Source: Anaerolineae bacterium
GTDB taxonomy: Bacteria > Chloroflexota > Anaerolineae > Promineifilales > Promineifilaceae
NCBI GenBank assembly: GCA_007123775.1
Contig: SLGK01000061.1
Location: 1-64,000 of the forward strand
Direction: 5' to 3'
Length of the DNA stretch: 64,000 bases
Part shown: piece by piece, positions 1-64,000 of the stretch
Numbering within the stretch: the stretch's first letter is position 1
Layout: every line of letters starts with the position of its first letter
Position numbers and translations under genes: made by a program
Notes under the pieces: generated by a model
Seen by the model: the letters and a program-made list of their open reading frames with translations, nothing else
The model's database searches: none
Told to the model about the DNA's origin: nothing

Positions 1-146
1 TAGGACTTGTAGGTCTCGTTTTGCTTCGTTTGTTGGGTGTGTCTGATAGCCGTTTTCTTTGCCAACCCCCTGTCTTGCTCTCACATCTCTCTATTTTTGG
101 TCATACTGCTTCGAATTCCCAGAATCGTGCATGGCCTTCTTCACGC

Positions 147-183
147 CTCACGTTTTACGTTTCACGTTTTACGTTTCACGCCT
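147..183. repeat. Heptamer repeat TTTTACG/TTTCACG
   Basis: Alternating 7-bp units (TTTTACG, TTTCACG) lie downstream of glyQS. This is the same family as the GTAAAAC arrays near 17.3, 41.5 and 60.7 kb. The rest of the first 240 bp shows no convincing gene on either strand. Confidence 0.7.
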
Positions 184-186
184 AAA

Positions 187-214
187 AGAAAACGCCCCAA
201 TTGGGGCGTTTTCT
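187..214 (-). terminator. Rho-independent terminator after glyQS
   Basis: The perfect palindrome gaaaacgccccaattggggcg continues into gttttc, giving a GC-rich stem with T-runs on both sides. It lies 27 bp past the minus-strand glyQS stop and could terminate in either direction. Confidence 0.85.
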
Positions 215-240
215 CAAACAGTGTTGGCGGCACTCTTATA

Positions 241-3210
241 CTAAAACCCTTCTAACTCGGAAAGGTCTGCCAGCCCTGCGGTCAGGGCGGCGATGTGCTG
301 CATTAGCGCTAACCGATTATGCCTCACTTCTTCATTTTCGTCCATAACAAGCACATTGTCAAAAAATCGATTGATCACGGGAGCCATCTGGCGTAAATTG
401 GCCACAAAAGCAGGGATGGTGCCGTCCTGGTTGGCCACAGCCCTTTCATAAGCAACCAATAACGCTTTCTCCTCATCCAGTGCAAAGTCGGCCGAGCGCA
501 AATTAAACGCTTGTTCCTGGCTACGGACGATGCGGACGCAGCGAGCATAGGCATCAAGCAGGTCGGGCCAGTCCGGTTCGGTAATAGCCTGCGAGAGGGC
601 AACGGCCGTTTCGGTGGCAGCGTAGGGATCATAGGCCTGTTCAGCCAGGACCGCCTTAACCACGCTGGCCGCATGGCCTTGTTCACGCAGAACGCCTTCT
701 AAACGGCCGTTGATAAAGTCCATGACCGCCGCCTGCGTCGTTTCATCGCTTTCCAGCGGCAACAAACGGGCCGCAGCGGCCAGGCCGGCACCCAAATCAA
801 ATGAAACCTGATTACTCGTCAAGTTCTGAATAATGTGCAAAGCTGCCCGGCGCAAAGCAAACGGATCGTTCGAACCTTTGGGTGCCAGGCCAGCAGCAAA
901 CAGCCCCATCAGGCTGTCCAGCCGGTCGGCCAGGGCCAAAGCCAGGCCCGGTTTGGTGTGGCTGACCGCTTCGTACTGCTCGGCAAGGGCGACGGCCACT
1001 GCCTCTGCTTCGCCGCTGAGACGAGCATAGTGACCACCCATAATCCCTTGCAGCGAGGTCATTTCTACCACCATATTGGTAGCCAGGTCCGCTTTTGAAA
1101 GAGCCGCAGCCCGGTTGGCAACGGCCGTTTCTGCGTCAGACAGGCCCAGCATCATAGCCACCTGCGGCGTCAACTCTTCTAGCCGATGTACCTTGTCCAG
1201 CATAGACCCCAGCTTTGTCTGGAAGGTCAGCGTGGACAGCTTGGGCAAAAAGTCAGCCAGCGGGTGGGCAGTATCTTGCTTGTAGAAAAACTCGGCATCG
1301 GCAAAACGAGCCCGAATCACATGCTCATTGCCATCCACCACAATATCCAGATGGCGCTCATCCCCGTTGCGAACGCCAATGAAGTAAGGCAAGAGGGTAC
1401 CCTGGCGATTGTAAACTGGGAAGTAACGCTGGTGCTTACGCATAACGGCTACCAATACAGCCTCCGGCAGTTCCAGAAAGCGTTGGTCAAACCGGCCGCG
1501 CAGCGGTGTTGGTCGCTCCACCAGATTGGCCACCTCACTGAGTAACTCGGGGTCATCGGGAATAATACCCCCTTTTTCGGCCGCCAGCTTACCACCAATT
1601 TCGGTGATGCGCCGCTCTCGCTGCTGCTGTTCTAGCACAACGCCTGCTTTACGCAGGCTGATCGGGTAGCTGCGGGCATCCTGGATAGTCAGTTGCGGTG
1701 CGCCAAACGGCCGTAAACCATAGCTAAAACGGTCACTTTGTAACCCGGCATAGGTAAAGGGAATGACGTCCGGCCCGTAGAGAGCCAACAACCAGCGCAA
1801 AGGACGGCTGTAAACCACGTTGGTCTGGTTCCAGCGCATACTTTTCCGGAATTTGATGCTGGCAACGAGGCCCGGCAGGGCCTCAGACAGGACGGCAGGG
1901 GCAGGGCGACCCGCTTCACGGACAATGGCGGCCACGTACCGCTTGTCTCCTTCTTCGACGACACGCAGGTCGGCCACGTTAACACCTTTGCCGCGAGCAA
2001 AGCCAACGGCCGCTTTGGTAGGCTGGCCGTCGGCGTCAAAGGCACGGTCGGCTGGCGGGCCTTTGACTTCTGTTTCCAGGTCAGGCTGGCGACTGGCCAG
2101 GTTGTGGACCAGAACGGCCAGACGGCGCGGCGTGCCGTGAACCTCGATAAGGCCGTGGGTCAGGCGCAAATCTTGCAGCAGTTGGGGAACCAGTTGCTTG
2201 AGCTGGGCCACGCCGTCGGTGACGTCGTTAACCGGCATCTCCTCGCTGCCGATTTCCAGCAGGAAGGTTTGCGGTGTTTCACCTGAGGTGAATTGGATGG
2301 TGGCGGATTCCGTTGTTTCGGTGATCTGTTCTTCCGGCAGTAAGGGGAACTCTAACCGCTGCCGCTGCGCCCGGTAGGCCTCCGACACCTGTCGCGCCAC
2401 GGTACGCATCCGGTGGAAATATTGAGCGCGTTCGGTGACGCCAATAGCCCCCCGCGTGTCCAAGACGTTAAAAAGATGGGAGCATTTCAGGTTGTAATCG
2501 TGGGCGGGGATTACTAATCCTGCTTCCAGGCAGCGCCTGGCCTCTTTTTCATAGATGTCGTAGGTGGTTTTGAGGCCCTCAACGTCGGCTACCTCAAAGT
2601 AATAGCGACAATGCTCTATCTCGCTTTGCAGCAGGATGTCTTCGTAAGAAATCCCGGCCCCGTATTCCAATTCCCACACGCTGTCCACGCCAGCCAGGGC
2701 CAGGGCAATGCGGTCCAGGCCGTAGGTCAACTCTACTGAAACCGGGTCCAGTTCCATACCGCCCGCTTGCTGGAAGTAGGTGAATTGGGTGATTTCTTGC
2801 CCATCCAGCCAGACCTCCCAGCCGAGGCCCCAGGCCCCGAGGGCGGGACTCTCCCAGTTGTCCTCGACGAAGCGAATGTCGTGCTGGCGCGGGTCAATGC
2901 CGATAGCTTCCAGGCTGGCCAGGTAAAGCTCCTGGGGATTGCCGGGGTCGGGTTTGAGGATAACCTGGAGCTGGTGGTGCATCTGCATCCGGTTGGGGTT
3001 GTCGCCAAAACGGCCGTCGTCGGGACGGATGCTGGGTTCCACGTAAACCACGTTCCACGGCTCCGGCCCCAGTACCCGCAGCACCGTGGCCGGATTCATC
3101 GTACCGGCCCCGACCTGAACGTTGTAGGGCTGCTGCACCAGACAACCCTGCGCTTCCCAGTATTTGAGCAGGTGCAAAATGATTTCCTGAAAGTTAAATC
3201 CTCTCTTCAT
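241..3210 (-). CDS. glyQS: Glycyl-tRNA synthetase, fused alpha and beta chains
   Basis: This cytoplasmic enzyme charges tRNA-Gly with glycine. Residues 1 to about 300 match the alpha chain (Gly[47 protein letters not shown]). From about residue 325 the beta chain (GlyS) begins with [11 protein letters not shown] and runs to the C terminus. The two chains are usually separate genes; here they form one 989-residue polypeptide with a short linker and no frame break. I start at MKRGF (3210) rather than the longer ORF start at 3276 because AAGGA lies just upstream and the family begins here. It is the last gene of a minus-strand run after recO, from which a hairpin separates it. Confidence 0.96.
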
Positions 3211-3312
3211 GTATAGACATCCTTTCTTAAGCTGCGGGGGATTATAGCATGAGGCAACGATTAGCGTAAATAGCACGTGGCCGGCGGCGTAAGGCCAGAC
3301 ATCGTGAGTGGC

Positions 3313-3345
3313 AGACCTGACAGGTTTGCGAAACCTGTCAGGTCT
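3313..3345 (-). terminator. Inverted repeat, likely recO terminator
   Basis: Perfect 15-bp arms agacctgacaggttt / aaacctgtcaggtct surround a 3-nt loop, 13 bp past the recO stop, followed by a short T-rich stretch. It resembles, but is not identical to, the ACCTGCGAGGT hairpins at 26980 and 41546. Confidence 0.7.
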
Positions 3346-3357
3346 TTCACATACAGG

Positions 3358-4143
3358 TTATTCTTTGAGCAGTAAAGCGGCCTCGCGGCGCAGCCGGTAG
3401 AGAAAGTCCACTGATTTGAGATTACGTTCAAGAATATAGGTCAGGTAATAATGCATGATAACTTCAAGCTGGCTGTGCAACGGCCGTTGCAGACGTAGCA
3501 CCTTGACCGTAGCCCAGGGGCGGCTTTGTAAGTAGCGCATTACTTTGACGACAACGGCCGTTACCGGTTTTGCATTCCGGTCCGCTTCATAACAGTCAGG
3601 GCAGAGCAGTCCCCCCAACTCCGCACTAAAAAATTGGTCTTGCTCTGCAATCGGGCTGGTACAGGCCACACAGTGGAACAAGCGCGGCTGAAAGCCGGTC
3701 AGGCTGAGTAGACGCAGTTCATAATAGCGGGCTGCCAGAGGCAACTCGGCCGTTTCCATCTCTGTCAACCAGACCAAACCATCTGACAAGAGCTGGTACA
3801 CGCCCGCATGTGGGTCCTCCTCACCAACAAAGCGATCCAGCAACTCCACATAGTAAGCGGCGTATGTAGCCCGCACCAGATCGTGGCGCAGGGGGGCGTG
3901 AGCCTCGACCGTTTCCGCCTGCGTTACAATGCCCAAATCACGCCCGACAGCTACAAAAAAGGTGGAGCGCATGAAGAGTTCCACGTGTCCTGTTTTCCGG
4001 CTTTGCGGTTTGCGCGCGCCTTTGGCAATTGCCTTGATTTTCCCTTTTTCACGGCTGAACAGGGTTAGCAAGCGATCCGCCTCACCAAAATCAGTGCGGC
4101 GCATGACGATAGCTTCGGTACGAAAGGTTCGTTCGCGGCTCAT
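3358..4143 (-). CDS. recO: DNA repair protein RecO
   Basis: RecO is a recombination mediator of the RecFOR pathway that helps load RecA on SSB-coated DNA. The N-terminal OB-fold is visible (RTEAIVMRRTDFGEADRLLTLFSREKGKIKAIAKGARKP), followed by the helical part and a zinc-binding pair, CVAC and CPDC. The 261-residue length is typical. The ORF track starts at 4197, but that would overlap the cdd end; the internal ATG of MSRERTFRTEA at 4143 lies 10 nt after the cdd stop and matches the family start. It is co-oriented with cdd and glmU-like genes, probably one transcript. Confidence 0.93.
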   Translation of the reverse strand: MSRERTFRTEAIVMRRTDFGEADRLLTLFSREKGKIKAIAKGARKPQSRKTGHVELFMRSTFFVAVGRDLGIVTQAETVEAHAPLRHDLVRATYAAYYVELLDRFVGEEDPHAGVYQLLSDGLVWLTEMETAELPLAARYYELRLLSLTGFQPRLFHCVACTSPIAEQDQFFSAELGGLLCPDCYEADRNAKPVTAVVVKVMRYLQSRPWATVKVLRLQRPLHSQLEVIMHYYLTYILERNLKSVDFLYRLRREAALLLKE

Positions 4144-4153
4144 AGACAGAGGA

Positions 4154-4549
4154 TCACAGCAATCGTTCCGGACCAAAATGGTCAGGCAACAGCTCATATA
4201 AGGTAAAGGATTGGATGTTCCCGGCCGCGTCGATTAGCCAGAGAGGGACGTCTTGTGGGGCGAATTCGACCAGGACCTGGCGGCAGGCGCCACAGGGTGA
4301 ACCCCCGTTAGACGTAGCCACCGCCACGGCCCGAATCGGCTGGTAACCAGTGGTAGCGATCATACGGACAACGGCCGTTCGCTCGGCACAAATAGAAAGG
4401 CCATACGAGGCATTCTCTACGTTAACACCTGTGAAAACCTGGCCGTCGGCAGCTAATACGGCCGCACCCACCGTATAGTTAGAATAAGGTGCGTAAGCCT
4501 TTTTACGGGCAGCCACGGCAGCTTCTACTAATTCTTCTTGCCTATCCAT
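4154..4549 (-). CDS. cdd: Cytidine deaminase
   Basis: This enzyme deaminates cytidine and deoxycytidine to uridine and deoxyuridine in pyrimidine salvage. The zinc motifs are clear: CAERTA with catalytic Glu, and PCGACRQ with two further Cys ligands. Length (131 aa) fits the small tetrameric class. Three ATG codons are stacked at the start; a GGAG just upstream is spaced best (6 nt) for the third one, at 4549. recO follows after 10 nt. Confidence 0.95.
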   Translation of the reverse strand: MDRQEELVEAAVAARKKAYAPYSNYTVGAAVLAADGQVFTGVNVENASYGLSICAERTAVVRMIATTGYQPIRAVAVATSNGGSPCGACRQVLVEFAPQDVPLWLIDAAGNIQSFTLYELLPDHFGPERLL

Positions 4550-4616
4550 CATCATCTCCTACAGTGGGGAGACAGCAAGACCTGATGCCTGGGTAAACCA
4601 GTCAGATCGCCAGCAA

Positions 4617-5642
4617 TCACTTCCGCACATGGGCAAACGGCCCCACCTGCTGCCCATCGGCTACAGACACCTGCTCGACGGTTGACTGGCGTACGCGGCA
4701 GCCGTGACCAATGGTCGCGTTACGAATGAGGGTGTTGGGACCAATCACACAATCTTCGCCGATAGTAGTATCGCCTTGAATGTAGCTGTTGGGCCAGATG
4801 ACCGTGTCCTGGCCAATGACCACATCCGGGTCAATATAGATAGTTTCAGGATCAACCAGGGTCACGCCGTGGTCAAGCCAGTAGTTGTTGGCCCGCCGCC
4901 GAAACGCCTTTTCGACGGCAACCATTTCGTGGCGAGTGCCGGCCCCTAAACATTCGTCCGGATCGCTGGTGATGATAGCTTCGATGCGCCGGTTTTGGGC
5001 CACAGCCGTTTCAATCAAATCGGTCAAATAATACTCCGGGCCGCTGCGAGCCTGGCGCAAGGGTAATTTGTCCACGTGCGTCCATAGCCAGTCGGCAGCG
5101 AAGCAATAGACGCCCGCATTTAGTTCGCGGATATTGAGGAAGGTGTCGGGATTCGGCCGTTTTCTGGCTTCGGCCACCTCGACTATCTCCACCACCTGGT
5201 TCGCCTGGCCGCGTACCACCCGGCCAAAAGAAGAAGCGGGATCGCCGAGGACAGAGAGCATGACAATCGTCGCCCCTGAGCCGGCCTGTGTTTCGGCCAG
5301 TCGCTGCAGCGTCTCGCGGCGCAGCAGCGGCATATCGGCGTAGGTAATGATGACCTGATCCGTTTGCCCGGCCAGAACCGGTTGGGCCATTAGCGCCGCG
5401 TGACCGGTTCCTAACTGCTCTTCTTGCACCACGTAGGTGGCCCGTTGGCCCAGCAGTTGCCGGACGCCGTCGCCGCCGGGGCCAACGACCACGACAGGCG
5501 GCACGTTTGCTACCGCTTCAGCCGCCTCAAACAGATGCAGCACCATCGGCTTGCCGCCCACGTCGTGCAGAATTTTCTGATACTTGGAATTCATGCGCGT
5601 TCCCTGGCCGGCCGCCAGGAGAACGATGGCGGTAGTAGTCAT
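4617..5642 (-). CDS. GlmU-like UDP-GlcNAc pyrophosphorylase, acetyltransferase half missing
   Basis: The first ~230 residues are a nucleotidyltransferase of the GlmU type: LLAAGQGTRMNS is the nucleotide loop, followed by QEEQLGTGHA and YADMPLL. This predicts UDP-GlcNAc formation for cell-envelope precursors. Residues ~255-335 form left-handed beta-helix hexapeptides (IDPDVVIGQDTVIWPNSYIQGDTTIGEDCVIGPN). The protein then stops at VGPFAHVRK, at 341 aa, where full GlmU (about 450 aa) continues with the acetyltransferase active site. I see no continuation of the helix in any frame before cdd, so this looks like a stable short form rather than a fresh frameshift. GlcN-1-P acetylation would need another enzyme. 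Confidence 0.85.
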   Translation of the reverse strand: MTTTAIVLLAAGQGTRMNSKYQKILHDVGGKPMVLHLFEAAEAVANVPPVVVVGPGGDGVRQLLGQRATYVVQEEQLGTGHAALMAQPVLAGQTDQVIITYADMPLLRRETLQRLAETQAGSGATIVMLSVLGDPASSFGRVVRGQANQVVEIVEVAEARKRPNPDTFLNIRELNAGVYCFAADWLWTHVDKLPLRQARSGPEYYLTDLIETAVAQNRRIEAIITSDPDECLGAGTRHEMVAVEKAFRRRANNYWLDHGVTLVDPETIYIDPDVVIGQDTVIWPNSYIQGDTTIGEDCVIGPNTLIRNATIGHGCRVRQSTVEQVSVADGQQVGPFAHVRK

Positions 5643-5660
5643 TGATGATCTTGTGGAATT

Positions 5661-5709
5661 AGTGCGTAGTTCGTAGTGCGTAGAACCTTGTTACGCACCA
5701 CGAACTACT
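5661..5709. repeat. Inverted heptamer array GCGTAGT
   Basis: agtgcgtagttcgtagtgcg is followed by a short loop and ttacgcaccacgaactact. The 7-bp units and their inversion allow a hairpin. It lies between the glmU-like start and tRNA-Gln. Confidence 0.7.
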
Positions 5710-5789
5710 ATGTCAAAACAAAACCGCGCCAGGAGCAAAAACGGCCGTTTTCTCACCCGTCTCACCACCTGGCGCAGCTATTCTGTACA

Positions 5790-5862
5790 CTGGGGCGGCA
5801 GGATTCGAACCTGCGAATGGCGGATTCAAAGTCCGCTGCCTTAGCCGCTTGGCGACGCCCCA
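5790..5862 (-). tRNA. tRNA-Gln (TTG anticodon)
   Basis: On the minus strand the sequence begins TGGGGCGTCGCCAAGCGG, folds into four arms, and has the 7-nt anticodon loop CTTTGAA (anticodon TTG). The T arm is GGTTCGAATCC and the acceptor stem is TGGGGCG / CGCCCCA with discriminator G, typical for tRNA-Gln. The CCA end is not encoded. Confidence 0.96.
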
Positions 5863-6031
5863 TTGATAAGGCAAGATCGTATCACAGAGTGGGTAGGGGT
5901 GCAAGCTCAGGCAAGCGAGGCAACGGTCTTGGGGCAGGTGAAAGATTGTTTGTAATATTAGTCTGGACAATAAGTCAGAGTACCTGTGCGGCTGTATATG
6001 CTCTACTTCCAAAGACAGAGAACAATTGGCG

Positions 6032-6598
6032 ATGTTGCAAGCACCAGACGAAAAAACAAAATGGCAGGTGATTTGTGAGCAAGCTGTATTTGAGCACCCT
6101 CACATCACTGTATCTATGGAGGCCATCCGCCTGCCTGACGGGCAGATCATTCCCGAATGGCCTCGGTTTTACAGTGGCGATTTTGTGAATGCTGTTGTTC
6201 TCAACAAAGAGAAAGAAGTCATGATCTTAGAGGGCTACCAACATGGCCTTGAGGCTTCTAGCTGGCAGGTTTTGGGGAGCCATTTGGAAAAAGATGGGGA
6301 GCCGTATGAAACGATTCAGCAAGAACTCCTCCAAATGAGTGGCTATCAATCTGATAATTGGATCTACCTGGGGAGCTTTGTGGTGGATGCCGACCATCAC
6401 GGCGGCGTTGGTCATTTTTTCTGCGCGCTTGACGCTGTCCAAACAGCACAACCTGAAAACGGTCCCAATTTGGCCCAAATACGTTGGGTATCGTTGAAAG
6501 ACCTTCATTACGCCCTGTTAGACGGCCGTATCGCCGGTGCCAGTTATGCTATCAACGCAGCTTTAACGCTGCTAACGCTGCCTCGACTTAGTCATTAA
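6032..6598 (+). CDS. Nudix-fold protein with degenerate Nudix box
   Basis: The 188-residue protein resembles ADP-ribose pyrophosphatase-type Nudix hydrolases: an N-terminal dimerisation strand region (FEHPHITVSMEAIRLPDG), AVVLNKEKEVMILEGYQHG, then the region where the Nudix box should be, and the closing strands IRWVSLKDL. The box reads GSHLEKDGEPYETIQQELLQMSGY; the REUxEE core that binds Mg is changed to QELLQM, so usual hydrolysis is doubtful. The ORF-track start at 6026 is a TTG; the ATG at 6032 is preferred. It stands alone between tRNA-Gln and a convergent small gene. It could be a binding or regulatory Nudix-like protein. Confidence 0.75.
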   Translation: MLQAPDEKTKWQVICEQAVFEHPHITVSMEAIRLPDGQIIPEWPRFYSGDFVNAVVLNKEKEVMILEGYQHGLEASSWQVLGSHLEKDGEPYETIQQELLQMSGYQSDNWIYLGSFVVDADHHGGVGHFFCALDAVQTAQPENGPNLAQIRWVSLKDLHYALLDGRIAGASYAINAALTLLTLPRLSH

Positions 6599-6627
6599 TT
6601 CCCCCGACCAGATCAACCACTATCATT

Positions 6628-6807
6628 TCACATCTTTTTCGGTTGACATAAATTTTTCTTTTTATTGGCACGCTCCCCGCATTTTTTGCAGATAAAGCGG
6701 GGATTGTCTACCAATGCCCGGTATTTGGCAGTATCTCTTTTTTTGCTACTGAAGTCGCATAATGATTTAGCCACGGTATCAAAATCCTTCTCGTTTGCCT
6801 CGTTCAA
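6628..6807 (-). CDS. Small CxxC protein, 59 aa, not in ORF track
   Basis: A minus-strand ORF opens at TTG (6807) directly after an in-frame TAG and ends at TGA (6628). It encodes a basic protein with DFDTVAKSLCDFSSKKR, AKYRALVDNPRFICKKCG and a tail NLCQPKKM. The CKKC pair plus two more Cys suggests a small zinc ribbon. The composition looks like real coding sequence, and I recall similar short CKKCGxxA...LCxP proteins in other bacteria, but cannot name a function. It is convergent with the Nudix-like gene, 29 bp apart. The start codon and ribosome site are weak. Confidence 0.6.
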   Translation of the reverse strand: MNEANEKDFDTVAKSLCDFSSKKRDTAKYRALVDNPRFICKKCGERANKKKNLCQPKKM

Positions 6808-6985
6808 CTATAATCCATGACCATCATCTTAACAAACCTATCCGTCAGGCCAATCGTTTAGTCCTGGTATAGCGCTCGTAGTCTGATCGTTCAATACCAC
6901 CTGGATTGATCTGATATGATAAGGGCAGTTGTTTCCCGCCTACTTACCAGGTCAACACTTGACTATTCTCCGCGGAGGTGAGCAA

Positions 6986-9145
6986 ATGGACAGTGTCACA
7001 CGCTTCAGATTTCATGGGCTGCTCCTACTGATCCTCAGCCTGTATTGGCTGACGGGATGTAGCTTAGGGGTGCGTTCCGAACCCGAAATTCCACCCTCGC
7101 CCACGCCGACGATTATTGCGACGTTTACGGCCGTTCCCGCCACCGCCCTACACACCCCCACCGACACACCCGAACCCACGGCCACCAACACCCGCCGCCC
7201 CGCCGCCACAGCTACCAGCCCTCCGCCCACATCCACCCCCTTGCCCACCCCACTGCCCACTCTAACGGCCGAGCAACTAGAAGCAGACCTGCTGCCCGCG
7301 CTGCGTTTCCGGGCAGTAGACAACGAGTTCCGTTACCCCATGCAGCGCGTGACCTGGGAATACGGCTTACGCTCGTCTGACTACTGCCAGCACGGGCCAT
7401 ACCGCTGGCTTAACGATGACCATTTACTGCTTCTTCCATTGGTGGGACAAAACGAGTTTCAGGGCAGCTTATTCAGCGATTTAACCTGGCCCGTCGTAGC
7501 CAATTTGCATGGCGAGTCGGCCTGGGGTGTGGATATGCCCCAGACGGATAGTTGCATCTTGCCTAAATGGTCGGCGGCACGGCAGCATCTTATCGAAGTA
7601 GACGAGACAGTACGGCTGCGCGATCTAGCCGGAAATGTGGTCCAGACCTATGATGTAGCTGGACCGCTACACCTGGCACCTAGCGGTCAACGGTTGCTGG
7701 TAGGCAATGTGTGGCTCGATCTGGAAAACGGCCGTTCTGTTGAGCTATCAGGGTGGACCGTTGAAGCAGCCCACGTCCCAGGCTGGACAACCGATGAAAC
7801 CCGTCTCTTTGCCTGCTGCTTCAACTATGCTGACGTTAACACGGGCAGCGGTTGGCACGACGATCTTTTCCCATTGGGCGGTCGCGGCAGTTGGCCCGGT
7901 GAAGCAACCTATTCCCATATCATCTGGACATCCGACGAGAGTCATACCCTACTTTTGTCCGATGCCGTTTTTCCCATTAGCCGCCAACACCCAGAACGAC
8001 TGGTGCCCCTCATTGAACCGGCCGCCCAAAGTTATCAAAATCTGGCTGAATCATTTGAATTGGAAGGCAGCGCATTTTTGACCTGTGGCTTTGAATCACC
8101 AACCGGCCGTCATATGCTGCTGACCTGTGGGGAGGGGGTAGCTTATCTGGTTGATCTGGTTTCGCTGGAAACGATCAGCGTCATTGATGATATTTCTTAC
8201 ACACTCCGGTCTATTCACTGGTCGGCCAACGGCCGTTTCCTCACCTACACCGAATTTGACGACACGACACAGGAAAACGGCCGTGTTTGGCTGCTGGATA
8301 CGGACGGCGAACGTCGCCAGTTGACACAGCAACCAGCCCGCCAGGTCTGGTGGCACCCCACCGAACCGCTGCTGGCCCTGCGCCTTGACCGCCCACAACG
8401 GCTGCGGCTGGTCCACGCCGCAACGGGTCAGGAGCGCTGGCTGGAGATGTTCGAGCCTGTTACGGACCTGGCCTGGCGGCCGGATGGCGAGGGCCTGGCT
8501 TTGCAAACGGGCGATAATCGCATCTGGTGGTTGTCACGGCCGTTTCAGCCACTTCCCTACCACCTGCCCACCGTGCCCATTCCCCTGACGGCCCCCAACC
8601 AGGGGGAAACGCTCCACTCGCTGCGCTGGTCGCCCGACGGCAGCAAGCTGGCCTATGTCCATGACAATCACCTGTCGGTCATAACTGTAGACGCCGGGCC
8701 GCAGACCGTATATATCGAGGGGCTTGATTTTAACATCGACCTGCCGCCCCGTTGGGCATTCTATGAGGTGGAGGGGTTCCCCATGTTCACCTCTGACGAG
8801 CGTTTTGGCGACGGGCCCACGCCCATGCACTACTTCGTTTATGTTCAAGAATATCCCAATCCGGAGGAACGGCCGTTTGCCGAACTGGTAACGGCCGATC
8901 TCAGCGAAGAAATTCAGGCCAACTTCAGCTACACCACCGACACCATCGGCCCCTACACCGTCCACCGCACCGAAAGGTTGCCCTCCATGTCGGGTGCGTT
9001 GACCGTCTTTTTCGAGCTACCCGGCCGCTACCTGGCCCTGGCCCTGACGCCCTACGACAGCGAGCAGCCCTACCAGGATCAAGATCGCTACCTGGATTTG
9101 TTTGAGGCAATGCTGCGGTCAGTGAGAAGTCAGGTAGTCGAGTAG
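6986..9145 (+). CDS. Lipoprotein with Pro/Thr linker and WD40/TolB-like propeller
   Basis: An exported lipoprotein of 719 aa: a hydrophobic signal ending in the lipobox LTGC (about residue 25), a Pro/Thr-rich spacer (PTATNTRRPAATATSPPPTSTPLPTPLPT), then repeats of the form GRFLTYTEFD, WHPTEPLLALRLDRPQRLRLV, LAWRPDGEGLALQTGDNRIWWL, LRWSPDGSKLAYVHDNHLSV, typical of TolB/WD40-like propeller blades. The last ~150 residues form a separate globular region. The start at 6986 is fixed by a strong GGAGGTGA 5 nt upstream. The last residues, RSQVVE and the stop, are encoded by the first units of the following AGTCAGG repeat. Ligand unknown. Confidence 0.85.
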   Translation: MDSVTRFRFHGLLLLILSLYWLTGCSLGVRSEPEIPPSPTPTIIATFTAVPATALHTPTDTPEPTATNTRRPAATATSPPPTSTPLPTPLPTLTAEQLEADLLPALRFRAVDNEFRYPMQRVTWEYGLRSSDYCQHGPYRWLNDDHLLLLPLVGQNEFQGSLFSDLTWPVVANLHGESAWGVDMPQTDSCILPKWSAARQHLIEVDETVRLRDLAGNVVQTYDVAGPLHLAPSGQRLLVGNVWLDLENGRSVELSGWTVEAAHVPGWTTDETRLFACCFNYADVNTGSGWHDDLFPLGGRGSWPGEATYSHIIWTSDESHTLLLSDAVFPISRQHPERLVPLIEPAAQSYQNLAESFELEGSAFLTCGFESPTGRHMLLTCGEGVAYLVDLVSLETISVIDDISYTLRSIHWSANGRFLTYTEFDDTTQENGRVWLLDTDGERRQLTQQPARQVWWHPTEPLLALRLDRPQRLRLVHAATGQERWLEMFEPVTDLAWRPDGEGLALQTGDNRIWWLSRPFQPLPYHLPTVPIPLTAPNQGETLHSLRWSPDGSKLAYVHDNHLSVITVDAGPQTVYIEGLDFNIDLPPRWAFYEVEGFPMFTSDERFGDGPTPMHYFVYVQEYPNPEERPFAELVTADLSEEIQANFSYTTDTIGPYTVHRTERLPSMSGALTVFFELPGRYLALALTPYDSEQPYQDQDRYLDLFEAMLRSVRSQVVE

Positions 9146-9203
9146 TCAGGTGGTCAGGTAGTCGAGTAGTCAGGTGGTCAGGTAGTCGAGTGGTCTGGTG
9201 GTC
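9128..9203. repeat. AGTCAGGT/AGTCGAGT tandem repeat
   Basis: Units of about 7-8 bp (agtcagg, tagtcga, gtagtca, ggtggtc) run in tandem. They overlap the 3' end of the lipoprotein gene and supply its TAG stop. Same AGTCA theme as the riboswitch insert. Confidence 0.75.
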
Positions 9204-9204
9204 A

Positions 9205-9300
9205 CTTCGCCACTCCGCCACTTCGCCACTCCGCCACTTCGCCACTCCGCCACTTCGCCACTCCGCCACTCCGCCACTTCGCCACTCTGCCACTTGCCAC
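9205..9300. repeat. CTTCGCCA/CTCCGCCA octamer array
   Basis: About twelve 8-bp units alternate between cttcgcca and ctccgcca with few changes. There are no spacers, so this is not a CRISPR. Shorter, inverted versions occur near 18.2, 39.6 and 62.3 kb. Confidence 0.85.
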
Positions 9301-9340
9301 CTGGCCCATTTTTTGTTAGCATTCTCCCAACAATTTAATA

Positions 9341-9506
9341 CGTATCATCAAGAGAGGTCGAGGGACCGGCCCGACGACACCTCAGCAACCGCTGGTTTCA
9401 GTAGTCAGTAGTCAGTAGTCAGTAGTCAGTAGTCAGTAGTCAGACCGCTGAAAACAGAAATGGTGCTAATTCCGGCAGAAGCAAGGTCTTCTGGAAGATG
9501 AGAACG
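9341..9506 (+). ncRNA. SAM-I riboswitch (S-box) aptamer with repeat insert
   Basis: The sequence atcatcaagagaggtcgagg, then gaccggcccgacgacacc, then cagcaacc, then ggtgctaattcc and gaagatgag follows the SAM-I consensus in order. P1 pairs tcatc with gatga, P3 pairs agcaacc with ggtgct, and P4 is cagaag/cttctg. The P3 loop, normally about 6 nt, is extended by a second stem (ctggtttca / tgaaaacag) capped by six GTAGTCA heptamers. The kink-turn has ACGA where AUGA is usual. It lies ahead of a methionine-pathway PLP enzyme, as expected for transcription shut-off by S-adenosylmethionine. Confidence 0.92.
9401..9442. repeat. Six perfect GTAGTCA heptamers in the riboswitch P3 loop
   Basis: Exactly six tandem copies of gtagtca (42 nt) lie in the apical part of riboswitch P3. 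The copies are identical, pointing to recent expansion or strong homogenisation. Confidence 0.95.
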
Positions 9507-9526
9507 TGGTATAGGCATTGACGCGC

Positions 9527-9559
9527 AAACCCCTTCTGAACTTCCGGAAGGGGTTTTTT
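9527..9559 (+). terminator. Riboswitch expression-platform terminator
   Basis: The stem aaaccccttc / gaaggggttt is followed by a run of six T. It lies between the SAM-I aptamer and the ribosome site of the next gene, so it is the likely SAM-dependent terminator. Confidence 0.88.
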
Positions 9560-9570
9560 GTGGAGAAGAT

Positions 9571-10830
9571 ATGCCAATAGCAGCGAATACGAAAGAACAG
9601 ATAGGAACGGGCACGCGGACCGTGGGCACACGGACCGTGGGCACACGGAGTGTGCATGGGCGGCTCAACGGCCGTATCCCCCACCCCAACCATTCACTCA
9701 CCACCCCCATTGTGCAGACGGCCACCTACACCTTCCGCAATACGGCCGATTTGTGCGACTTCATGGAGGCTAAAATCTTCGGCGGCAATGGGGATCGGGG
9801 CGAATACGGCCGTTACGGCAATCCCACCGTCCGCGCCGTCGAAAAACGGATAGCCGCTCTGGAAAATGGGGAAGATGCCCTCCTCTTTCCCACTGGCATG
9901 AGCGCGATTACCAACGTACTGCTTTCTATTTTGCCCGCCGGCAGCCACGTCATCTTTACCGACGACTGTTACCGCAAGACGCGCCAGTTTTGTAACACCT
10001 TTCTTACCCGGCTGGGCATCGAGACCAGCCAGGTGCCGCTGGGGGATTACGAGGCGATGGCAACGGCCGTGCAGCCCAACACCCGCCTTATTATCAGCGA
10101 AAGCCCCACCAACCCCTATCTGCGCGTGGCCGACCTGGAGAAGATCACGGCTATTGCCCGCAGCCAGCGCCGTATCAAAACGATCATCGACGCCACCTTT
10201 GCCACCCCCATCAACCAGAATCCGCTCGACTTTGGCATTGACCTGGTCATCCACAGCGCCACCAAATATCTGGGCGGCCACAATGACGTCATGGGTGGCG
10301 TGGTCGTCGGTGCGGCCGGGCTGCTGCACGCCCTGCGCCAGAGCCAGGGGATGTTGGGCGGCGTCATCGACCCCCACGCCGCCTATCTGGTAGAGCGCGG
10401 TCTGAAAACGCTGGCCTTGCGCGTGCGCCAGCAAAACGCCAGCGCCCAGGCGGTGGCCGAATTCCTGGAGACCCATCCCCGCATTGAGCGCGTCTGGTAT
10501 CCCGGTTTGGACTCTCATCCTGACCATGAAACGGCCGTATCCCAAATGCGCGGTTTTGGCGGCGTCGTCAGCTTCGAGGTGGCCCCCGCGCCCGGCGAAT
10601 CTCCGCTGGAAACGGCCGGCCGCTTCATTGACGCCATGACCATCCCCCTCATCGCTCCCAGCCTGGGCGGCGTGGAGAGCCTCATCGAGCAGCCGGCCCT
10701 GATGTCCTTTTACGAACTCTCCACTGAGGAAAGATTAGCCATCGGCATCAAAAATAATTTGGTCAGATTTGCTATTGGCATCGAAGAAACGGCCGATATA
10801 CTGGCCGATTTGGAGCAAGCCCTATCTTAA
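9571..10830 (+). CDS. Cystathionine gamma-synthase-type PLP enzyme
   Basis: A member of the Cys/Met metabolism PLP family, 419 aa. The visible motifs are RYGNPTVRAVEKRIAALENGEDALLFPTGMSAI, SESPTNPYLRVADLEKI, DATFATPINQNPLDFGIDLVIHSATKYLGGHNDVMGG (Lys of SATKYLGGH is the PLP Schiff-base residue) and VESLIEQPALMS near the end. Family members include cystathionine gamma-synthase, gamma-lyase and O-acetylhomoserine sulfhydrylase; the SAM riboswitch favours a methionine-biosynthesis role. GGAG lies 5 nt before the ATG. The N terminus carries a repeat GTRTVGTRTVGTRSV encoded by tandem 15-mers, upstream of the conserved fold and probably dispensable. Confidence 0.9.
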   Translation: MPIAANTKEQIGTGTRTVGTRTVGTRSVHGRLNGRIPHPNHSLTTPIVQTATYTFRNTADLCDFMEAKIFGGNGDRGEYGRYGNPTVRAVEKRIAALENGEDALLFPTGMSAITNVLLSILPAGSHVIFTDDCYRKTRQFCNTFLTRLGIETSQVPLGDYEAMATAVQPNTRLIISESPTNPYLRVADLEKITAIARSQRRIKTIIDATFATPINQNPLDFGIDLVIHSATKYLGGHNDVMGGVVVGAAGLLHALRQSQGMLGGVIDPHAAYLVERGLKTLALRVRQQNASAQAVAEFLETHPRIERVWYPGLDSHPDHETAVSQMRGFGGVVSFEVAPAPGESPLETAGRFIDAMTIPLIAPSLGGVESLIEQPALMSFYELSTEERLAIGIKNNLVRFAIGIEETADILADLEQALS

Positions 10831-10836
10831 AAAGCG

Positions 10837-10890
10837 GTTACGCGGAGATTCGCAGAGAACACGCGGAGGTTCGCGGAGAAAAGCAGAGAA
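10837..10890. repeat. Degenerate CGCGGAGRTTCGCAGAG repeat
   Basis: Imperfect units of about 15 bp (ttacgcggagattcgcagag, acacgcggaggttcgcggag, aaaagcagag) follow the PLP-enzyme gene. A shorter relative occurs at 41398. A brief CGTAATT/CATAATT heptamer tract follows at 10907-10928. Confidence 0.6.
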
Positions 10891-10928
10891 GATGAGCGAG
10901 GCTTTTCGTAATTCATAATTCGTAATTT

Positions 10929-11068
10929 GGCATGGTTCAAGTCAGCTTGACAATTCACTGACCGAGGACGGAGGACGAAAGACCGATAACCAGAGCAATT
11001 CCGTCCTTCGTCTTCGGTCCTCCGTCAAAATTTGTAAAGTTGGCTGCCAAGTAGCAGTGAACCATGCC
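10929..11068 (-). mobile_element. MITE-like element, copy 1
   Basis: The 140-bp element is bounded by perfect 11-bp terminal inverted repeats GGCATGGTTCA / TGAACCATGCC. The 8 bp on each side are identical (CGTAATTT at 10921-10928 and 11069-11076), as expected for a target-site duplication. Its reverse complement matches the element at 53071-53236 nearly base for base outside the loop. The inside is an imperfect inverted array of GGACGGA-type heptamers, and no protein is encoded. It ends 8 bp before the GGAGG ribosome site of the aspartate kinase gene. Confidence 0.85.
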
Positions 11069-11085
11069 CGTAATTTGGAGGCGTA

Positions 11086-12513
11086 ATGACATTAGTAATG
11101 AAATTCGGCGGTACATCCGTCGGTAGTGCCCAGGCCATGCGCGAAACGGCCGATCTGATTCAAAATTGCCTGGCCGACTGGGGCCAGGTGGTCGTGGTCG
11201 CTTCGGCCATGGGGACCAAACCGGTTAAAGTGACCGATTTGCTGCTGCAAGGGGCCAACACGGCCGCGGCCGGGGATGGCACCACCTATCTACAAACGGC
11301 CGCCGATCTGCGCCAGATTCACCACCAGACTATCAACGATTTGCTGGCCGACAGCCCTGAACAGGAAGCGGTTACGGCCGACATCGAACGTTTCATTGAG
11401 CGCTTTGAGGACCTGTGCCGCGCCGTCCTGGTTCTGGGCGAGCTGTCGCCGCGTGCCCTGGACGCTATTGGCGGCATGGGGGAGCAGATGAGCGTGCGCC
11501 TGCTGGCCGCCTATTTGCGCCACATTGGGCAGCCGGCCGAGGCCATTGACGCCACCGAATTGATTGTGACCGACGACGTATTCTTGTCGGCTACGCCCTT
11601 AATGGCGGCGACGACGGAGAAAGTTGAGGGGAGAATACGGCCGTTGCTGGCCCAAAACATCATCCCCATCATCACCGGCTTTATCGGGGCCACGGCCGAT
11701 GGTGTGACCACCACGCTGGGGCGGGGCGGCTCTGATTTCAGCGGGGCCATTCTGGGGCAGGCATTGGCCGCCGCTGAGGTCTGGATTTGGACCGACGTGG
11801 ACGGGGTGATGTCGGCCGATCCCCGGCTGGTAGAGACTGCCCGCTCCATCTCCCGGCTGACCTACCGCGAGGTGTCGGAACTGGCCTACTACGGGGCGCG
11901 GGTGCTGCATCCCAAAACGATGCGCCCCTGCATCAGCCACAACATTCCGCTGCGGATCAAGAACACCTTCAACCCCGACCATCCCGGCACCGTCATTGTG
12001 CCCGACGAGCAGGCGGTCAACGGCGGCATCAAGGCGGTCACGGCCATTGAGAATTTGAGCCTGGTAACAATTGAAGGCAAAGGGATGATTGGCGTACCCG
12101 GCATTGCCGCCCGTGCCTTCGGTGCGGTGGCCCGCACCAACGTCAGCGTTTTGCTCATCAGCCAGGCGTCGTCGGAGCAGTCCATCTGTTTTGCCGCCCC
12201 GGAAGCGGCCACCGATGGCGTGATCGCCGCCCTGGAAGAAGCGTTCGCCGAAGAACTAACGCGGCAGGATATTGACAGCATTTGGGCCTGGCGGCCCGTC
12301 TCTATTGTGACGATAGTGGGGGCCGGAATGCGGGGCACGCCGGGCATCGCCGGCCGCATCTTTACGGCGCTGGGGGAGAATCAGGTCAATGTGGTGGCCA
12401 TCGCTCAGGGGTCGTCAGAGTGCAGTATCAGCCTGGTGGCAGACGCGGAAGACACGGCCGTTGCCGTCAGCCACATTCACAATTTGATCGTCACCACAAG
12501 CAAATCTGGTTGA
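11086..12513 (+). CDS. lysC: Aspartate kinase with two ACT domains
   Basis: Phosphorylates aspartate, the first step to lysine, threonine and methionine. The kinase part starts with the signature VMKFGGTSVGSAQAM and includes TTLGRGGSDFSGAILG, WTDVDGVMSADPR and LAYYGARVLHPKTM. Two C-terminal ACT domains follow (VSVLLISQASSEQSICF and VNVVAIAQGSSECSISLV), the usual site of amino-acid feedback. The 475-aa length fits the LysC/ThrA-type monofunctional form. GGAGG is 5 nt before ATG; the sequence just upstream of it is a MITE-like element, so the native promoter is displaced or lies within or beyond the element. Confidence 0.94.
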   Translation: MTLVMKFGGTSVGSAQAMRETADLIQNCLADWGQVVVVASAMGTKPVKVTDLLLQGANTAAAGDGTTYLQTAADLRQIHHQTINDLLADSPEQEAVTADIERFIERFEDLCRAVLVLGELSPRALDAIGGMGEQMSVRLLAAYLRHIGQPAEAIDATELIVTDDVFLSATPLMAATTEKVEGRIRPLLAQNIIPIITGFIGATADGVTTTLGRGGSDFSGAILGQALAAAEVWIWTDVDGVMSADPRLVETARSISRLTYREVSELAYYGARVLHPKTMRPCISHNIPLRIKNTFNPDHPGTVIVPDEQAVNGGIKAVTAIENLSLVTIEGKGMIGVPGIAARAFGAVARTNVSVLLISQASSEQSICFAAPEAATDGVIAALEEAFAEELTRQDIDSIWAWRPVSIVTIVGAGMRGTPGIAGRIFTALGENQVNVVAIAQGSSECSISLVADAEDTAVAVSHIHNLIVTTSKSG

Positions 12514-12520
12514 CATAAAA

Positions 12521-12563
12521 GGACGGGTCGCTGATCCGTCCTTCGTCTTCCGTCCTCCGTCCC
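12521..12563. repeat. GGACGGA-type heptamer hairpin between convergent genes
   Basis: ggacgggtcgctgatccgtcc forms a hairpin and is continued by ttcgtcttccgtcctccgtcc. It shares the heptamer core of the MITE-like elements but lacks their terminal repeats. It may act as a terminator for both flanking genes. Confidence 0.6.
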
Positions 12564-12566
12564 GTA

Positions 12567-13478
12567 TCAACCACCCACAGACGGCCGTCCGTGAGTAGCC
12601 CACGCTTTCAACCCCGTTTCGATCAGTTCGCAGCCCGACTCAACGCTGCGTGCCCGCTGCTCAGCCGGACCACCACCAAAAACCGAGACCACGCCAAAGG
12701 CGGCTACTTTACCCGTCGCCATGACTGTCTCAATGGCCGCCTTGACCTCAGCCATACCGGGACCGTCCGGTTCGCGGGTGTGGTGGTTGGGCACGTAGGC
12801 TTCGTCCAGGATGTCGCTGTCAATGTGGAAGTAGATGAGGTCACAGTTGGCGGCCAGGCGGTTAACGGCCGTTTCCAAAGCCACATCCCCATAAAAACCG
12901 GGCGCAACGCGGGCAATCGTCACGTCCGTAGCCCGGACCAGCGTTTCTTCGGCCGGGTCCAGGTTCCGCACGTCCACCATGACGATGCGGTCGGTGGGCA
13001 GCGGCGCGGCAATGTGGGACCATTCCCGCCAGCGCGGGTAGGCCAGCCCGGCGGCCACCGCCACCGGCATCCCGCCCAACATGCCGCTGATGGTGGTGTT
13101 GGGCGTGTTGAAATCGCCGTGGGCGTCAAACCAGACCAGCCCAATCTTGGCCGTCGGGCCAAAGGCATCTTGCAGGCCGCCGATCATCCCCGTCAGATGA
13201 TTACAGTCACCCCCGGTCATGAGGACGGAACGGCCGTGGCGGTAAGCACCAGCAACGGCCGTGGCAATCTTACCCCCCAACCGTCCCAAATTATCCGGCT
13301 CAAAATCGGCCCGTTCCGCTTCCGGCAGGCGCGGTTCCACAATCTCAAAAGGCACCCCGGCCGCGCCATACACACCCGCAGCCGCATACGCATCCAGGCA
13401 GCGTTCATCAGCGGGCGCCAGCCGGCTCTCCCGATACCGGTTAGCCACTACTAGCAATGCTGTCAGTATAGAACTCAT
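12567..13478 (-). CDS. Arginase/agmatinase-family ureohydrolase
   Basis: A manganese-dependent ureohydrolase fold of 303 aa. The metal motifs are GGDCNH, WFDAHGDFNT and HIDSDILDE, in the usual order. The substrate (arginine, agmatine, guanidinobutyrate or formiminoglutamate) cannot be set from the sequence; the loop HTREPDGPGMAE, in place of the usual proline-rich PA.GTP loop, is unlike classic agmatinases. The start at 13478 is chosen because GAGG lies 9 nt upstream; GTG 13493 and ATG 13487 are alternatives. It is convergent with lysC. Confidence 0.85.
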   Translation of the reverse strand: MSSILTALLVVANRYRESRLAPADERCLDAYAAAGVYGAAGVPFEIVEPRLPEAERADFEPDNLGRLGGKIATAVAGAYRHGRSVLMTGGDCNHLTGMIGGLQDAFGPTAKIGLVWFDAHGDFNTPNTTISGMLGGMPVAVAAGLAYPRWREWSHIAAPLPTDRIVMVDVRNLDPAEETLVRATDVTIARVAPGFYGDVALETAVNRLAANCDLIYFHIDSDILDEAYVPNHHTREPDGPGMAEVKAAIETVMATGKVAAFGVVSVFGGGPAEQRARSVESGCELIETGLKAWATHGRPSVGG

Positions 13479-13559
13479 CGTCTTCATCCTCACGCCATTG
13501 GCTTAGCGCAAAATGAAATGAGCTGCGCTATGGACTGGGAAACCATTCCCAGCCGTTGC

Positions 13560-14510
13560 TCAACACCAGCGATGGCCGGTGAATGGTCCCTGATAGGCTG
13601 ACCAGGATAGTACGGACTCGGCGTGGCAGCCGGGCTGGGCGGGGAGTGGCGGGGCGGCCAGGACCGCTATCGTTTGGGGCACAAAGCGGCCGGGGCCAAC
13701 GTAAGCTTCACCCTGGCAGATTAGTTGACTTGATGCGCCTCCATCCAGCATCATCACCTTCTCGGCCCCAAAGCTGTGCAGGGTTGCCACAACCTCTGTT
13801 TTACGGGCCAGTCGTGACGTAAAGAGGTAAATGGTGCTATAGCGACCATCACGCTGCGGTTGCCCCACCCCTACAAATGTGCGCCCCGTGATATGGTTCG
13901 GGCGACGGCCATCAGCGTATTCGGCCAAACCACCGAGAATATGGGGGGCTGATGAGCGGAGTAAGGCAGCTTCGCTAAGCGGTACGATGTCAGCCCCGTG
14001 CGGCCAGATCTCTAACATCAACTGGTGGTCGGAAAACTGGTCAATGGCAAAGCCATCGCTGACGATCTGGCTATCAATTTTTACAGGAAAGGAGAGGCGC
14101 ACGCTGCTGGTATGGCTGGAGTAGAACTGACCGTTGGTCAGGCAGAAGGCCTGGGGCTGATTGGGGCTGAAAGCATCCCAGACGTCCCGCAGCGATAGGG
14201 TGGCGATGAGCGGATTGTCCCCGCCATAGACACCTTCTCCCTGGCCGGGATCAACAATAGGGCCGTGCAGCAGTTGCAGTGACGCTCCCTGGTCCAGGCG
14301 AATGACCTGCACATAGTCCGTCGTGCCGTAGGGGGAGGGTCGCTGGTATAGGGCTGTACCGAAATCGGCCGTGACGAGCATAAAATCGGCCGGAAATGCT
14401 CCGGTCGGGGGCGCGGTAAAGGCCAGTTGTAACAACGCAGCCAGGGATAAAGCGGCTATGAAGGCAATTTTGCTAAAAACAGACCTGATTGTTGCTGCTA
14501 TGCCAGACAT
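13560..14510 (-). CDS. Exported phosphodiester glycosidase family (NAGPA/DUF2233) protein
   Basis: A 316-aa protein with an N-terminal hydrophobic segment (IAFIAALSLAALLQLAF), probably a signal peptide or anchor. The core has the family pattern FCLTNGQFYSS, ITGRTFVGVGQPQRDGR and VMMLDGGASSQLICQG, characteristic of the phosphodiester glycosidase domain that cleaves GlcNAc-phosphodiester caps in eukaryotes and occurs in bacterial exopolysaccharide and cell-wall proteins. The bacterial substrate is unknown. AAGGAAAGAG lies just upstream of the ATG. Confidence 0.82.
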   Translation of the reverse strand: MSGIAATIRSVFSKIAFIAALSLAALLQLAFTAPPTGAFPADFMLVTADFGTALYQRPSPYGTTDYVQVIRLDQGASLQLLHGPIVDPGQGEGVYGGDNPLIATLSLRDVWDAFSPNQPQAFCLTNGQFYSSHTSSVRLSFPVKIDSQIVSDGFAIDQFSDHQLMLEIWPHGADIVPLSEAALLRSSAPHILGGLAEYADGRRPNHITGRTFVGVGQPQRDGRYSTIYLFTSRLARKTEVVATLHSFGAEKVMMLDGGASSQLICQGEAYVGPGRFVPQTIAVLAAPPLPAQPGCHAESVLSWSAYQGPFTGHRWC

Positions 14511-14687
14511 GGCAACTCTTTCCTTGCAAGATAGGGTTTCACCGCAAACAAGCGAAGGTCGCGAAGATTCGGTCTTTAATTCCTTGCCTCTTTGCAGTGA
14601 ACAGTTACCCTATATACCAGCTTGACAAGAAGATTATGGTCCATAAAATGAGAGGCGTCAAACCTGCTCATGTTAGGAGGTGTACTC

Positions 14688-15740
14688 ATGAAAAATGTCC
14701 TGATGATACACTTGTTTTGGGCGGTATTGGGACTACTGCTTTTGATTGGCTGTGGTCAGTTGGAAGAGCCAATTGAGGAGCCAACGGCCGTTCCGCCCAC
14801 ACCGCTTAGCCAGATTAGCCCTACGCCACCCCCCTCGCCCACCAATACGGCCGTGCCCACAGCTACGGCCACGCCCACGATGACAGCGACGGCCACCGCC
14901 ACCGCCACGCCAACCGCAACACCAACCGATACACCCACACCAACACCGACCCCCATCCGCTTTGCCGTCATTGGTGACTACGGTCTGGTGGGTCAGCCAG
15001 CACGCGATGTTTCCGATCTGGTCAAAAGCTGGCAACCGGACTTTATTATCACCACCGGCGATAACAACTACCCGGATGGGGAAGCGGCTACGATTGATGA
15101 AAACATCGGTCAGTATTACCATGAGTTTATCTACCCTTACCGGGGTACGTTTGGTGAGGGGGCTGACATCAACCGCTTTTTCCCGGCGCTGGGCAACCAT
15201 GATTATTCGCCGACCGATGGCTTCCAGCCTTACCTGAATTACTTTGACCTGCCGGGCAACGGCCGTTACTACGATTTCGTCTGGGGACCAATACACTTTT
15301 TTGCCCTCAACAGCGACTGGCGCGAGCCAGACGGCCACCACCAAAACTCGGTACAGGCCGCATGGCTGCGCGACGGGCTGGCCGCATCTACCGCCCCCTG
15401 GCAACTGGTCTACATGCACGTCCCCCCCTATTCGTCAGGACTGCATGGGTCGGCCGCTGTTATGCAGTGGCCCTATGCCGAGTGGGGCGCCTCGGTTGTG
15501 CTGGCTGGTCATGATCACACCTACGAACGGCTGATCATTGACGACTTGCCCTACTTTGTCATTGGCCTGAGCGGCCATCCGGCCCGCTACTGGCTGGTTG
15601 ACGAGGTAGACGGCAGCCAGATATTCTTTAACCAGGATTACGGGGCCATGCTGGTGGAGGCTACCGAGACCGAAATGTTCTTCCAGTTTATCACCCGCGC
15701 CGGGGAAGTGGTTGATACCTACCGTCTCAGCCAACCTTGA
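14688..15740 (+). CDS. Lipoprotein metallophosphoesterase
   Basis: A 350-aa exported lipoprotein: signal with lipobox LIGC, a long Pro/Thr/Ala spacer (ATATPTMTATATATATPTATPTDTPTPTPTP), and a calcineurin-like catalytic domain with all metal motifs in order: GDYG, TTGDNNYPDG, ALGNHDY, MHVPPYSSG and GHDHTYER. The motif spacing resembles purple-acid-phosphatase-like enzymes, so an outward-facing phosphomonoesterase is likely. The start at 14688 follows GGAGG; the track start at 14670 is upstream of it. Confidence 0.9.
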   Translation: MKNVLMIHLFWAVLGLLLLIGCGQLEEPIEEPTAVPPTPLSQISPTPPPSPTNTAVPTATATPTMTATATATATPTATPTDTPTPTPTPIRFAVIGDYGLVGQPARDVSDLVKSWQPDFIITTGDNNYPDGEAATIDENIGQYYHEFIYPYRGTFGEGADINRFFPALGNHDYSPTDGFQPYLNYFDLPGNGRYYDFVWGPIHFFALNSDWREPDGHHQNSVQAAWLRDGLAASTAPWQLVYMHVPPYSSGLHGSAAVMQWPYAEWGASVVLAGHDHTYERLIIDDLPYFVIGLSGHPARYWLVDEVDGSQIFFNQDYGAMLVEATETEMFFQFITRAGEVVDTYRLSQP

Positions 15741-15893
15741 ACCGGTTGATCATTGGTTAAATTTTTCACAAGCCCGTTGTTAACCTGAAACTTAACAAGC
15801 GGCTTGTTGGTGCTTAACGGCCGTCAACTTTCAAATTAACGGCCGCAGTAGATTCTCATTCCGTTTCACCCCATAATCAGGCTAACGAAAAAT

Positions 15894-15954
15894 AGTGCGT
15901 ATTGCGTAGTGCGTAACGCCAAAGTCCACTACGCAACACGCAACACACAACACG
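15894..15954. repeat. Inverted heptamer array GCGTAGT / ACTACGC
   Basis: tagtgcgtattgcgtagtgcg, a short loop, then ccactacgcaacacgcaacac. It lies immediately before the ribosome site of the solute-binding protein gene and could fold in its leader. Confidence 0.75.
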
Positions 15955-15970
15955 TTCAAGGAGTTCATTT

Positions 15971-17143
15971 ATGTACACTCGTTCAAGAAACAGCTTATTG
16001 TTTATCCTGGCAGCCGCGCTGCTAGGCATTATGGCCGTGGCCTGCCAGGCCGAAACGGTTGAAGTAACCCGCGTCGTCACCGAGACGGTCACGGAAGAAG
16101 TGACCCGCATGGTCAGTGAAACAGAAGTGGTAACCGAAGAAGTTGAAGTAGAAGTAACGCGCATTATCCAGGTCGAAGTACCGGCTGCAGAAGCAGGTCC
16201 GGGCCGTCTGGTCATCTACTCTGGCCGCGGTGAATCGCTGGTTGACCCCATTATCCAACAGTTTGCGGCCGCGACCGGCATTGAGGTTGACGTGCGCTAC
16301 GGTGGTACGGCCGAATTAGCCGCCACCATTCTCGAAGAAGGCCAAAACAGCCCGGCCGATGTCTTTTATGCCCAGGACCCCGGCGGCCTGGGGGCTATAG
16401 CCGCTGCCGGTTTACTAACGCCGCTGCCAGACCGCATTCTGGAGCGTGTGCCAGCCCGCTATACGGCCGCAACCGGTGAATGGATTGGCATTTCCGGCCG
16501 CGCCCGCGTCATTGCCTATAATACCGACGCCATTACCGACCCGGAGAACCAGCTACCCGATGATTTGTGGGGCTTTACCGAACCGGAATGGAACGGCCGT
16601 ATCGGCTGGGCACCCACCAACGGCTCGTTTCAGGCCATGCTGACTGCCATGCGCACCATCTGGGGTGACGAGCAAACGTCCGAATGGCTGCTGGGTATCC
16701 AGGCCAACAATCCCACCGTCTACCGCAACAATACCACTACCGTAACCGGGGTAGCGGCCGGTGAAGTGGATGTTGGTTTTGTCAATCACTACTATCTCTA
16801 CCGCTTCCTTGAAGAAGAAGGGGATGGTCACAAATCCCGTAACTACTTCCTGCCCAGTGGTGGTCCTGGCTCACTGGTCATGGTTTCTGGGGCCGGTATT
16901 CTGGAAACAGCCCCCAACCGGGCCAACGCCGAGCGTTTCGTAGAGTTCCTACTTTCTGTACCGGGCCAGCAATACTTTGCTTCCCGAACGTTTGAATATC
17001 CGCTGGTGGAAGGCGTAGCTACCTCAGCCCAATTACCCCCACTGGAAGAATTGGATGCGGTGGCCATAGACATCGATCTGTCGGAAATGGCCGACCTGGA
17101 AGGCACGGTGCGGTTGCTTAGCGAACTGGGTATTTTGCCCTGA
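15971..17143 (+). CDS. Iron(III)-type ABC transporter solute-binding lipoprotein
   Basis: A 390-aa class II periplasmic-type binding protein of the FbpA/AfuA family. A signal peptide ends in the lipobox AVAC. It is followed by a Val/Thr/Glu-rich repetitive linker (VTRVVTETVTEEVTRMVSETEVVTEEVEVEVTR), then GRLVIYSGRGESLVDPIIQQFAAATGIEVDVRYGGTAELAATILEEG, ADVFYAQDPGGLGA and VNHYYLYR, which fits Tyr-type ferric ligands near the hinge. AAGGAG precedes the ATG. No permease or ATPase is adjacent; an FbpB-like permease lies 22 kb away at 39745. Iron is the best guess. Confidence 0.88.
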   Translation: MYTRSRNSLLFILAAALLGIMAVACQAETVEVTRVVTETVTEEVTRMVSETEVVTEEVEVEVTRIIQVEVPAAEAGPGRLVIYSGRGESLVDPIIQQFAAATGIEVDVRYGGTAELAATILEEGQNSPADVFYAQDPGGLGAIAAAGLLTPLPDRILERVPARYTAATGEWIGISGRARVIAYNTDAITDPENQLPDDLWGFTEPEWNGRIGWAPTNGSFQAMLTAMRTIWGDEQTSEWLLGIQANNPTVYRNNTTTVTGVAAGEVDVGFVNHYYLYRFLEEEGDGHKSRNYFLPSGGPGSLVMVSGAGILETAPNRANAERFVEFLLSVPGQQYFASRTFEYPLVEGVATSAQLPPLEELDAVAIDIDLSEMADLEGTVRLLSELGILP

Positions 17144-17246
17144 TCCGGAAACAAGCGGGGCCGTATCCACTCAGTACACGGCCGTTTCTACATTGATGAG
17201 CTGGCGGTCAACATTTCTTGAACCACAGGCTGCCTTAGAAAAAAGA

Positions 17247-17350
17247 GGCTCTTTGGGAACTCAGGGGATTGACAAACCGTTATGCGTAAAACGTAACCAG
17301 AGAGACCTTACGCATTACGCTTTACGTTTTACGCCAAACCCCACGAAATC
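17247..17350 (+). repeat. Dispersed element type 2, copy A
   Basis: About 104 bp closely matching 41424-41534 in the same orientation: both start ggctc.ttgggaa.tcaggg, run through ttgacaa.ccgt and gcgtaaaacgtaaccagagagac, and end ttttacgccaaacccc.cgaaatc. The core is an inverted GTAAAAC/GCGTAAT heptamer array. No protein is encoded. Confidence 0.85.
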
Positions 17351-17385
17351 CCGAAGACCCAAAAAAGACCGGCCTATTGTACAGT

Positions 17386-18180
17386 TCACCCCAACTGCCA
17401 CACGGGGCCATGCCCAGCGCCCATCTGCCACAGCGCACCACGCTCAATGGCCTGCCGGGTCAACTGTTGGGCTTGAGCCACAGCACTGGCCATCGTTGCG
17501 CCCTGGGCCAGATAAGCCGCCACAGCCGCCGACAGCGTATCACCGCTGCCGTGCGTGTTAGCTGTGGCCAGCCTGGGCACGCGCCGAATATGTTCGCGTT
17601 CGCCGTCAAAGAGCAGGTCAATCACGTCAGAATCCAGGGGCAGCCCCTTGATCAGCACCGCTTGCGGCCCTAGTGCGTGCAGGGTGCGGGCCGTTTCGGC
17701 CAGCCAGGCCAGCTTTCTCGCCTCAGCGGGAAGCGGGCTGCGGGTCAGCAGAGCCGCTTCGTGCCAGTTGGGGGTAATCAGGCTGGCCTGGGGCAGCAAG
17801 TAGGCACGGTAGGCTTCCACCACATCGGGGCTAAACATGGGCTGGGCACGGTGGTTGACGAGAACGGGATCGACGACCAGCCAGCGGGGTTGGTAGAGGG
17901 TCAGTTGGGCGGCAATGGCCTCGATGGTCTCTTCACGGCCGATGAAACCGGTTTTAATAGCGGCTGCCCCGTAGTCGGCCAGAACGACGGCCATCTGGGC
18001 GGCCACAAAATCGGGGGACATATACTGAACGGCCGTTACCTTTTCGCTATCTTGGGCAGTAACGGCCGTTATCGCGCACAGCCCATACACCCCCAGCGCC
18101 GCAAAAGTACGCAGATCGGCCGCCAACCCGGCCGCACCGCCGCTGTCACTGCCGGCAATGGTCAGAACAAGGGGGGGCAT
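17386..18180 (-). CDS. thiD: Hydroxymethylpyrimidine/phosphomethylpyrimidine kinase
   Basis: ThiD phosphorylates HMP and HMP-P on the way to thiamine. Family marks: TIAGSDSGGAAGLAADLRTFAALGVYG at the N terminus, AITAVTAQDS, AAIKTGFIG, LVVDPVLVN and the C-terminal anion-hole motif THGSGDTLSAAVAAYLAQG. The usual motif reads HGTGCTLS; here Cys is Asp, as in the wider ribokinase family, so a related vitamin or sugar kinase is possible but less likely. No TPP riboswitch is seen upstream. Confidence 0.88.
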   Translation of the reverse strand: MPPLVLTIAGSDSGGAAGLAADLRTFAALGVYGLCAITAVTAQDSEKVTAVQYMSPDFVAAQMAVVLADYGAAAIKTGFIGREETIEAIAAQLTLYQPRWLVVDPVLVNHRAQPMFSPDVVEAYRAYLLPQASLITPNWHEAALLTRSPLPAEARKLAWLAETARTLHALGPQAVLIKGLPLDSDVIDLLFDGEREHIRRVPRLATANTHGSGDTLSAAVAAYLAQGATMASAVAQAQQLTRQAIERGALWQMGAGHGPVWQLG

Positions 18181-18188
18181 GGGAGCAA

Positions 18189-18246
18189 AGTGGCGAAGTG
18201 GCGAGGTGGCAGAGCAGCGCAGTTACCTCGCCACTCCGCCACTTCG

Positions 18247-18249
<3 letters not shown>
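18189..18249. repeat. Inverted AGTGGCGA octamer array
   Basis: agtggcgaagtggcgaggtgg, a loop, then cctcgccactccgccacttcgc. It separates thiD from icd and runs into the icd stop codon. Confidence 0.75.
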
Positions 18250-19488
<1,239 letters not shown>

Positions 19489-19597
19489 TCTTGGTCTCCT
19501 TGTAGTATGAAGCTGTTACAGATTGTTTTCGCTCTGATTATAGCGTCAATGGTCCAATCTGGCATTTTAGGGATGATGCTTAACTGCGCTGGCCTTT

Positions 19598-20827
19598 TCA
19601 CGACACTTGCCGGGCAAACAAGCTGTTAATGTCCATGATCTCGCGCCAAAACTGCTGTAGTTGAATAGAGGGGGGCACCGTGACGTCTTGTATGCTGGTT
19701 TTTACAATGCGACACCAGATATCCGTCTCGATAGTGTAGCGATGGGCACGCACTTTGTCCGGAATTTCATCCCCCATGAATTCCTCACGGTGCAATCCTA
19801 TCAGCTTAATTCCACCGTCAGACAGTCGCTCGACAAACATCCACTGAATTTGCGGGATGATCCCATTGCCCTCTTGAAAACGGAGTGCGTGTTCAGCATC
19901 ACGTATGGCCACGGGCGTCATTTTGGCCACGCTGGTAAATACAGGAGGTGGCAATACTTCAACCAGATGCTTAACGAACCCGTCTGTTTCCACAAAAGCG
20001 CTGAAATAAACAATGGTCCATACGCCACCAACCAAGAACAGCCATGCGCGCAGGAATTCGCGATCCAGATCAACGCTTGGTGGGGCCGCCGCCGAGGCGG
20101 CCAGGAGCCAGCGGAGTACATCGAATGAAAGCGGAATTAGAACAAATACAAAGATGGGCACAACCAACAAAGTAAGTGGCAGGATTGGCAGCCCGGCACG
20201 CAAGATGGGAGGTATCCGCTGCCAGAGATTAGGTTTGGACATAAACGGCCGTCTATACGCATATTCCCGCTGCGCCCAACCGCTACCGTTCATCGCTTTT
20301 GTCGTCAGCCAGGCAGTCAAAACAATTGTGATGGTTAGAAAAACCGTCTGCACCAGGTTAAAGTTCATACCGAGCCAGAGAACCAGGACAGCCAGGAAAA
20401 TTGCGGCCCCAGATACCATCATTGAAAGAGGAAACCTAAGAAAACGCGCCCACAATCGCTTGTGTGGTTTGGTCGGTTTGTACGCCAATTGCAACCAGTT
20501 CCGGTTATCGGCAAAGCAACGTGGACAGTTTACAGTTGTGTCAAACAAATCGAGCGATCTGGCCACGTCTAGCGGCAGATCCGTCTTGTCGGCCGTTACC
20601 GGCAGTGGGTGGCGGGCTGGTCCATTGACCAGCGGTTCACGCCAGGCGTTGCCGTGTGTACTATCCCACTGGTCGGTAATATCCCATTTGGTGCCAGGTG
20701 CCCGTTGTTCAGGCTGCTCATGATTCTGCTTCATGAAGGCTTCGGCCACTGTGAACTGCTCCTGGCAGGCAGCACAGGTTAGCGACCGGGCGGTAAAAGA
20801 AAGTGGAGCTTGAGGCAAACGCAACAT
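19598..20827 (-). CDS. Zinc-ribbon membrane protein of unknown function
   Basis: I do not recognise a family for this 409-aa protein. It has a CAAC pair near residue 20 and CPRC near residue 100, likely zinc-ribbon ligands. About four hydrophobic helices follow (FPLSMMVSGAAIFLAVLVLWLGM, VQTVFLTITIVLTAWL, ILPLTLLVVPIFVFVLIPLSF, AWLFLVGGVWTIVYFSAF), then a soluble C-terminal part. The start is well set by AAGGAGGG 5 nt before the ATG. It is divergent from the next lipoprotein gene. Confidence 0.8.
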   Translation of the reverse strand: MLRLPQAPLSFTARSLTCAACQEQFTVAEAFMKQNHEQPEQRAPGTKWDITDQWDSTHGNAWREPLVNGPARHPLPVTADKTDLPLDVARSLDLFDTTVNCPRCFADNRNWLQLAYKPTKPHKRLWARFLRFPLSMMVSGAAIFLAVLVLWLGMNFNLVQTVFLTITIVLTAWLTTKAMNGSGWAQREYAYRRPFMSKPNLWQRIPPILRAGLPILPLTLLVVPIFVFVLIPLSFDVLRWLLAASAAAPPSVDLDREFLRAWLFLVGGVWTIVYFSAFVETDGFVKHLVEVLPPPVFTSVAKMTPVAIRDAEHALRFQEGNGIIPQIQWMFVERLSDGGIKLIGLHREEFMGDEIPDKVRAHRYTIETDIWCRIVKTSIQDVTVPPSIQLQQFWREIMDINSLFARQVS

Positions 20828-21025
20828 GAAAACCCTCCTTGACGTTGGCTACTGCACGGGCCAATGAATACCAGCCGTGGGAGGACAATAGCAACCACCC
20901 AACTGACTGGTTTGTCACGAACTGCACGCCAAGTCGCATACGGCTCAAGGTATCAAATAGGAAACGCTACGTTAGCATACTAAAAAAATCTGTTTAATGC
21001 AATATGGAATTGGCAGGTTTCTGGG

Positions 21026-21031
21026 TACAAT
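21026..21031 (+). promoter_or_regulatory. Candidate -10 box, leaderless start
   Basis: TACAAT sits 6 nt before the ATG at 21038, with no ribosome site between. This spacing puts the predicted transcript start at or near the ATG. No good -35 box is seen. Confidence 0.45.
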
Positions 21032-21037
21032 ACGAGT

Positions 21038-22768
21038 ATGATGCGTCGTGTTTTAGGGCTTTGTCTGCTCGTTTGCTTGTGGGGATTGACGGCTTGTGGC
21101 CAAACGGCCGTTGCCACCCCCATCCCCACGCCAACCCTGCCGCCAGCGGTCACAACGCCAACCATCAGCGCAAATGATTCAGAGCCAGCCGCTCCTTCGC
21201 CTACGCCGACCGAACTGCCGACAGCCACCCCCACGCCGCTGCCGCCAGATATTTCTCTTAGTCCCGGCAACATCTTTGTCTATCCGGTACCTACCGTTTA
21301 CGAAGGAGACCGGCTGACCATTCAAATCATGCCCACCGTGCCCGAGGCCATTGTGCCTGAATCGGTGTCGGTCCACGTGTTGCTTAATGGGGAAGAGATG
21401 GCGGTCGGGACGTTAGACAGCCGTAACCTGGCCGGACGGCCGTTTGGTCTGTTTCAGTGGGTAACAACGGCAGCGGCCGGCAGCCATGAAATTCGCGTCA
21501 TTCTGGACAAAGACAATCGGCTGTTGCCAGCGCCCCGCCAGGGTAGTCACAATGAAGCACGCATCACGCTGAACGTGGCAGAGGCCGCCGCGCTCAGCCG
21601 CCACGAGCGGGAAGCAACCTGGGTACGGGCTGAAACCACCTGCTGCATCATCCATACCGTCAGCGGCACGGCCGCTTACCGGGATTTACCCCAACTGGTA
21701 CCGCGCATTGAAACGGCCGTGCAAATCGCCAGCGACCAGCTCGACGAACTACCCCTACGTAAAATAGACGTCTATCTGGCTGACCGCGTCATTGGTCAGG
21801 GTGGGTATGCCGGTTCGGCTATCGTTATCTCCTATTCTGACCGACCCTACAACGGCGTCCAGCTTGACCAGATGCTCATCCATGAAGCCACTCACATCAT
21901 CGACCGCCAGTTTGCCCCCCGGCGCATCGCTTTCCTGGCCGAAGGAGTAGCCGTCTGGGCCAGCGGTGGCCACTACAAACCGGAAGATATTGAAGAACGG
22001 GCAGCGGCCATGTTGTCGCTGGGCTACTACGTGCCCCTCGAACAGCTCATCAACAACTTCTACCCGGTGCAGCACGAAATCGGCTACCTACAGGCGGCCA
22101 GCTTCGTACAATATCTGATTAACCAAAAAGGCTGGGGGCGCTTTCGCGCTTTTTACAGCAGCGTAACGGCCGATTTTGCCTTTACCCTGGCAGAATCCGT
22201 TGACCTCAACCTGCAACAATATTATGAAACCACCCTCGAAGCCGCGGAAGCTGACTGGCTGGACCACCTGCAAAACCGAGAACCCTCCCCTGAAGCCATT
22301 GCCGATCTGCAAACCAGCCTGCGCTACTATGACACCATGCGCTATTATCAACTCAATTATGACCCCACCGCTCACTTTCTAAACGCCTGGCTGCCTTTTC
22401 CTGGCGCCGTGCGAGAGCAGGGGAATCCGGCCGATCTCAATCGTCGTCCCCAAAGCGAAACCCACATTGCCCTGGAAACAATGTTTGTCGCCGCCGCTGA
22501 AGCCCTGCATAATGGCGACTTTAACCGCGCCAACGTGCTGCTCGATAGCATTGCCCGCACTATTGATAGTGGCGGGGCTTTTCTGGACCCACTGGCTATC
22601 AACTACCTGAGCCTTGTGCGCACAGTGAGTGAATTCGGCTATACACCCCAAACCATCACCATAGAAGCCAATCGCGCCACTGTAACCGCTACACCGGCTA
22701 ACGGGCAAACCAATCTCATTGAACTCAGTCTGCTGCTGCGTGGCCGCAGATGGGTTCTGACAGCGTAA
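21038..22768 (+). CDS. Lipoprotein with zincin peptidase (MA-clan) domain
   Basis: A 576-aa exported lipoprotein: signal with lipobox LTAC, a Pro/Thr spacer, a beta-rich region around residues 75-190, then a peptidase-like domain. The motif LIHEATHIIDRQFAPRRIAFLAEGVAVWASG contains HExxH (HEATH) and a downstream Glu of the EG(V/L)A type, as in gluzincins. GYLQAASFVQYLINQKGWGRFRAFY is typical of peptidase MA-like domains. Substrate unknown. It probably acts on the outer face of the membrane. It may be transcribed leaderless. Confidence 0.87.
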   Translation: MMRRVLGLCLLVCLWGLTACGQTAVATPIPTPTLPPAVTTPTISANDSEPAAPSPTPTELPTATPTPLPPDISLSPGNIFVYPVPTVYEGDRLTIQIMPTVPEAIVPESVSVHVLLNGEEMAVGTLDSRNLAGRPFGLFQWVTTAAAGSHEIRVILDKDNRLLPAPRQGSHNEARITLNVAEAAALSRHEREATWVRAETTCCIIHTVSGTAAYRDLPQLVPRIETAVQIASDQLDELPLRKIDVYLADRVIGQGGYAGSAIVISYSDRPYNGVQLDQMLIHEATHIIDRQFAPRRIAFLAEGVAVWASGGHYKPEDIEERAAAMLSLGYYVPLEQLINNFYPVQHEIGYLQAASFVQYLINQKGWGRFRAFYSSVTADFAFTLAESVDLNLQQYYETTLEAAEADWLDHLQNREPSPEAIADLQTSLRYYDTMRYYQLNYDPTAHFLNAWLPFPGAVREQGNPADLNRRPQSETHIALETMFVAAAEALHNGDFNRANVLLDSIARTIDSGGAFLDPLAINYLSLVRTVSEFGYTPQTITIEANRATVTATPANGQTNLIELSLLLRGRRWVLTA

Positions 22769-22956
22769 GAATTTTAGGATGATTGATTTTGTCATTTATG
22801 CTACAATCTTACTACTGTATCAGATCAAGCATACGCACAAAAAAGATACCAAAAGGTCACGGCCGTTTTTGGCCAGGCACCATCTAGTACAAACAAACTC
22901 AATCTATTGTCAATACATTTGAGATTCACCAAATGTGACACGCAGAGGGGTATAAG

Positions 22957-23466
22957 ATGATTGAAGTCATAATTGACAGCATTCGCATTAGTCTTGTCTC
23001 ACAGCATCGCATTGTTATGCTAAAAGAGACAGACAGTGAACGGCAACTTCCCATTTGGATTGGCCCCTGCGAAGCAGACGCCATTACCATTGAGCTACAA
23101 GACGTTAAGATTGCCCGTCCCGTTACCCATGATCTGTTAAAAAACGTGGTACAAGAGATGGGGGGTAAAATTTCTCACGTTCTGGTTAGAGACTTAAACG
23201 AAGGGGTCTTCCACGCCCGTCTCTTCATCGACGTCAACGGTGAAATGCTGGAAATTGACTGCCGGCCGTCTGATGCCATTGCCCTGGCAGTGCGCGTTAA
23301 AGTACCTATTTTCATTGCCGATTCCGTCATGGAAGAGGCCGGTATCTTGCCAGAGCCGGATATTCAAGAACAGGATGCCGACTTTGGTGAGGATGAAGCG
23401 GAAACGCCCGATGCTTTTCTGGATTTTGTCGATACATTAGACTTTGACGATTTTGACGAAGACTGA
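22957..23466 (+). CDS. Bifunctional nuclease (BFN/DUF151) domain protein
   Basis: A 169-aa protein whose first ~130 residues match the BFN domain: VVMLKE-like RIVMLKETDSERQLPIWIGPCEADAI, RPVTHDLLKNVVQEMG, VFHARLFIDVNGEMLEIDCRPSDAIALAVRVKVPIFIADSVMEEAG. Plant and bacterial members have been linked to DNase/RNase activity. The C-terminal tail is very acidic. AGAGGGG precedes the ATG. It lies ahead of dnaB, but the repeat between them suggests a separate unit. Confidence 0.9.
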   Translation: MIEVIIDSIRISLVSQHRIVMLKETDSERQLPIWIGPCEADAITIELQDVKIARPVTHDLLKNVVQEMGGKISHVLVRDLNEGVFHARLFIDVNGEMLEIDCRPSDAIALAVRVKVPIFIADSVMEEAGILPEPDIQEQDADFGEDEAETPDAFLDFVDTLDFDDFDED

Positions 23467-23505
23467 TTTCCTTCAGTTACGCGCCATTTGCCACATGCAG
23501 TTAAC

Positions 23506-23543
23506 GTGAAACGTGAATAACCCGCGTTTCACGTTTTCGTTTA
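23506..23543. repeat. Inverted GTGAAAC / GTTTCAC heptamer hairpin
   Basis: acgtgaaacgtgaataacccgcgtttcacgt folds on itself. It sits between the BFN gene and dnaB and may terminate the former. Confidence 0.7.
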
Positions 23544-23550
23544 GACCACC

Positions 23551-23556
23551 TATAAC
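23551..23556 (+). promoter_or_regulatory. Candidate -10 box before dnaB
   Basis: TATAAC ends 7 nt before the dnaB ATG and no ribosome site intervenes, suggesting a leaderless transcript. Confidence 0.4.
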
Positions 23557-23563
23557 ATAGCCC

Positions 23564-24904
23564 ATGAGTACAATCGAACGTCTGCCTCCCCATAGTACTG
23601 AAGCCGAAGAAGCGGTGCTTGGTTCGCTGCTCATCGATCCTGATGCCATCTTTGACGTGGCTTCGCTCCTGAAACCAGATTCTTTTTATCGGGTGCAAAA
23701 CCGCTGGATATACGAATCTATTCTGAACCTCTATGAGCGGCGCGAACCACTTGACCTGATTACCGTGACCGAGGATCTGCGTCGCCGTGAAAAGCTGGAA
23801 GAGGCTGGTGGTGAAGATTACATCATCGGGCTGATCAATATGGTGCCCACGTCGATCAATGCGCGCAGTTATGGGCAGGTAGTCGAAGCGGCCGCGCTGC
23901 GCCGCCGTATGATCCAGGCAGCCAGCACCATTGCCGAGCTGGCCTTTAATGAGGCAGAGGACATCAACGTCGCTATTGACCGGGCCGAGCAGGCGCTCTT
24001 TAGCATTAGTGAGCAGCGCACGACGCGTGATTTGACGCCGGTAAAGCAAATTGCCAGCAGCTATCTGGAGCGTATCCAGGAGCTACACCAGCGCGGCGAT
24101 GACGTTATTGGTGTGCCCACCGGGTTTGTGGACATGGACCGCATCCTGGGCGGCTTAAATCGCTCTGACCTGATTATTCTGGCGGCCCGCCCGGCAATGG
24201 GCAAGACCAGTTTGCAAAACGCTATCGCCCTGACCGCCGCCCGTCGCCACGGCAAACGAGTGGCCATGTTTAACCTGGAAATGTCGGGCGAGCAGTTGGT
24301 GCAGCGGATGATTTCAGCCGAAACGCGCATTGATTCGCAGCGGCTGCGCCGGGGTGATTTGCAAGAGCATGAGTGGCCCATTTTTATGGAGGCTATCGGC
24401 CGTTTATCGGAAACGCGCATTTTCATCGACGACACGCCTTCTATTACGCCTAATCAGCTTCGTACCAAGTGTCGCCGCCTGTATGCCGAGCATGGGCTGG
24501 ACCTGATCATGATCGACTACTTACAGTTGATGCAGGCAGAACGGTCTACCAATAACCGGGTACAAGAAATCAGCGAAATCTCGCGGTCACTGAAAGGGTT
24601 GGCCCGCGAGCTGGATGTGCCTGTCCTGGCCCTGGCTCAGCTTAGCCGGGCCGTGGAACAACGTCAGGAGAAACGGCCGTTGCTCTCAGACCTTAGAGAC
24701 TCTGGATCGATTGAGCAGGACGCGGACATCGTCATGTTCATCTACCGTGACGAATATTACAACCCGGACACCACCGAACGGCCGAATATCGCCGAAATCA
24801 ACATCGCCAAACACCGCAACGGGCCTACCGGCTCCATCGACCTCTACTGGCACGGCAAGCTGGCCACCTTCCGCAACCTACAGCGGCAAGAAATCAACCT
24901 GTAA
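23564..24904 (+). CDS. dnaB: Replicative DNA helicase DnaB
   Basis: The hexameric helicase that unwinds DNA at the fork. The N-terminal primase-interacting domain (PPHSTEAEEAVLGSLLIDP) is followed by the RecA-like motor: VPTGFVDMDRILGGLNRSDLIILAARPAMGKTSLQNAIA (Walker A), FNLEMSGEQLVQRM, LDLIMIDYLQLM (Walker B), ALAQLSRAVEQR, LSDLRDSGSIEQDADIVMFIYRDEYY and the C-terminal KHRNGPTG arginine-finger region. At 446 aa it is full length with no intein. It begins a replication block with the two genes that follow. Confidence 0.97.
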   Translation: MSTIERLPPHSTEAEEAVLGSLLIDPDAIFDVASLLKPDSFYRVQNRWIYESILNLYERREPLDLITVTEDLRRREKLEEAGGEDYIIGLINMVPTSINARSYGQVVEAAALRRRMIQAASTIAELAFNEAEDINVAIDRAEQALFSISEQRTTRDLTPVKQIASSYLERIQELHQRGDDVIGVPTGFVDMDRILGGLNRSDLIILAARPAMGKTSLQNAIALTAARRHGKRVAMFNLEMSGEQLVQRMISAETRIDSQRLRRGDLQEHEWPIFMEAIGRLSETRIFIDDTPSITPNQLRTKCRRLYAEHGLDLIMIDYLQLMQAERSTNNRVQEISEISRSLKGLARELDVPVLALAQLSRAVEQRQEKRPLLSDLRDSGSIEQDADIVMFIYRDEYYNPDTTERPNIAEINIAKHRNGPTGSIDLYWHGKLATFRNLQRQEINL

Positions 24905-24927
24905 CAGTCAATAGTCAACTATCAACT

Positions 24928-25635
24928 ATGAAAGGGTTTTCCGGCTTTCCCGATGGCAAGATGCGGCTCACCAGCATCCCCAACCTCTTTTTCAGTGAAC
25001 TGCTGCCGACCATCGACAATCTGGCTGAGCTAAAAGTAACGCTCTATGCCTTTTGGGCCTTGACGCAGAAGGAAGGCCAGGTGCGCTATCTGCGCCTGAC
25101 CGACTTTCTCAACGATGTCACCTTTATTAAAGGGCTGGCCCCCACCCTAGACCTGGCCACTGAAGCCTTGCAAGATGGTCTGGAGCGAGCCGTGGCCCGG
25201 GGTACATTCCTGCATATCAACATCGAAAGCGCCGACGGCCGTACGGACCTCTACTTCCTCAACAGTGAAAAGGGGCGAGCGGCCGTTGAGGGCATAACAC
25301 GAGGCGAATGGCGACCCAACCCTGATGAAGATGCGCCTATCTCCCTCCTGGTAGAACGGCCGAATATCTTCATCTTATACGAACAAAATATTGGCCCATT
25401 AACGCCCATGATCGCCGATGAACTGCGTGACGCCGAGCAAACGTATCCCATGAGCTGGGTCGAAGAGGCCATCCAGCGGGCCGTGGAAAACAACGTGCGT
25501 AAGTGGCGCTACGTCCTGGCTATTCTGGAACGTTGGCGTCAGGAAGGGAAACAAGATGGAATCAATCAGCGAGATTCTCAAAAAGCAATACGTCAACAAA
25601 TCCCCGACGAACTCAAAGATATTGTCAAACGATAA
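24928..25635 (+). CDS. DnaD-domain replication protein
   Basis: A 235-aa protein with a winged-helix-like N-terminal region and a C-terminal DnaD/DnaB_2 domain: IFILYEQNIGPLTPMIADELRDAEQTYPMSWVEEAIQRAVENNVRKWRYVLAILERWRQEG. In Firmicutes DnaD helps remodel the origin and load the helicase; here its place between dnaB and a DnaC-like gene supports a primosome role. The start codon lies in an agtcaatagtcaactatcaact repeat that fills the gap after dnaB, and no clear ribosome site is seen. Confidence 0.87.
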   Translation: MKGFSGFPDGKMRLTSIPNLFFSELLPTIDNLAELKVTLYAFWALTQKEGQVRYLRLTDFLNDVTFIKGLAPTLDLATEALQDGLERAVARGTFLHINIESADGRTDLYFLNSEKGRAAVEGITRGEWRPNPDEDAPISLLVERPNIFILYEQNIGPLTPMIADELRDAEQTYPMSWVEEAIQRAVENNVRKWRYVLAILERWRQEGKQDGINQRDSQKAIRQQIPDELKDIVKR

Positions 25636-25645
25636 CAGACAGCCC

Positions 25646-26971
25646 ATGGATGAAGCAGTAGATGAGACAACCGGCCACGGCCGGCCCGATTGCCCCCAAT
25701 GCGGCGGCCTGGGCTACGTCATACCCGATGTACCGCTTACCCACCCCAAATTCGGCCGTGCCGTCGTCTGCGACTGCCAGGCGGCCGAACGCGAAATAGC
25801 CCGCATCAATTCTCTGCAAGAATTAAGCCAACTGGGGGCGTTGCGCGACTGCACTTTCGACAGCTTTTTGCCTGAAGGGATTGGTCTGACCCCCGGTCGC
25901 CAACTTAATCTAAAACGCGCCTACGAACGCGCCCTGACGTACGCCCAAAACCCGGAGGGCTGGCTGATACTCAAAGGGGGTTACGGCTGTGGCAAGACCC
26001 ATCTGGCAGCGGCTATTGCCAACTGCCGCCTGACGCTGGGTCACCCCGCCCTATTCATCAACACGCCCGATTTGTTAGACCATCTGCGGGCTACCTACGC
26101 ACCCAGCAGCGCCACCAGCTACGACCAGCGTTTTGAGCAGGTCCGCAACGCGCCGCTGCTTATCCTGGACGATTTTGGGTCACAAAGCAACACTGACTGG
26201 GCGCAGGAAAAACTGTACCAGATTTTCAATCACCGCTACAACACGCGCCTGCCCACCGTCATCACCACCAACGAAGAGTTGGAGTCGATTGAGATTCGCA
26301 TCCGTTCACGCATGGTAGACCCCAGCCTGGTACAGATTATCACCATCCTGGCGCCCGATTTCCGTCGGGCTGGCGTCGATCAGGAACAGTCTGACCTATC
26401 TACGCTAAATTTGCACGGGGATAAAACGTTCGAGTCGTTTGATCTGCGCCAGGGAGAACTGACACGCAGCCAGGCAGATAATCTGCGGCGGGCGCTAGAA
26501 GCCGCGCAGACCTTTGCCCACCAACCGCATGATTGGCTGGTTTTGAACAGCACAGCCTATGGCAACGGCAAGACCCATCTGGCCGCTGCTATTGCCAACC
26601 AGGTTGCCCGCCAGGGTGAGCCGGTTCTATTTATTGTTGTGCCAGATTTGCTGGATCATCTGCGAGCCGCCTTCAACCCGGCCAGCGGTGTGCGCTATGA
26701 CAAACGCTTTGATGAGATCAAAACCGCGCCGCTGCTCATTTTAGACGACCTGGGCACCGAAAGCGCGACGGCCTGGGCACGGGAAAAGCTGTACCAGTTG
26801 TTCAACTATCGTTACAGCGCTCGCCTGCCTACCGTCATCACCACAGCCACGCCCATTGGCGAAATTGATCCGCGCCTGGCTACCCGTATGTTAGACGGCA
26901 GCCGCTGCACCTTCTTTGTATTGGAAGTACCCAGCTATCGTGGCCCAATGAAGGCTAAACGTCGCAAGTAA
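25646..26971 (+). CDS. Helicase loader with two tandem DnaC/IstB-like ATPase domains
   Basis: A 441-aa protein. A Cys motif (CPQCGGLGYV ... CDC, residues 16-44) is followed by two AAA+ modules of the DnaC/IstB type, about 170 residues each. Module 1 has Walker A GGYGCGKTHL (111-120) and Walker B LLILDDFGSQ; module 2 has STAYGNGKTHL (302-312) and LLILDDLGTE. Both contain PDLLDHLRA and the sensor RLPTVITT. DnaC-like loaders normally have one module, so this is an internal duplication. In module 2 the first Gly of the P-loop is Thr. An in-frame ATG at 25556, with a good AGGAAGGG, would add 30 residues and overlap the DnaD gene by 80 nt; the true start is uncertain. Confidence 0.88.
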   Translation: MDEAVDETTGHGRPDCPQCGGLGYVIPDVPLTHPKFGRAVVCDCQAAEREIARINSLQELSQLGALRDCTFDSFLPEGIGLTPGRQLNLKRAYERALTYAQNPEGWLILKGGYGCGKTHLAAAIANCRLTLGHPALFINTPDLLDHLRATYAPSSATSYDQRFEQVRNAPLLILDDFGSQSNTDWAQEKLYQIFNHRYNTRLPTVITTNEELESIEIRIRSRMVDPSLVQIITILAPDFRRAGVDQEQSDLSTLNLHGDKTFESFDLRQGELTRSQADNLRRALEAAQTFAHQPHDWLVLNSTAYGNGKTHLAAAIANQVARQGEPVLFIVVPDLLDHLRAAFNPASGVRYDKRFDEIKTAPLLILDDLGTESATAWAREKLYQLFNYRYSARLPTVITTATPIGEIDPRLATRMLDGSRCTFFVLEVPSYRGPMKAKRRK

Positions 26972-26979
26972 TCGGTTTT

Positions 26980-27012
26980 AAACCTGCGAGGTCTCGCTGA
27001 CCTCGCAGGTTT
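26980..27012. terminator. ACCTGCGAGGT hairpin, copy 1
   Basis: Perfect arms aaacctgcgaggt / acctcgcaggttt enclose a 7-nt loop, 8 bp past the loader stop. The same stem sequence recurs at 41546-41576. Confidence 0.75.
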
Positions 27013-27079
27013 GGGCGGAGCTTGTTTTCGGACAATTAGTTAGCTGCCGTGCGATCAGGCTTTATAAGCCAAAGGCCAA

Positions 27080-28777
27080 TCATTCCTGAACCAGCGTGTG
27101 TACATACACGCCGTCTGGCGTTGTCAAAAACAGCTTGTCGGGTTCGGCCGTTCGCAGCAGCAGATCATCAATCCGAGCATCCTCCCAGGTGTAACCGGTG
27201 ACTTTGTGCCAGGTCAGGCCCCGGTCGCCACTGGTGAACAGACCTTCGGCCGTGCCCAGCAGCAAGAATTCTCGGTTGGTGGGTAAAATGACGAGGCTTA
27301 GCAGCCCATACGTTTGCTCATCGGGATCGTCGGGATCGTAAATCACGTTGTCCAACCCGTTGGTGGAGGTGTACCAGGTTATGCCTCCATCCAGCGTCCC
27401 CCAGAAGGCGAGGCCATCGCCAAAGTAGAGATGGGTCGTGGAAATCGGGTCCAGGGCCATCGAAGAGAGGGACCAAATCTCAGCCCCTGACGGCAAAAGC
27501 CGTGCCCAGCTCTCGCCCCCGTCCTGACTGCCAATGATGACCCCGCTGCCCCCTTCGCTGCTGCCGCCAATGTAAACCGTTTGCCAATCATCGACTACGG
27601 CCGTTGCCAACTCAACAATGTTATACAGCAGAAATAGCTCATCTTCCTGGTGGATCCAGCTTTCGCCAGCGTCCTTAGACAGATAGGGGCCAGCGCAGGT
27701 CTGAGCGTACAGCTTTTCGCCGTCCTCAGGATGGACCGCCAGCGGCTCCAGGTTGGTCGCGGTTAATATCTGGGTCCAGGTCAGACCGCTGTCTACGCTG
27801 CGCCAGAAGGGCGTGGGTGGACCACCCTTGAAACAGGGAAAGCCTGCGCCAGCATACAACAGTTCAGGCTGTTCGGCTGCCAGCAGAACAGTGCCGGTTA
27901 CGGGCAAGATGCTGGTAATTAGGGTCCAGGAATCGGCCCCATCATCTGAACGATAAAAACCGGCTGCCGTCAACCCATAGATAGCCGCGCTGTCGGGATG
28001 TCCAATCACACGTGTCACAACCTGGCCATCAATCAGGAGCAGGTCAGCAGGCGGTGGTGGGTCAAGCGCGAAGCCGTGACGGATGATAGGCAGGTAAAGC
28101 CGATAGGGTTGCTCTGGCATAGGGCGACAGGCATCGAGGGCTACATCGTCCAGATACATACCGGTCACACCGCCAATACCGTTATTATAGACACCAAACA
28201 GCAGATAAACTGTCTCACCGGCATAGGCACTCAGGTCAAAGCTGTAAGGCTCCCAGCTTTGGGTATTGCGTCGTGTCCAGAGCAACACTTGCAACGTGTC
28301 CAGGTTTTCGTCCAAAATCATGACATACTGGGCATCATTGACCGGGCTATCTGGCAGTGCGCCGGTGACCAGGGGCTGGGCCAGTGTACCGGTGGAGACA
28401 GGATAAAGCCATAAGGTCAACGTGGCGGTAACGGTGTCGGCCGGGATTGTTACCGGCTGCCGCGCTGACGAGTAGGCTTCACGGTTGGTACCGTTGACGA
28501 TGCCGATACGAATGGAGCGCTCGCCGCTGCGGGCCTGGGCCGTCGAGTAAGCGGCGGTGGCCTCTGTGGGCGGCATGATCCAGGCCAGGTCTTCTTCCAT
28601 GTCGCCATTAACGACTAACTGAGAACAGATAAATGATGCTTGTTGGTCAGCGTGGGTGGGTGGAGTTGAAGGATGTGAAACGGCCGTTACTATCGCCGTA
28701 TTCAAGGCAGTAAAAACAGCCACCATAAGCAGTGTGGAAAGCATCAGCACAACAGGGAGAACAACTTTCTTGTTCAT
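27080..28777 (-). CDS. Secreted BNR/sortilin-type propeller protein
   Basis: A 565-aa exported protein with a signal peptide (VVLPVVLMLSTLLMVAVF). Residues ~55-210 look like a jelly-roll domain (LVVNGDMEEDLAW ... MYLDDVALDAC). A YRLYLPIIRHG motif follows, common in Chloroflexota secreted proteins. The rest is a propeller with at least six Asp-box turns: SDDGADSW, SVDSGLTW, SKDAGESW, SQDGGESW, TLDGGITW, SGDRGLTW. Such folds bind or cleave glycans or proteins, but no catalytic set is evident. The start at 28777 follows GGAGG; the track start at 28792 is upstream. Confidence 0.87.
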   Translation of the reverse strand: MNKKVVLPVVLMLSTLLMVAVFTALNTAIVTAVSHPSTPPTHADQQASFICSQLVVNGDMEEDLAWIMPPTEATAAYSTAQARSGERSIRIGIVNGTNREAYSSARQPVTIPADTVTATLTLWLYPVSTGTLAQPLVTGALPDSPVNDAQYVMILDENLDTLQVLLWTRRNTQSWEPYSFDLSAYAGETVYLLFGVYNNGIGGVTGMYLDDVALDACRPMPEQPYRLYLPIIRHGFALDPPPPADLLLIDGQVVTRVIGHPDSAAIYGLTAAGFYRSDDGADSWTLITSILPVTGTVLLAAEQPELLYAGAGFPCFKGGPPTPFWRSVDSGLTWTQILTATNLEPLAVHPEDGEKLYAQTCAGPYLSKDAGESWIHQEDELFLLYNIVELATAVVDDWQTVYIGGSSEGGSGVIIGSQDGGESWARLLPSGAEIWSLSSMALDPISTTHLYFGDGLAFWGTLDGGITWYTSTNGLDNVIYDPDDPDEQTYGLLSLVILPTNREFLLLGTAEGLFTSGDRGLTWHKVTGYTWEDARIDDLLLRTAEPDKLFLTTPDGVYVHTLVQE

Positions 28778-28891
28778 TGTGTACCTCCGCAAATGGTTGA
28801 ATTGACAAGTTCATCATACTGGAACTGGCGGCAACATGTAAAGAGGGGTGCGACTGTTTCTACGCTTTTTTTACAGAGCGAGCGATCAGAA

Positions 28892-30184
28892 TCAACAACA
28901 GTTTTCCCATTCAACGTCGCCCGACAGCACCATATCCTGGCCAAGCCATTGGTATTCGGGATTCCGCAGATGGGGCAGGCCGTGGCCATTGAGCCGCTGG
29001 CCCAGGTTTTCCACGGCGTTGAGGCCGCCCAGCAACCGGGGCGAAACGGTCACAACCAGCCTGTCCACCAAATGATGGGCCAGGAAATTGGTGATCACAC
29101 GTGCGCCCCCTTCCACCATGAGACTGTTGACGCCCTGATCCTTAAGCCGGCCGAGCAGGGCAGGCAGGCTTACCAGTCCCATTTCATCGACGGGCAGTGA
29201 CCAGATAGTGGCTCCTTTGGCCCGCAGACTGGCAAGCTGGCCTGGATCGGCCGTATCTTTGGCGGCAATCCAGGGGGCGCGGCCGCTCTGCAACAGCCGC
29301 GCCGATGGGGGAAAGCGCAAATGAGTATCCAGCACCACGGGCTGCGGGTCCGGGCCGGGAACCAACCGCACCGTCAGGCGCGGGTCATCGGCCAGTACCG
29401 TGCCAATACCCACTAGGATGGCGTCGTGGCTGGCCCGCAACTGGTGAGTCAGGCGCAGCGTTTCCGGGCCGCTGATGGGCGTAGCCCGGCCTCGCTGAAT
29501 GGTAATAGAACCGTCCAGGCTCTGGGCATAGCTAAGGGTGATATAGGGACGGCCGTTGCGCGGCGGCCAGGTAGGGCGTAGCTCATCCAGATTAAGCAGA
29601 TGGCGCATCCGGACTACTTTGGTGTGCAGGTAGCCCGCGTTATCAGAGTTAACGGCCGTTGTAAGCGGCTGGCGATGCGTCACCTCAATTTCTAGCGCTT
29701 GCAGCCCTTCGATCTTGGCCGGATTATTGGTGAGAAGCTGAATGCGATGAATGCCCAAATCCCGTAGAATCAGGGCCGCTATCGTATAATCCCGCTCGTC
29801 GGCCCCGTGCCCCAGAGCCAGGTTAGCGTCCACCGTGTCCAGCCCTTTGTCTTGCAAATCATAAGCTCGCAGCTTCTCCAGCAGGCCAATGCCTCGTCCT
29901 TCCTGGCGCATATAAAGCAGGACGCCGTGGCCATTGGCGGCAATTAACTGCAAAGCCCGCTGCAACTGCGACCCGCAATCGCAGCGGCGCGAGCCTAACA
30001 CATCGCCGGTCAGACATTCTGAATGAACGCGCACCAATACCGGCTCATCTGAGGCTGGCTCTCCCAGAACCAGGGCCAGATGCTCTTTGTCATCCTGGTT
30101 GTTATGGTAGAGGTAAAGGGTAAATACCCCCTCGTTTGTGGGTAAGCGGGTCGCCGTCATGCGCTGCACGGTTATCTCGGTCAT
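28892..30184 (-). CDS. GTP cyclohydrolase II fused to RibD-type reductase domain
   Basis: Residues 1-200 match RibA: HSECLTGDVLGSRRCDCGSQL (zinc Cys), LLYMRQEGRGIGLLEKLRAYDLQ and GADERDYTIAALILRDLGIHRIQLLTNNPAKIEGL. Residues ~215-430 match the RibD C-terminal reductase: PYITLSYAQSLDGSIT, GIGTVLADDPRLTVR, SLMVEGGARVITNFL. The deaminase half of RibD is absent. The protein therefore joins GTP ring opening with side-chain reduction, the order used by fungi and archaea. It ends a minus-strand operon with a PTPS-like gene 25 nt upstream and an MDR dehydrogenase before that. AGGA lies 8 nt before the chosen start. Confidence 0.88.
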   Translation of the reverse strand: MTEITVQRMTATRLPTNEGVFTLYLYHNNQDDKEHLALVLGEPASDEPVLVRVHSECLTGDVLGSRRCDCGSQLQRALQLIAANGHGVLLYMRQEGRGIGLLEKLRAYDLQDKGLDTVDANLALGHGADERDYTIAALILRDLGIHRIQLLTNNPAKIEGLQALEIEVTHRQPLTTAVNSDNAGYLHTKVVRMRHLLNLDELRPTWPPRNGRPYITLSYAQSLDGSITIQRGRATPISGPETLRLTHQLRASHDAILVGIGTVLADDPRLTVRLVPGPDPQPVVLDTHLRFPPSARLLQSGRAPWIAAKDTADPGQLASLRAKGATIWSLPVDEMGLVSLPALLGRLKDQGVNSLMVEGGARVITNFLAHHLVDRLVVTVSPRLLGGLNAVENLGQRLNGHGLPHLRNPEYQWLGQDMVLSGDVEWENCC

Positions 30185-30209
30185 GGGGTCATTCCTGTAC
30201 ATATCTGTC

Positions 30210-30608
30210 TTACACTGCCCGCTGCTGCTGGATCACAGGTTGTTCGTAGCTGGCCCAGGCAATTTCATTTTCCCATATTTTAACACGAATGCGGTTGAGT
30301 GTGGGGGCGGACAGGTGAGCCGCTAATGTCTGGCAGGCGATGCGGGTGAAATGCTCAATACTAGGGTTTAAGCCTTCAAATTCAGGTAAATCGTTAAGGG
30401 TTTTGTCTTTGTAATAGGCAACCAGCGCTTCTAGCTGTTCCTCAACGTGAACAATATCAACCAGATAGCCGTGCTGGTCAAGCTGTGCGCCTTCCAGTTG
30501 CAGCTCAAGCTGGTAATGGTGAGAGTGCCATTCGTTTTCGGGACCCCAGTCGCCGCCAATCAGGTAATGCTGGGCGACAAAATCTCGTTTTACAGCAAGG
30601 GTGTACAT
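30210..30608 (-). CDS. 6-pyruvoyl-tetrahydropterin synthase/QueD homologue lacking catalytic residues
   Basis: A 132-aa protein of the PTPS/QueD fold. The three zinc His are kept: FVAQH and WHSHHY. By alignment from memory with QueD, the catalytic Cys before HGH is replaced (ENEWHSHHY) and the Asp-His dyad region reads YKDKTLND instead of LDHHYLND; the late Glu is kept in WENEIAW. So ordinary 6-carboxy- or 6-pyruvoyl-pterin synthesis is unlikely. The track ORF is too long; AAGGAG fixes the start at MYTLAVKRDF. It sits between the MDR dehydrogenase (19 nt) and the RibA-RibD fusion (25 nt). Confidence 0.82.
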   Translation of the reverse strand: MYTLAVKRDFVAQHYLIGGDWGPENEWHSHHYQLELQLEGAQLDQHGYLVDIVHVEEQLEALVAYYKDKTLNDLPEFEGLNPSIEHFTRIACQTLAAHLSAPTLNRIRVKIWENEIAWASYEQPVIQQQRAV

Positions 30609-30627
30609 GCTTTCTCCTTCTTTCAGG

Positions 30628-31662
30628 TTAGTAAGTGAATAAAATCTGCACGGCCGTTTCCGGTGACTTATCCAGGCGGCGATAGGCGTCATGGGCCTGG
30701 GCCAGCGGCACGCGCTGGGTAATAAGCCGTTCTGGCCGGTGCTGCTGCAACTGCTGCCAGGCAACCTGCAAGCGACGCGGCTTATGCCACCTGCCCTGCC
30801 ATTGGGGGGCAATGTGGCTCACCTGGCTGCTGCGAATGGTTATGTGCTGGCGATGAAACCGGCCGCCCAGGTCCAAATCGGCCCGCTTTTGGCCATACCA
30901 GGAACCGATGAGGATACGGCCGTTATAACCCACCACAGCCAGCGCCGTGGTCAACGCTTGAGGATTGCCCGACAGCTCATACACCAGGTCGGCCCCCTGG
31001 TAGGCGTCGGCCGCGGTCGGGGCCAGAGCCGCCACAATATCGGCCGCAGCCGCCGTTGCCGGATCGAGTGCCACATGGGCACCAAGCTGCTGTGACCAGT
31101 GACGGCGCAGCGGGTGGGCATCAAGCGTCACCAGCGATGTTAAGGGTAGCCGGGCCAGCAACGCTGTGGTTAGTAAACCGACAATGCCCTGGCCCAGCAC
31201 GATAACTTGCTCACCAATCATCGGGTGGCCGTCCATAAGAAAGGATACGGCCGTTTCCATGTTCGGTAAAAACACGGCCGTTTCTGGCGACATTCCCGGC
31301 GGCAGCGGCAGCAGGTCGGCGGGCCGGGCGACAAAGTGGGACGTATGCGGCTGAAAGGCAAAAACCTGTCGCCCCAGCCAGCTATCGTCTACATCATCGC
31401 CACAGGCGATCACGGCACCGACTGCCGCGTAGCCATAGGCCAACGGATAGGTTAGTTCACCGGCCAGGGCCTTGATCGTTTCGTCAGCCGCCATTTGTGC
31501 TGGCATCTGGCCCCGGTAGATCAGCGACTCAGTGCCACCACTGATGGCCGAAACGGCCGTTTGCACCAGCACCTCATCCCGGCCCGGCTGTGGACACGCT
31601 TCCTCACGCACGGAAACGGAGTAAGCTGCTTCAAAGTAAAGCGTGTAGCGCCGGTCCATCAT
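30628..31662 (-). CDS. MDR-family dehydrogenase without catalytic zinc Cys
   Basis: A 344-aa medium-chain dehydrogenase/reductase. The N-terminal GroES-like domain has VSAISGGTESLIYRGQ where zinc enzymes have a Cys-Gly-Thr-Asp/His motif, so the catalytic zinc is probably absent. The Rossmann part has VIVLGQGIVGLLTTALLARL and DLVYELSGNPQALTTAL. It resembles BchC- or sorbitol-type MDR proteins found beside pterin genes. It is first in the three-gene operon with the PTPS homologue and the RibA-RibD fusion. Two adjacent ATG codons (31662 and 31659) are possible. Confidence 0.82.
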   Translation of the reverse strand: MMDRRYTLYFEAAYSVSVREEACPQPGRDEVLVQTAVSAISGGTESLIYRGQMPAQMAADETIKALAGELTYPLAYGYAAVGAVIACGDDVDDSWLGRQVFAFQPHTSHFVARPADLLPLPPGMSPETAVFLPNMETAVSFLMDGHPMIGEQVIVLGQGIVGLLTTALLARLPLTSLVTLDAHPLRRHWSQQLGAHVALDPATAAAADIVAALAPTAADAYQGADLVYELSGNPQALTTALAVVGYNGRILIGSWYGQKRADLDLGGRFHRQHITIRSSQVSHIAPQWQGRWHKPRRLQVAWQQLQQHRPERLITQRVPLAQAHDAYRRLDKSPETAVQILFTY

Positions 31663-31667
31663 TCCGC

Positions 31668-32720
31668 CTATGATTCACCCTGCGTGCGGTAAAGGTGGAC
31701 ATCTCGCTGCGGGAAAGGAATGACGATACCGGCCTCATTAAACGCCTGATAGAGAGCGGTGTTCATCTTGTCCACCACCCGCCGCGTTTCGACGTAATCT
31801 TCTATCCAGCAGCGCACCTTAAATTCGAGAGCAGAATCGCCAAATTCAAGAAACAGGGCTTCAATCCGTTCATTTTTCATGACCCAGTCTTGCTTTCTAA
31901 TCGCCTCGATCATGACCTGCCGCGCGAACTCTATGTCTGACCCATAGGCAATGCCCACGTCAGTTTCAACCCGGAATTTGGAAGAGGGGTGGGAGTAGTT
32001 GACTACCAAGCCTTTACCAATAACAGAGTTGGGCACAGAGACCATCCGGTTGTCTCTGGTCAGGATGCGGGTGGTACGCAAGCCAATGTCGATCACGTCC
32101 CCCCAGGTATCAATATCTAGTATCTCAATGCGGTCGCCGATGGTGTAGGGCTGGTCAACCATAATGGTGAACCCGGCGAACATGTCACCCAGCGTAGCCT
32201 GTGCGGCCAGGGCAATAGCCAGCGAACCGATGCCCAGTGTGGCTACCAGACCGCTAACCTCAACGCCAAATTGGTCTAACAAAATAATAATAAGGCTGAT
32301 GGTAATAATTAAAAAGGCGACACGACGAAAGAGGAGCAGGAAGCGCGTGTCCAGGTCGGTACTGGTACGGTGAACTACCTCCGTTCCGTACCATTCGGTC
32401 AGGGCATCAATGAGACGGTAGAACAAAATATAGGCAATGACGACGTAGGCAGCAAAGAAGAGTCGGCCGGCCTCAGTTCCCCAGCGTTCGACTAACGGCG
32501 TTATCTGTCTTGTGGCCAAATCGAAGCCGACAACCAGCACAATATAGCGAGCTGGCTGGGCAATGGCGTTGACCAATAAATTATCTAATTTGGTACTGGT
32601 CAGGTGAAGCAGGCGGGCGTTGATCTGCTCCAGAATAAACCGGATGAAAATGCTGATCAAGACGGCCGTTACAATGAAAAACGTCGCCGAGCCTATTTCA
32701 ACCCAATTGATTGTTGTCAT
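31668..32720 (-). CDS. Small-conductance mechanosensitive channel (MscS family)
   Basis: A 350-aa membrane channel that opens on turgor stress. Four to five hydrophobic helices occur in the first ~190 residues, with the pore-lining helix VSGLVATLGIGSLAIALAAQATLGDMFAGFTIMVDQPYTIGDRIEI and the downstream beta domain GDVIDIGLRTTRILTRDNRMVSVPNSVI. GAGG sets the start at MTTINW, 32720, rather than 32831. It lies 19 nt after a GNAT gene and 5 nt before the MDR gene, so it may share their transcript. Confidence 0.93.
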   Translation of the reverse strand: MTTINWVEIGSATFFIVTAVLISIFIRFILEQINARLLHLTSTKLDNLLVNAIAQPARYIVLVVGFDLATRQITPLVERWGTEAGRLFFAAYVVIAYILFYRLIDALTEWYGTEVVHRTSTDLDTRFLLLFRRVAFLIITISLIIILLDQFGVEVSGLVATLGIGSLAIALAAQATLGDMFAGFTIMVDQPYTIGDRIEILDIDTWGDVIDIGLRTTRILTRDNRMVSVPNSVIGKGLVVNYSHPSSKFRVETDVGIAYGSDIEFARQVMIEAIRKQDWVMKNERIEALFLEFGDSALEFKVRCWIEDYVETRRVVDKMNTALYQAFNEAGIVIPFPQRDVHLYRTQGES

Positions 32721-32739
32721 AATTGCCTCAAATGCTTGA

Positions 32740-33282
32740 CTATACTTCAAAATCTGCCCGCAAAATACCATAATAAAGCAAATCCTCATATCGCTGGCCG
32801 TTGCGGACGTGCTGGCGCAGTAACCCCTCATACGTCATGCCAATTTTCTGCATGACGCGCCCGGAGGCGGGATTGCGCTTGAAATAAGTGGCGTAGATTT
32901 TGTTCAACTGCAACGCTTCGAAGCCATAAGCCAGTAGCGCCCTGGCGGCCTCGGTCGCGTAGCCCTGACCCCAATAGAGTTTGCCAATCCAGTAGCCCAT
33001 TTCGGCCCGATTGTGACGCTGATCCTGGGTCAGGCCAATGGCTCCAAGCAGGATGCCATCGTCGCGCCGGGTAATGGCGTAGGTATAGTTGCCTTTTCTG
33101 GCAAAAGCGTCGGCCTGACCTTTGATCCAGGCCTCGGCCATACCGTCGGCATAGGGGTGGGGAATATTGAGGGTCGTATCGGCAATGGCCGGATCGCCCG
33201 CCAGCTTTTGCACTGCGGGGGCGTCGTCAAGGGTAAACGGCCGTAATGTTAGACGTTGGGTTTGTAGCGTGGGCTGTGTCAT
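32740..33282 (-). CDS. GNAT acetyltransferase, RimJ-like
   Basis: A 180-aa N-acetyltransferase: QTQRLTLRPFTLDDAPAVQKLAGDP, GNYTYAITRRDDGILLGAIGL, AEMGYWIGKLYWGQGYATEAARALLAYGF (acetyl-CoA loop) and NPASGRVMQKIGMTYEGLLRQHVRNGQRYEDLLYYGIL. This matches the RimJ/RimL-type subfamily, which acetylates protein N termini or small molecules; the target is not predictable. AAGGGAG sets the start at 33282. Confidence 0.92.
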   Translation of the reverse strand: MTQPTLQTQRLTLRPFTLDDAPAVQKLAGDPAIADTTLNIPHPYADGMAEAWIKGQADAFARKGNYTYAITRRDDGILLGAIGLTQDQRHNRAEMGYWIGKLYWGQGYATEAARALLAYGFEALQLNKIYATYFKRNPASGRVMQKIGMTYEGLLRQHVRNGQRYEDLLYYGILRADFEV

Positions 33283-33370
33283 GTTAACTCCCTTACGAGG
33301 CAAGTCGTTCTACCTCTAACTATGTGAGCCTGAGCGCGGAGCAGGCTGGCTTTGCGTATGAACCCTGAAA

Positions 33371-34321
33371 CTATAAGTGCCAGATGTCCTCTGTGACAAA
33401 GCGTTGAAAATCAGCAATCTCATTTCGTAGACGAGGGTCTGTGACCATTTCCGGGCGCGGGTCAACGTAATACACACCATCCATCCGGTTAAGAGCGACT
33501 GTATATCCCAGAAAATGGTTGGTCTTAAAAGTAGCATTGACCCCAAAAATGCTGTTGGCACGGCGAGCGCGTTGCACATCGTGTAAAAAGACAGCGATGA
33601 CCTTGATTTCTCGACCTAATAGTTTGGTGAGCAAGAATTTGTCGAGAAAAATCTTGTCAATCCGGTCCTTGCTGGTGGTCTTAACCGAGCCAATTATTTC
33701 ATCAGGATGGACGAATTCACTTTCGGCAGTGACAATCGCACCCTTTTTTGAAAACACAAGGTCCAGTTCATACGACATCGTATAATCGGGCGAACCAGGA
33801 ATAGGCACAGAAATTGTGCGTGATTCGCAGCTAAAGCCAAGTTCTTGAATGATCAACTTGACCAAGTTTTCAAAAAGTTGGCCGATCCGTTTGCGGGACT
33901 GGTTGGGGCTGGTAAATGAATCACCGATGCTGCCGATGATTTGCTGGCAGGTGTAAACCACCTTGTTGATTTCATTGGTTGACAAGTATTGGCGGGCGGC
34001 AACCGTTTCGGTTGCAGCTTGCCCAGAGTGACTCAAGTCGTTCAAGAAAGAGATAAAGCGTTCAAAAGCGATGTGAAAGGTATCGGCCGTTTCTATGAAC
34101 AAATCCGAGTTTAACGGCCGGGTAATTTTATACCCATATGTCTCACCATATTGATAAAAGATGTACCGAGGGTCATTTGGGGCCACAATGCGTGTAGGTT
34201 GAATTTCCGGCAGAAGTTGTAGAAAGGCCTGAGAAAGCGTGTAGTAATCCGCAAGTTGGGTGAAGGCGGCCCTATCCTGAACGCTGGCCTGCAAATCAAA
34301 TAGCGTCACCGGTTGCATCAT
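33371..34321 (-). CDS. Putative type II restriction endonuclease
   Basis: No family is recognised with certainty. The call rests on context: its ATG overlaps the methylase stop (ATGA). Residues ~155-240 carry a possible PD-(D/E)xK core, RIGQLFENLVKLIIQELGF, YELDLVFSKKGAIVTAESEF and IIGSVKTTSKDRIDKIFLDKFLL, where the second acidic residue and Lys fit the nuclease fold. The 316-aa length is usual for type II enzymes. Recognition site unknown. Confidence 0.72.
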   Translation of the reverse strand: MMQPVTLFDLQASVQDRAAFTQLADYYTLSQAFLQLLPEIQPTRIVAPNDPRYIFYQYGETYGYKITRPLNSDLFIETADTFHIAFERFISFLNDLSHSGQAATETVAARQYLSTNEINKVVYTCQQIIGSIGDSFTSPNQSRKRIGQLFENLVKLIIQELGFSCESRTISVPIPGSPDYTMSYELDLVFSKKGAIVTAESEFVHPDEIIGSVKTTSKDRIDKIFLDKFLLTKLLGREIKVIAVFLHDVQRARRANSIFGVNATFKTNHFLGYTVALNRMDGVYYVDPRPEMVTDPRLRNEIADFQRFVTEDIWHL

Positions 34322-35340
34322 CGAATTGATTTTCTCCGATTAGCATTGTTCAGGTCAAATTCAATCCACTTTTCAATCGGCCAATCTTTGACCAGTTCAA
34401 TGCGCTCGATAGCCCATTGGCAATATTCCTGCGACAGATCGCAGCCTAACCAGCGTCGTTTTAATTGCTCGGCAACAACGGCCGTTGTACCCGACCCCAA
34501 AAAAGGATCAATAACCAGGTCTCCTTCATTGGACGAAGCCAATACCAGCCTTCGTACCAGTTCTTCCGGTTTTTGCGTGGGGTGGGGCGTAGTCTCGTTC
34601 ATGCCGTTGCAGGTGGTAGGAATTTCAATTACGTCACGCGGCTTGGCCCCTCTGGGATGGGGCCGCCAGGTCTGTTTTTTGCCATTGGTACGGCCGCTGC
34701 CATATTGGCTCGTTTCCGCCTGCGTACGCTCCGGATATTTGACTGTATGGTTGCCATAGGGGATACGCACATCGTCCACGTTAAAGGTGAATTCCTTGCT
34801 TTTACGAAAGTGCAAAATACTTTCATGCGAGCGACCCCAGTCGGAGCGCAAATTGGCCTTGTTCTTGTAATGCCAGACCAGCCAGCGACAGCCTTCAAAA
34901 AAGCGCAAGGCCGGCAGCTTTATGTCGGCCAAAATCTCCGAAAAGCCACACACGTACAATGTACCGGTCGGTTTTAACACACGGGCCGCCTGCTCGATCC
35001 AGTTCAATGACCAGTCAACATACGCCTGCTGCGATTCAAACGAGTCCCATTCCGCCTTGTTAATGTTATAAGGCGGGTCGGCAACGATCAGATCAACCGA
35101 TTCGCTCGCCAACGACGCCAACCATTGCAGTGAATCCCCTACGTAAATAGATCCGTTCGGATGTTGGTAAAGCAGTTGGGGTTCCGGCGGACTGTCCTCT
35201 GGCTCGCCAACCGCCAAAATTTCCCCTTTGAGCAATTCTTTTTGGGAAAACAACGTCAACTGATTATCAGGCAGATATTTGAGGGCTGGTTCTTTTAAAG
35301 CCTGTTGCAACAGGTCGATATTATCATTAGATTTTGGCAT
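34318..35340 (-). CDS. Type II DNA methyltransferase, beta class (N6-A or N4-C)
   Basis: A 340-aa amino-methyltransferase. The catalytic motif IV, LIVADPPYNINKAEWDSF, comes before the SAM motif I, DLVIDPFLGSGTTAVVAEQLKRRWLGCDLSQEYCQWA, an order that marks the beta class (as in M.RsrI or M.MboIIA). DPPY favours adenine-N6. It is 8 nt after the OLD-type gene and overlaps the putative endonuclease by 4 nt, so the three are almost certainly one transcript. Confidence 0.92.
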   Translation of the reverse strand: MPKSNDNIDLLQQALKEPALKYLPDNQLTLFSQKELLKGEILAVGEPEDSPPEPQLLYQHPNGSIYVGDSLQWLASLASESVDLIVADPPYNINKAEWDSFESQQAYVDWSLNWIEQAARVLKPTGTLYVCGFSEILADIKLPALRFFEGCRWLVWHYKNKANLRSDWGRSHESILHFRKSKEFTFNVDDVRIPYGNHTVKYPERTQAETSQYGSGRTNGKKQTWRPHPRGAKPRDVIEIPTTCNGMNETTPHPTQKPEELVRRLVLASSNEGDLVIDPFLGSGTTAVVAEQLKRRWLGCDLSQEYCQWAIERIELVKDWPIEKWIEFDLNNANRRKSIR

Positions 35341-35348
35341 GGTAAGTA

Positions 35349-37181
35349 CTATTCCAAATCATTGCATTGACGTATGAACTTAGTCATTTTACGAATATTC
35401 TCTGCCAGGTCGAGAACATCCAACGCTGCATCGGAATCAGCAATTTTTCTGGCTATTTTCACTTTATCTACTTCTTTTTGGATGCCCCCACCCTTCTTTT
35501 TGAAATGATAACATTGCTCGAATGGTTCTGTCGCAGTCAGTTTTTCCGCACCGGGATGCACCTGTTTGACAGCTTCTTCCATCAGTGCGGACGGTATGTA
35601 GTTTTCAATCTCACGTCCTTTAGTGATCCAGGCAAAGCCAGGCCCTTTATCAAATTCATCACGAACGCGACACTTCGTGGGATTCATTTTCTCACCTTTT
35701 TTCTTCCGATCACTGTCGATGATGATAGACAGATTCTGGTTTATTCGACGCAGCGCGATAAACTCATCAACTTCCTCATCATCAGCCGAGAGATGGCTGA
35801 GAAGCCGGCCACCATAAAACATAACCGCATAATGTATCCCTTCCTCCAAATCAGAATCATATGCCTTTAGCCAGTGATTCAGATAAATGCGATCTGAAGG
35901 ACCCTCAACCCAGATAATACAATTGGCCTGCAAAATATCAGAGGCCCGGTAGCCAAGATCAACTGAAACAGCAAAACGCTGGCTCGCAGTCAACGCTGGC
36001 TGAACAATAGATTGCGTGCCATTATGCGTAACATGGAAAACAGATGCGTCTGGCACATCAATCATTGATGCTGAGTGGGTGGTAATAAAGTATTGGTTGC
36101 TGGTGTATTCGTGTAAATATCTAACCAGCTTCTTTTGCAGCAAGGGGTGAAGATGTATCTCTGGCTCTTCAATACAAACAATTTGATTTTCAAGCAATGT
36201 AGCGGCAATGGCCAGAATGACTACCTCGTGGATACCCGTTCCTAAATTTTCCAAAGGAAGGGTTTTGCCATCCATGTGGATTTGTATGGTCTTTTCCGAT
36301 GCCGGAACTTCAAGACGAACTTCATCTTTTTTTCCTACAACTTTCCGCACAAACTTGTTAATAGTTTCAAATTTGGCTTTGTTTTCATTATATTTAGGAC
36401 CAGCATCAGGCCGATCCAATGCCTCTAACTCTCGAATTATATTTAGCCCACTAAAATCATAGCCTTCTGTTGCTTTATCAGTTTTGATTTCCCTTATTGC
36501 TTGAATTGTTGTAATTTTCGGCACATCAAGTTGCACTGGGCTGAGTCCAGATAACATATGTTCCACAGTTTCATGAATTGCTTCGGGACTGTAATTACGA
36601 ATCTGGCTTCTCGCAATGGCCGAGTAAAAAGTGGACCACTCGTCATGAGTAAAGTCAACCTTCGATTCATTGGTCCGATAGCGCTGTCGTACAATTCTAT
36701 CTTTAGCTATCCCCACATACTCAGATAATGCTATAGCTAGAGCTTGATTCCAGTTCGCTTCGTAAAAAAACCAAGCTATATTTGATGATTGGTTATCGAC
36801 TATTTCGCCTCCATTGACAGAGGCCAGTTCAGGAAGCTGCAAAAACCGTTCCACGAGAGTTAATACGTGGCTACTTTCTACTTTTCGCTTTTCAAGTATT
36901 TGCTCATAAAGTGGCCCATTTTTTTTAAGCCCGAATGCGATTTGTATCTTGGCTGAATTTTCTCCAAAATGTCGATCTAAGTCTGAAAACCCTATGGTTT
37001 TGCGTGATCCTCTAGCTGACACGAGTGCATCATTAAAATGGTCATTAAGGAATCTTAGAATGTTAGATTTCCCCGAATTGTTCTGGCCAATGAAAAAGTT
37101 GATTTTATTGCAAGGGCCTATAAGCTGAAGTTCCTTGCCGAAGCTTCTATATGAAGAAATTCCAAACCCGTCGATAAACAT
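35349..37181 (-). CDS. OLD-family ATPase-TOPRIM endonuclease
   Basis: A 610-aa protein: an ABC-type ATPase (Walker A FFIGQNNSGKSNILRFL; ENLGTGIHEVVILAIAATLLENQIVCIEEPEIHLHP with signature and Walker B; ITTHSASMID) followed by a C-terminal TOPRIM domain (IIWVEGPSDRIYL and IIIDSDRKKKGEK). This is the architecture of OLD nucleases and of Gabija GajA. No GajB-like helicase is adjacent. It leads a defence operon with the methylase and restriction gene. It looks more AT-rich than its neighbours and contains no ACGGCCGT motif, consistent with transfer. Confidence 0.88.
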   Translation of the reverse strand: MFIDGFGISSYRSFGKELQLIGPCNKINFFIGQNNSGKSNILRFLNDHFNDALVSARGSRKTIGFSDLDRHFGENSAKIQIAFGLKKNGPLYEQILEKRKVESSHVLTLVERFLQLPELASVNGGEIVDNQSSNIAWFFYEANWNQALAIALSEYVGIAKDRIVRQRYRTNESKVDFTHDEWSTFYSAIARSQIRNYSPEAIHETVEHMLSGLSPVQLDVPKITTIQAIREIKTDKATEGYDFSGLNIIRELEALDRPDAGPKYNENKAKFETINKFVRKVVGKKDEVRLEVPASEKTIQIHMDGKTLPLENLGTGIHEVVILAIAATLLENQIVCIEEPEIHLHPLLQKKLVRYLHEYTSNQYFITTHSASMIDVPDASVFHVTHNGTQSIVQPALTASQRFAVSVDLGYRASDILQANCIIWVEGPSDRIYLNHWLKAYDSDLEEGIHYAVMFYGGRLLSHLSADDEEVDEFIALRRINQNLSIIIDSDRKKKGEKMNPTKCRVRDEFDKGPGFAWITKGREIENYIPSALMEEAVKQVHPGAEKLTATEPFEQCYHFKKKGGGIQKEVDKVKIARKIADSDAALDVLDLAENIRKMTKFIRQCNDLE

Positions 37182-37283
37182 GCTTAATTCCTAGATATGG
37201 TCTCTACTGACAATGAGGCTGATTTTAGCATAAATTAGCCGATTAGCCGATCATGGTGGCTTGTACGCCCTGGCACGGTATGG

Positions 37284-37289
37284 CATAAT
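37284..37289 (+). promoter_or_regulatory. Candidate -10 box before rarA
   Basis: CATAAT lies 7 nt before the rarA ATG and no ribosome site is present, suggesting leaderless transcription. It is weaker than the boxes at 21026 and 44381. Confidence 0.35.
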
Positions 37290-37296
37290 CCAGCGC

Positions 37297-39552
37297 ATGG
37301 ATTTGTTTAAGCACACACGGCAGCAGCAGGTTGAACAGGAAGCCCCCCTGGCCCACCGGATGCGGCCACGCACGCTGGACGAATTTGCCGGGCAGGCGCA
37401 CATCATCGGCCACGGCCGTTTACTGCGCCGCGCCATTCAAGCCGACCAGCTCTCCTCCCTCATCTTCTACGGGCCGCCGGGCACGGGCAAAACGACGCTG
37501 GCCATGGTCATTGCCAATAGCACCCAGAGCCACTTCATCACCATCAACGCCGTCCTGGCCGGGGTCAAAGAAATCCGGGAAGCCATCGCCGACGCTCAGG
37601 AGCGGCGCGCCCTCTACAACCAGCGCACTACCCTCTTTGTCGATGAGGTCCACCGCTGGAACAAGGCGCAGCAGGACGCGCTGCTGCCCCACGTGGAAAA
37701 CGGCACTATCATTCTCATCGGGGCCACCACCGAAAATCCTTACTTTGAGGTCAACAAAGCCCTGGTCAGCCGCAGCCGCATTTTTCAACTGAAACCGCTG
37801 ACCAACGACGACCTGCGCCAGATTGCGCGGCAGGCGTTGGCCGATCCGGAGCGGGGCTACGGCCGTTTACCCGTAGAAATCAGCGACGAAGCCCTGGACC
37901 ACCTGGTAGACGTAGCCAACGGCGACGCTCGTGGGGTCCTCAACGCCCTGGAACTGGCCGTAGAAACCACGCCGCCGGATGAGAACGGCCGTATTCCCAT
38001 CACCCTCGCCGTCGCCGAAGAATCGATCCAGCGCCGCGCCGTCCTCTACGACAAAGAAGGGGACGTCCACTACGACACCATCTCCGCCTTCATCAAAAGT
38101 CTGCGCGGCTCCGACCCCGACGCCGCCCTCTACTGGATGGCCAAGATGATTTATGCCGGCGAAGACCCCCGCTTCATCTTCCGCCGCATGGCCATCTTTG
38201 CCGGTGAGGATGTGGGCATGGCCGACCCCCAGGCCATCACCGTTGTCACCGGTTGCTGGGAAGCGTTTGAACGGATCGGAATGCCCGAAGGCCGCTTTCC
38301 CCTGGCCCAGGCCTGCCTCTACCTGGCCACCGCCCCCAAATCCAACAGTGCCTTCGCCTTCTTCGATGCCCTGGAGACGGTGGGCAAGGAGCGCGAGGCC
38401 GACGTACCTAATCATTTGAAGGATGGCAACCGGGACAAAGAAGGTTTTGGTCACGGCCAGGGCTACCTGTACCCCCACGCCTACCGCGACCATTGGGTGG
38501 CCCAGCAATATCTGCCCGACGCGCTGCAAGGCAAGCTGTTCTACCAGCCCAGCGACCAGGGCCACGAGCGCCGCATCCGCGATGAGGTGGCCCGCAAACG
38601 GGAAGCCCAATTAGCGGCGATGGTGGAAGAGAACCAGTCCGCACCGCCGGAGATTTTAACCACCAGCCCCACTGACCGGGCGCGAGACCTCTGGCTGCAG
38701 CGCACGATTTCGCAGGCGGGGCAGAATTTAGGCCAGGTGCGGGCGCGATTGTTTGAACTGGCCCAGGTGCAGCGGCATCATCTGTTGCTGAACATCGGTG
38801 CGGGCAGCGGCCTGCTCACCTGGGAGGCGGTGCGCCAGGCCCCGGAGGGCGGCGTTTGGGCCTTAGCCACCGACCCTGCCAGTGGTGAAGCGTTACGCCA
38901 GCAGGCAGAAAGATTGCCGGAGTTGGAACGGCCGTTTATCCTCATCGGCACCCTGTCAGAATTACCCACCCTGCTGGCCCTGCGCGAGGAGGCTGAGATA
39001 CGCTTTGACCGCATTCTGGCCCGCAACCCGCTCACCAGCCATCAAATTCCCCTGGCGGAATTGGTCGCCTGTCAGAATTGGTTGGCCGAAAACGGCCGCT
39101 TCGACAAGCTCAGTGCCGGCCGCTTCGTCCTCGTGCAAACCATTCCCCAACAAGGCCAACGCCTGTACAACCTGATTGAGTGGCCCGACGAACGATTACA
39201 GCAGCAGGTCATTGCCGCCGAAGAAGCAATCTACCAGGATGCCGACGACCCGTTGGTCAACTGGAATGAATCAACCATTGAAGCCGCCTTCACCCAGGCC
39301 GGCTGGCAGGATGTGGCCCTTTACCCCGAAACCCAAACCGAACAGCGGCGCATAACGGCCGTTGCCCTCTCCCGCTGGTTTGATAAGCCAGAAAGCTACG
39401 CCGCCCGCCCCACCTACGGCCAACGCCTGGCCCAGGCTGGCCTCACCCCCAAACAAATCGAGCGGGTAGCCAGCCTCTACCGCCAGCAGTTGACCGACCG
39501 AACGGTTGCCTGGCAGACACGGGTTGTCTATTTCGTAGTGCGTAATGCGTAG
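37297..39552 (+). CDS. rarA: RarA/MgsA AAA+ ATPase fused to a methyltransferase-like domain
   Basis: Residues 1-~430 are RarA, a clamp-loader-like ATPase acting at stalled forks: [103 protein letters not shown] and [18 protein letters not shown]. From ~480 onward a second part includes [32 protein letters not shown], like a SAM-binding Rossmann motif. RarA fusions with an extra domain are known in cyanobacteria. The ORF-track start is a TTG; I use ATG 37297. The last residues FVVRNA and the stop lie in a GCGTAGT repeat. Confidence 0.9.
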
Positions 39553-39603
39553 TGCGTAGAAAGATAACTACGCCGCCACTCCGCCACCTCGCCGCTCCGC
39601 TCC
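39533..39603. repeat. GCGTAGT heptamers joined to CGCCACTC array
   Basis: cgtagtgcgtaatgcgtagtgcgtag overlaps the end of rarA and supplies its stop. cgccactccgccacctcgccgctcc follows. Two repeat families are adjacent here, as at 9128-9300. Confidence 0.7.
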
Positions 39604-39731
39604 ATTTTTAACCCCGGTTAACTTCCAACCCATCACCCGTTAATTTTCAACTGCACACTCGTCAAATTCCGGTTATACGCCGGTGCATTTCTAAGTTAAC
39701 GCCTGGGCTTGATCCTGGTTTCACAATTCCC

Positions 39732-39737
39732 CATAAT
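39732..39737 (+). promoter_or_regulatory. Candidate -10 box before FbpB-like gene
   Basis: CATAAT ends 7 nt before ATG 39745. A GAGGG in the gap is too close to the ATG for a good ribosome site, so this may be leaderless. Confidence 0.35.
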
Positions 39738-39744
39738 GAGGGTC

Positions 39745-41388
39745 ATGAGCGCAACACCTGTCATCGGCAAACGAGCTATAACTCTCCCCCGTCCTCGACT
39801 GGCCCAACGCGGGGCCAGACCCATCAACTGGCAACTCTCAAGCTATTTTCTGCTGCTGCTGGCGCTGCTGGTCGGCGCGTTGATGCTGCTGACGCCAGCC
39901 TATCTGCTGGTACGAACGGTTGGGGCAGGGCAAGCGGCCGTTGACATGCTGCTGCGTCCTTCAACAATTCAAACGTTGGGGCGAACCGTCTGGCTGGCAA
40001 CGACGGTGACGCTGGCTTCGGCCGTGATTGCCGTGCCGCTGGCCTGGCTCACGACCAGTACCGACCTGCCGGGCAAACGCTTCTGGACGGTAACGGCCGC
40101 TTTGCCGCTCGTTCTGCCCAGTTATGTTGGGGCCTACCTCTTTGTCTCTATTTTAGGGCCGCGCGGTATTGCCCAACAGATGTTGCAGCCTATCACCGGC
40201 ATCGAGCGCTTCCCCTCCTTTTATGGCTTTTGGGGAGCGTTTTTTGTGTTGACGCTGATGAGCTACCCCTACATTTTCCTGACGGTGCGGGCCGCTTTCA
40301 AGCGGCTGGATCCGTCCATGATCGAGGCGGCTCGCAGCCTGGGTCAGACTCCCTGGCAGGCTTTTTGGCGCGTCACGCTGCCCCATTTACGGCCGTCGAT
40401 CTGGGCGGGGGCGCTGCTGGTATCGCTCTACGTGCTGCGCGATTTCGGGGCCGTCACCATGCTCCGCTACGATACTTTTACCCGCATCATCTACATTCAA
40501 TATGGCTCCTTTACCAGCCGTTCGCTGGCGGCGGCGATGGCGCTGGTGTTGATTGCGTTAACGGCCGTTATTCTCTTCATGGAAATGCGGACGCGGGGTA
40601 AAGCCAACTACGCCCGCCAGTCGATTGGCTGCGCCCGCCAGTCCAGAACGGTGCAGCTTGGCCGCTGGCGCTGGCCGGCTCTCGGCTTTATCGGCGGTAT
40701 CGTCACCATTGGCCTGATTTTGCCCGCCGGCAGCCTGGTCTACTGGCTGGTACGGGGCTGGATGAACAGCCAGGTTTCGGTAGCCCTGTGGCAGACTTCC
40801 TGGAATTCGCTGACGGTTTCGCTCATTGCTTCGCTGGTGGCGATTGCCGCCGCGCTGCCGGTAGCGATTCTGTCGGTGCGCCAGCCCAGTCGCCTCAGCC
40901 ATTTTCTGGAGCGGCTGACCTACACCGGCTTTGCCCTGCCCGGCATCGTAATCGCCCTGGCCCTCGTCTTCTTTGGGGCCAATTACACCCCCAGCCTCTA
41001 CCAGACTTTGCCCATGCTGATTGTGGCCTACGTTATTTTGTTTGTGCCGCAGGCCGTTGGCTCCACCCGCTCCTCGCTGCTGCAAGTACCGCGCAGCCTG
41101 GAAGAAGCGGGCCGCAGCCTGGGTCACAGCCCGCTGGCCGTTTTCCGCCGCATTACCTTCCCCTTGCTCAGCCCCGGTATGGCCGCCGGTATGGCCCTGG
41201 TTTTCTTGACCTGTATGAAGGAACTACCGGCAACGCTCATTTTAAGTCCGTTAGGCTACCGCACGCTGGCGACATCGGTCTGGGGTAATATTTCTGAGGC
41301 GTTTTTTGCCCAGGCTGCGGCCCCGGCACTGATGCTGATTTTGCTCTCTTCGATTCCGATGGCGTTTTTGACGCTGCGGGAGAAGTAA
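39745..41388 (+). CDS. Iron(III)-type ABC transporter permease, FbpB-like
   Basis: A 547-aa integral membrane protein with about twelve helices in two homologous halves. Each half has an EAA loop that contacts the ATPase: EAARSLGQTPWQAFWRVTLPHLRPS and EAGRSLGHSPLAVFRRITFPLLSPG. This two-in-one form is typical of FbpB/SfuB ferric permeases. It has no adjacent binding protein or ATPase; the lipoprotein at 15971 is a likely partner by family. ATG 39745 is preferred to the upstream ATG 39736 and TTG 39709. Confidence 0.9.
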   Translation: MSATPVIGKRAITLPRPRLAQRGARPINWQLSSYFLLLLALLVGALMLLTPAYLLVRTVGAGQAAVDMLLRPSTIQTLGRTVWLATTVTLASAVIAVPLAWLTTSTDLPGKRFWTVTAALPLVLPSYVGAYLFVSILGPRGIAQQMLQPITGIERFPSFYGFWGAFFVLTLMSYPYIFLTVRAAFKRLDPSMIEAARSLGQTPWQAFWRVTLPHLRPSIWAGALLVSLYVLRDFGAVTMLRYDTFTRIIYIQYGSFTSRSLAAAMALVLIALTAVILFMEMRTRGKANYARQSIGCARQSRTVQLGRWRWPALGFIGGIVTIGLILPAGSLVYWLVRGWMNSQVSVALWQTSWNSLTVSLIASLVAIAAALPVAILSVRQPSRLSHFLERLTYTGFALPGIVIALALVFFGANYTPSLYQTLPMLIVAYVILFVPQAVGSTRSSLLQVPRSLEEAGRSLGHSPLAVFRRITFPLLSPGMAAGMALVFLTCMKELPATLILSPLGYRTLATSVWGNISEAFFAQAAAPALMLILLSSIPMAFLTLREK

Positions 41389-41423
41389 AACTCAAAGCAG
41401 TTACGCAGAGATAAAAAAGTCAT

Positions 41424-41534
41424 GGCTCCTTGGGAATTCAGGGGGTTGACAAGCCGTAATGCGTAAAACGTAAAACGTAACCAGAGAGACTTTACGCATT
41501 ACGCATTACGTTTTACGCCAAACCCCGCGAAATC
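41424..41534 (+). repeat. Dispersed element type 2, copy B
   Basis: About 111 bp matching copy A at 17247-17350 with point changes and one extra GTAAAAC unit. The inverted heptamer core (gcgtaaaacgtaaaacgt / acgcattacgttttacgc) forms a long hairpin. Confidence 0.85.
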
Positions 41535-41545
41535 AAAACCTTCTA

Positions 41546-41576
41546 AACCTGCGAGGTCTCCGAGACCTCGCAGGTT
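41546..41576 (-). terminator. ACCTGCGAGGT hairpin, copy 2
   Basis: Perfect 15-bp arms aacctgcgaggtctc / gagacctcgcaggtt around a single C. It lies 17 bp past the M14 peptidase stop and also downstream of the permease, so it may serve both. Its stem repeats that at 26980-27012. Confidence 0.78.
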
Positions 41577-41592
41577 CGCCGATTTCACATCG

Positions 41593-43653
41593 CTAATCGG
41601 CGCGGATGAGGGGTAGGTATTGGTATAGGAAATCGACGCGCATCTGGACGGGCACGGCCGTTTCCGGTGCAGCCGGATCGTTGGTGAGCAGGATCATGGT
41701 GCCAGTGAAGGTGCCGCTGGCAGTCAGAGGAGCCGTGTAGGTCAACATGACCATCTCGCTCTCCCCGGCCGGAATGGTGCCGCTGAGCGGTGTGGCCGCC
41801 AGCCAGGTCAGGTCGGGCGGCAGGTCCAGCGTCCAGGTAAGCGGAGCCAGGCCACTGTTGGTAATGGTCCAGCTTTGCGTCAGGCTGGTACCCACCGTCA
41901 GACTGACCGGTTCAGGAGAAGACCAGTCTAGTTCGGGAATTAATTCTATCTCCGTTGTCTCAAAGAAGATAGCACTGATCGCGCCCCAATTCCCTGCCAC
42001 ATCCTGCCCGCGCACAAAGAGCATATGCTCGCCTACAGGCAGGTGGCTGACGTCGATGGTACCGCTGACCGTCTCTACCGGGCCGGGCGCACCCTGATTG
42101 ACCAGCGAGAGAGTGTGGGTTATGGTGTCAGTCAGCCAGTAGGGGGTATTGATGTAGGCGGCGGCCTGGCTGATCGGATTGTTGCCATTGTCGCTATCGT
42201 TGATAACGGCCGTTACCGTCATTATGCCTGTCGCACCCACTTCCGCCTCAATATCCAGCGCATCCGGGCCAAAGACGGTGATATAGGGCGTGCGGGCGAT
42301 CTTGGCCGCATATTGCAGCGACGGCCCATTTTCCGGCCACTGCACGGCATCAATCACGCTGTAGGCGGGCATAAATGAGGTGCCAATCTCATAGGTGAAC
42401 GAGGCGATACCCAACTGACCATAGGCCCAGTCATCACTCAGGCCGCTGGCCGCGTAGAGGCAGAGCGGGGCCTGGCAGGAAAGATAACCATTGTAGGTAG
42501 CCAGCTTGTCGCCTATGGCTTTGAGTTGGTCCCGATTGGGGGCGGGTGCGGCCGTATAGCCCCAGGGCCACAAAATCAACTCGCTAAAGCTGTGCAGGCT
42601 GATAAACACGCCCATGGTATCGTCCGGGGCCGGATTGCCAGTCGTGGGTATGTGCGGCTCCGGTATGAGCGAAGCGACCAATGTTTCGAGCTGAGCCACC
42701 TCCGGTTCAGAGGCGGCATGGGTGCCCCGATAAGTCTGGGAACAAGGATGTGTGCTGCTGCCGGGACCGCCCCACTGGAATGAGTGGTTGCGATTGAGGT
42801 CTACCCCATGTTGCCAGCTGGCTGTGGGCGGCCATTGTGAACAGCCTGGGCGGGCATTTTTGCGATGAAAGAACGGGTTGCCATTATACGGTGCCCGTGT
42901 GCCTAGCTCCACCAGCCAGAGGCCGTCGGGGTTGGCGGTGGGCACAAACCACAACTCATGATGGTCTACCAGCCAGGTGGCGTCGGCGTCGGTGCCGTAC
43001 CCCTCGACCAGCCAATCCAGCATACGCATGGCGATCTCGTGGGTGGTGATTTCACGCGGATGCAAACCGGCCATCAGGAAATAGATCGGCTTGGGGCCGG
43101 GAATTTCCTGGTTGGTGACGCGCATTGCCTTGAGAGGAAAGCCGGGGTTGTAGTCGTTGCCAGAAGTGAAGCAGCCGCCGCTGAGCAGACAATAGCTGCT
43201 GCCATACGTTATCAGTTCGGTCAGGTGGGGATAGGTATCGCTAATGACGGCCATGTCGGCGTACAGCTCATCGACGTTGCGATAGCCGCCGTAGAAATCG
43301 AACAGGTATTGGTCTGCCTGGAGCATGGCGGTGGCTTCTTCGTCCAGCGCTAACCGCCAGCCGACCGCCCGCAGCGACTCGTAGCCAACCAGGTTCAACC
43401 CAACCAGGACGTATTTCTCGTCCAGGTTGTTGTACTCCCACAGGTCATAATCGACCAATCCTTGAATGTCGTCAACTTGGTCATAGTAGGCCCGGACGAC
43501 GAAATCACCATCGGGCAGTTCGCCGGCCGGATCGCTCTGGGGGAAGGCGGTCAGCCGGTCGGCATAGCCAATGAGGAAGATGAGGAAAACGGCCGTGATC
43601 AGCGGCACCAACAATGCGTAGACACGTTGGTGGGAAAAAGGTGAAATGTTCAT
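41593..43653 (-). CDS. Secreted M14 zinc carboxypeptidase with Ig-like C-terminal domains
   Basis: A 686-aa exported protein. After an N-terminal hydrophobic segment (VYALLVPLITAVFLIFLIGYA) the M14 domain shows the zinc pair GLHPREITTHE, VPTANPDG, the substrate Arg in GVDLNRNHSFQW, third ligand ISLHSFSELILWPWG and catalytic Glu in FTYEIGTSF. The last ~230 residues are beta-sandwich-like, with PAGESEMVMLTYTAP and TGTMILLTNDPAAPETAVPVQM, ending YLPLIRAD. It probably degrades extracellular peptides. The track start at 43668 is a TTG; ATG 43653 is chosen. It is divergent from tmRNA. Confidence 0.9.
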   Translation of the reverse strand: MNISPFSHQRVYALLVPLITAVFLIFLIGYADRLTAFPQSDPAGELPDGDFVVRAYYDQVDDIQGLVDYDLWEYNNLDEKYVLVGLNLVGYESLRAVGWRLALDEEATAMLQADQYLFDFYGGYRNVDELYADMAVISDTYPHLTELITYGSSYCLLSGGCFTSGNDYNPGFPLKAMRVTNQEIPGPKPIYFLMAGLHPREITTHEIAMRMLDWLVEGYGTDADATWLVDHHELWFVPTANPDGLWLVELGTRAPYNGNPFFHRKNARPGCSQWPPTASWQHGVDLNRNHSFQWGGPGSSTHPCSQTYRGTHAASEPEVAQLETLVASLIPEPHIPTTGNPAPDDTMGVFISLHSFSELILWPWGYTAAPAPNRDQLKAIGDKLATYNGYLSCQAPLCLYAASGLSDDWAYGQLGIASFTYEIGTSFMPAYSVIDAVQWPENGPSLQYAAKIARTPYITVFGPDALDIEAEVGATGIMTVTAVINDSDNGNNPISQAAAYINTPYWLTDTITHTLSLVNQGAPGPVETVSGTIDVSHLPVGEHMLFVRGQDVAGNWGAISAIFFETTEIELIPELDWSSPEPVSLTVGTSLTQSWTITNSGLAPLTWTLDLPPDLTWLAATPLSGTIPAGESEMVMLTYTAPLTASGTFTGTMILLTNDPAAPETAVPVQMRVDFLYQYLPLIRAD

Positions 43654-43720
43654 AGATGGTTGCTCCAAAGGGTAATCGGGTAAGCAAAGCGGCCCGATTT
43701 TACCCGCTTGCGGTTAGATA

Positions 43721-43751
43721 GACTACAAAAATCTCAAAGATTTTTGTAGTC
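43721..43751. promoter_or_regulatory. Perfect palindrome between peptidase and tmRNA
   Basis: Arms gactacaaaaatct / agatttttgtagtc (14 bp) around caa, between two divergent units. It has a T-run only within the arms, and could be an operator or a hairpin. Confidence 0.5.
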
Positions 43752-43810
43752 TGGTGCGGAGCGTGGCTGAATCTAACATGATGATAATAGACTTGATACG
43801 GCCGTCATGA

Positions 43811-43816
43811 TATACT
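43811..43816 (+). promoter_or_regulatory. tmRNA -10 box
   Basis: TATACT lies 10 nt before the tmRNA 5' end. No -35 box at the usual spacing is convincing. Confidence 0.55.
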
Positions 43817-43826
43817 ATGTCTGTTC

Positions 43827-44245
43827 GGGGATGACAGGCTTCGACGGAGAAGGAGCTCCCTGGACTGCAAGCCGAGCAAGTTCTACACCTCGTAAAACTG
43901 GGAACAAACAATTAAGTGCCAACAACGCACGCACCTACAACGCTCTCCCCCTGGCTGCGTAATGCAGCGGCCACGTTAGTGGTCGGAGAGTAGACGTTTC
44001 CGTGAAGGAAACCCGTTTGCGCCAAATGTTCGTCAGTCAGGCGGCAGCAGACGACACAATACACTGACGTGCCTCTCATCGACGTCGATAGATGAGACTA
44101 AGCGGCTCTTTCGGGAGCCATCGACTGGCCCGCAGTAGACCCCGTTGGCCGGGGCTTTGCGGGTGAGAACAAATAGGCCGACTAAGCTTGTAGACGTTCA
44201 GATGGATTACTTTTTCGGACGTGGGTTCGATTCCCACCATCTCCA
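43827..44245 (+). ncRNA. ssrA: Transfer-messenger RNA
   Basis: One-piece tmRNA that rescues stalled ribosomes with SmpB. The 5' end ggggatgacaggcttcgacg and the 3' end gtgggttcgattcccaccatctcca pair as the tRNA-Ala-like acceptor stem and T arm. The reading frame for the tag begins at GCC 43918. At about 419 nt it is somewhat longer than the usual ~360 nt. CCA is not encoded. A terminator follows. Confidence 0.96.
43918..43962 (+). other. tmRNA tag reading frame, ANNARTYNALPLAA
   Basis: From the resume codon GCC the frame reads A-N-N-A-R-T-Y-N-A-L-P-L-A-A then TAA. The ALPLAA end fits the C-terminal signal read by ClpXP-type proteases (usually LAA or similar). Confidence 0.9.
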
Positions 44246-44250
44246 TTGAG

Positions 44251-44309
44251 AACAGCGGATTGAGGAAGGAACGGATTCTTATGCGCTTCTTTCTTCAATC
44301 CGCTGTTTT
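44251..44309 (+). terminator. tmRNA terminator
   Basis: aacagcggattgaggaagga pairs with ttctttcttcaatccgctgt, followed by ttttgttt. It begins 6 nt after the tmRNA 3' end. Confidence 0.8.
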
Positions 44310-44338
44310 GTTTGTATGGAGTACGAAGGATAACGATT

Positions 44339-44373
44339 TATGCAAATCTGCAATTGCATTGCAGATTTGCATA
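44339..44373 (+). promoter_or_regulatory. 35-bp perfect palindrome upstream of AAA_14 gene
   Basis: TATGCAAATCTGCAAT and its exact inverse ATTGCAGATTTGCATA flank TGC. The 16-bp arms are perfect. It covers the -35 region and ends 7 bp before TATACT, so it would be well placed as an operator for a dimeric repressor. It lacks the GC stem and T-tail of a terminator. Confidence 0.65.
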
Positions 44374-44380
44374 AATTTAG

Positions 44381-44386
44381 TATACT
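44381..44386 (+). promoter_or_regulatory. Candidate -10 box, leaderless start
   Basis: TATACT is followed by 6 nt and then the ATG at 44393, with no ribosome site. Confidence 0.5.
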
Positions 44387-44392
44387 TCACGT

Positions 44393-45559
44393 ATGATCGA
44401 GCGAAAATTGACCGGAAAGATTCAAGAACTGGTTGGCAAATTTCCTGTAATCAGTCTGACTGGTCCGCGCCAGTCGGGGAAAACAACGCTGGTAAGAGAT
44501 ACTTTTCCTGACCTGCCGTATGTTTCATTGGAAGAACCAGATATACGGCAGCTTGCGCTCAATGATCCGCGTGGTTTTCTGGCGAATTTTGCTGAGGGAG
44601 CTATTCTCGATGAAGTCCAGCACACGCCCGAACTCTTTTCCTACATTCAAACCATTGTGGATACGCAGCCAGGTGTTCAATACATCTTGACTGGTTCAGC
44701 CAACTTTTTGCTAATGGAGAAAATTAGCCAGACGTTGGCCGGCCGCAGTGCCATCCTGAATCTGCTTCCTTTTTCGCTGACCGAACTGAAGGCCGCCGGT
44801 CATACGTTTGCCCAATATGAAGAGGCTATTTTCACCGGTCAATACCCGCCTATTTATGATCGACAGATTCCTCCAGTCGATTTCTACCCCGCTTATTTGC
44901 AGACTTACGTTGAACGAGATGTGCGGTTATTGAAAAATATCAGCGACTTGAATACCTTTGTTCAGTTTGTGCAACTATGCGCTGGCCGTACCGGACAACT
45001 GCTTAATTACAACAGTCTGGCCAATGATGCGGGGATTAGCCCCAACACGGCTAAAGCGTGGCTGTCGGTTTTGGAAACGTCTTTTGTGGTTTATCGTCTA
45101 CGGCCGTATCATCAAAACTTCAACAAGCGGCTGGTCAAATCGCCCAAACTCTACTTTTACGATACGGGTCTGGCCTGCAATCTACTCGGTATTCAGACGG
45201 CCGATCAAGTCAACACCCATTATCTAAAAGGGGCCTTGTTTGAGAATCTGGTTCTCAATGAGTTTGTTAAACGAACGCTCAACCAGGGTCAGCGACAATA
45301 CCCCTACTTTTGGCGTGACAGCAACGGAAATGAGATTGATTGTTTGTTGGTTGATGGGGAGCAGGTAACGGCCGTTGAGATCAAAGCTGGCAAGACCATC
45401 ACCGAAAGCTACTTTCGCAACCTGCGCTACTGGCAAAAATTACTTGAAGGGTCTCCCACACCCAAACCGGGCAAGAATGTTGTGGTCTATGGCGGCGACA
45501 CCTCGTTACACATGGGAAACGGCCGTTTGGTAAGCTGGCAGGCATTAGAAACCGTCTAA
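44393..45559 (+). CDS. AAA_14/DUF4143 ATPase
   Basis: A 388-aa ATPase of the widespread AAA_14 plus DUF4143 type. Walker A is LTGPRQSGKTTLVRDTF and Walker B AILDEVQHTPELFSYIQ, followed by LTGSANFLLMEKISQTLAGR. The middle has YVERDVRLLKNISDLNTFVQFVQLCAGRTGQLLNYNSLANDAGIS, a winged-helix-like part. The C terminus, KGALFENLVLNEFVKR, FWRDSNGNEIDCLLVDG and AVEIKAGKTITESYFRNL, is PD-(D/E)xK-like (Asp, Glu and Lys present). The role is not established; such genes move often and may be toxin- or defence-related. A perfect palindrome overlaps its promoter. Confidence 0.9.
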   Translation: MIERKLTGKIQELVGKFPVISLTGPRQSGKTTLVRDTFPDLPYVSLEEPDIRQLALNDPRGFLANFAEGAILDEVQHTPELFSYIQTIVDTQPGVQYILTGSANFLLMEKISQTLAGRSAILNLLPFSLTELKAAGHTFAQYEEAIFTGQYPPIYDRQIPPVDFYPAYLQTYVERDVRLLKNISDLNTFVQFVQLCAGRTGQLLNYNSLANDAGISPNTAKAWLSVLETSFVVYRLRPYHQNFNKRLVKSPKLYFYDTGLACNLLGIQTADQVNTHYLKGALFENLVLNEFVKRTLNQGQRQYPYFWRDSNGNEIDCLLVDGEQVTAVEIKAGKTITESYFRNLRYWQKLLEGSPTPKPGKNVVVYGGDTSLHMGNGRLVSWQALETV

Positions 45560-45601
45560 CAGCGAGCCTTCCCTTCTAAATCTGCTATTAAGCCCCAGAG
45601 T

Positions 45602-45663
45602 GGTGCAAGGCACTGGCCAAACGGCTTTGGACATGGTAGCTTCTGCGGCCAGTGCCTTGCACC
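45602..45663. repeat. Long hairpin GGTGCAAGGCACTGGCC
   Basis: 17-bp perfect arms ggtgcaaggcactggcc / ggccagtgccttgcacc with a 28-nt loop, downstream of the AAA_14 gene. The 13-mer agtgccttgcacc recurs at 48749-48761. No T-run follows, so a plain terminator is not certain. Confidence 0.7.
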
Positions 45664-45791
45664 TGAGTAGTTGCCTAATCCGCTCCTTCCCCCAATCCGT
45701 TGTTCTCTTTGAATAAATGCTGAAAAACAACGGCCGTTTCCTCCCCCAATCCCCCGTTCCATGATAGAATACTTGTTCGATTACGATTCAC

Positions 45792-45825
45792 TTCATAATT
45801 CATCCTTCGTAATTCATAATTCGAG
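45792..45825. repeat. CATAATT/CGTAATT heptamer tract
   Basis: cataattcatccttcgtaattcataattcg precedes the uvrB ribosome site. The same heptamers occur at 10907-10928 and 60757-60786. Confidence 0.65.
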
Positions 45826-45831
45826 GAAACC

Positions 45832-47913
45832 ATGACCAACCGACCCTTTGCGATTGCGTCCGACTTTCAGCCTACCGGCGACCAGCCCCAGGCTATTGCT
45901 AAATTATTAGAAGGATTAGAGCGCGGCGACCCCCTACAAACCCTGGAAGGAGCCACCGGCACCGGCAAAACCTTCACCATCGCCCACGTCGTTGAGCGCA
46001 CCCAGCGGCCGGCGCTGGTGCTGGCCCATAACAAGACCCTCGCCGCCCAACTCTATTCCGAGTTCCGCGAATTCTTCCCCAAAAACGCGGTCTCCTACTT
46101 CGTCAGCTACTACGACTACTACCAGCCCGAAGCCTACGTACCCCGCCACGACCTGTTCATCGAAAAAGAGACCCAGATCAACGAAGAGATCGACCGGCTG
46201 CGCCTGCAAACGATGGCCAACCTGATGAGCCGTCGCGACGTGATTATCGTCGCCTCCGTCTCCTGTATTTACGGTATCGGTAATCCGCAGGCATGGGGCA
46301 AAGTGACCGTCAAAATTGAGCGGGGAACCCCCTACCGGCGCGACCTGCTGCTGCGTCACCTGGTCGATATTCAGTACGACCGCAACGACCTGGAACTGCG
46401 GCGCGGCGTCTTCCGCGTGCGCGGCGACACGCTGCAAATCTTCCCCGCCTACAACGAAAAGACCGCCTACAGCGTTGAGTTTTGGGGCGACGAGGTAGAG
46501 CGTATCACCGAATTCAACCCGCTCACCGGCGAGATTGAGCTGGAACACGCCAGCCTGGAAATCTTCCCCGCCCGCCAGTTTATCACCGACGAGGAGAAGC
46601 TGGCCCAGGCCATCAACGACATCGAGAATGAACTCAACGAGCGCATCGCCTACTTCAAAGAGCGCAACATGCTGCTAGAAGCGCAGCGCATCGAACAGCG
46701 CACCCTCTACGACCTGGAGATGCTGCGCGAAGTCGGCTTCACCTCCGGCATCGAAAATTACAGCCGCCACCTGGATCAGCGCGAGGAAGGATCGCCCCCC
46801 TGGACGCTGCTCGACTACTTCCCGGCCGACTATTTGATGATTATCGACGAGAGCCACATGACCATCCCCCAGGTGCGGGGCATGTTTGCCGGCGACCGCA
46901 GCCGCAAACAAACGCTGGTCGATTATGGCTTCCGCCTGCCCAGCGCGTTGGACAACCGGCCGCTCGATTTTGAAGAATTTGAGCAGCGGTTGGGGCAGGC
47001 CATCTGTACCAGCGCCACGCCCGGCCCCTATGAACTGGAAAAGTCGAGCCAGATTGTGCCCCAGGTGATACGGCCGACCGGCATCATTGATCCCGAAGTA
47101 GAAGTGCGCCCCGTGCGCGGCCAGGTGGACGACCTGTTAGCCGAAATCAAGCGGCGCACCGAAGTAGGCCAGCGTGTCCTCGTCACCACCCTGACCAAGC
47201 GCATGGCCGAAGATTTGAGTGACTATCTGCTGGAAATGGGGGTCAAGGTCCACTACCTCCATTCCGAAGTCCACACCATCGAGCGCACCGAAATTTTGCG
47301 CGACTTACGCCTGGGTGTCTTTGATGTGGTGGTGGGCATCAACCTGCTGCGCGAAGGGCTGGACCTGCCCGAAGTGTCGCTGGTAGCCATTTTGGATGCT
47401 GACAAAGAGGGCTTTTTGCGTTCGGAAACGTCACTCATCCAGACGGTGGGCCGGGCGGCTCGCCACATCGAGGGCAAGGTCATCATGTATGCCGACAAGG
47501 TGACGCGCTCCATGCAGGCGGCCCTGGACAAAACCAAAGAACGGCGCGAGCGGCAGATGGCCTACAATCAGGAACACGGCATTGAGCCGCGCAGTATCTT
47601 GAAGCGCATTCGGGACCTGACGGATGATATTGCCGAGATGCGGCAGCAGGAAGCGCTGGCTATTGCGGAGGAACAGGCAGCTTACGCGGTGAAAACGGCC
47701 GTTCTCCCCCCCGATGAATTACGCCACATGATCGCCGAATTGGAGGCCCAAATGAAAGAAGCCGCCCAAAACCTGGAATTTGAGACAGCGGCTGTTTTGC
47801 GCGACGAAATCATGAACCTGAAACAAACGCTGGCCCTCAAAGAGGCCGGCGGCAATGAGGATATGCCCGAATGGGAGCGGCAGCGGCTGTTAGACGCGGC
47901 CGGTATTGGCTAG
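45832..47913 (+). CDS. uvrB: Excinuclease ABC subunit B
   Basis: UvrB is the damage-verifying helicase of nucleotide excision repair. Visible: [17 protein letters not shown], Walker [13 protein letters not shown], the beta-hairpin region [28 protein letters not shown]-like [30 protein letters not shown] and a C-terminal UVR coiled coil ([25 protein letters not shown]) that contacts UvrC. At 693 aa it is full length. GAGGAAACC precedes the ATG. Confidence 0.97.
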
Positions 47914-47919
47914 CGATGG

Positions 47920-47990
47920 GACGCAGATTATCAGGATTCACGCAGATTTTTTCTTTTTTATCTGCGTCATCTGCGTTAATCTGCGTCCTA
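47920..47990. repeat. ACGCAGATT / AATCTGCGT inverted repeat
   Basis: gacgcagattatcaggattcacgcagatt, a T-rich loop, then atctgcgtcatctgcgttaatctgcgtcc. It lies 7 bp after uvrB and can form a terminator-like hairpin. Similar repeats are common in many bacterial genomes. Confidence 0.7.
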
Positions 47991-48058
47991 TTCATCGGTT
48001 TGAGGCGTAGCTTCGCTGGATGGTTACTCAGGATTTCAGGGTCATGTGCCATAAGCGG

Positions 48059-48595
48059 TCAGTCATCGGCCACAATCTGCCCTTCTATCAGATACGGCGA
48101 CCCTGGCTTGCCATCTATTACTGGAAATAACCACGCATACCCAACGCGCCATTTCGCACCTGTGTCTGTGCGGATTGTGGCTGTCTTTTGATTCAGACGA
48201 ATCACTTCACCGGACACATCATTGTTCTGGTTATCCTGAAAGCCAACGATGTCGCCTACCTTGAGTTGACTCCTATCCAGCCCTTTTCTGGAGGGCAACG
48301 TTATGTCTGTGTTGACTTCATCCAGGTTCACCCAATACATGGGAATTGTCCACCGTTGCTGATCGTGGGTATTTTCGACCAATACGCGATTCCTCTTCAG
48401 TTTGATCACGCTGGCTTCAACCAACCTGTTTTCCGCCGGCTCGAAATAGGTAATCGTTTGACCCGGTTTCAAGCGACTCCTGATCTGGTCAATTCGCTGG
48501 GGATCATCCAATAGATGATTGATGGCCACACTCAATCTATACAGATCAAATAAGGTTGCCTCTTTCAAAGTTGCGACAATTGTTGAATAGTCCAT
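48059..48595 (-). CDS. Unknown protein with two SH3-like repeats
   Basis: A 178-aa protein not assigned to a named family. After a helical N terminus (ATLFDLYRLSVAINHLLDD) it has two similar beta-barrel-like segments, LKPGQTITYFEPAENRLVEASVIKLKRNRVLVENTHDQQRWTIPMYWVNL and LKVGDIVGFQDNQNNDVSGEVIRLNQKTATIRTDTGAKWRVGYAWLF. These resemble KOW/Tudor-type SH3 folds that bind RNA or protein tails. Function unknown. It is convergent with uvrB. Confidence 0.75.
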   Translation of the reverse strand: MDYSTIVATLKEATLFDLYRLSVAINHLLDDPQRIDQIRSRLKPGQTITYFEPAENRLVEASVIKLKRNRVLVENTHDQQRWTIPMYWVNLDEVNTDITLPSRKGLDRSQLKVGDIVGFQDNQNNDVSGEVIRLNQKTATIRTDTGAKWRVGYAWLFPVIDGKPGSPYLIEGQIVADD

Positions 48596-49045
48596 TTTCT
48601 ATACCTGATTTGATGGCTTCACCCATATTGGTGATAAGTCCTTGATTTCAGCTCGAATAGATGTCTTGTAAGGCAGCCTCAAACTTTGGAATTATTCATA
48701 AGCCTACCCTATGCTAGAGACCGCCAGATAATGATTTTCAGTGGAGGTAGTGCCTTGCACCCGCCCGCTTGAAGGCAACCACAAGTGTGCCACTACAAAC
48801 AAAATACTTTTCGTAATATCTATACCAAACTCATGCAAGGCCGGTAGCATAAAACATAACTCCAGTCCGGTCAACTAACGTGTAGCTTGTACAAACTTCT
48901 TTTGCAAATGGTCCAACCCTGCGTTTGCTTGAAATCCGGGCCTTCTCAATCGCCTTAATCCACTACCAACTCACCACAATTCGTGATACCCTAATCGTTG
49001 AGCAAAACTGGCAGCCCATGTCTGTCAGACCACGACGGTTAGCAT
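48596..49045. other. 450-bp gap without a recognised gene
   Basis: No convincing ORF is seen on either strand; the 63-aa minus ORF at 48963-49154 looks like an antisense shadow of the next gene. The stretch holds the 13-mer agtgccttgcacc at 48749, shared with the hairpin at 45602, but no other repeat or RNA is recognised. Confidence 0.6.
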
Positions 49046-51307
49046 ATGGACTTTGAACTGAGAATGTCGGGGCGTCACAAACGCACGCGCTGGCTAGAAT
49101 GGCTGTTACTGGCCACACTGCTTCTCTTATATGGTAGCGCGGCGCATGGCGCATCCGTTCAGAAATCGGCCGCCTTTGACGAGCAGTTTCACCTGGGGAC
49201 GGGCGTCAGCTACCTGACATCGGGCGACTTCAGGCTGGCGAACTCTCATCCTCCCCTGGCAGGTACGCTGGCGGCAACGGCCGTTATCTCCCGGCCAGAT
49301 TTAGTTGTACCACTAGACAGCGATGCCTGGCAAGATGGCAATCGCTTCTTATTTAGCGAAGAGTTCTTGTGGCGAGCCAACGATCAAGCCCACGCGCTGC
49401 TAACCGCCGGACGGCTGCCCATCATCCTACTGGGTTTACTGTTGCTGCTGGGTATCTGGGGCTGGGGCAGACAGGCATGGGGACTAACGGCCGGCTGGAT
49501 CGCGCTGCTGGTGGCCCTGTTCGATCCTAACCTGATGGCCAATGCGCGTCTGATTACCACCGATTTGCCCTTGACCGCTTTCTTCTTTGTGGCGATGTGG
49601 TCTTTTTGGCACTGGTTAAAACGGCCGTCCTGGCCGAGTCTGCTGCTGGTGGGCGTTCTGGCCGGATTGGCTATGGCGACCAAATATACCGCCCTGTTAT
49701 TCTGGCCGGTAACCCTGCTGTGCCTGCTGATTTTTCCGGCCAGCACCAGAGAGCGATGGTCACGTCTGGCCCACTTTGGCGGCATGGGATTGGTGGGTCT
49801 GCTCGTATTGTGGTCGGTTTACCGTTTTGACACGGGGCCAATCGCTGATTTCCCCCTGGCTATGCCGGTTCCGGCTCCTTACTTTTGGCAAAACCTTTGG
49901 GAAACGTTTGTCAAATTGCCGCTTGAAGCTGAGGCCAAGCTGGATTTCTTGCTGGGCGAGGTATCAACCGGCGGTTGGTGGTATTATTTCCCCGTGGCGC
50001 TGGCGGTTAAAACGCCACTACCGAGCCTGGCGTTGATTACTTTCGGTGGCATAATCCTGGCGCGCCACCGCCGTTTACGGGCGGAAGTTTGCCTGTGGTT
50101 GCCGCCGCTGGCTTTTTTGGGCCTGGGATTGACCGGCGTGTTAACGATTGGCTATCGTCACATCTTGCCCGCTCTTCCCTTTCTGCTGCTGCTGGCCGGC
50201 TATGGGGGCCACTGGTTGGTACAAAAAGCGTCCAGCAGACGGCCGTTATCCGCGCTCCTACTTGCCGGCCTGCTCGTCTGGTTAGCGGTTCCGGCCGGCC
50301 GCATTTATCCCCACCAGGAAGCCTATTTCAACGAACTGGCCGGTGATTGGACCAACTGGAGCAATATTCTCGTCGATTCCAACTTGGATTGGGGGCAGGA
50401 TTTAATCGCTTTACGTCAGGTCATGGACGATTTTGGTCTGGCCGAGGTGCATCTCGCCTATTTTGGCATGGCCTACCCGGAGCATTATGGCATTCGCTAC
50501 CAGCCATTGCCCGGCTATTTGAAATTTGCTGATGGTCCGGAGGTAGCCGCCTTCAATCCATACACGCCGGCACCGGGTTGGTACGCCATCAGCGCAACCA
50601 GCCTGCGCCTGGGTGTGTTAACCCCAGAAACGGCCGATTATTATGCCGCCTTCCGACCAATGGCGCCGGTGGGGCGGGCCGGTTATTCGATTTATCTGTA
50701 TCACATTCCTGAGGATGCGTACCAGGGTGTCAACCGAATTGTGGTGCAACAGACGCCGGTTGGTCAACTATCAGCCGACGAACTAGGGGTACAGCCGACA
50801 CAACAAACCGTCGCCAAATGGGTACGATCAACGACGGCGACACTCTACCCGCTAGGTGCAGACTTCACAGCCGTCTATGAACCGATCGGTGTTGACTTTG
50901 CCGGGGTAATGACTCTGCTGGGGGTACATCTCGTCGAAACGGCCGTTTCACCACCAGCAACGATTGACCTGACGCTCTATTGGCAGGTTGGCTCCCAGCC
51001 CATGCCCGCACCGGCTCCGGCCGTTGGGCCGCCGCTGTCCGCGTTTGTTCACCTGACTGGGGAAGAGGTCTGGCAGGTCTTGGCCCAATATGACGGCTGG
51101 GAGACAGCGCTGCGCGGTTTGGAACCGGGTGACGTGATTGCCCAACCGGTCACTATTGCAATCAATGACGAACTGGAGCCTGGCAGCAATTTTCTCCTGG
51201 TTGGCCTCTACTCGCCACAGACCATGGCCCGTCTACTGCCGGATTCGGCCGTAGCCAACGAGGATTTCGTCGATCTGACTCCATTCCTTCATTCTATACG
51301 CCGATGA
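49046..51307 (+). CDS. GT39-type membrane glycosyltransferase
   Basis: A 753-aa polytopic protein of the dolichyl-phosphate-mannose mannosyltransferase/ArnT superfamily. An acidic first loop, SAAFDEQFHLGTGVSYLTSGDFRLANSHPPLAG, carries the catalytic-type Asp-Glu. About ten to twelve helices follow (LLGLLLLLGIWGWG, PSLLLVGVLAGLAMATKYTALLFWPVTLLCLLIF, LPFLLLLAGYGG). A soluble C-terminal part of ~330 residues has SNLDWGQDLIALRQ and later beta-rich sequence. It probably transfers a lipid-linked sugar outside the membrane. The internal start MSGRHKR (49064) is possible. Confidence 0.88.
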   Translation: MDFELRMSGRHKRTRWLEWLLLATLLLLYGSAAHGASVQKSAAFDEQFHLGTGVSYLTSGDFRLANSHPPLAGTLAATAVISRPDLVVPLDSDAWQDGNRFLFSEEFLWRANDQAHALLTAGRLPIILLGLLLLLGIWGWGRQAWGLTAGWIALLVALFDPNLMANARLITTDLPLTAFFFVAMWSFWHWLKRPSWPSLLLVGVLAGLAMATKYTALLFWPVTLLCLLIFPASTRERWSRLAHFGGMGLVGLLVLWSVYRFDTGPIADFPLAMPVPAPYFWQNLWETFVKLPLEAEAKLDFLLGEVSTGGWWYYFPVALAVKTPLPSLALITFGGIILARHRRLRAEVCLWLPPLAFLGLGLTGVLTIGYRHILPALPFLLLLAGYGGHWLVQKASSRRPLSALLLAGLLVWLAVPAGRIYPHQEAYFNELAGDWTNWSNILVDSNLDWGQDLIALRQVMDDFGLAEVHLAYFGMAYPEHYGIRYQPLPGYLKFADGPEVAAFNPYTPAPGWYAISATSLRLGVLTPETADYYAAFRPMAPVGRAGYSIYLYHIPEDAYQGVNRIVVQQTPVGQLSADELGVQPTQQTVAKWVRSTTATLYPLGADFTAVYEPIGVDFAGVMTLLGVHLVETAVSPPATIDLTLYWQVGSQPMPAPAPAVGPPLSAFVHLTGEEVWQVLAQYDGWETALRGLEPGDVIAQPVTIAINDELEPGSNFLLVGLYSPQTMARLLPDSAVANEDFVDLTPFLHSIRR

Positions 51308-51700
51308 TGCGTTACCGTCATGGCACTTATCAGAGTACAACGGGCGGAACAGGATATGGCCGTCAGGTTCAAGTTTTTTATACATAACGTAAGCATCAAC
51401 GTAGCCTCGTGTGGGATGACGAAATGCCTCTGGTAACGTGCCCACGATGTCGAAGCCATGTTTCGGCCAGAGCCTGACTGCGCCTTCGTTGGTTGATACA
51501 ACCAGGTTATACTGCATCGACCGAAACCCGCGACGGACTGCCTCCGCTTGCGAATGCTGGCACATCAAGGAGGCAAGACCCTGACCTCGAGCCGCTGCGG
51601 CAACCACATAGCCACAGTTACAGACGTGCCGACCCTGGCCGGGCTGATTGGGCTTGATTTCGTGAGTATAAAACAGGGTGTCAGCCCGGTCAAAAGCGGC
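51233..51700 (-). pseudogene. Truncated GNAT acetyltransferase
   Basis: In one frame the sequence reads DRADTLFYTHEIKPNQPGQGRHVCNCGYVVAAAARGQGLASLMCQHSQAEAVRRGF and on to YVDAYVMYKKL, a clear GNAT C-terminal two-thirds. An in-frame TAA at 51701 lies directly upstream and no start or N-terminal strand region is present. At the other end the normal stop after KKL is missing, and the frame reads about 45 codons further into the antisense of the glycosyltransferase gene. The ORF track shows only a part from GTG 51607. Confidence 0.78.
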
Positions 51701-51780
51701 TTACGCAGAGCAGCGCAACCCGGACAGTGGCGACGTGTTATCTATTAGAGGTAGAATAGGGTACTCATGAAGAGGCATTT

Positions 51781-53058
51781 ATGGAGAATGAACTGGACCA
51801 TTTGACAGGCCAACGGCCGTTTCACCTGCTGACCCTCGCCGCTGATTCTAAGGCCGGACTGCGAGAAGCGGCCCGACAACGCTACCAGCAGATCAGCCAG
51901 AACAATACCACCCTGGCTGCCGTCAGCCAGTCGCTACGCCGGGAAAACGGCCGTTCGTCAGCACCCTGGCGCGCAGCAGCCGTTGCCGCAGATCCGGCCG
52001 AAGCCCTGGCCCACCTGGAGGCCTGGCAGCAACAAGACGCCCTCTTGTGGCAAATCACGGCTCCCGCCCCACCGCGGTTGGCCTTCCTCTTTACCGGCCA
52101 CGGTGCCCAATACGCGGGCATGGGACACAATCTTTACCAGACCGCCCCCGTCTTTCGCCAGGCAATGGAGGAGTGCGAAAAAGCTTTACGGCCGTTTCTC
52201 AACCATTCCCTCTATGACATCCTCTACCATCCCGACCACGCGCCTCGCCTGCTCAACAGCATGACCCACGCTCAGGCCGCCTTGTTTGCCCTGGCCTATG
52301 GCCTGACCAGGGTTTGGCACAGTCTGGGGGTGCAGCCAGCCGCCGTCATGGGTCACAGCCTGGGCGAATACGTCGCCGCAGCCGTGGCCGGTGTCTTTAG
52401 CCTGACCGATGCCGCCAGGCTCATAGCCACCCGCAGCCGACTCATGGACGCCATTACCGAAACGGGCCAGATGGCCGTCATCTTTGCCGAAGAAGCGTTA
52501 GTGGCCCAGGCCATTGCACCCTTTGCCGACGAGGTAGCCATTGCCGTCATTAACGGAGAGGCTAACGTGGTCATATCAGGGCGAGAAACGGCCGTGCAAA
52601 CCATCCTCGACCGGCTCAAAAAGGAGCGCGTCCGCTCTCGCCGTCTGGACGTGGCCCAGGCCGCCCATTCACCCCTGCTCGATCCCGTTCTGTCAGAATT
52701 TGAAGCCGTTGCCGCCACTATCCAATACCACGACCCGGACCCTCGTCTGACCTACATCTCTACCGTGACCGGCCGGCCGGTTGCGCCTGGCGAAGTAACC
52801 AACGCCGTCTACTGGCGACGCCATCTGCGCCAGCCGGTTCGCTTTGCCGATGCGATGCAGTCGCTCTATGCAACCGGACACACCCACTTTCTGGAAATCG
52901 GTCCCCAGCCTACGCTGCTGGGCATGGGCAAACGCTGCCTGCCGGCTGACGTTGGCCACTGGCTGCCCTCGCTTGAGAAGGATAAGGAAAATTGGCAAGT
53001 CTTGCTGGACAGCGCAGCGACGCTCTACTGCCAGGGAATAGCCATCACCGAATCGTGA
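51781..53058 (+). CDS. Free-standing PKS-type acyltransferase 1
   Basis: A 425-aa protein. Residues ~100-420 are a FabD/PKS acyltransferase: AFLFTGHGAQYAGMGHNLY, nucleophile motif VMGHSLGEYVAAAVAGVFSLTDAARLIATRSRLM, VINGEANVVISG and FLEIGPQPTLLGMGKR. The N-terminal ~90 residues (LLTLAADSKAGLREAARQRYQQ ... DPAEALAHLEAWQQQ) resemble the KS-AT linker of modular polyketide synthases, as if the domain was cut from one. The usual HAFH substrate motif reads AAHS here, so extender choice is unclear. No KS or carrier protein is nearby. Confidence 0.87.
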   Translation: MENELDHLTGQRPFHLLTLAADSKAGLREAARQRYQQISQNNTTLAAVSQSLRRENGRSSAPWRAAAVAADPAEALAHLEAWQQQDALLWQITAPAPPRLAFLFTGHGAQYAGMGHNLYQTAPVFRQAMEECEKALRPFLNHSLYDILYHPDHAPRLLNSMTHAQAALFALAYGLTRVWHSLGVQPAAVMGHSLGEYVAAAVAGVFSLTDAARLIATRSRLMDAITETGQMAVIFAEEALVAQAIAPFADEVAIAVINGEANVVISGRETAVQTILDRLKKERVRSRRLDVAQAAHSPLLDPVLSEFEAVAATIQYHDPDPRLTYISTVTGRPVAPGEVTNAVYWRRHLRQPVRFADAMQSLYATGHTHFLEIGPQPTLLGMGKRCLPADVGHWLPSLEKDKENWQVLLDSAATLYCQGIAITES

Positions 53059-53070
53059 TGAAAAACATTT

Positions 53071-53236
53071 GGCATGGTTCACTGCTTTCTGGCAGCCAAC
53101 TTTACAGATTTTGACGGAGGACCGAAGACGAAGGACGGAGTTGCTTTTAGCCTATCGACCCATCGCTTTGTCCGGCCATCGGTCTTTCGTCCTCCGTCCT
53201 CGGTCAGTGAATTGTCAAGCTGACTTGAACCATACC
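53071..53236 (+). mobile_element. MITE-like element, copy 2
   Basis: 166 bp in the opposite orientation to copy 1. The ends are GGCATGGTTCA and TGAACCATACC (one mismatch). The flanks are aaacattt and caacattt, a 7-bp target duplication. The outer ~55 bp on each side match the reverse complement of copy 1; the loop is about 26 bp longer. It sits between two acyltransferase genes. Confidence 0.85.
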
Positions 53237-53264
53237 CAACATTTACAGGTAAACAAATGAAAAC

Positions 53265-54260
53265 ATGGAAATAGCGACATTGACCAATAACCCCGTCCCA
53301 ATTGCCCTGATGTTTACCGGCCAGGGAGCCCAATATCCGGGGATGGGCCGCCAACTGTATGAGCGCAATGAGACGTACCGTACTGCCTTAAATAGCTGTG
53401 ATGACTATTTACGGCCGTTTCTGCCCCGCCCCCTCCTAGACATCCTCTTTGCTGAGGATGAAGCCACCGCTAATCTGGTCCATGAGACGGCTTATACCCA
53501 GCCCGTACTCTTTAGCGTGGAATATGCGCTGGCCCAGGTCTGGCTGGCCTGGGGGCTGCGGCCGGCCGTGGTCATGGGCCACAGCGTGGGTGAGTATGTG
53601 GCCGCTACCATAGCCGGTGTCTTTAGTCTGGCCGATGGGCTAAAGCTGATTGCCGAACGGGGCCGCCAGATGCAGGCCCTGCCCTCCGGCGGCAGCATGG
53701 CGGCCGTATTTGCCGATGAAGCACGAGTAGCGGCGGCGATTGCGCCTTATGCCAACGAGGTCTCGATTGCGGCCATTAACGGGCCGACCAATGTCGTGAT
53801 TTCAGGGGCGGGTACGGCCGTGGCCACCATCCTGGCCAAGTTGAAAGAAGCGGGCATCCGTGCCCGCGCGCTGGTCGTCTCCCACGCCTTCCACTCGCCG
53901 CTGATGGCCCCCATGCTCGACAGTTTCGAAGCGGTGGCCCGCACTGTGACCTACCATCCACCTCAAACACCGCTTATCTCTAACGTTACGGGGCAGGTAG
54001 CGGATGATCGGGTGCAAACGGCCGTTTACTGGCGTGACCATGTGCGCGACGCAGTTCGCTTCGCCGATGCCCTGCAAACCGCCCACCAGATGGGCATCGA
54101 CCACTTCCTGGAAGCCGGCCCCAACCCGGTCCTGATTGGCATGGGTAAACGGATTTTACCGCGTGGTATAGGGGTCTGGCTGCCCTCTCTCAAAGAAGGC
54201 AGCGACGATGAAGCGATGTTGGCGGAGAGCCGGGCGGTGTTGGCGGCAAGCGATGCGTAG
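53265..54260 (+). CDS. Free-standing PKS-type acyltransferase 2 (malonyl-type)
   Basis: A 331-aa acyltransferase of the FabD/PKS AT family: LMFTGQGAQYPGMGRQLYER, VVMGHSVGEYVAATIAGVFSLADGLKLIAERG (nucleophile Ser), AAINGPTNVVISG, ALVVSHAFHSPLM and FLEAGPNPVLIGMGKR. SHAFH is the usual sign of malonyl-CoA use. It clearly resembles its upstream neighbour, suggesting duplication. It lacks the N-terminal linker. No synthase is visible here, so a trans-acting role is speculative; fatty-acid FabD is another option. Confidence 0.88.
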   Translation: MEIATLTNNPVPIALMFTGQGAQYPGMGRQLYERNETYRTALNSCDDYLRPFLPRPLLDILFAEDEATANLVHETAYTQPVLFSVEYALAQVWLAWGLRPAVVMGHSVGEYVAATIAGVFSLADGLKLIAERGRQMQALPSGGSMAAVFADEARVAAAIAPYANEVSIAAINGPTNVVISGAGTAVATILAKLKEAGIRARALVVSHAFHSPLMAPMLDSFEAVARTVTYHPPQTPLISNVTGQVADDRVQTAVYWRDHVRDAVRFADALQTAHQMGIDHFLEAGPNPVLIGMGKRILPRGIGVWLPSLKEGSDDEAMLAESRAVLAASDA

Positions 54261-54312
54261 TGCGTAGTGCGTAGTGGGTAGCAAATGACCCCTACGCACT
54301 ACGCACTACGAT
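54253..54312. repeat. Inverted GCGTAGT heptamer array between convergent genes
   Basis: gcgtagtgcgtagtgcgtagtg, a loop, then ctacgcactacgcactacg. It contains the stop of the acyltransferase gene and ends at the stop of the ABC ATPase; it probably works as a two-way terminator. Confidence 0.8.
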
Positions 54313-55842
54313 CTATGTCTCTTCCACCGCCGAACCAGCCATAAGCAAGCCCACCCGCTCACGGGTGGCCTCGGCAATGGGCAGGATTTGCACAATCCGC
54401 CCCTCATACATCACGGCCACGCGGTCGGCCAGCCCCAACACCTCATCCAGTTCGGCCGAGACCAGCAGCACAGCCACTCCCCGGTCCCGCTGGGCCACGA
54501 TCTGCTTGTGGATAAACTCAATCGAGCCAACGTCAATACCCCGCGTGGGCTGGTTGGCAATCAACAGCTTCACCTCGCGTGAAAACTCCCGCGCCACAAT
54601 CACCTTCTGCTTGTTGCCGCCAGAGAGTTTGCTGGCCGGTGTATCCACGCTGGGGGTACGCACATCATATTCGGCCACCAGTGCCTTGCCCTCTTTGCGG
54701 ATGCGGTCATGGTTCATCACCGTACCCCGCGCATAGGGGCGACGAAAATAGCGGTTTAGCACCATATTGTCGGCAATGGAGTAAGGCCCAACCAGGCCGT
54801 GCTTTTCCCGGTCCTCAGGGATGTGGGCCACCCCCAGTTCGGTGATGTAGCGGGGAGATTTGTGGGTTATATCTTTGTCTTCGAGGAGAACACGGCCGTT
54901 TTTCGACCGCCGCAGTCCGGTTAAAGCTTCCACAAACTCCCGCTGGCCGTTGCCCTGCACCCCGGCCACGCCCAAAATCTCACCCGCCTTTACCGTCAGC
55001 GACAGGCCCCTTACTACATGATGGCGCAGGTCGTCATCCACATGCAGGTCCTCAACCGTCAACACCGGCTCGCCCGGCTGGGCATCCCCTTTTTCGACTC
55101 GCAAGATCACCTTGCGCCCCACCATCATCTCCGCCAGGCTGGCCTCGGTAGCCTGGTCGGGCGTGGTCGTGCCTACCATCTGGCCATTGCGCATGACGGC
55201 AACTGTGTCAGCAATGGCCAGGACCTCTTTCAACTTGTGGGTGATGAAAATGATAGAAACGCCCTGCGCTTTCAGGTCGCGCATAATGCGAAACAGGTCT
55301 TCGGCTTCCTGGGGGGTCAGAACGGCCGTTGGCTCATCCAGAATCAAAATGTCCGCTTTGCGATACAGCGCCTTGATGATTTCTACCCGCTGCTGCATCC
55401 CCACCGGCAAATCCTCGACCACGGCCCGCGGCGGCACGGCCAGCCTGTACTTTTCCGACAGACTCTGCACGCGAGCGGCTGCATCACGCCGGCTGATACG
55501 GCCGAACCAGCGCGTAATCTCCGACCCTAACATCACGTTCTCGGCTACCGTCATCACCGGCACCAGTTGGAAATGCTGGTGGACCATACCCACGCCGCGC
55601 CGGATCGCCTCACGCGGGTTTTTCAGCACCACCTGCTCCCCCTTAAGCCAGATTTCCCCCTCATCCGGCTGGTAGAGGCCGTACAAGATATTCATCAGCG
55701 TGCTTTTGCCCGCCCCGTTTTCGCCCAGCAGAGCCAAAATCTCCCCTTCGTGCAGGGTCAAATCAACCTTGTCATTAGCCAACACGCCGGGAAAGCGCTT
55801 GGTAATACCGCGTGCTTCGAGAACGATGGAGGAGTTGTTCAT
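54313..55842 (-). CDS. Nucleoside/simple-sugar ABC transporter ATPase (two domains)
   Basis: A 509-aa protein with two ABC domains in tandem. Domain 1 has Walker A LLGENGAGKSTLMNILYG, LPVGMQQRVEIIKAL and Walker B ILILDEPTAVLTPQE; domain 2 has VAGVQGNGQREFVEALTG, LSGGNKQKVIVAREF and LLIANQPTRGIDVGS, where the usual Walker B Glu is Gln-like and the P-loop is degenerate. This matches the NupO/YufO class that pairs with BmpA-type binding proteins. It is the last gene of a four-gene minus-strand operon. Confidence 0.94.
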   Translation of the reverse strand: MNNSSIVLEARGITKRFPGVLANDKVDLTLHEGEILALLGENGAGKSTLMNILYGLYQPDEGEIWLKGEQVVLKNPREAIRRGVGMVHQHFQLVPVMTVAENVMLGSEITRWFGRISRRDAAARVQSLSEKYRLAVPPRAVVEDLPVGMQQRVEIIKALYRKADILILDEPTAVLTPQEAEDLFRIMRDLKAQGVSIIFITHKLKEVLAIADTVAVMRNGQMVGTTTPDQATEASLAEMMVGRKVILRVEKGDAQPGEPVLTVEDLHVDDDLRHHVVRGLSLTVKAGEILGVAGVQGNGQREFVEALTGLRRSKNGRVLLEDKDITHKSPRYITELGVAHIPEDREKHGLVGPYSIADNMVLNRYFRRPYARGTVMNHDRIRKEGKALVAEYDVRTPSVDTPASKLSGGNKQKVIVAREFSREVKLLIANQPTRGIDVGSIEFIHKQIVAQRDRGVAVLLVSAELDEVLGLADRVAVMYEGRIVQILPIAEATRERVGLLMAGSAVEET

Positions 55843-55857
55843 AATGCCTTTTCCTGG

Positions 55858-55970
55858 TTCGTGTTACGTATTCCGTATTACGTATTTCGTGTTGCGTGTT
55901 GCGTATTTCGTGTTGCGTGTTGCGTAACGATTTTGATTACGCACTACGCAATACGCAATACGTCATTCCG
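55858..55970. repeat. Inverted GTATTAC/GTGTTGC heptamer array
   Basis: tacgtattccgtattacgtatttcgtgttgcgtgttgcg and repeats, then gattacgcactacgcaatacgcaatacg. It fills the gap between permease and ATPase inside the ABC operon, so it would be transcribed and could fold in the message. Confidence 0.75.
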
Positions 55971-56985
55971 TATCATACGGCTTGCCAATCGCTGCCGGGG
56001 GCCGGGCACGGCCGACAAAACCGGCCAGCACCACAATCGTCAACACATAGGGCAGCAGACCGATAAACTGATGGGGAATATCGACGGCACCGCTAAACTG
56101 AATTTGAGTTTGCAGCGCGGTCGCCAGGCCAAAGAGCAGCGCCGCGCCCCAGGCCCCAATGGGTGTCCACTTGCCAAAAATCATGACCGCCAGAGCCACA
56201 AAGCCACGCCCGTTGGTCATGGCCCGGTCAAAGGTGCCTACCGCTTCCAGCGAAAGGAAAGCCCCGGCCAAACCAGCCAGTGCCCCGCCGATAATTACGT
56301 TGGAATAGCGCATGGCGTGAACGTTGATGCCTACGGTATCGGCCGCGCTGGGGTGTTCGCCCACGGCCCGCGTGCGCAGCCCCCAGCGGGTAAAAAAGAG
56401 GATATAGTGAAAAATAGCCACCAGCAGCAAGGTAACGTAAATGATGGGCGTGTTGGTAAACAACACCGGGCCAACCAGCTCCAGATCGGCCAGAGGGCCT
56501 AAACGGATGGTAGGCAGCTTGGCCGGGATGGTCAGACCAATGCGGTAATAGAAGCCGGTCAGACCAAAGGCCAGAATGTTGATGACCGTGCCGCCAATAA
56601 TCTGGTCCATCTTGAGGGTAATGGACATGAAACCCAGGAACCCACCCAGCACGGCTCCGGTCAGGATAGCGGCCACCAGACCCAACATCAGGCTGCCGGT
56701 GGCTACCGCAACGCGAAAACCAACAAAGGCTGATAGCAGCATCTGGCCTTCGATGCCAATATTGATGATACCGGCCCGTTCCCCCATCAGGCCGCACAAG
56801 GCACCCAAAACCAGGGGCGTTGAGTGGCGGAGGGCCGCATTGAGAACGGCCGTTGTCGCCCTGGGGTCCACGTTATAAAAATAGGCAATACCAATAACGA
56901 CCAGCGCGCCCAGGCCGAGTAAAATCCTGTGACGGTATAGAGCCTCTACCCAACGGTTAGTCGGTGGTGCTACTGTTGCTTCCAT
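55963..56985 (-). CDS. Nucleoside-type ABC permease 2
   Basis: A 340-aa BPD_transp_2 permease of the NupQ type with about eight to nine helices. Typical motifs: PLVLGALCGLMGERAGIINIGIEGQMLLSAFVGF, GVNVHAMRYSNVIIGGALAGLAGAFLSL-like VGINVHAMRYSNVIIGGALAGLAG, and FDRAMTNGRGFVALAVMIFGKWTPIGAWGAALLFGLA. It pairs with the next permease upstream. The C-terminal codons overlap the repeat array. Confidence 0.93.
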   Translation of the reverse strand: MEATVAPPTNRWVEALYRHRILLGLGALVVIGIAYFYNVDPRATTAVLNAALRHSTPLVLGALCGLMGERAGIINIGIEGQMLLSAFVGFRVAVATGSLMLGLVAAILTGAVLGGFLGFMSITLKMDQIIGGTVINILAFGLTGFYYRIGLTIPAKLPTIRLGPLADLELVGPVLFTNTPIIYVTLLLVAIFHYILFFTRWGLRTRAVGEHPSAADTVGINVHAMRYSNVIIGGALAGLAGAFLSLEAVGTFDRAMTNGRGFVALAVMIFGKWTPIGAWGAALLFGLATALQTQIQFSGAVDIPHQFIGLLPYVLTIVVLAGFVGRARPPAAIGKPYDTE

Positions 56986-57032
56986 AGGGTCTCCCAGTGT
57001 TTCGTCTTCCGCACTGCCTGCTGCCTACTGCC

Positions 57033-58151
57033 TCAATGCTGGCCCCAGCCGGTGCTGAGCGTGACCTCTTCTTCACCCTCCGCTTTCCGGGTGCGGATAA
57101 GCCAGCGTATGAGCATATCGGCCGTTACAAAAAAGAGAATTAAGGCTTGAATAACGTCAATGATTTGGTTAGGCACACCGGCGCGGAACTGCATCTGGCT
57201 GGCCCCGGCCTCCATAGCCCCAATCAGCAGCGCCGCCGGAATAACGCCGATGGGATGGGTACGGGCCAGCAGGGCGATGGTAATACCGTCAAACCCCAGA
57301 CCGGTGTTAAAGCCGGGCTGGAAGCGGTTGACGACGCCCTGGGTTTCAATGGCCCCGCCCAGACCCGCCAGAAAACCGCTGATAACCATCGTCAGAATAA
57401 TGATCCAACTGACGCGAATGCCGGCATAATGGGCGGCGTTGGGGTTCAGGCCGACGGTGCGAATTTCGTAGCCGGTGGTGGTGCGATAGAGCAGCCACCA
57501 AACAAAAACGGCCGCACCCACAGCAATGAAAAATCCAATGGGGAAAGGACCGATGTTGGGAATCTCGGCCGAAGCAAAAATGCGGGGGGTGCGGGCTACA
57601 ATATTGCCGGGGCTGGTGTCTTTCCAGGGACCATCGGCCAGATAGTCGGTAATATTGATGGCCACAAAGTTGAGCATGATGGTGGTGATTACTTCGTGGG
57701 CACCGGTGTAGGTTTTGAGCATACCGGGGATGGCCCCGTAAGCGGCACCGGCCAGCGCCCCGGCAAACAAGGCCAGCGGAATATGTATCAGCGCGGGCAG
57801 CCCGTCGAGACTAAAGCCGAAATAGGCAGCCACAACAGCGCCAAATAGTAACTGCCCCTGCGCCCCAATGTTGAATAAACCGGCCTTGAAAGCGAAGGCC
57901 ACCGCCAGCCCGTTGAGCAGCAGCGGCGTGGCTCGCGACAGGGTACGGCCGAATGCCCGTTCACTGCCAAAAGAGCCATCATACAGGGCACGATAGGCGT
58001 CTATGGGCGAAGCCCCGGAAATGATAAGGATAATTGCCCCAATGAGACCGGCCAGCAAAACGGCCGTTATCGGCACGCTCACCGTGCGCCAGATACGCAC
58101 CACTCTGCGCCAAACGGCCGATCTTCCCCCATTCCCTGCCGACTGTGCCAT
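57033..58151 (-). CDS. Nucleoside-type ABC permease 1
   Basis: A 372-aa NupP-type permease. The family pattern PLLLNGLAVAFAFKAGLFNIGAQGQLLFGAVVAAYFGF is followed by AYGAIPGMLKTYTGAHEVITTIMLNFVAINITDYL and FDGITIALLARTHPIGVIPAALLIGAMEAGASQMQ. Eight to ten helices. It lies 47 nt upstream of permease 2 and is preceded by a hairpin after bmpA. Confidence 0.93.
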   Translation of the reverse strand: MAQSAGNGGRSAVWRRVVRIWRTVSVPITAVLLAGLIGAIILIISGASPIDAYRALYDGSFGSERAFGRTLSRATPLLLNGLAVAFAFKAGLFNIGAQGQLLFGAVVAAYFGFSLDGLPALIHIPLALFAGALAGAAYGAIPGMLKTYTGAHEVITTIMLNFVAINITDYLADGPWKDTSPGNIVARTPRIFASAEIPNIGPFPIGFFIAVGAAVFVWWLLYRTTTGYEIRTVGLNPNAAHYAGIRVSWIIILTMVISGFLAGLGGAIETQGVVNRFQPGFNTGLGFDGITIALLARTHPIGVIPAALLIGAMEAGASQMQFRAGVPNQIIDVIQALILFFVTADMLIRWLIRTRKAEGEEEVTLSTGWGQH

Positions 58152-58203
58152 GTCCTACTCCTGAAAATGACGAATTAGGAACTACGAACGGTATTTCTAA
58201 AAA

Positions 58204-58243
58204 CAAGGTGCGACGCCTTCAGCCAAGAGTACGTCGCACCTTG
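58204..58243 (-). terminator. Intra-operon hairpin after bmpA
   Basis: 12-bp perfect arms caaggtgcgacg / cgtcgcaccttg between bmpA and the first permease. The minus-strand side is followed by gttttta-like sequence (complement of taaaaac). It may cause partial termination or protect the bmpA message so that more binding protein is made. Confidence 0.55.
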
Positions 58244-58350
58244 CATTTGTTAACACATCCCGCGTTCATCAGAAATGAGCTTTCAAAAAAAGCCCAGCTT
58301 CTACAAACGCACAGACTACCAGACTACTTGACCACCTGTAGACTATCCGA

Positions 58351-59442
58351 CTACGGATTGTACCCGGTAGGAATAGAACCATCACGCAAACCGGCATCGA
58401 TCTCGGCCAGACGATCTTTGACTTCGTCAGGAATCTGATCCTCAAAGTCGTGGAACGGGGCCAGACCAACTTCACCCACGAAGTTGCCGCCAGGGAAGTT
58501 GCCATCCTGGGCCGCCTGAATCAGCTCAAAGACACCGGGGGTGATGAGCTTCATGGCGCTGGAAACCAGGCAAGGTTGGGCTGCGGGTACGGTAAACCAT
58601 TGGTCGGTATCCACACCGAGGCAGTAAACGCCATCATAACCGGCTACTTCCACCAGGGCACCATTACCGGTATTACCGCCGGCCCCAAAGACAAAGTCAG
58701 CACCCAGACCGATGGCCTGAGCGGCCGTGCTGGCGCCCCACTCCGGGTCGGTAAAGGCAACGTCCAGGCCACCGGGATGAAAGGTGGAGATAATCTGGAT
58801 ATCCGGGTTGACGAAACGCGCCCCATTCTCAAAGCCCTCTTTGAAGGCAACTACTGGCGGCACCAGGTCGGTGCCCAACACAGCAGCGATAATGTTCGAT
58901 TCGGTCAATAAACCAGCCAAAGCGCCGCCCAGGAAACCGGCGATGTCTTCAGGGAATATCAAACCGGCGATGTTGGGAATGGTATCAACCTGGAACTGGT
59001 CCACACCGATGAACATAATGTCAGGGTACATTTCTGCCGCTTCATTCGTGGCTTCACCCAAGCCAAAACCAACTGTTACGATCACGTCGTAGCCATCCTC
59101 GGCGAAGAGGGCAATGTTGGTCGCATAGTCGCGGGCGTCTGCGGTTTCAATGAAGCTGACCCTGGCCCCCAGCTCAGTCTGAGCCAGCAGCGCACCTTCC
59201 CAGGCGGACTGGTTGAAGGAACGGTCATCCACCGAACCAACGTCGGTCACCAGGCCCACGCAAAATACGTCAGGGCTGGTACAATCGTCGGAGTCATCAA
59301 CAACTTGTTCTGCAGGAACATCAACGGCATCCGTTGTATCAACGGGAGCGGCCGGTTCATCGGCTGCCGGTGAGCAGGCCACAAAGAGGATGCCCATGAA
59401 ACACATAAGCAATATAGATAGGGTGAATCGTTTACTAAACAT
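58351..59442 (-). CDS. BmpA-family solute-binding lipoprotein
   Basis: A 363-aa lipoprotein; the signal peptide ends in FVAC. An acidic spacer is followed by the BMP domain: VGLVTDVGSVDDRSFNQSAWEGALLAQTELGA, YDVIVTVGFGLGEATNEAAEMYPDIMFIGVDQF, NIAGLIFPEDIAGFLGGALAGLL and GADFVFGAGGNTGNGALVEVAG. BMP proteins of this class bind purine nucleosides or related ligands. It is the first gene of the operon with two permeases and the ATPase. Confidence 0.94.
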   Translation of the reverse strand: MFSKRFTLSILLMCFMGILFVACSPAADEPAAPVDTTDAVDVPAEQVVDDSDDCTSPDVFCVGLVTDVGSVDDRSFNQSAWEGALLAQTELGARVSFIETADARDYATNIALFAEDGYDVIVTVGFGLGEATNEAAEMYPDIMFIGVDQFQVDTIPNIAGLIFPEDIAGFLGGALAGLLTESNIIAAVLGTDLVPPVVAFKEGFENGARFVNPDIQIISTFHPGGLDVAFTDPEWGASTAAQAIGLGADFVFGAGGNTGNGALVEVAGYDGVYCLGVDTDQWFTVPAAQPCLVSSAMKLITPGVFELIQAAQDGNFPGGNFVGEVGLAPFHDFEDQIPDEVKDRLAEIDAGLRDGSIPTGYNP

Positions 59443-59628
59443 TTGTTTCTTCTCTCCTTAAAGATATGGGCGTTAACCGCCCGCTGTTACCAGGCCGGAA
59501 ATAATCCGCCCGGCACATACGACACGTTAAACCATTACAGCATAACGAAACAAATTATACTTTTTTTTGTGGCCCTTACAACCTGTTGCTATTGGTAGAC
59601 GGCTGTGCTACCATTCAACGATTAAATT

Positions 59629-60696
59629 ATGAAACTGAGTACAGAGTTCTTCTCAAGATTAGTTGGGGCCATTGCGCTCGCTTTTGCTGCTGCCGCTTTG
59701 GGCGATGCTCTCGCCAACTACCTGGGTGCTAATAATGAGGCATATGTTATCGTTTTTGTTCTGTTAGGCATCTTAACAGGTCTGGTGTTAACACCCTATT
59801 TGACGGTACGGCCGTTGCGCCGCTTGCGTCAACGTCTAACCAATATGCCGCCTGAGCAGCTAATGGCTATCATTATCGGCATTTTCTTGGGCCTGATTGC
59901 GGCCGCGCTCATTTCGCTACCGTTGGCTATGCTGCCTTCCCCTTTTCGGGAGATTTTGCCGTTAACGGCCGTTGTCGTTTTCTGCTACCTTAGCACCGCC
60001 ATCTTGATGCTGCGCCAGCGTGACCTGAAAAACATGCTAAGCAACCTGCAGCCATTGGGACAAACCACACGTAGGGGTTCTGGGGCTGAACTCAGCGCTA
60101 AAGAAGACGAATCCGTCATTTTGCTGGATACGAGTGTGATCATAGACGGCCGTATTGCCGACATTAGCAAAACCGGTTTTATCCAGGCCAGTCTGCTGGT
60201 TCCCAACTTTGTTCTCATGGAGCTACAACATATCGCCGACAGTGCCGATCCCCTGCGCCGCAATCGCGGTCGGCGCGGTCTGGATGTGTTGACCATCCTG
60301 CAAAACGAAGCCCCCGTGCCCACCCGTATCACCGATATGGATGTTAGTGAAACACGCGAAGTGGACAGCAAGCTCGTCTCTCTGGCTCGCCATTGGCAGT
60401 GTCCTATCATGACCAATGACTACAACCTCAACCGAGTGGCTGAAATCCAGGGCGTGCGCGTCCTCAACATCAACGACCTGGCCAACGCCGTCAAAGCCGC
60501 CTACTTACCCGGCGAAGAGCTAACCGTTAAAGTAATACAAGAAGGACGCGAAGCTGATCAGGGCGTCGGCTATTTAGAAGATGGCACAATGGTCGTCATT
60601 GAAGAAGGGGAGTACCTGATCAATCAAACGGTCACTGTCACCGTCACCAAAGTGCTGCAAACCACCGCCGGCCGCATGATCTTCGCCAAACCGTAA
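59629..60696 (+). CDS. Membrane PIN-TRAM domain protein, YacL-like
   Basis: A 355-aa protein. Four hydrophobic helices fill the first ~130 residues. A PIN domain follows (VILLDTSVIIDGRIADI, VLMELQHIADSADPLRRNRGRRGLDVL, REVDSKLVSLARHWQCPIMTNDYNLNRVA) with its acidic metal-binding residues. The C-terminal TRAM-like RNA-binding part includes GREADQGVGYLEDGTMVVIEEGE. This is the YacL/PilT-N arrangement, likely a membrane-tied RNase; its target is unknown. The stop codon TAA lies in the first unit of the GTAAAAC repeat that follows. Confidence 0.92.
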   Translation: MKLSTEFFSRLVGAIALAFAAAALGDALANYLGANNEAYVIVFVLLGILTGLVLTPYLTVRPLRRLRQRLTNMPPEQLMAIIIGIFLGLIAAALISLPLAMLPSPFREILPLTAVVVFCYLSTAILMLRQRDLKNMLSNLQPLGQTTRRGSGAELSAKEDESVILLDTSVIIDGRIADISKTGFIQASLLVPNFVLMELQHIADSADPLRRNRGRRGLDVLTILQNEAPVPTRITDMDVSETREVDSKLVSLARHWQCPIMTNDYNLNRVAEIQGVRVLNINDLANAVKAAYLPGEELTVKVIQEGREADQGVGYLEDGTMVVIEEGEYLINQTVTVTVTKVLQTTAGRMIFAKP

Positions 60697-60790
60697 AACG
60701 TAAAACGTGATGCGTGATGCGTGAATAAAAGACCTCACGTATCACGCATCACGTTTCGTAATTCGTAATTTGTAATTCATAATTCGGAAA
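60694..60790. repeat. Inverted GTAAAAC/GTGATGC array plus CGTAATT heptamers
   Basis: gtaaaacgtaaaacgtgatgcgtgatgcgtg, loop, cacgtatcacgcatcacg, then cgtaattcgtaatttgtaattcataattcg. Two repeat families are joined. The array starts at the PIN-TRAM stop and ends just before the cysS start. Confidence 0.75.
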
Positions 60791-60794
60791 GCCC

Positions 60795-62240
60795 ATGTCT
60801 CTAAAAGTCTACAACTTCCTCACTCGACAAAAAGAAACCTTTACGCCGCTGCACGAGGGCAAAGTCAGCCTGTACGTTTGCGGCCCCACGGTCTATGACA
60901 ACTCGCACATCGGCCACGCCAAAACGTATGTCAACTTCGACGTGATCGCCCGCTACCTGCGCTACCTCGGCTACGACGTGCTGTACGTGCAAAACATCAC
61001 CGACGTGGGCCACATGCTCGATACCGGCGAAGACAAGGTACTGCGTAAGGCCCGTCAGATGTCAGCCCTGCCCATGCAGGTGGTTGAGACCTACACCCGC
61101 AGCTACTTTGCCGATATGGACGCCCTCGGCGTGCAGCGGCCCGACATCAGCCCCCGCGCCAGCGGCCATATCCCTGAACAGATCGAGATGATCCAGACCC
61201 TCATTGACAAAGGCCATGCCTACGAGGTGGATGGCTCGGTCTACTTCGACGTCGCTTCTTTTCCTGAGTATGGCAAACTAAGCGGCCGTACCGTCGACGA
61301 TCAGGCAGAAGGCAGCCGCATTACCACTCGCGAAGAAAAACGCCATCCGGCCGACTTTGCCCTCTGGAAAAAGGCCGACCCCGAACACATTATGCGCTGG
61401 CCTAGTCCCTGGGGCGAAGGTTTTCCCGGCTGGCATATCGAATGTTCGGCCATGGCCAACAAATATCTCGGCCCCACCTTTGACATTCACGGCGGCGGCC
61501 TGGAGAATATGTTCCCCCACAACGAGTGTGAAATCGCCCAGAGCGAAGCCGCCCACGACGGCCAGCCCTTTGCCCGCCACTGGCTCCTCGTCGGCAGCCT
61601 GACGCTGGACGGCATCAAAATGAGCAAGAGTCTGGGCAATACGCTGACGATTGCCGATGCGCTGACTCGCTGGCCGGCCGAAGGCATTCGCACCTTTATC
61701 CTTTCCAGCCATTACGGCAGCCCCATTGATTTCTCTGACGAAGCGATTGAGGCAGCTTATAAAGGCTGGCAGCGCATTTGGGGTGCGGCCCGCCTGCTGC
61801 GCCAGCAAATGGGCCAGGCCCCGGACGGCGCGGCTGGTGACGCCGTTAAGGAACTGGTTGAGCAAACGCGGAAGGCCTTCGTAGAGAAGATGAACGATGA
61901 TTTTAACGCCCCCGCCGCGCTGGCCGTCCTGCAGGAATACACGCGCCAGGTCAATACGCTGGTCAACGAGCAGGGGTCGCTGAGCCAGGGTTCGCTCAAG
62001 GCACTCGATGACCTGTACCGGGAATTGGGTGGCAAGATTCTAGGCATTATTCCCGGCGAAGACGCCGGCAGCGCCAGCGCCGAGCGCGAGGCCGGTCTGG
62101 TACAACTTCTCATCGAGCTGCGGGCCGCGGCGCGGGCCAACAAGGATTGGGCCACCTCCGACAAAATCCGAGACCAGCTCAAAGAATTGGGCATCATCCT
62201 CGAAGACCGGCCCGACGGCACCGTCTGGAAAACAACTTGA
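60795..62240 (+). CDS. cysS: Cysteinyl-tRNA synthetase
   Basis: Charges tRNA-Cys. The class I signatures are [13 protein letters not shown] (HIGH) and IKMSKSLGN (KMSKS). Zinc ligands are in [23 protein letters not shown] and [23 protein letters not shown]. 481 aa, full length with the C-terminal DALR-type helical domain. The ATG follows GGAAAG. Confidence 0.97.
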
Positions 62241-62245
62241 TGCTG

Positions 62246-62309
62246 CGAAGTGGCGATGTGGCGAAGTTACCTTACAACTTCGCCACATCGCCACTCCGCC
62301 ACTTCGCCA
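62246..62309. repeat. Inverted AGTGGCGA octamer array between cysS and rlmB
   Basis: gcgaagtggcgatgtggcgaag, loop, cttcgccacatcgccactccgccacttcgcc. It lies between cysS and the methylase and ends at the methylase start codon. Confidence 0.8.
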
Positions 62310-63074
62310 ATGAGTGAGTATCTGATTCGACGCAATGTGGTTTTGGAAGCGCTGCGGGGCAGCCGGCGGGAGGTGTTCCGGCTCTACGTGCAGCAGGGGT
62401 TGGCGCAGAAATATGTGGAGGATGTGGTGGATACGGCCGTATCCCGCCACGTCCCTATCACCCATCTCAGCAAACAAAAGCTGGGCCAACTGGTGCAAGA
62501 CAGCAGCCACCAGGGCGTGGCCCTGGAAGTTGGCCCCTACGTCTACAGCGACATTCAGGCCATGCTCTCCCTGGCGGCTGCCCACCAGGAACCGCCCCTG
62601 CTGCTCCTGCTTGACCTGCTGCACGGACCGCAAAATATCGGTAGCCTGCTGCGAACGGCCGAAATTTGCGGCGTCCACGGCGTTATCTTGCAAGACCGGC
62701 GCGCCCCTGACATTACCCCTAGCGTGGTCCAATATTCGGCCGGGGCCGCTGAGCATCTGCTCATTGCCCAAGAGACCAATCTGGTCCAGGCCATCAGGCA
62801 GTTGCAAGCGGCCGACGTCTGGGTGGCTGGCCTCGACCTTACCGACGAGTCCCAACCGCTGGGCGAAATTGACCTCAACATGCCCCTGGCCATCGTGGTG
62901 GGTCATGAAGGGCAAGGGCTGCGCCGGCTGGTGGGTGAAAGCTGCGACTTTTTGATCCGGCTGCCCATGCGCGGTCATGTAGAATCGTTGAATGCGGCCG
63001 TAGCCGGGTCGGTGATGCTCTATCAGGCGTGGCAGGCGCGGGGGTTTGTGGGCGATAGGGCACAAGGATCGTAG
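62310..63074 (+). CDS. rlmB: rRNA/tRNA 2'-O-methyltransferase, RlmB/TrmH (SpoU) family
   Basis: A 254-aa SpoU methylase. The N-terminal substrate-binding domain (SEYLIRRNVVLEALRGSRREVFRLYVQ) is followed by the knotted catalytic part: LLDLLHGPQNIGSLLRTAEICGVHGVILQDRRA, IVVGHEGQGLRRLVGESCDFLIRLPMRGHVESLNAAVAGSVMLYQ. The RlmB-type acts on G2251 of 23S rRNA; TrmH-type tRNA activity cannot be excluded. The track start at 62250 translates the octamer repeat (MWRSYLTTSPHRHS), so ATG 62310 is used. No ribosome site is clear. Confidence 0.91.
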   Translation: MSEYLIRRNVVLEALRGSRREVFRLYVQQGLAQKYVEDVVDTAVSRHVPITHLSKQKLGQLVQDSSHQGVALEVGPYVYSDIQAMLSLAAAHQEPPLLLLLDLLHGPQNIGSLLRTAEICGVHGVILQDRRAPDITPSVVQYSAGAAEHLLIAQETNLVQAIRQLQAADVWVAGLDLTDESQPLGEIDLNMPLAIVVGHEGQGLRRLVGESCDFLIRLPMRGHVESLNAAVAGSVMLYQAWQARGFVGDRAQGS

Positions 63075-63077
63075 CAA

Positions 63078-64000
63078 ATGCAGCTCAAAGACCTCGTTGC
63101 TTATTGGCATAACAGTCTATGCGATGCTGAGTTGATGGGTATAGAAATGGGCGACTCTGCCGCTATCAATATTCACGCAACTATGCTGGAGCGAGGACGG
63201 CTAGACCCCCAGACAACCAACGTACTCTTTCAACAACAAGTAAAAATCAACAGAAAAGAGCAGGAAGACACTGATGAGGTTTATGAAATCAACATCGTCA
63301 TTGCCCCTGTCATCGCGACCAAAATCCACTCTCATGGTTATGCCGCAAGCGGCAAAATGCCGCAGACGATCTGGCCGTTACTGATTCCGGCCGTTCTTTA
63401 CAAAGATGGTTCACTTGGCCCAGACACAAGTGGGCTGTTACCCTGGATACCACGCACGCTGCTTGAACCAACCAGTGCCGAGTTGGTGTTGGGCGAATTG
63501 CACGCCTTCGACGATTTTCTAACGCAAAATGCTTTTTCTCCAAGTGAAGACCTGCTAAAAGCATGGCAGCAGTTGTGGGACTATAGCTGGCAGATGTTTC
63601 GAACTGTTACCGGCGCCACAGACATAGATGGCATACAAGTGGCAGGATATGATACCGTAAACGGCCGTTCTGTCGTAATCAATGCTGAAAATATACGCGG
63701 CATCGCCGGCAACATCCTCAAAGTTTATGACCGTCTGTTAGCCCTGGATACCTACCCACCTTTGCTGCATAGTTACACCAACCCCAAAGACAAACAAGCT
63801 GAACCACCACTACCGCCCCCAAAATGGCGACGCTCGGCTTACCGTCATCTGGGAAGTGTGAACAACCAGTTTCCCCTATCTCCTTCACAGCGAGAGGCAT
63901 TCTACAATTTCCTGGCCCTGCCCCAGCATACAGTTCTGGCAGTCAGTGGACCTCCGGGAACGGGCAAAACCACCCTGCTCCACAGCGTTATTGCCTCATT
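63078..64000 (+). CDS. SF1-type helicase/AAA ATPase, 5' part, runs off window
   Basis: An open frame from ATG 63078, 3 nt after the rlmB stop, continues to the window end without a stop and so is not in the ORF track. The visible ~307 residues start MQLKDLVAYWHNSLCDAELMGIEMGD, include SAELVLGELHAFDDFLTQNAF, and reach [41 protein letters not shown]. The Q-motif-like LSPSQREA followed by Walker [10 protein letters not shown] is typical of superfamily 1 DNA/RNA helicases of the DNA2/NAM7 (AAA_11) type. The long N-terminal region is not recognised. Confidence 0.82.
   Translation, partial: MQLKDLVAYWHNSLCDAELMGIEMGDSAAINIHATMLERGRLDPQTTNVLFQQQVKINRKEQEDTDEVYEINIVIAPVIATKIHSHGYAASGKMPQTIWPLLIPAVLYKDGSLGPDTSGLLPWIPRTLLEPTSAELVLGELHAFDDFLTQNAFSPSEDLLKAWQQLWDYSWQMFRTVTGATDIDGIQVAGYDTVNGRSVVINAENIRGIAGNILKVYDRLLALDTYPPLLHSYTNPKDKQAEPPLPPPKWRRSAYRHLGSVNNQFPLSPSQREAFYNFLALPQHTVLAVSGPPGTGKTTLLHSVIAS

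Follow-up and report, generated by a model that had tools for sequence, protein, structure and literature searches.

The dispersed non-coding element at 17.2 kb of the window (the whole 64,000-nucleotide stretch of Anaerolineae DNA that was analysed) is, as judged from its sequence, an ISL3-type MITE without a gene. We consider it probable that this MITE is moved in trans and that it holds an exchangeable palindromic core module between constant ends. Its defining MITE features are its copies, 8-bp duplications and imperfect inverted-repeat ends, and it is assigned to the ISL3 type because the ISL3 insertion sequences of related Anaerolineae have similar terminal repeats.

Boundaries, copies and distribution of the element

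Both copies described in an earlier sequence-only reading are present, at 17247-17350 and 41424-41534, with an identity of 90-92% over two aligned blocks, and the GTAAAAC/GCGTAAT heptamer hairpin sits between common ends in both. The left end of the 17.2 kb copy is confirmed, while the right end had been placed 10 bp short: conserved sequence runs on to GAAGACCC at 17360, and the complete element is 17247-17360, 114 bp in length. The similarity of the two ends, described as only partially inverted, is real; the true right end extends it to an imperfect terminal inverted repeat of ~27 bp (GGCTCTTTGGGAATTCAGGGGGTTGAC versus GGGTCTTCTGGATTTCGCGGGGTTTAC, the latter on the opposite strand). An exact 8-bp duplication, AAAAAAGA, is found on both sides of the 17.2 kb copy, which lies between the stop codons of a solute-binding protein gene and a thiD-type kinase gene. 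The 41.4 kb copy has no visible duplication because its right end, with the last ~10 bp gone, is truncated against another palindromic repeat. The only ORF across the 17.2 kb copy is a frame rejected by the coding score. The features are as follows.

15971-17143, plus strand: gene for an extracellular solute-binding protein, upstream of the 17.2 kb copy (Pfam SBP_bac_8, 3e-21)
17239-17246, no strand: left 8-bp target-site duplication AAAAAAGA, identical to 17361-17368
17247-17273, plus strand: left terminal inverted repeat (IRL) GGCTCTTTGGGAACTCAGGGGATTGAC, 25/27 versus the family consensus
17278-17296, plus strand: left hairpin arm of the core, made of CGTNNNN heptamers
17297-17307, plus strand: loop CCAGAGAGACC, a constant part of heptamer cores, with matches to GTAACCAGAGAGACCTTACG in the genome
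17308-17333, plus strand: right hairpin arm of the core, made of TTACGNN heptamers
17336-17360, minus strand: right terminal inverted repeat (IRR) AAACCCCACGAAATCCCGAAGACCC, whose pattern is matched 53 times in the genome
17361-17368, no strand: right 8-bp target-site duplication AAAAAAGA
17386-18180, minus strand: phosphomethylpyrimidine kinase (thiD-type) gene, convergent to the solute-binding protein gene (Pfam PF08543, 5e-73)
41424-41534, plus strand: the other copy in the window, with IRL and core complete but the IRR truncated
41541-41576, no strand: a palindromic repeat of another kind (AACCTGCGAGGTCTC...GACCTCGCAGGTT), adjoining the truncated IRR, with its other copy at 26976-27012

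Further copies were sought by pattern, BLAST-type and profile searches in the host assembly (5.59 Mb, 344 contigs, 96% complete, 5% contamination). The 17.2 kb copy had at least 40 scored matches, down to E = 2e-12. Allowing up to 3 mismatches, the IRR pattern gave 53 matches and the loop-and-stem centre GTAACCAGAGAGACCTTACG gave 36; neither pattern had any match when reversed as a control. Non-redundant two-ended elements number at least 32 in the genome; 11 of them have a perfect 8-bp duplication and two thirds do not; pairing the left and right flanks of different copies gave 0/992 matches. The relatives contributed 87 elements, 39 with exact 8-bp duplications. Since the end-finder gave a bonus to duplication-bearing pairs, mismatched flanks from the same set of relatives served as the control, and the duplication was found in 39/86 true pairs versus 3/7310 mismatched pairings. 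The pooled duplications are 78% A+T, as compared with 44% A+T in the window. The two-ended copies of the host genome and its relatives are mostly 106-133 bp long.

These results bear out what the sequence-only reading described: a non-coding element in dispersed copies, whose conserved outer arms enclose a heptamer hairpin. The parallel drawn there with a MITE was right, the element itself being a MITE of the ISL3 type, and the wider copy count and the target duplications for which that reading had proposed a search are now at hand. A larger ordinary duplication that happens to contain just two copies is rejected, as there are dozens of copies and their flanks are unrelated.

Among the 59 genomes of the relatives search, which included no other genome of the same genus, 19 have the IRR pattern with up to 2 mismatches, the maximum being 163 matches (genome G013). 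The pattern occurs in 23/396 genomes of the class, mostly of the same family, and a scan of a genome collection named the Anaerolineae MAGs bin30017 and bin10092 as carriers. Carriage by phages, plasmids or viruses was also looked for, and neither the 50,697 phage records, the 72,556 plasmid records nor IMG/VR yielded a match.

ISL3 insertion sequences and the candidate mover

The ISL3 family is indicated by ends that begin GGCTCTT and by the 8-bp length of the duplication. Four ISL3 elements of relatives have ends like those of the MITE, with 23/26 matching positions at both ends of L087 and 19-22/26 in L086, L088 and L089. The Pfam matches of the proteins encoded by the relatives' ISL3 elements are DDE_Tnp_ISL3 (2e-47 and 3e-51), an ISL3 zinc ribbon and a helix-turn-helix. 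These four copies with the closest ends have no visible 8-bp duplication, and a search for duplications of other lengths or at shifted ends found none. Two other ISL3 elements of the family with different inner ends, L093 and L095, have duplications of 8/8 and 7/8, respectively. Genomes of the family with the MITE more often have ISL3 (11/18 vs 4/17; two-sided Fisher p = 0.04, uncorrected for relatedness). In the host's own draft assembly no ISL3 transposase was detected with the DDE profile PF01610 or the N-terminal profile, and a collapsed repeat could be missing from its 344 contigs; several copy-rich relatives, G013 and G009 among them, are likewise without one.

We infer that an ISL3 transposase is the mover in this genome. 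An ISL3-family DDE transposase, acting in trans, would recognise the ~27-bp ends and paste the element into AT-rich intergenic DNA, by which 8 bp would be duplicated.

In L086 (841-2237), L088 (841-2236) and L089 (1418-2814), the transposase is split between two overlapping frames, which join at a stretch rich in lysine (KKKR / SKKK). The split frames suggest programmed frameshifting in these three elements.

Palindromic cores and their genomic setting

The heptamer hairpin taken in the sequence-only reading as the core is present, and with its loop CCAGAGAGACC it is the commonest core in the host genome, but it is just one among several interchangeable cores. Within this genome, 14 elements have CGTAA heptamer cores (4 with exact duplications), 3 have CGTGA heptamers (2), 6 have CGTATT heptamers (1), 3 have GGTGGCGA octamers (1) and 6 have GTAGGGGC palindromes (3). 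Comparison of a GTAA-type element (L002) with an octamer-type element (L061) reveals that the first 29 bases are identical and 23/25 agree at the right end, while the cores are wholly different. Clustering of 114 elements by core sequence gave 14 clusters, and exact duplications are found in 8 of them.

The cores of these 114 elements fold with z < -2 against shuffles in 85% of cases, and the heptamer-hairpin element has an RNA fold z of -5.65, more than expected by chance. In an alignment of 12 equal-length heptamer elements, 90.8% of cells are paired, as compared with at most 44% in slid versions, and letters have changed in both arms at 6 pairs, a count that 118/500 shuffles also reach. The conservation of pairing is modest evidence, since the heptamer arrays are internally repetitive.

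Cores are also found free of the ends, which indicates that the core is a separable unit and not merely the inside of a decayed insertion sequence. Exactly 65 bp of the free core L030 are identical to the core of L009 with nothing else alike, and the best matches of L030 to the MITE ends, 12/27 and 12/25, are at chance level. A search of the genome for GTAGGGGC palindromes gave 41 matches, and most of those inspected are without ends. By eye, the free heptamer hairpin of L030 lies between two apparent convergent stop codons, CCGTAA on the outside of one arm and CCGTAG on the outside of the other; such a placement would be that of a bidirectional terminator.

Three elements of the relative G009 provide a glimpse of how one core could have given way to another. 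L207 has a GTGA heptamer core. The ends and right arm of L215 are nearly those of L207, its left arm holds the first part of the palindrome CCCTTCGGCATCACTCAGGGCAGGCAGTGATG, and the junction, GTGATG, is common to both joined sequences. L082 has nearly the same ends and the outermost GTGAAA/TTTCAC, with the full symmetric palindrome CCCTTCGGCATCACTCAGGGCAGGCAGTGATG instead of heptamers. The series L207, L215, L082 looks like a heptamer core, an asymmetric intermediate and a re-symmetrised core, with the direction unproven. In addition, a palindromic insertion, AGCCTGCCTTGAGCCTGCCGAAAG (of the CCTTGAGCCTGCCGAAAGG type), interrupts the left end at one and the same position in L053 and L064, which have GTAA cores, and in L048, which has a GTATT core; L163, with a GTAGGGGC core, has a longer form of it. 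An insertion common to three core types would mean either that ends and cores have changed partners or that the palindrome has inserted at one site more than once. The G009 trio and the left-end insertion across core types together suggest that cores have been exchanged.

Template switching has been proposed to explain how long hairpins come to be perfect and remain so (PMC8794818), and it is the most likely route of the core swap. The swap step is inferred from patterns of shared ends and from one intermediate-like copy. Microhomology and template switching on the hairpin arms at replication would swap the cores, and by copying one arm onto the other, template switching would restore the symmetry. 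We tentatively put forward a wider scheme, to which we give somewhat less than an even chance, in which the ISL3-type ends serve as a frame that is used over and over. Palindromes dispersed through the host genome, such as heptamer hairpins and REP-like repeats, would time and again be captured between the ends; template switching would make them symmetric, and they would then spread as the cores of new MITE subfamilies. Cores could also escape from the frame and survive at gene ends as free hairpins; the result would be a modular, core-swapping class of bacterial MITEs.

All copies of the host genome with usable gene calls lie between genes, several of them within 10 bp of a stop codon. The neighbours of the window copies are the solute-binding protein and thiD-type kinase genes in the one case and ABC permease and M14 peptidase genes in the other. 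A preference for convergent genes was considered and rejected: both window copies lie between convergent genes, yet the mix around 26 copies (17 tandem, 5 divergent, 4 convergent) is not unusual and is close to that of the window. A consensus scan of the 17.2 kb copy found neither a sigma-70 promoter nor an intrinsic terminator, and Rfam gave no match to either window copy at the gathering threshold. A role of the hairpin as a terminator or mRNA end is plausible; transcribed between genes, at times just after a stop codon, it may end or stabilise transcripts. The solute-binding protein gene (15971-17143) and the ABC permease gene (39709-41388), 22 kb apart, are each followed by the same MITE, possibly by chance.

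The window contains other repeats of similar design. A second, unrelated element, present in inverted copies at 10926-11068 and 53071-53239, has the ends GGCATGGTTCAAGTCAGCTTGACAATTCACTGAC ... GCAGTGAACCATGCC and a core of GACGGAGGACGAAG heptamer-like repeats. It is probably the MITE with which the sequence-only reading compared the present element, and the design of constant ends around a core of repeat units may hold for this second end family as well. Free repeat units of the GACGGAGGACGAAG type occur at 12535-12562. Arrays of 7- or 8-bp units are found outside MITEs at 9129-9294, 15893-15954, 39534-39600, 54254-54310, 55860-55962, 60688-60786 and 62245-62309, often as opposed pairs that are potential hairpins. 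The Rfam matches in the window are a SAM riboswitch (9342-9504) and tmRNA (43827-44248). Elsewhere in the genome, contig C98 has identical inverted stretches near both ends (L036/L037 and L072/L073), which may be an assembly artefact.

Competing explanations and known systems

The palindromic cores could also be explained by a REP-type palindrome moved by a RAYT (Y1 HUH) transposase via single-stranded DNA, in which the core is mobile and the outer ends are passengers. Cores without ends, and GTAG-tagged palindromes among the cores as in REPs, are what such an explanation would lead one to expect. Duplications of 8 bp are a signature of DDE transposases, and Y1 transposases do not make them; their presence at the outer ends, and just two Y1 domain (Y1_Tnp) hits in the host genome, make this explanation very improbable. 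We regard as quite improbable a structured RNA or regulatory element (attenuator, terminator or small RNA) that is under selection at gene ends, with the end repeats as its outer stem. The strong fold of the heptamer-hairpin element, its paired alignment with changes on both sides, the intergenic copies close to stop codons and the apparent convergent stop codons around L030 fit such an RNA. It is opposed by the many exact target duplications within unrelated flanks, by wholly different cores in the same ends, by the lack of an Rfam match, by a gene orientation close to the window's own mix and by double-changed pairs no more numerous than shuffles give.

The standard view of MITE origin would have each subfamily form independently, by the closing of ISL3-like ends around local DNA with no later exchange. 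Small signature bases beside each core class (GCC...GG, AAA...GTCT, AATGTT...TTGCACA) agree with this origin. It is unlikely, though a serious alternative, as the cores are nearly always palindromic and of the dispersed-repeat type, unlike random local DNA, and as the mosaic copy L215 and the end insertion common to several core classes speak against it. The preferred explanation remains the ISL3-type MITE with an exchangeable core.

The MITE identity is ordinary, since such MITEs are known; the swappable core is the new part. In the open-licence papers covered, which are weak evidence for an absence, no MITE is described whose single frame holds many palindromic cores unrelated to each other. 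One frame accounts for a good part of the dispersed palindromes in these uncultured Anaerolineae and offers a natural series in which the origin and upkeep of long perfect hairpins can be studied. If the cores are truly swapped, bacterial MITEs would be vehicles for other repeats such as hairpins and terminators, beyond decayed insertion sequences.

Among the closest known systems is a 187-nt ISL3-associated MITE of Microcystis aeruginosa with ends GGCTCTTCG, 8-nt duplications and matching ISL3 elements (PMC11448079). The two are alike in their ISL3-type ends (GGCTCTTCG there, GGCTCTTTG here), 8-bp duplications, a stem-loop and tens of mostly intergenic copies. In Microcystis the copies are identical with one core, and an ISL3 with matching ends is in the same genome. 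The present element, in contrast, has ends of ~27 bp and many palindromic cores that are unrelated to one another, and its host assembly yielded no ISL3. The relatives' ISL3 elements L086-L089 have terminal repeats that agree with those of the MITE at 19-23/26 bases and start GGYTCT(T/C)TGGGA; they differ in their length of 1.25-1.4 kb, in a transposase in two overlapping frames and in having no palindromic core. The BrickBuilt MITE of Porphyromonas gingivalis (PMC4596501) is likewise intergenic, with a short-repeat array between constant ends. BrickBuilt has one 23-nt repeat in direct orientation, whereas the heptamers or octamers of the present element form inverted arrays, and these and its other palindromes vary from copy to copy. 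GTAG repeats have been reported in Chloroflexi (PMC3733652), and several of the present cores are GTAG-tagged dispersed palindromes like the GTAG/CGTC-tagged REPs of that study. Those REPs have no such terminal repeats or target duplications, whereas the palindromes described here occur both free and framed by ISL3-type ends.
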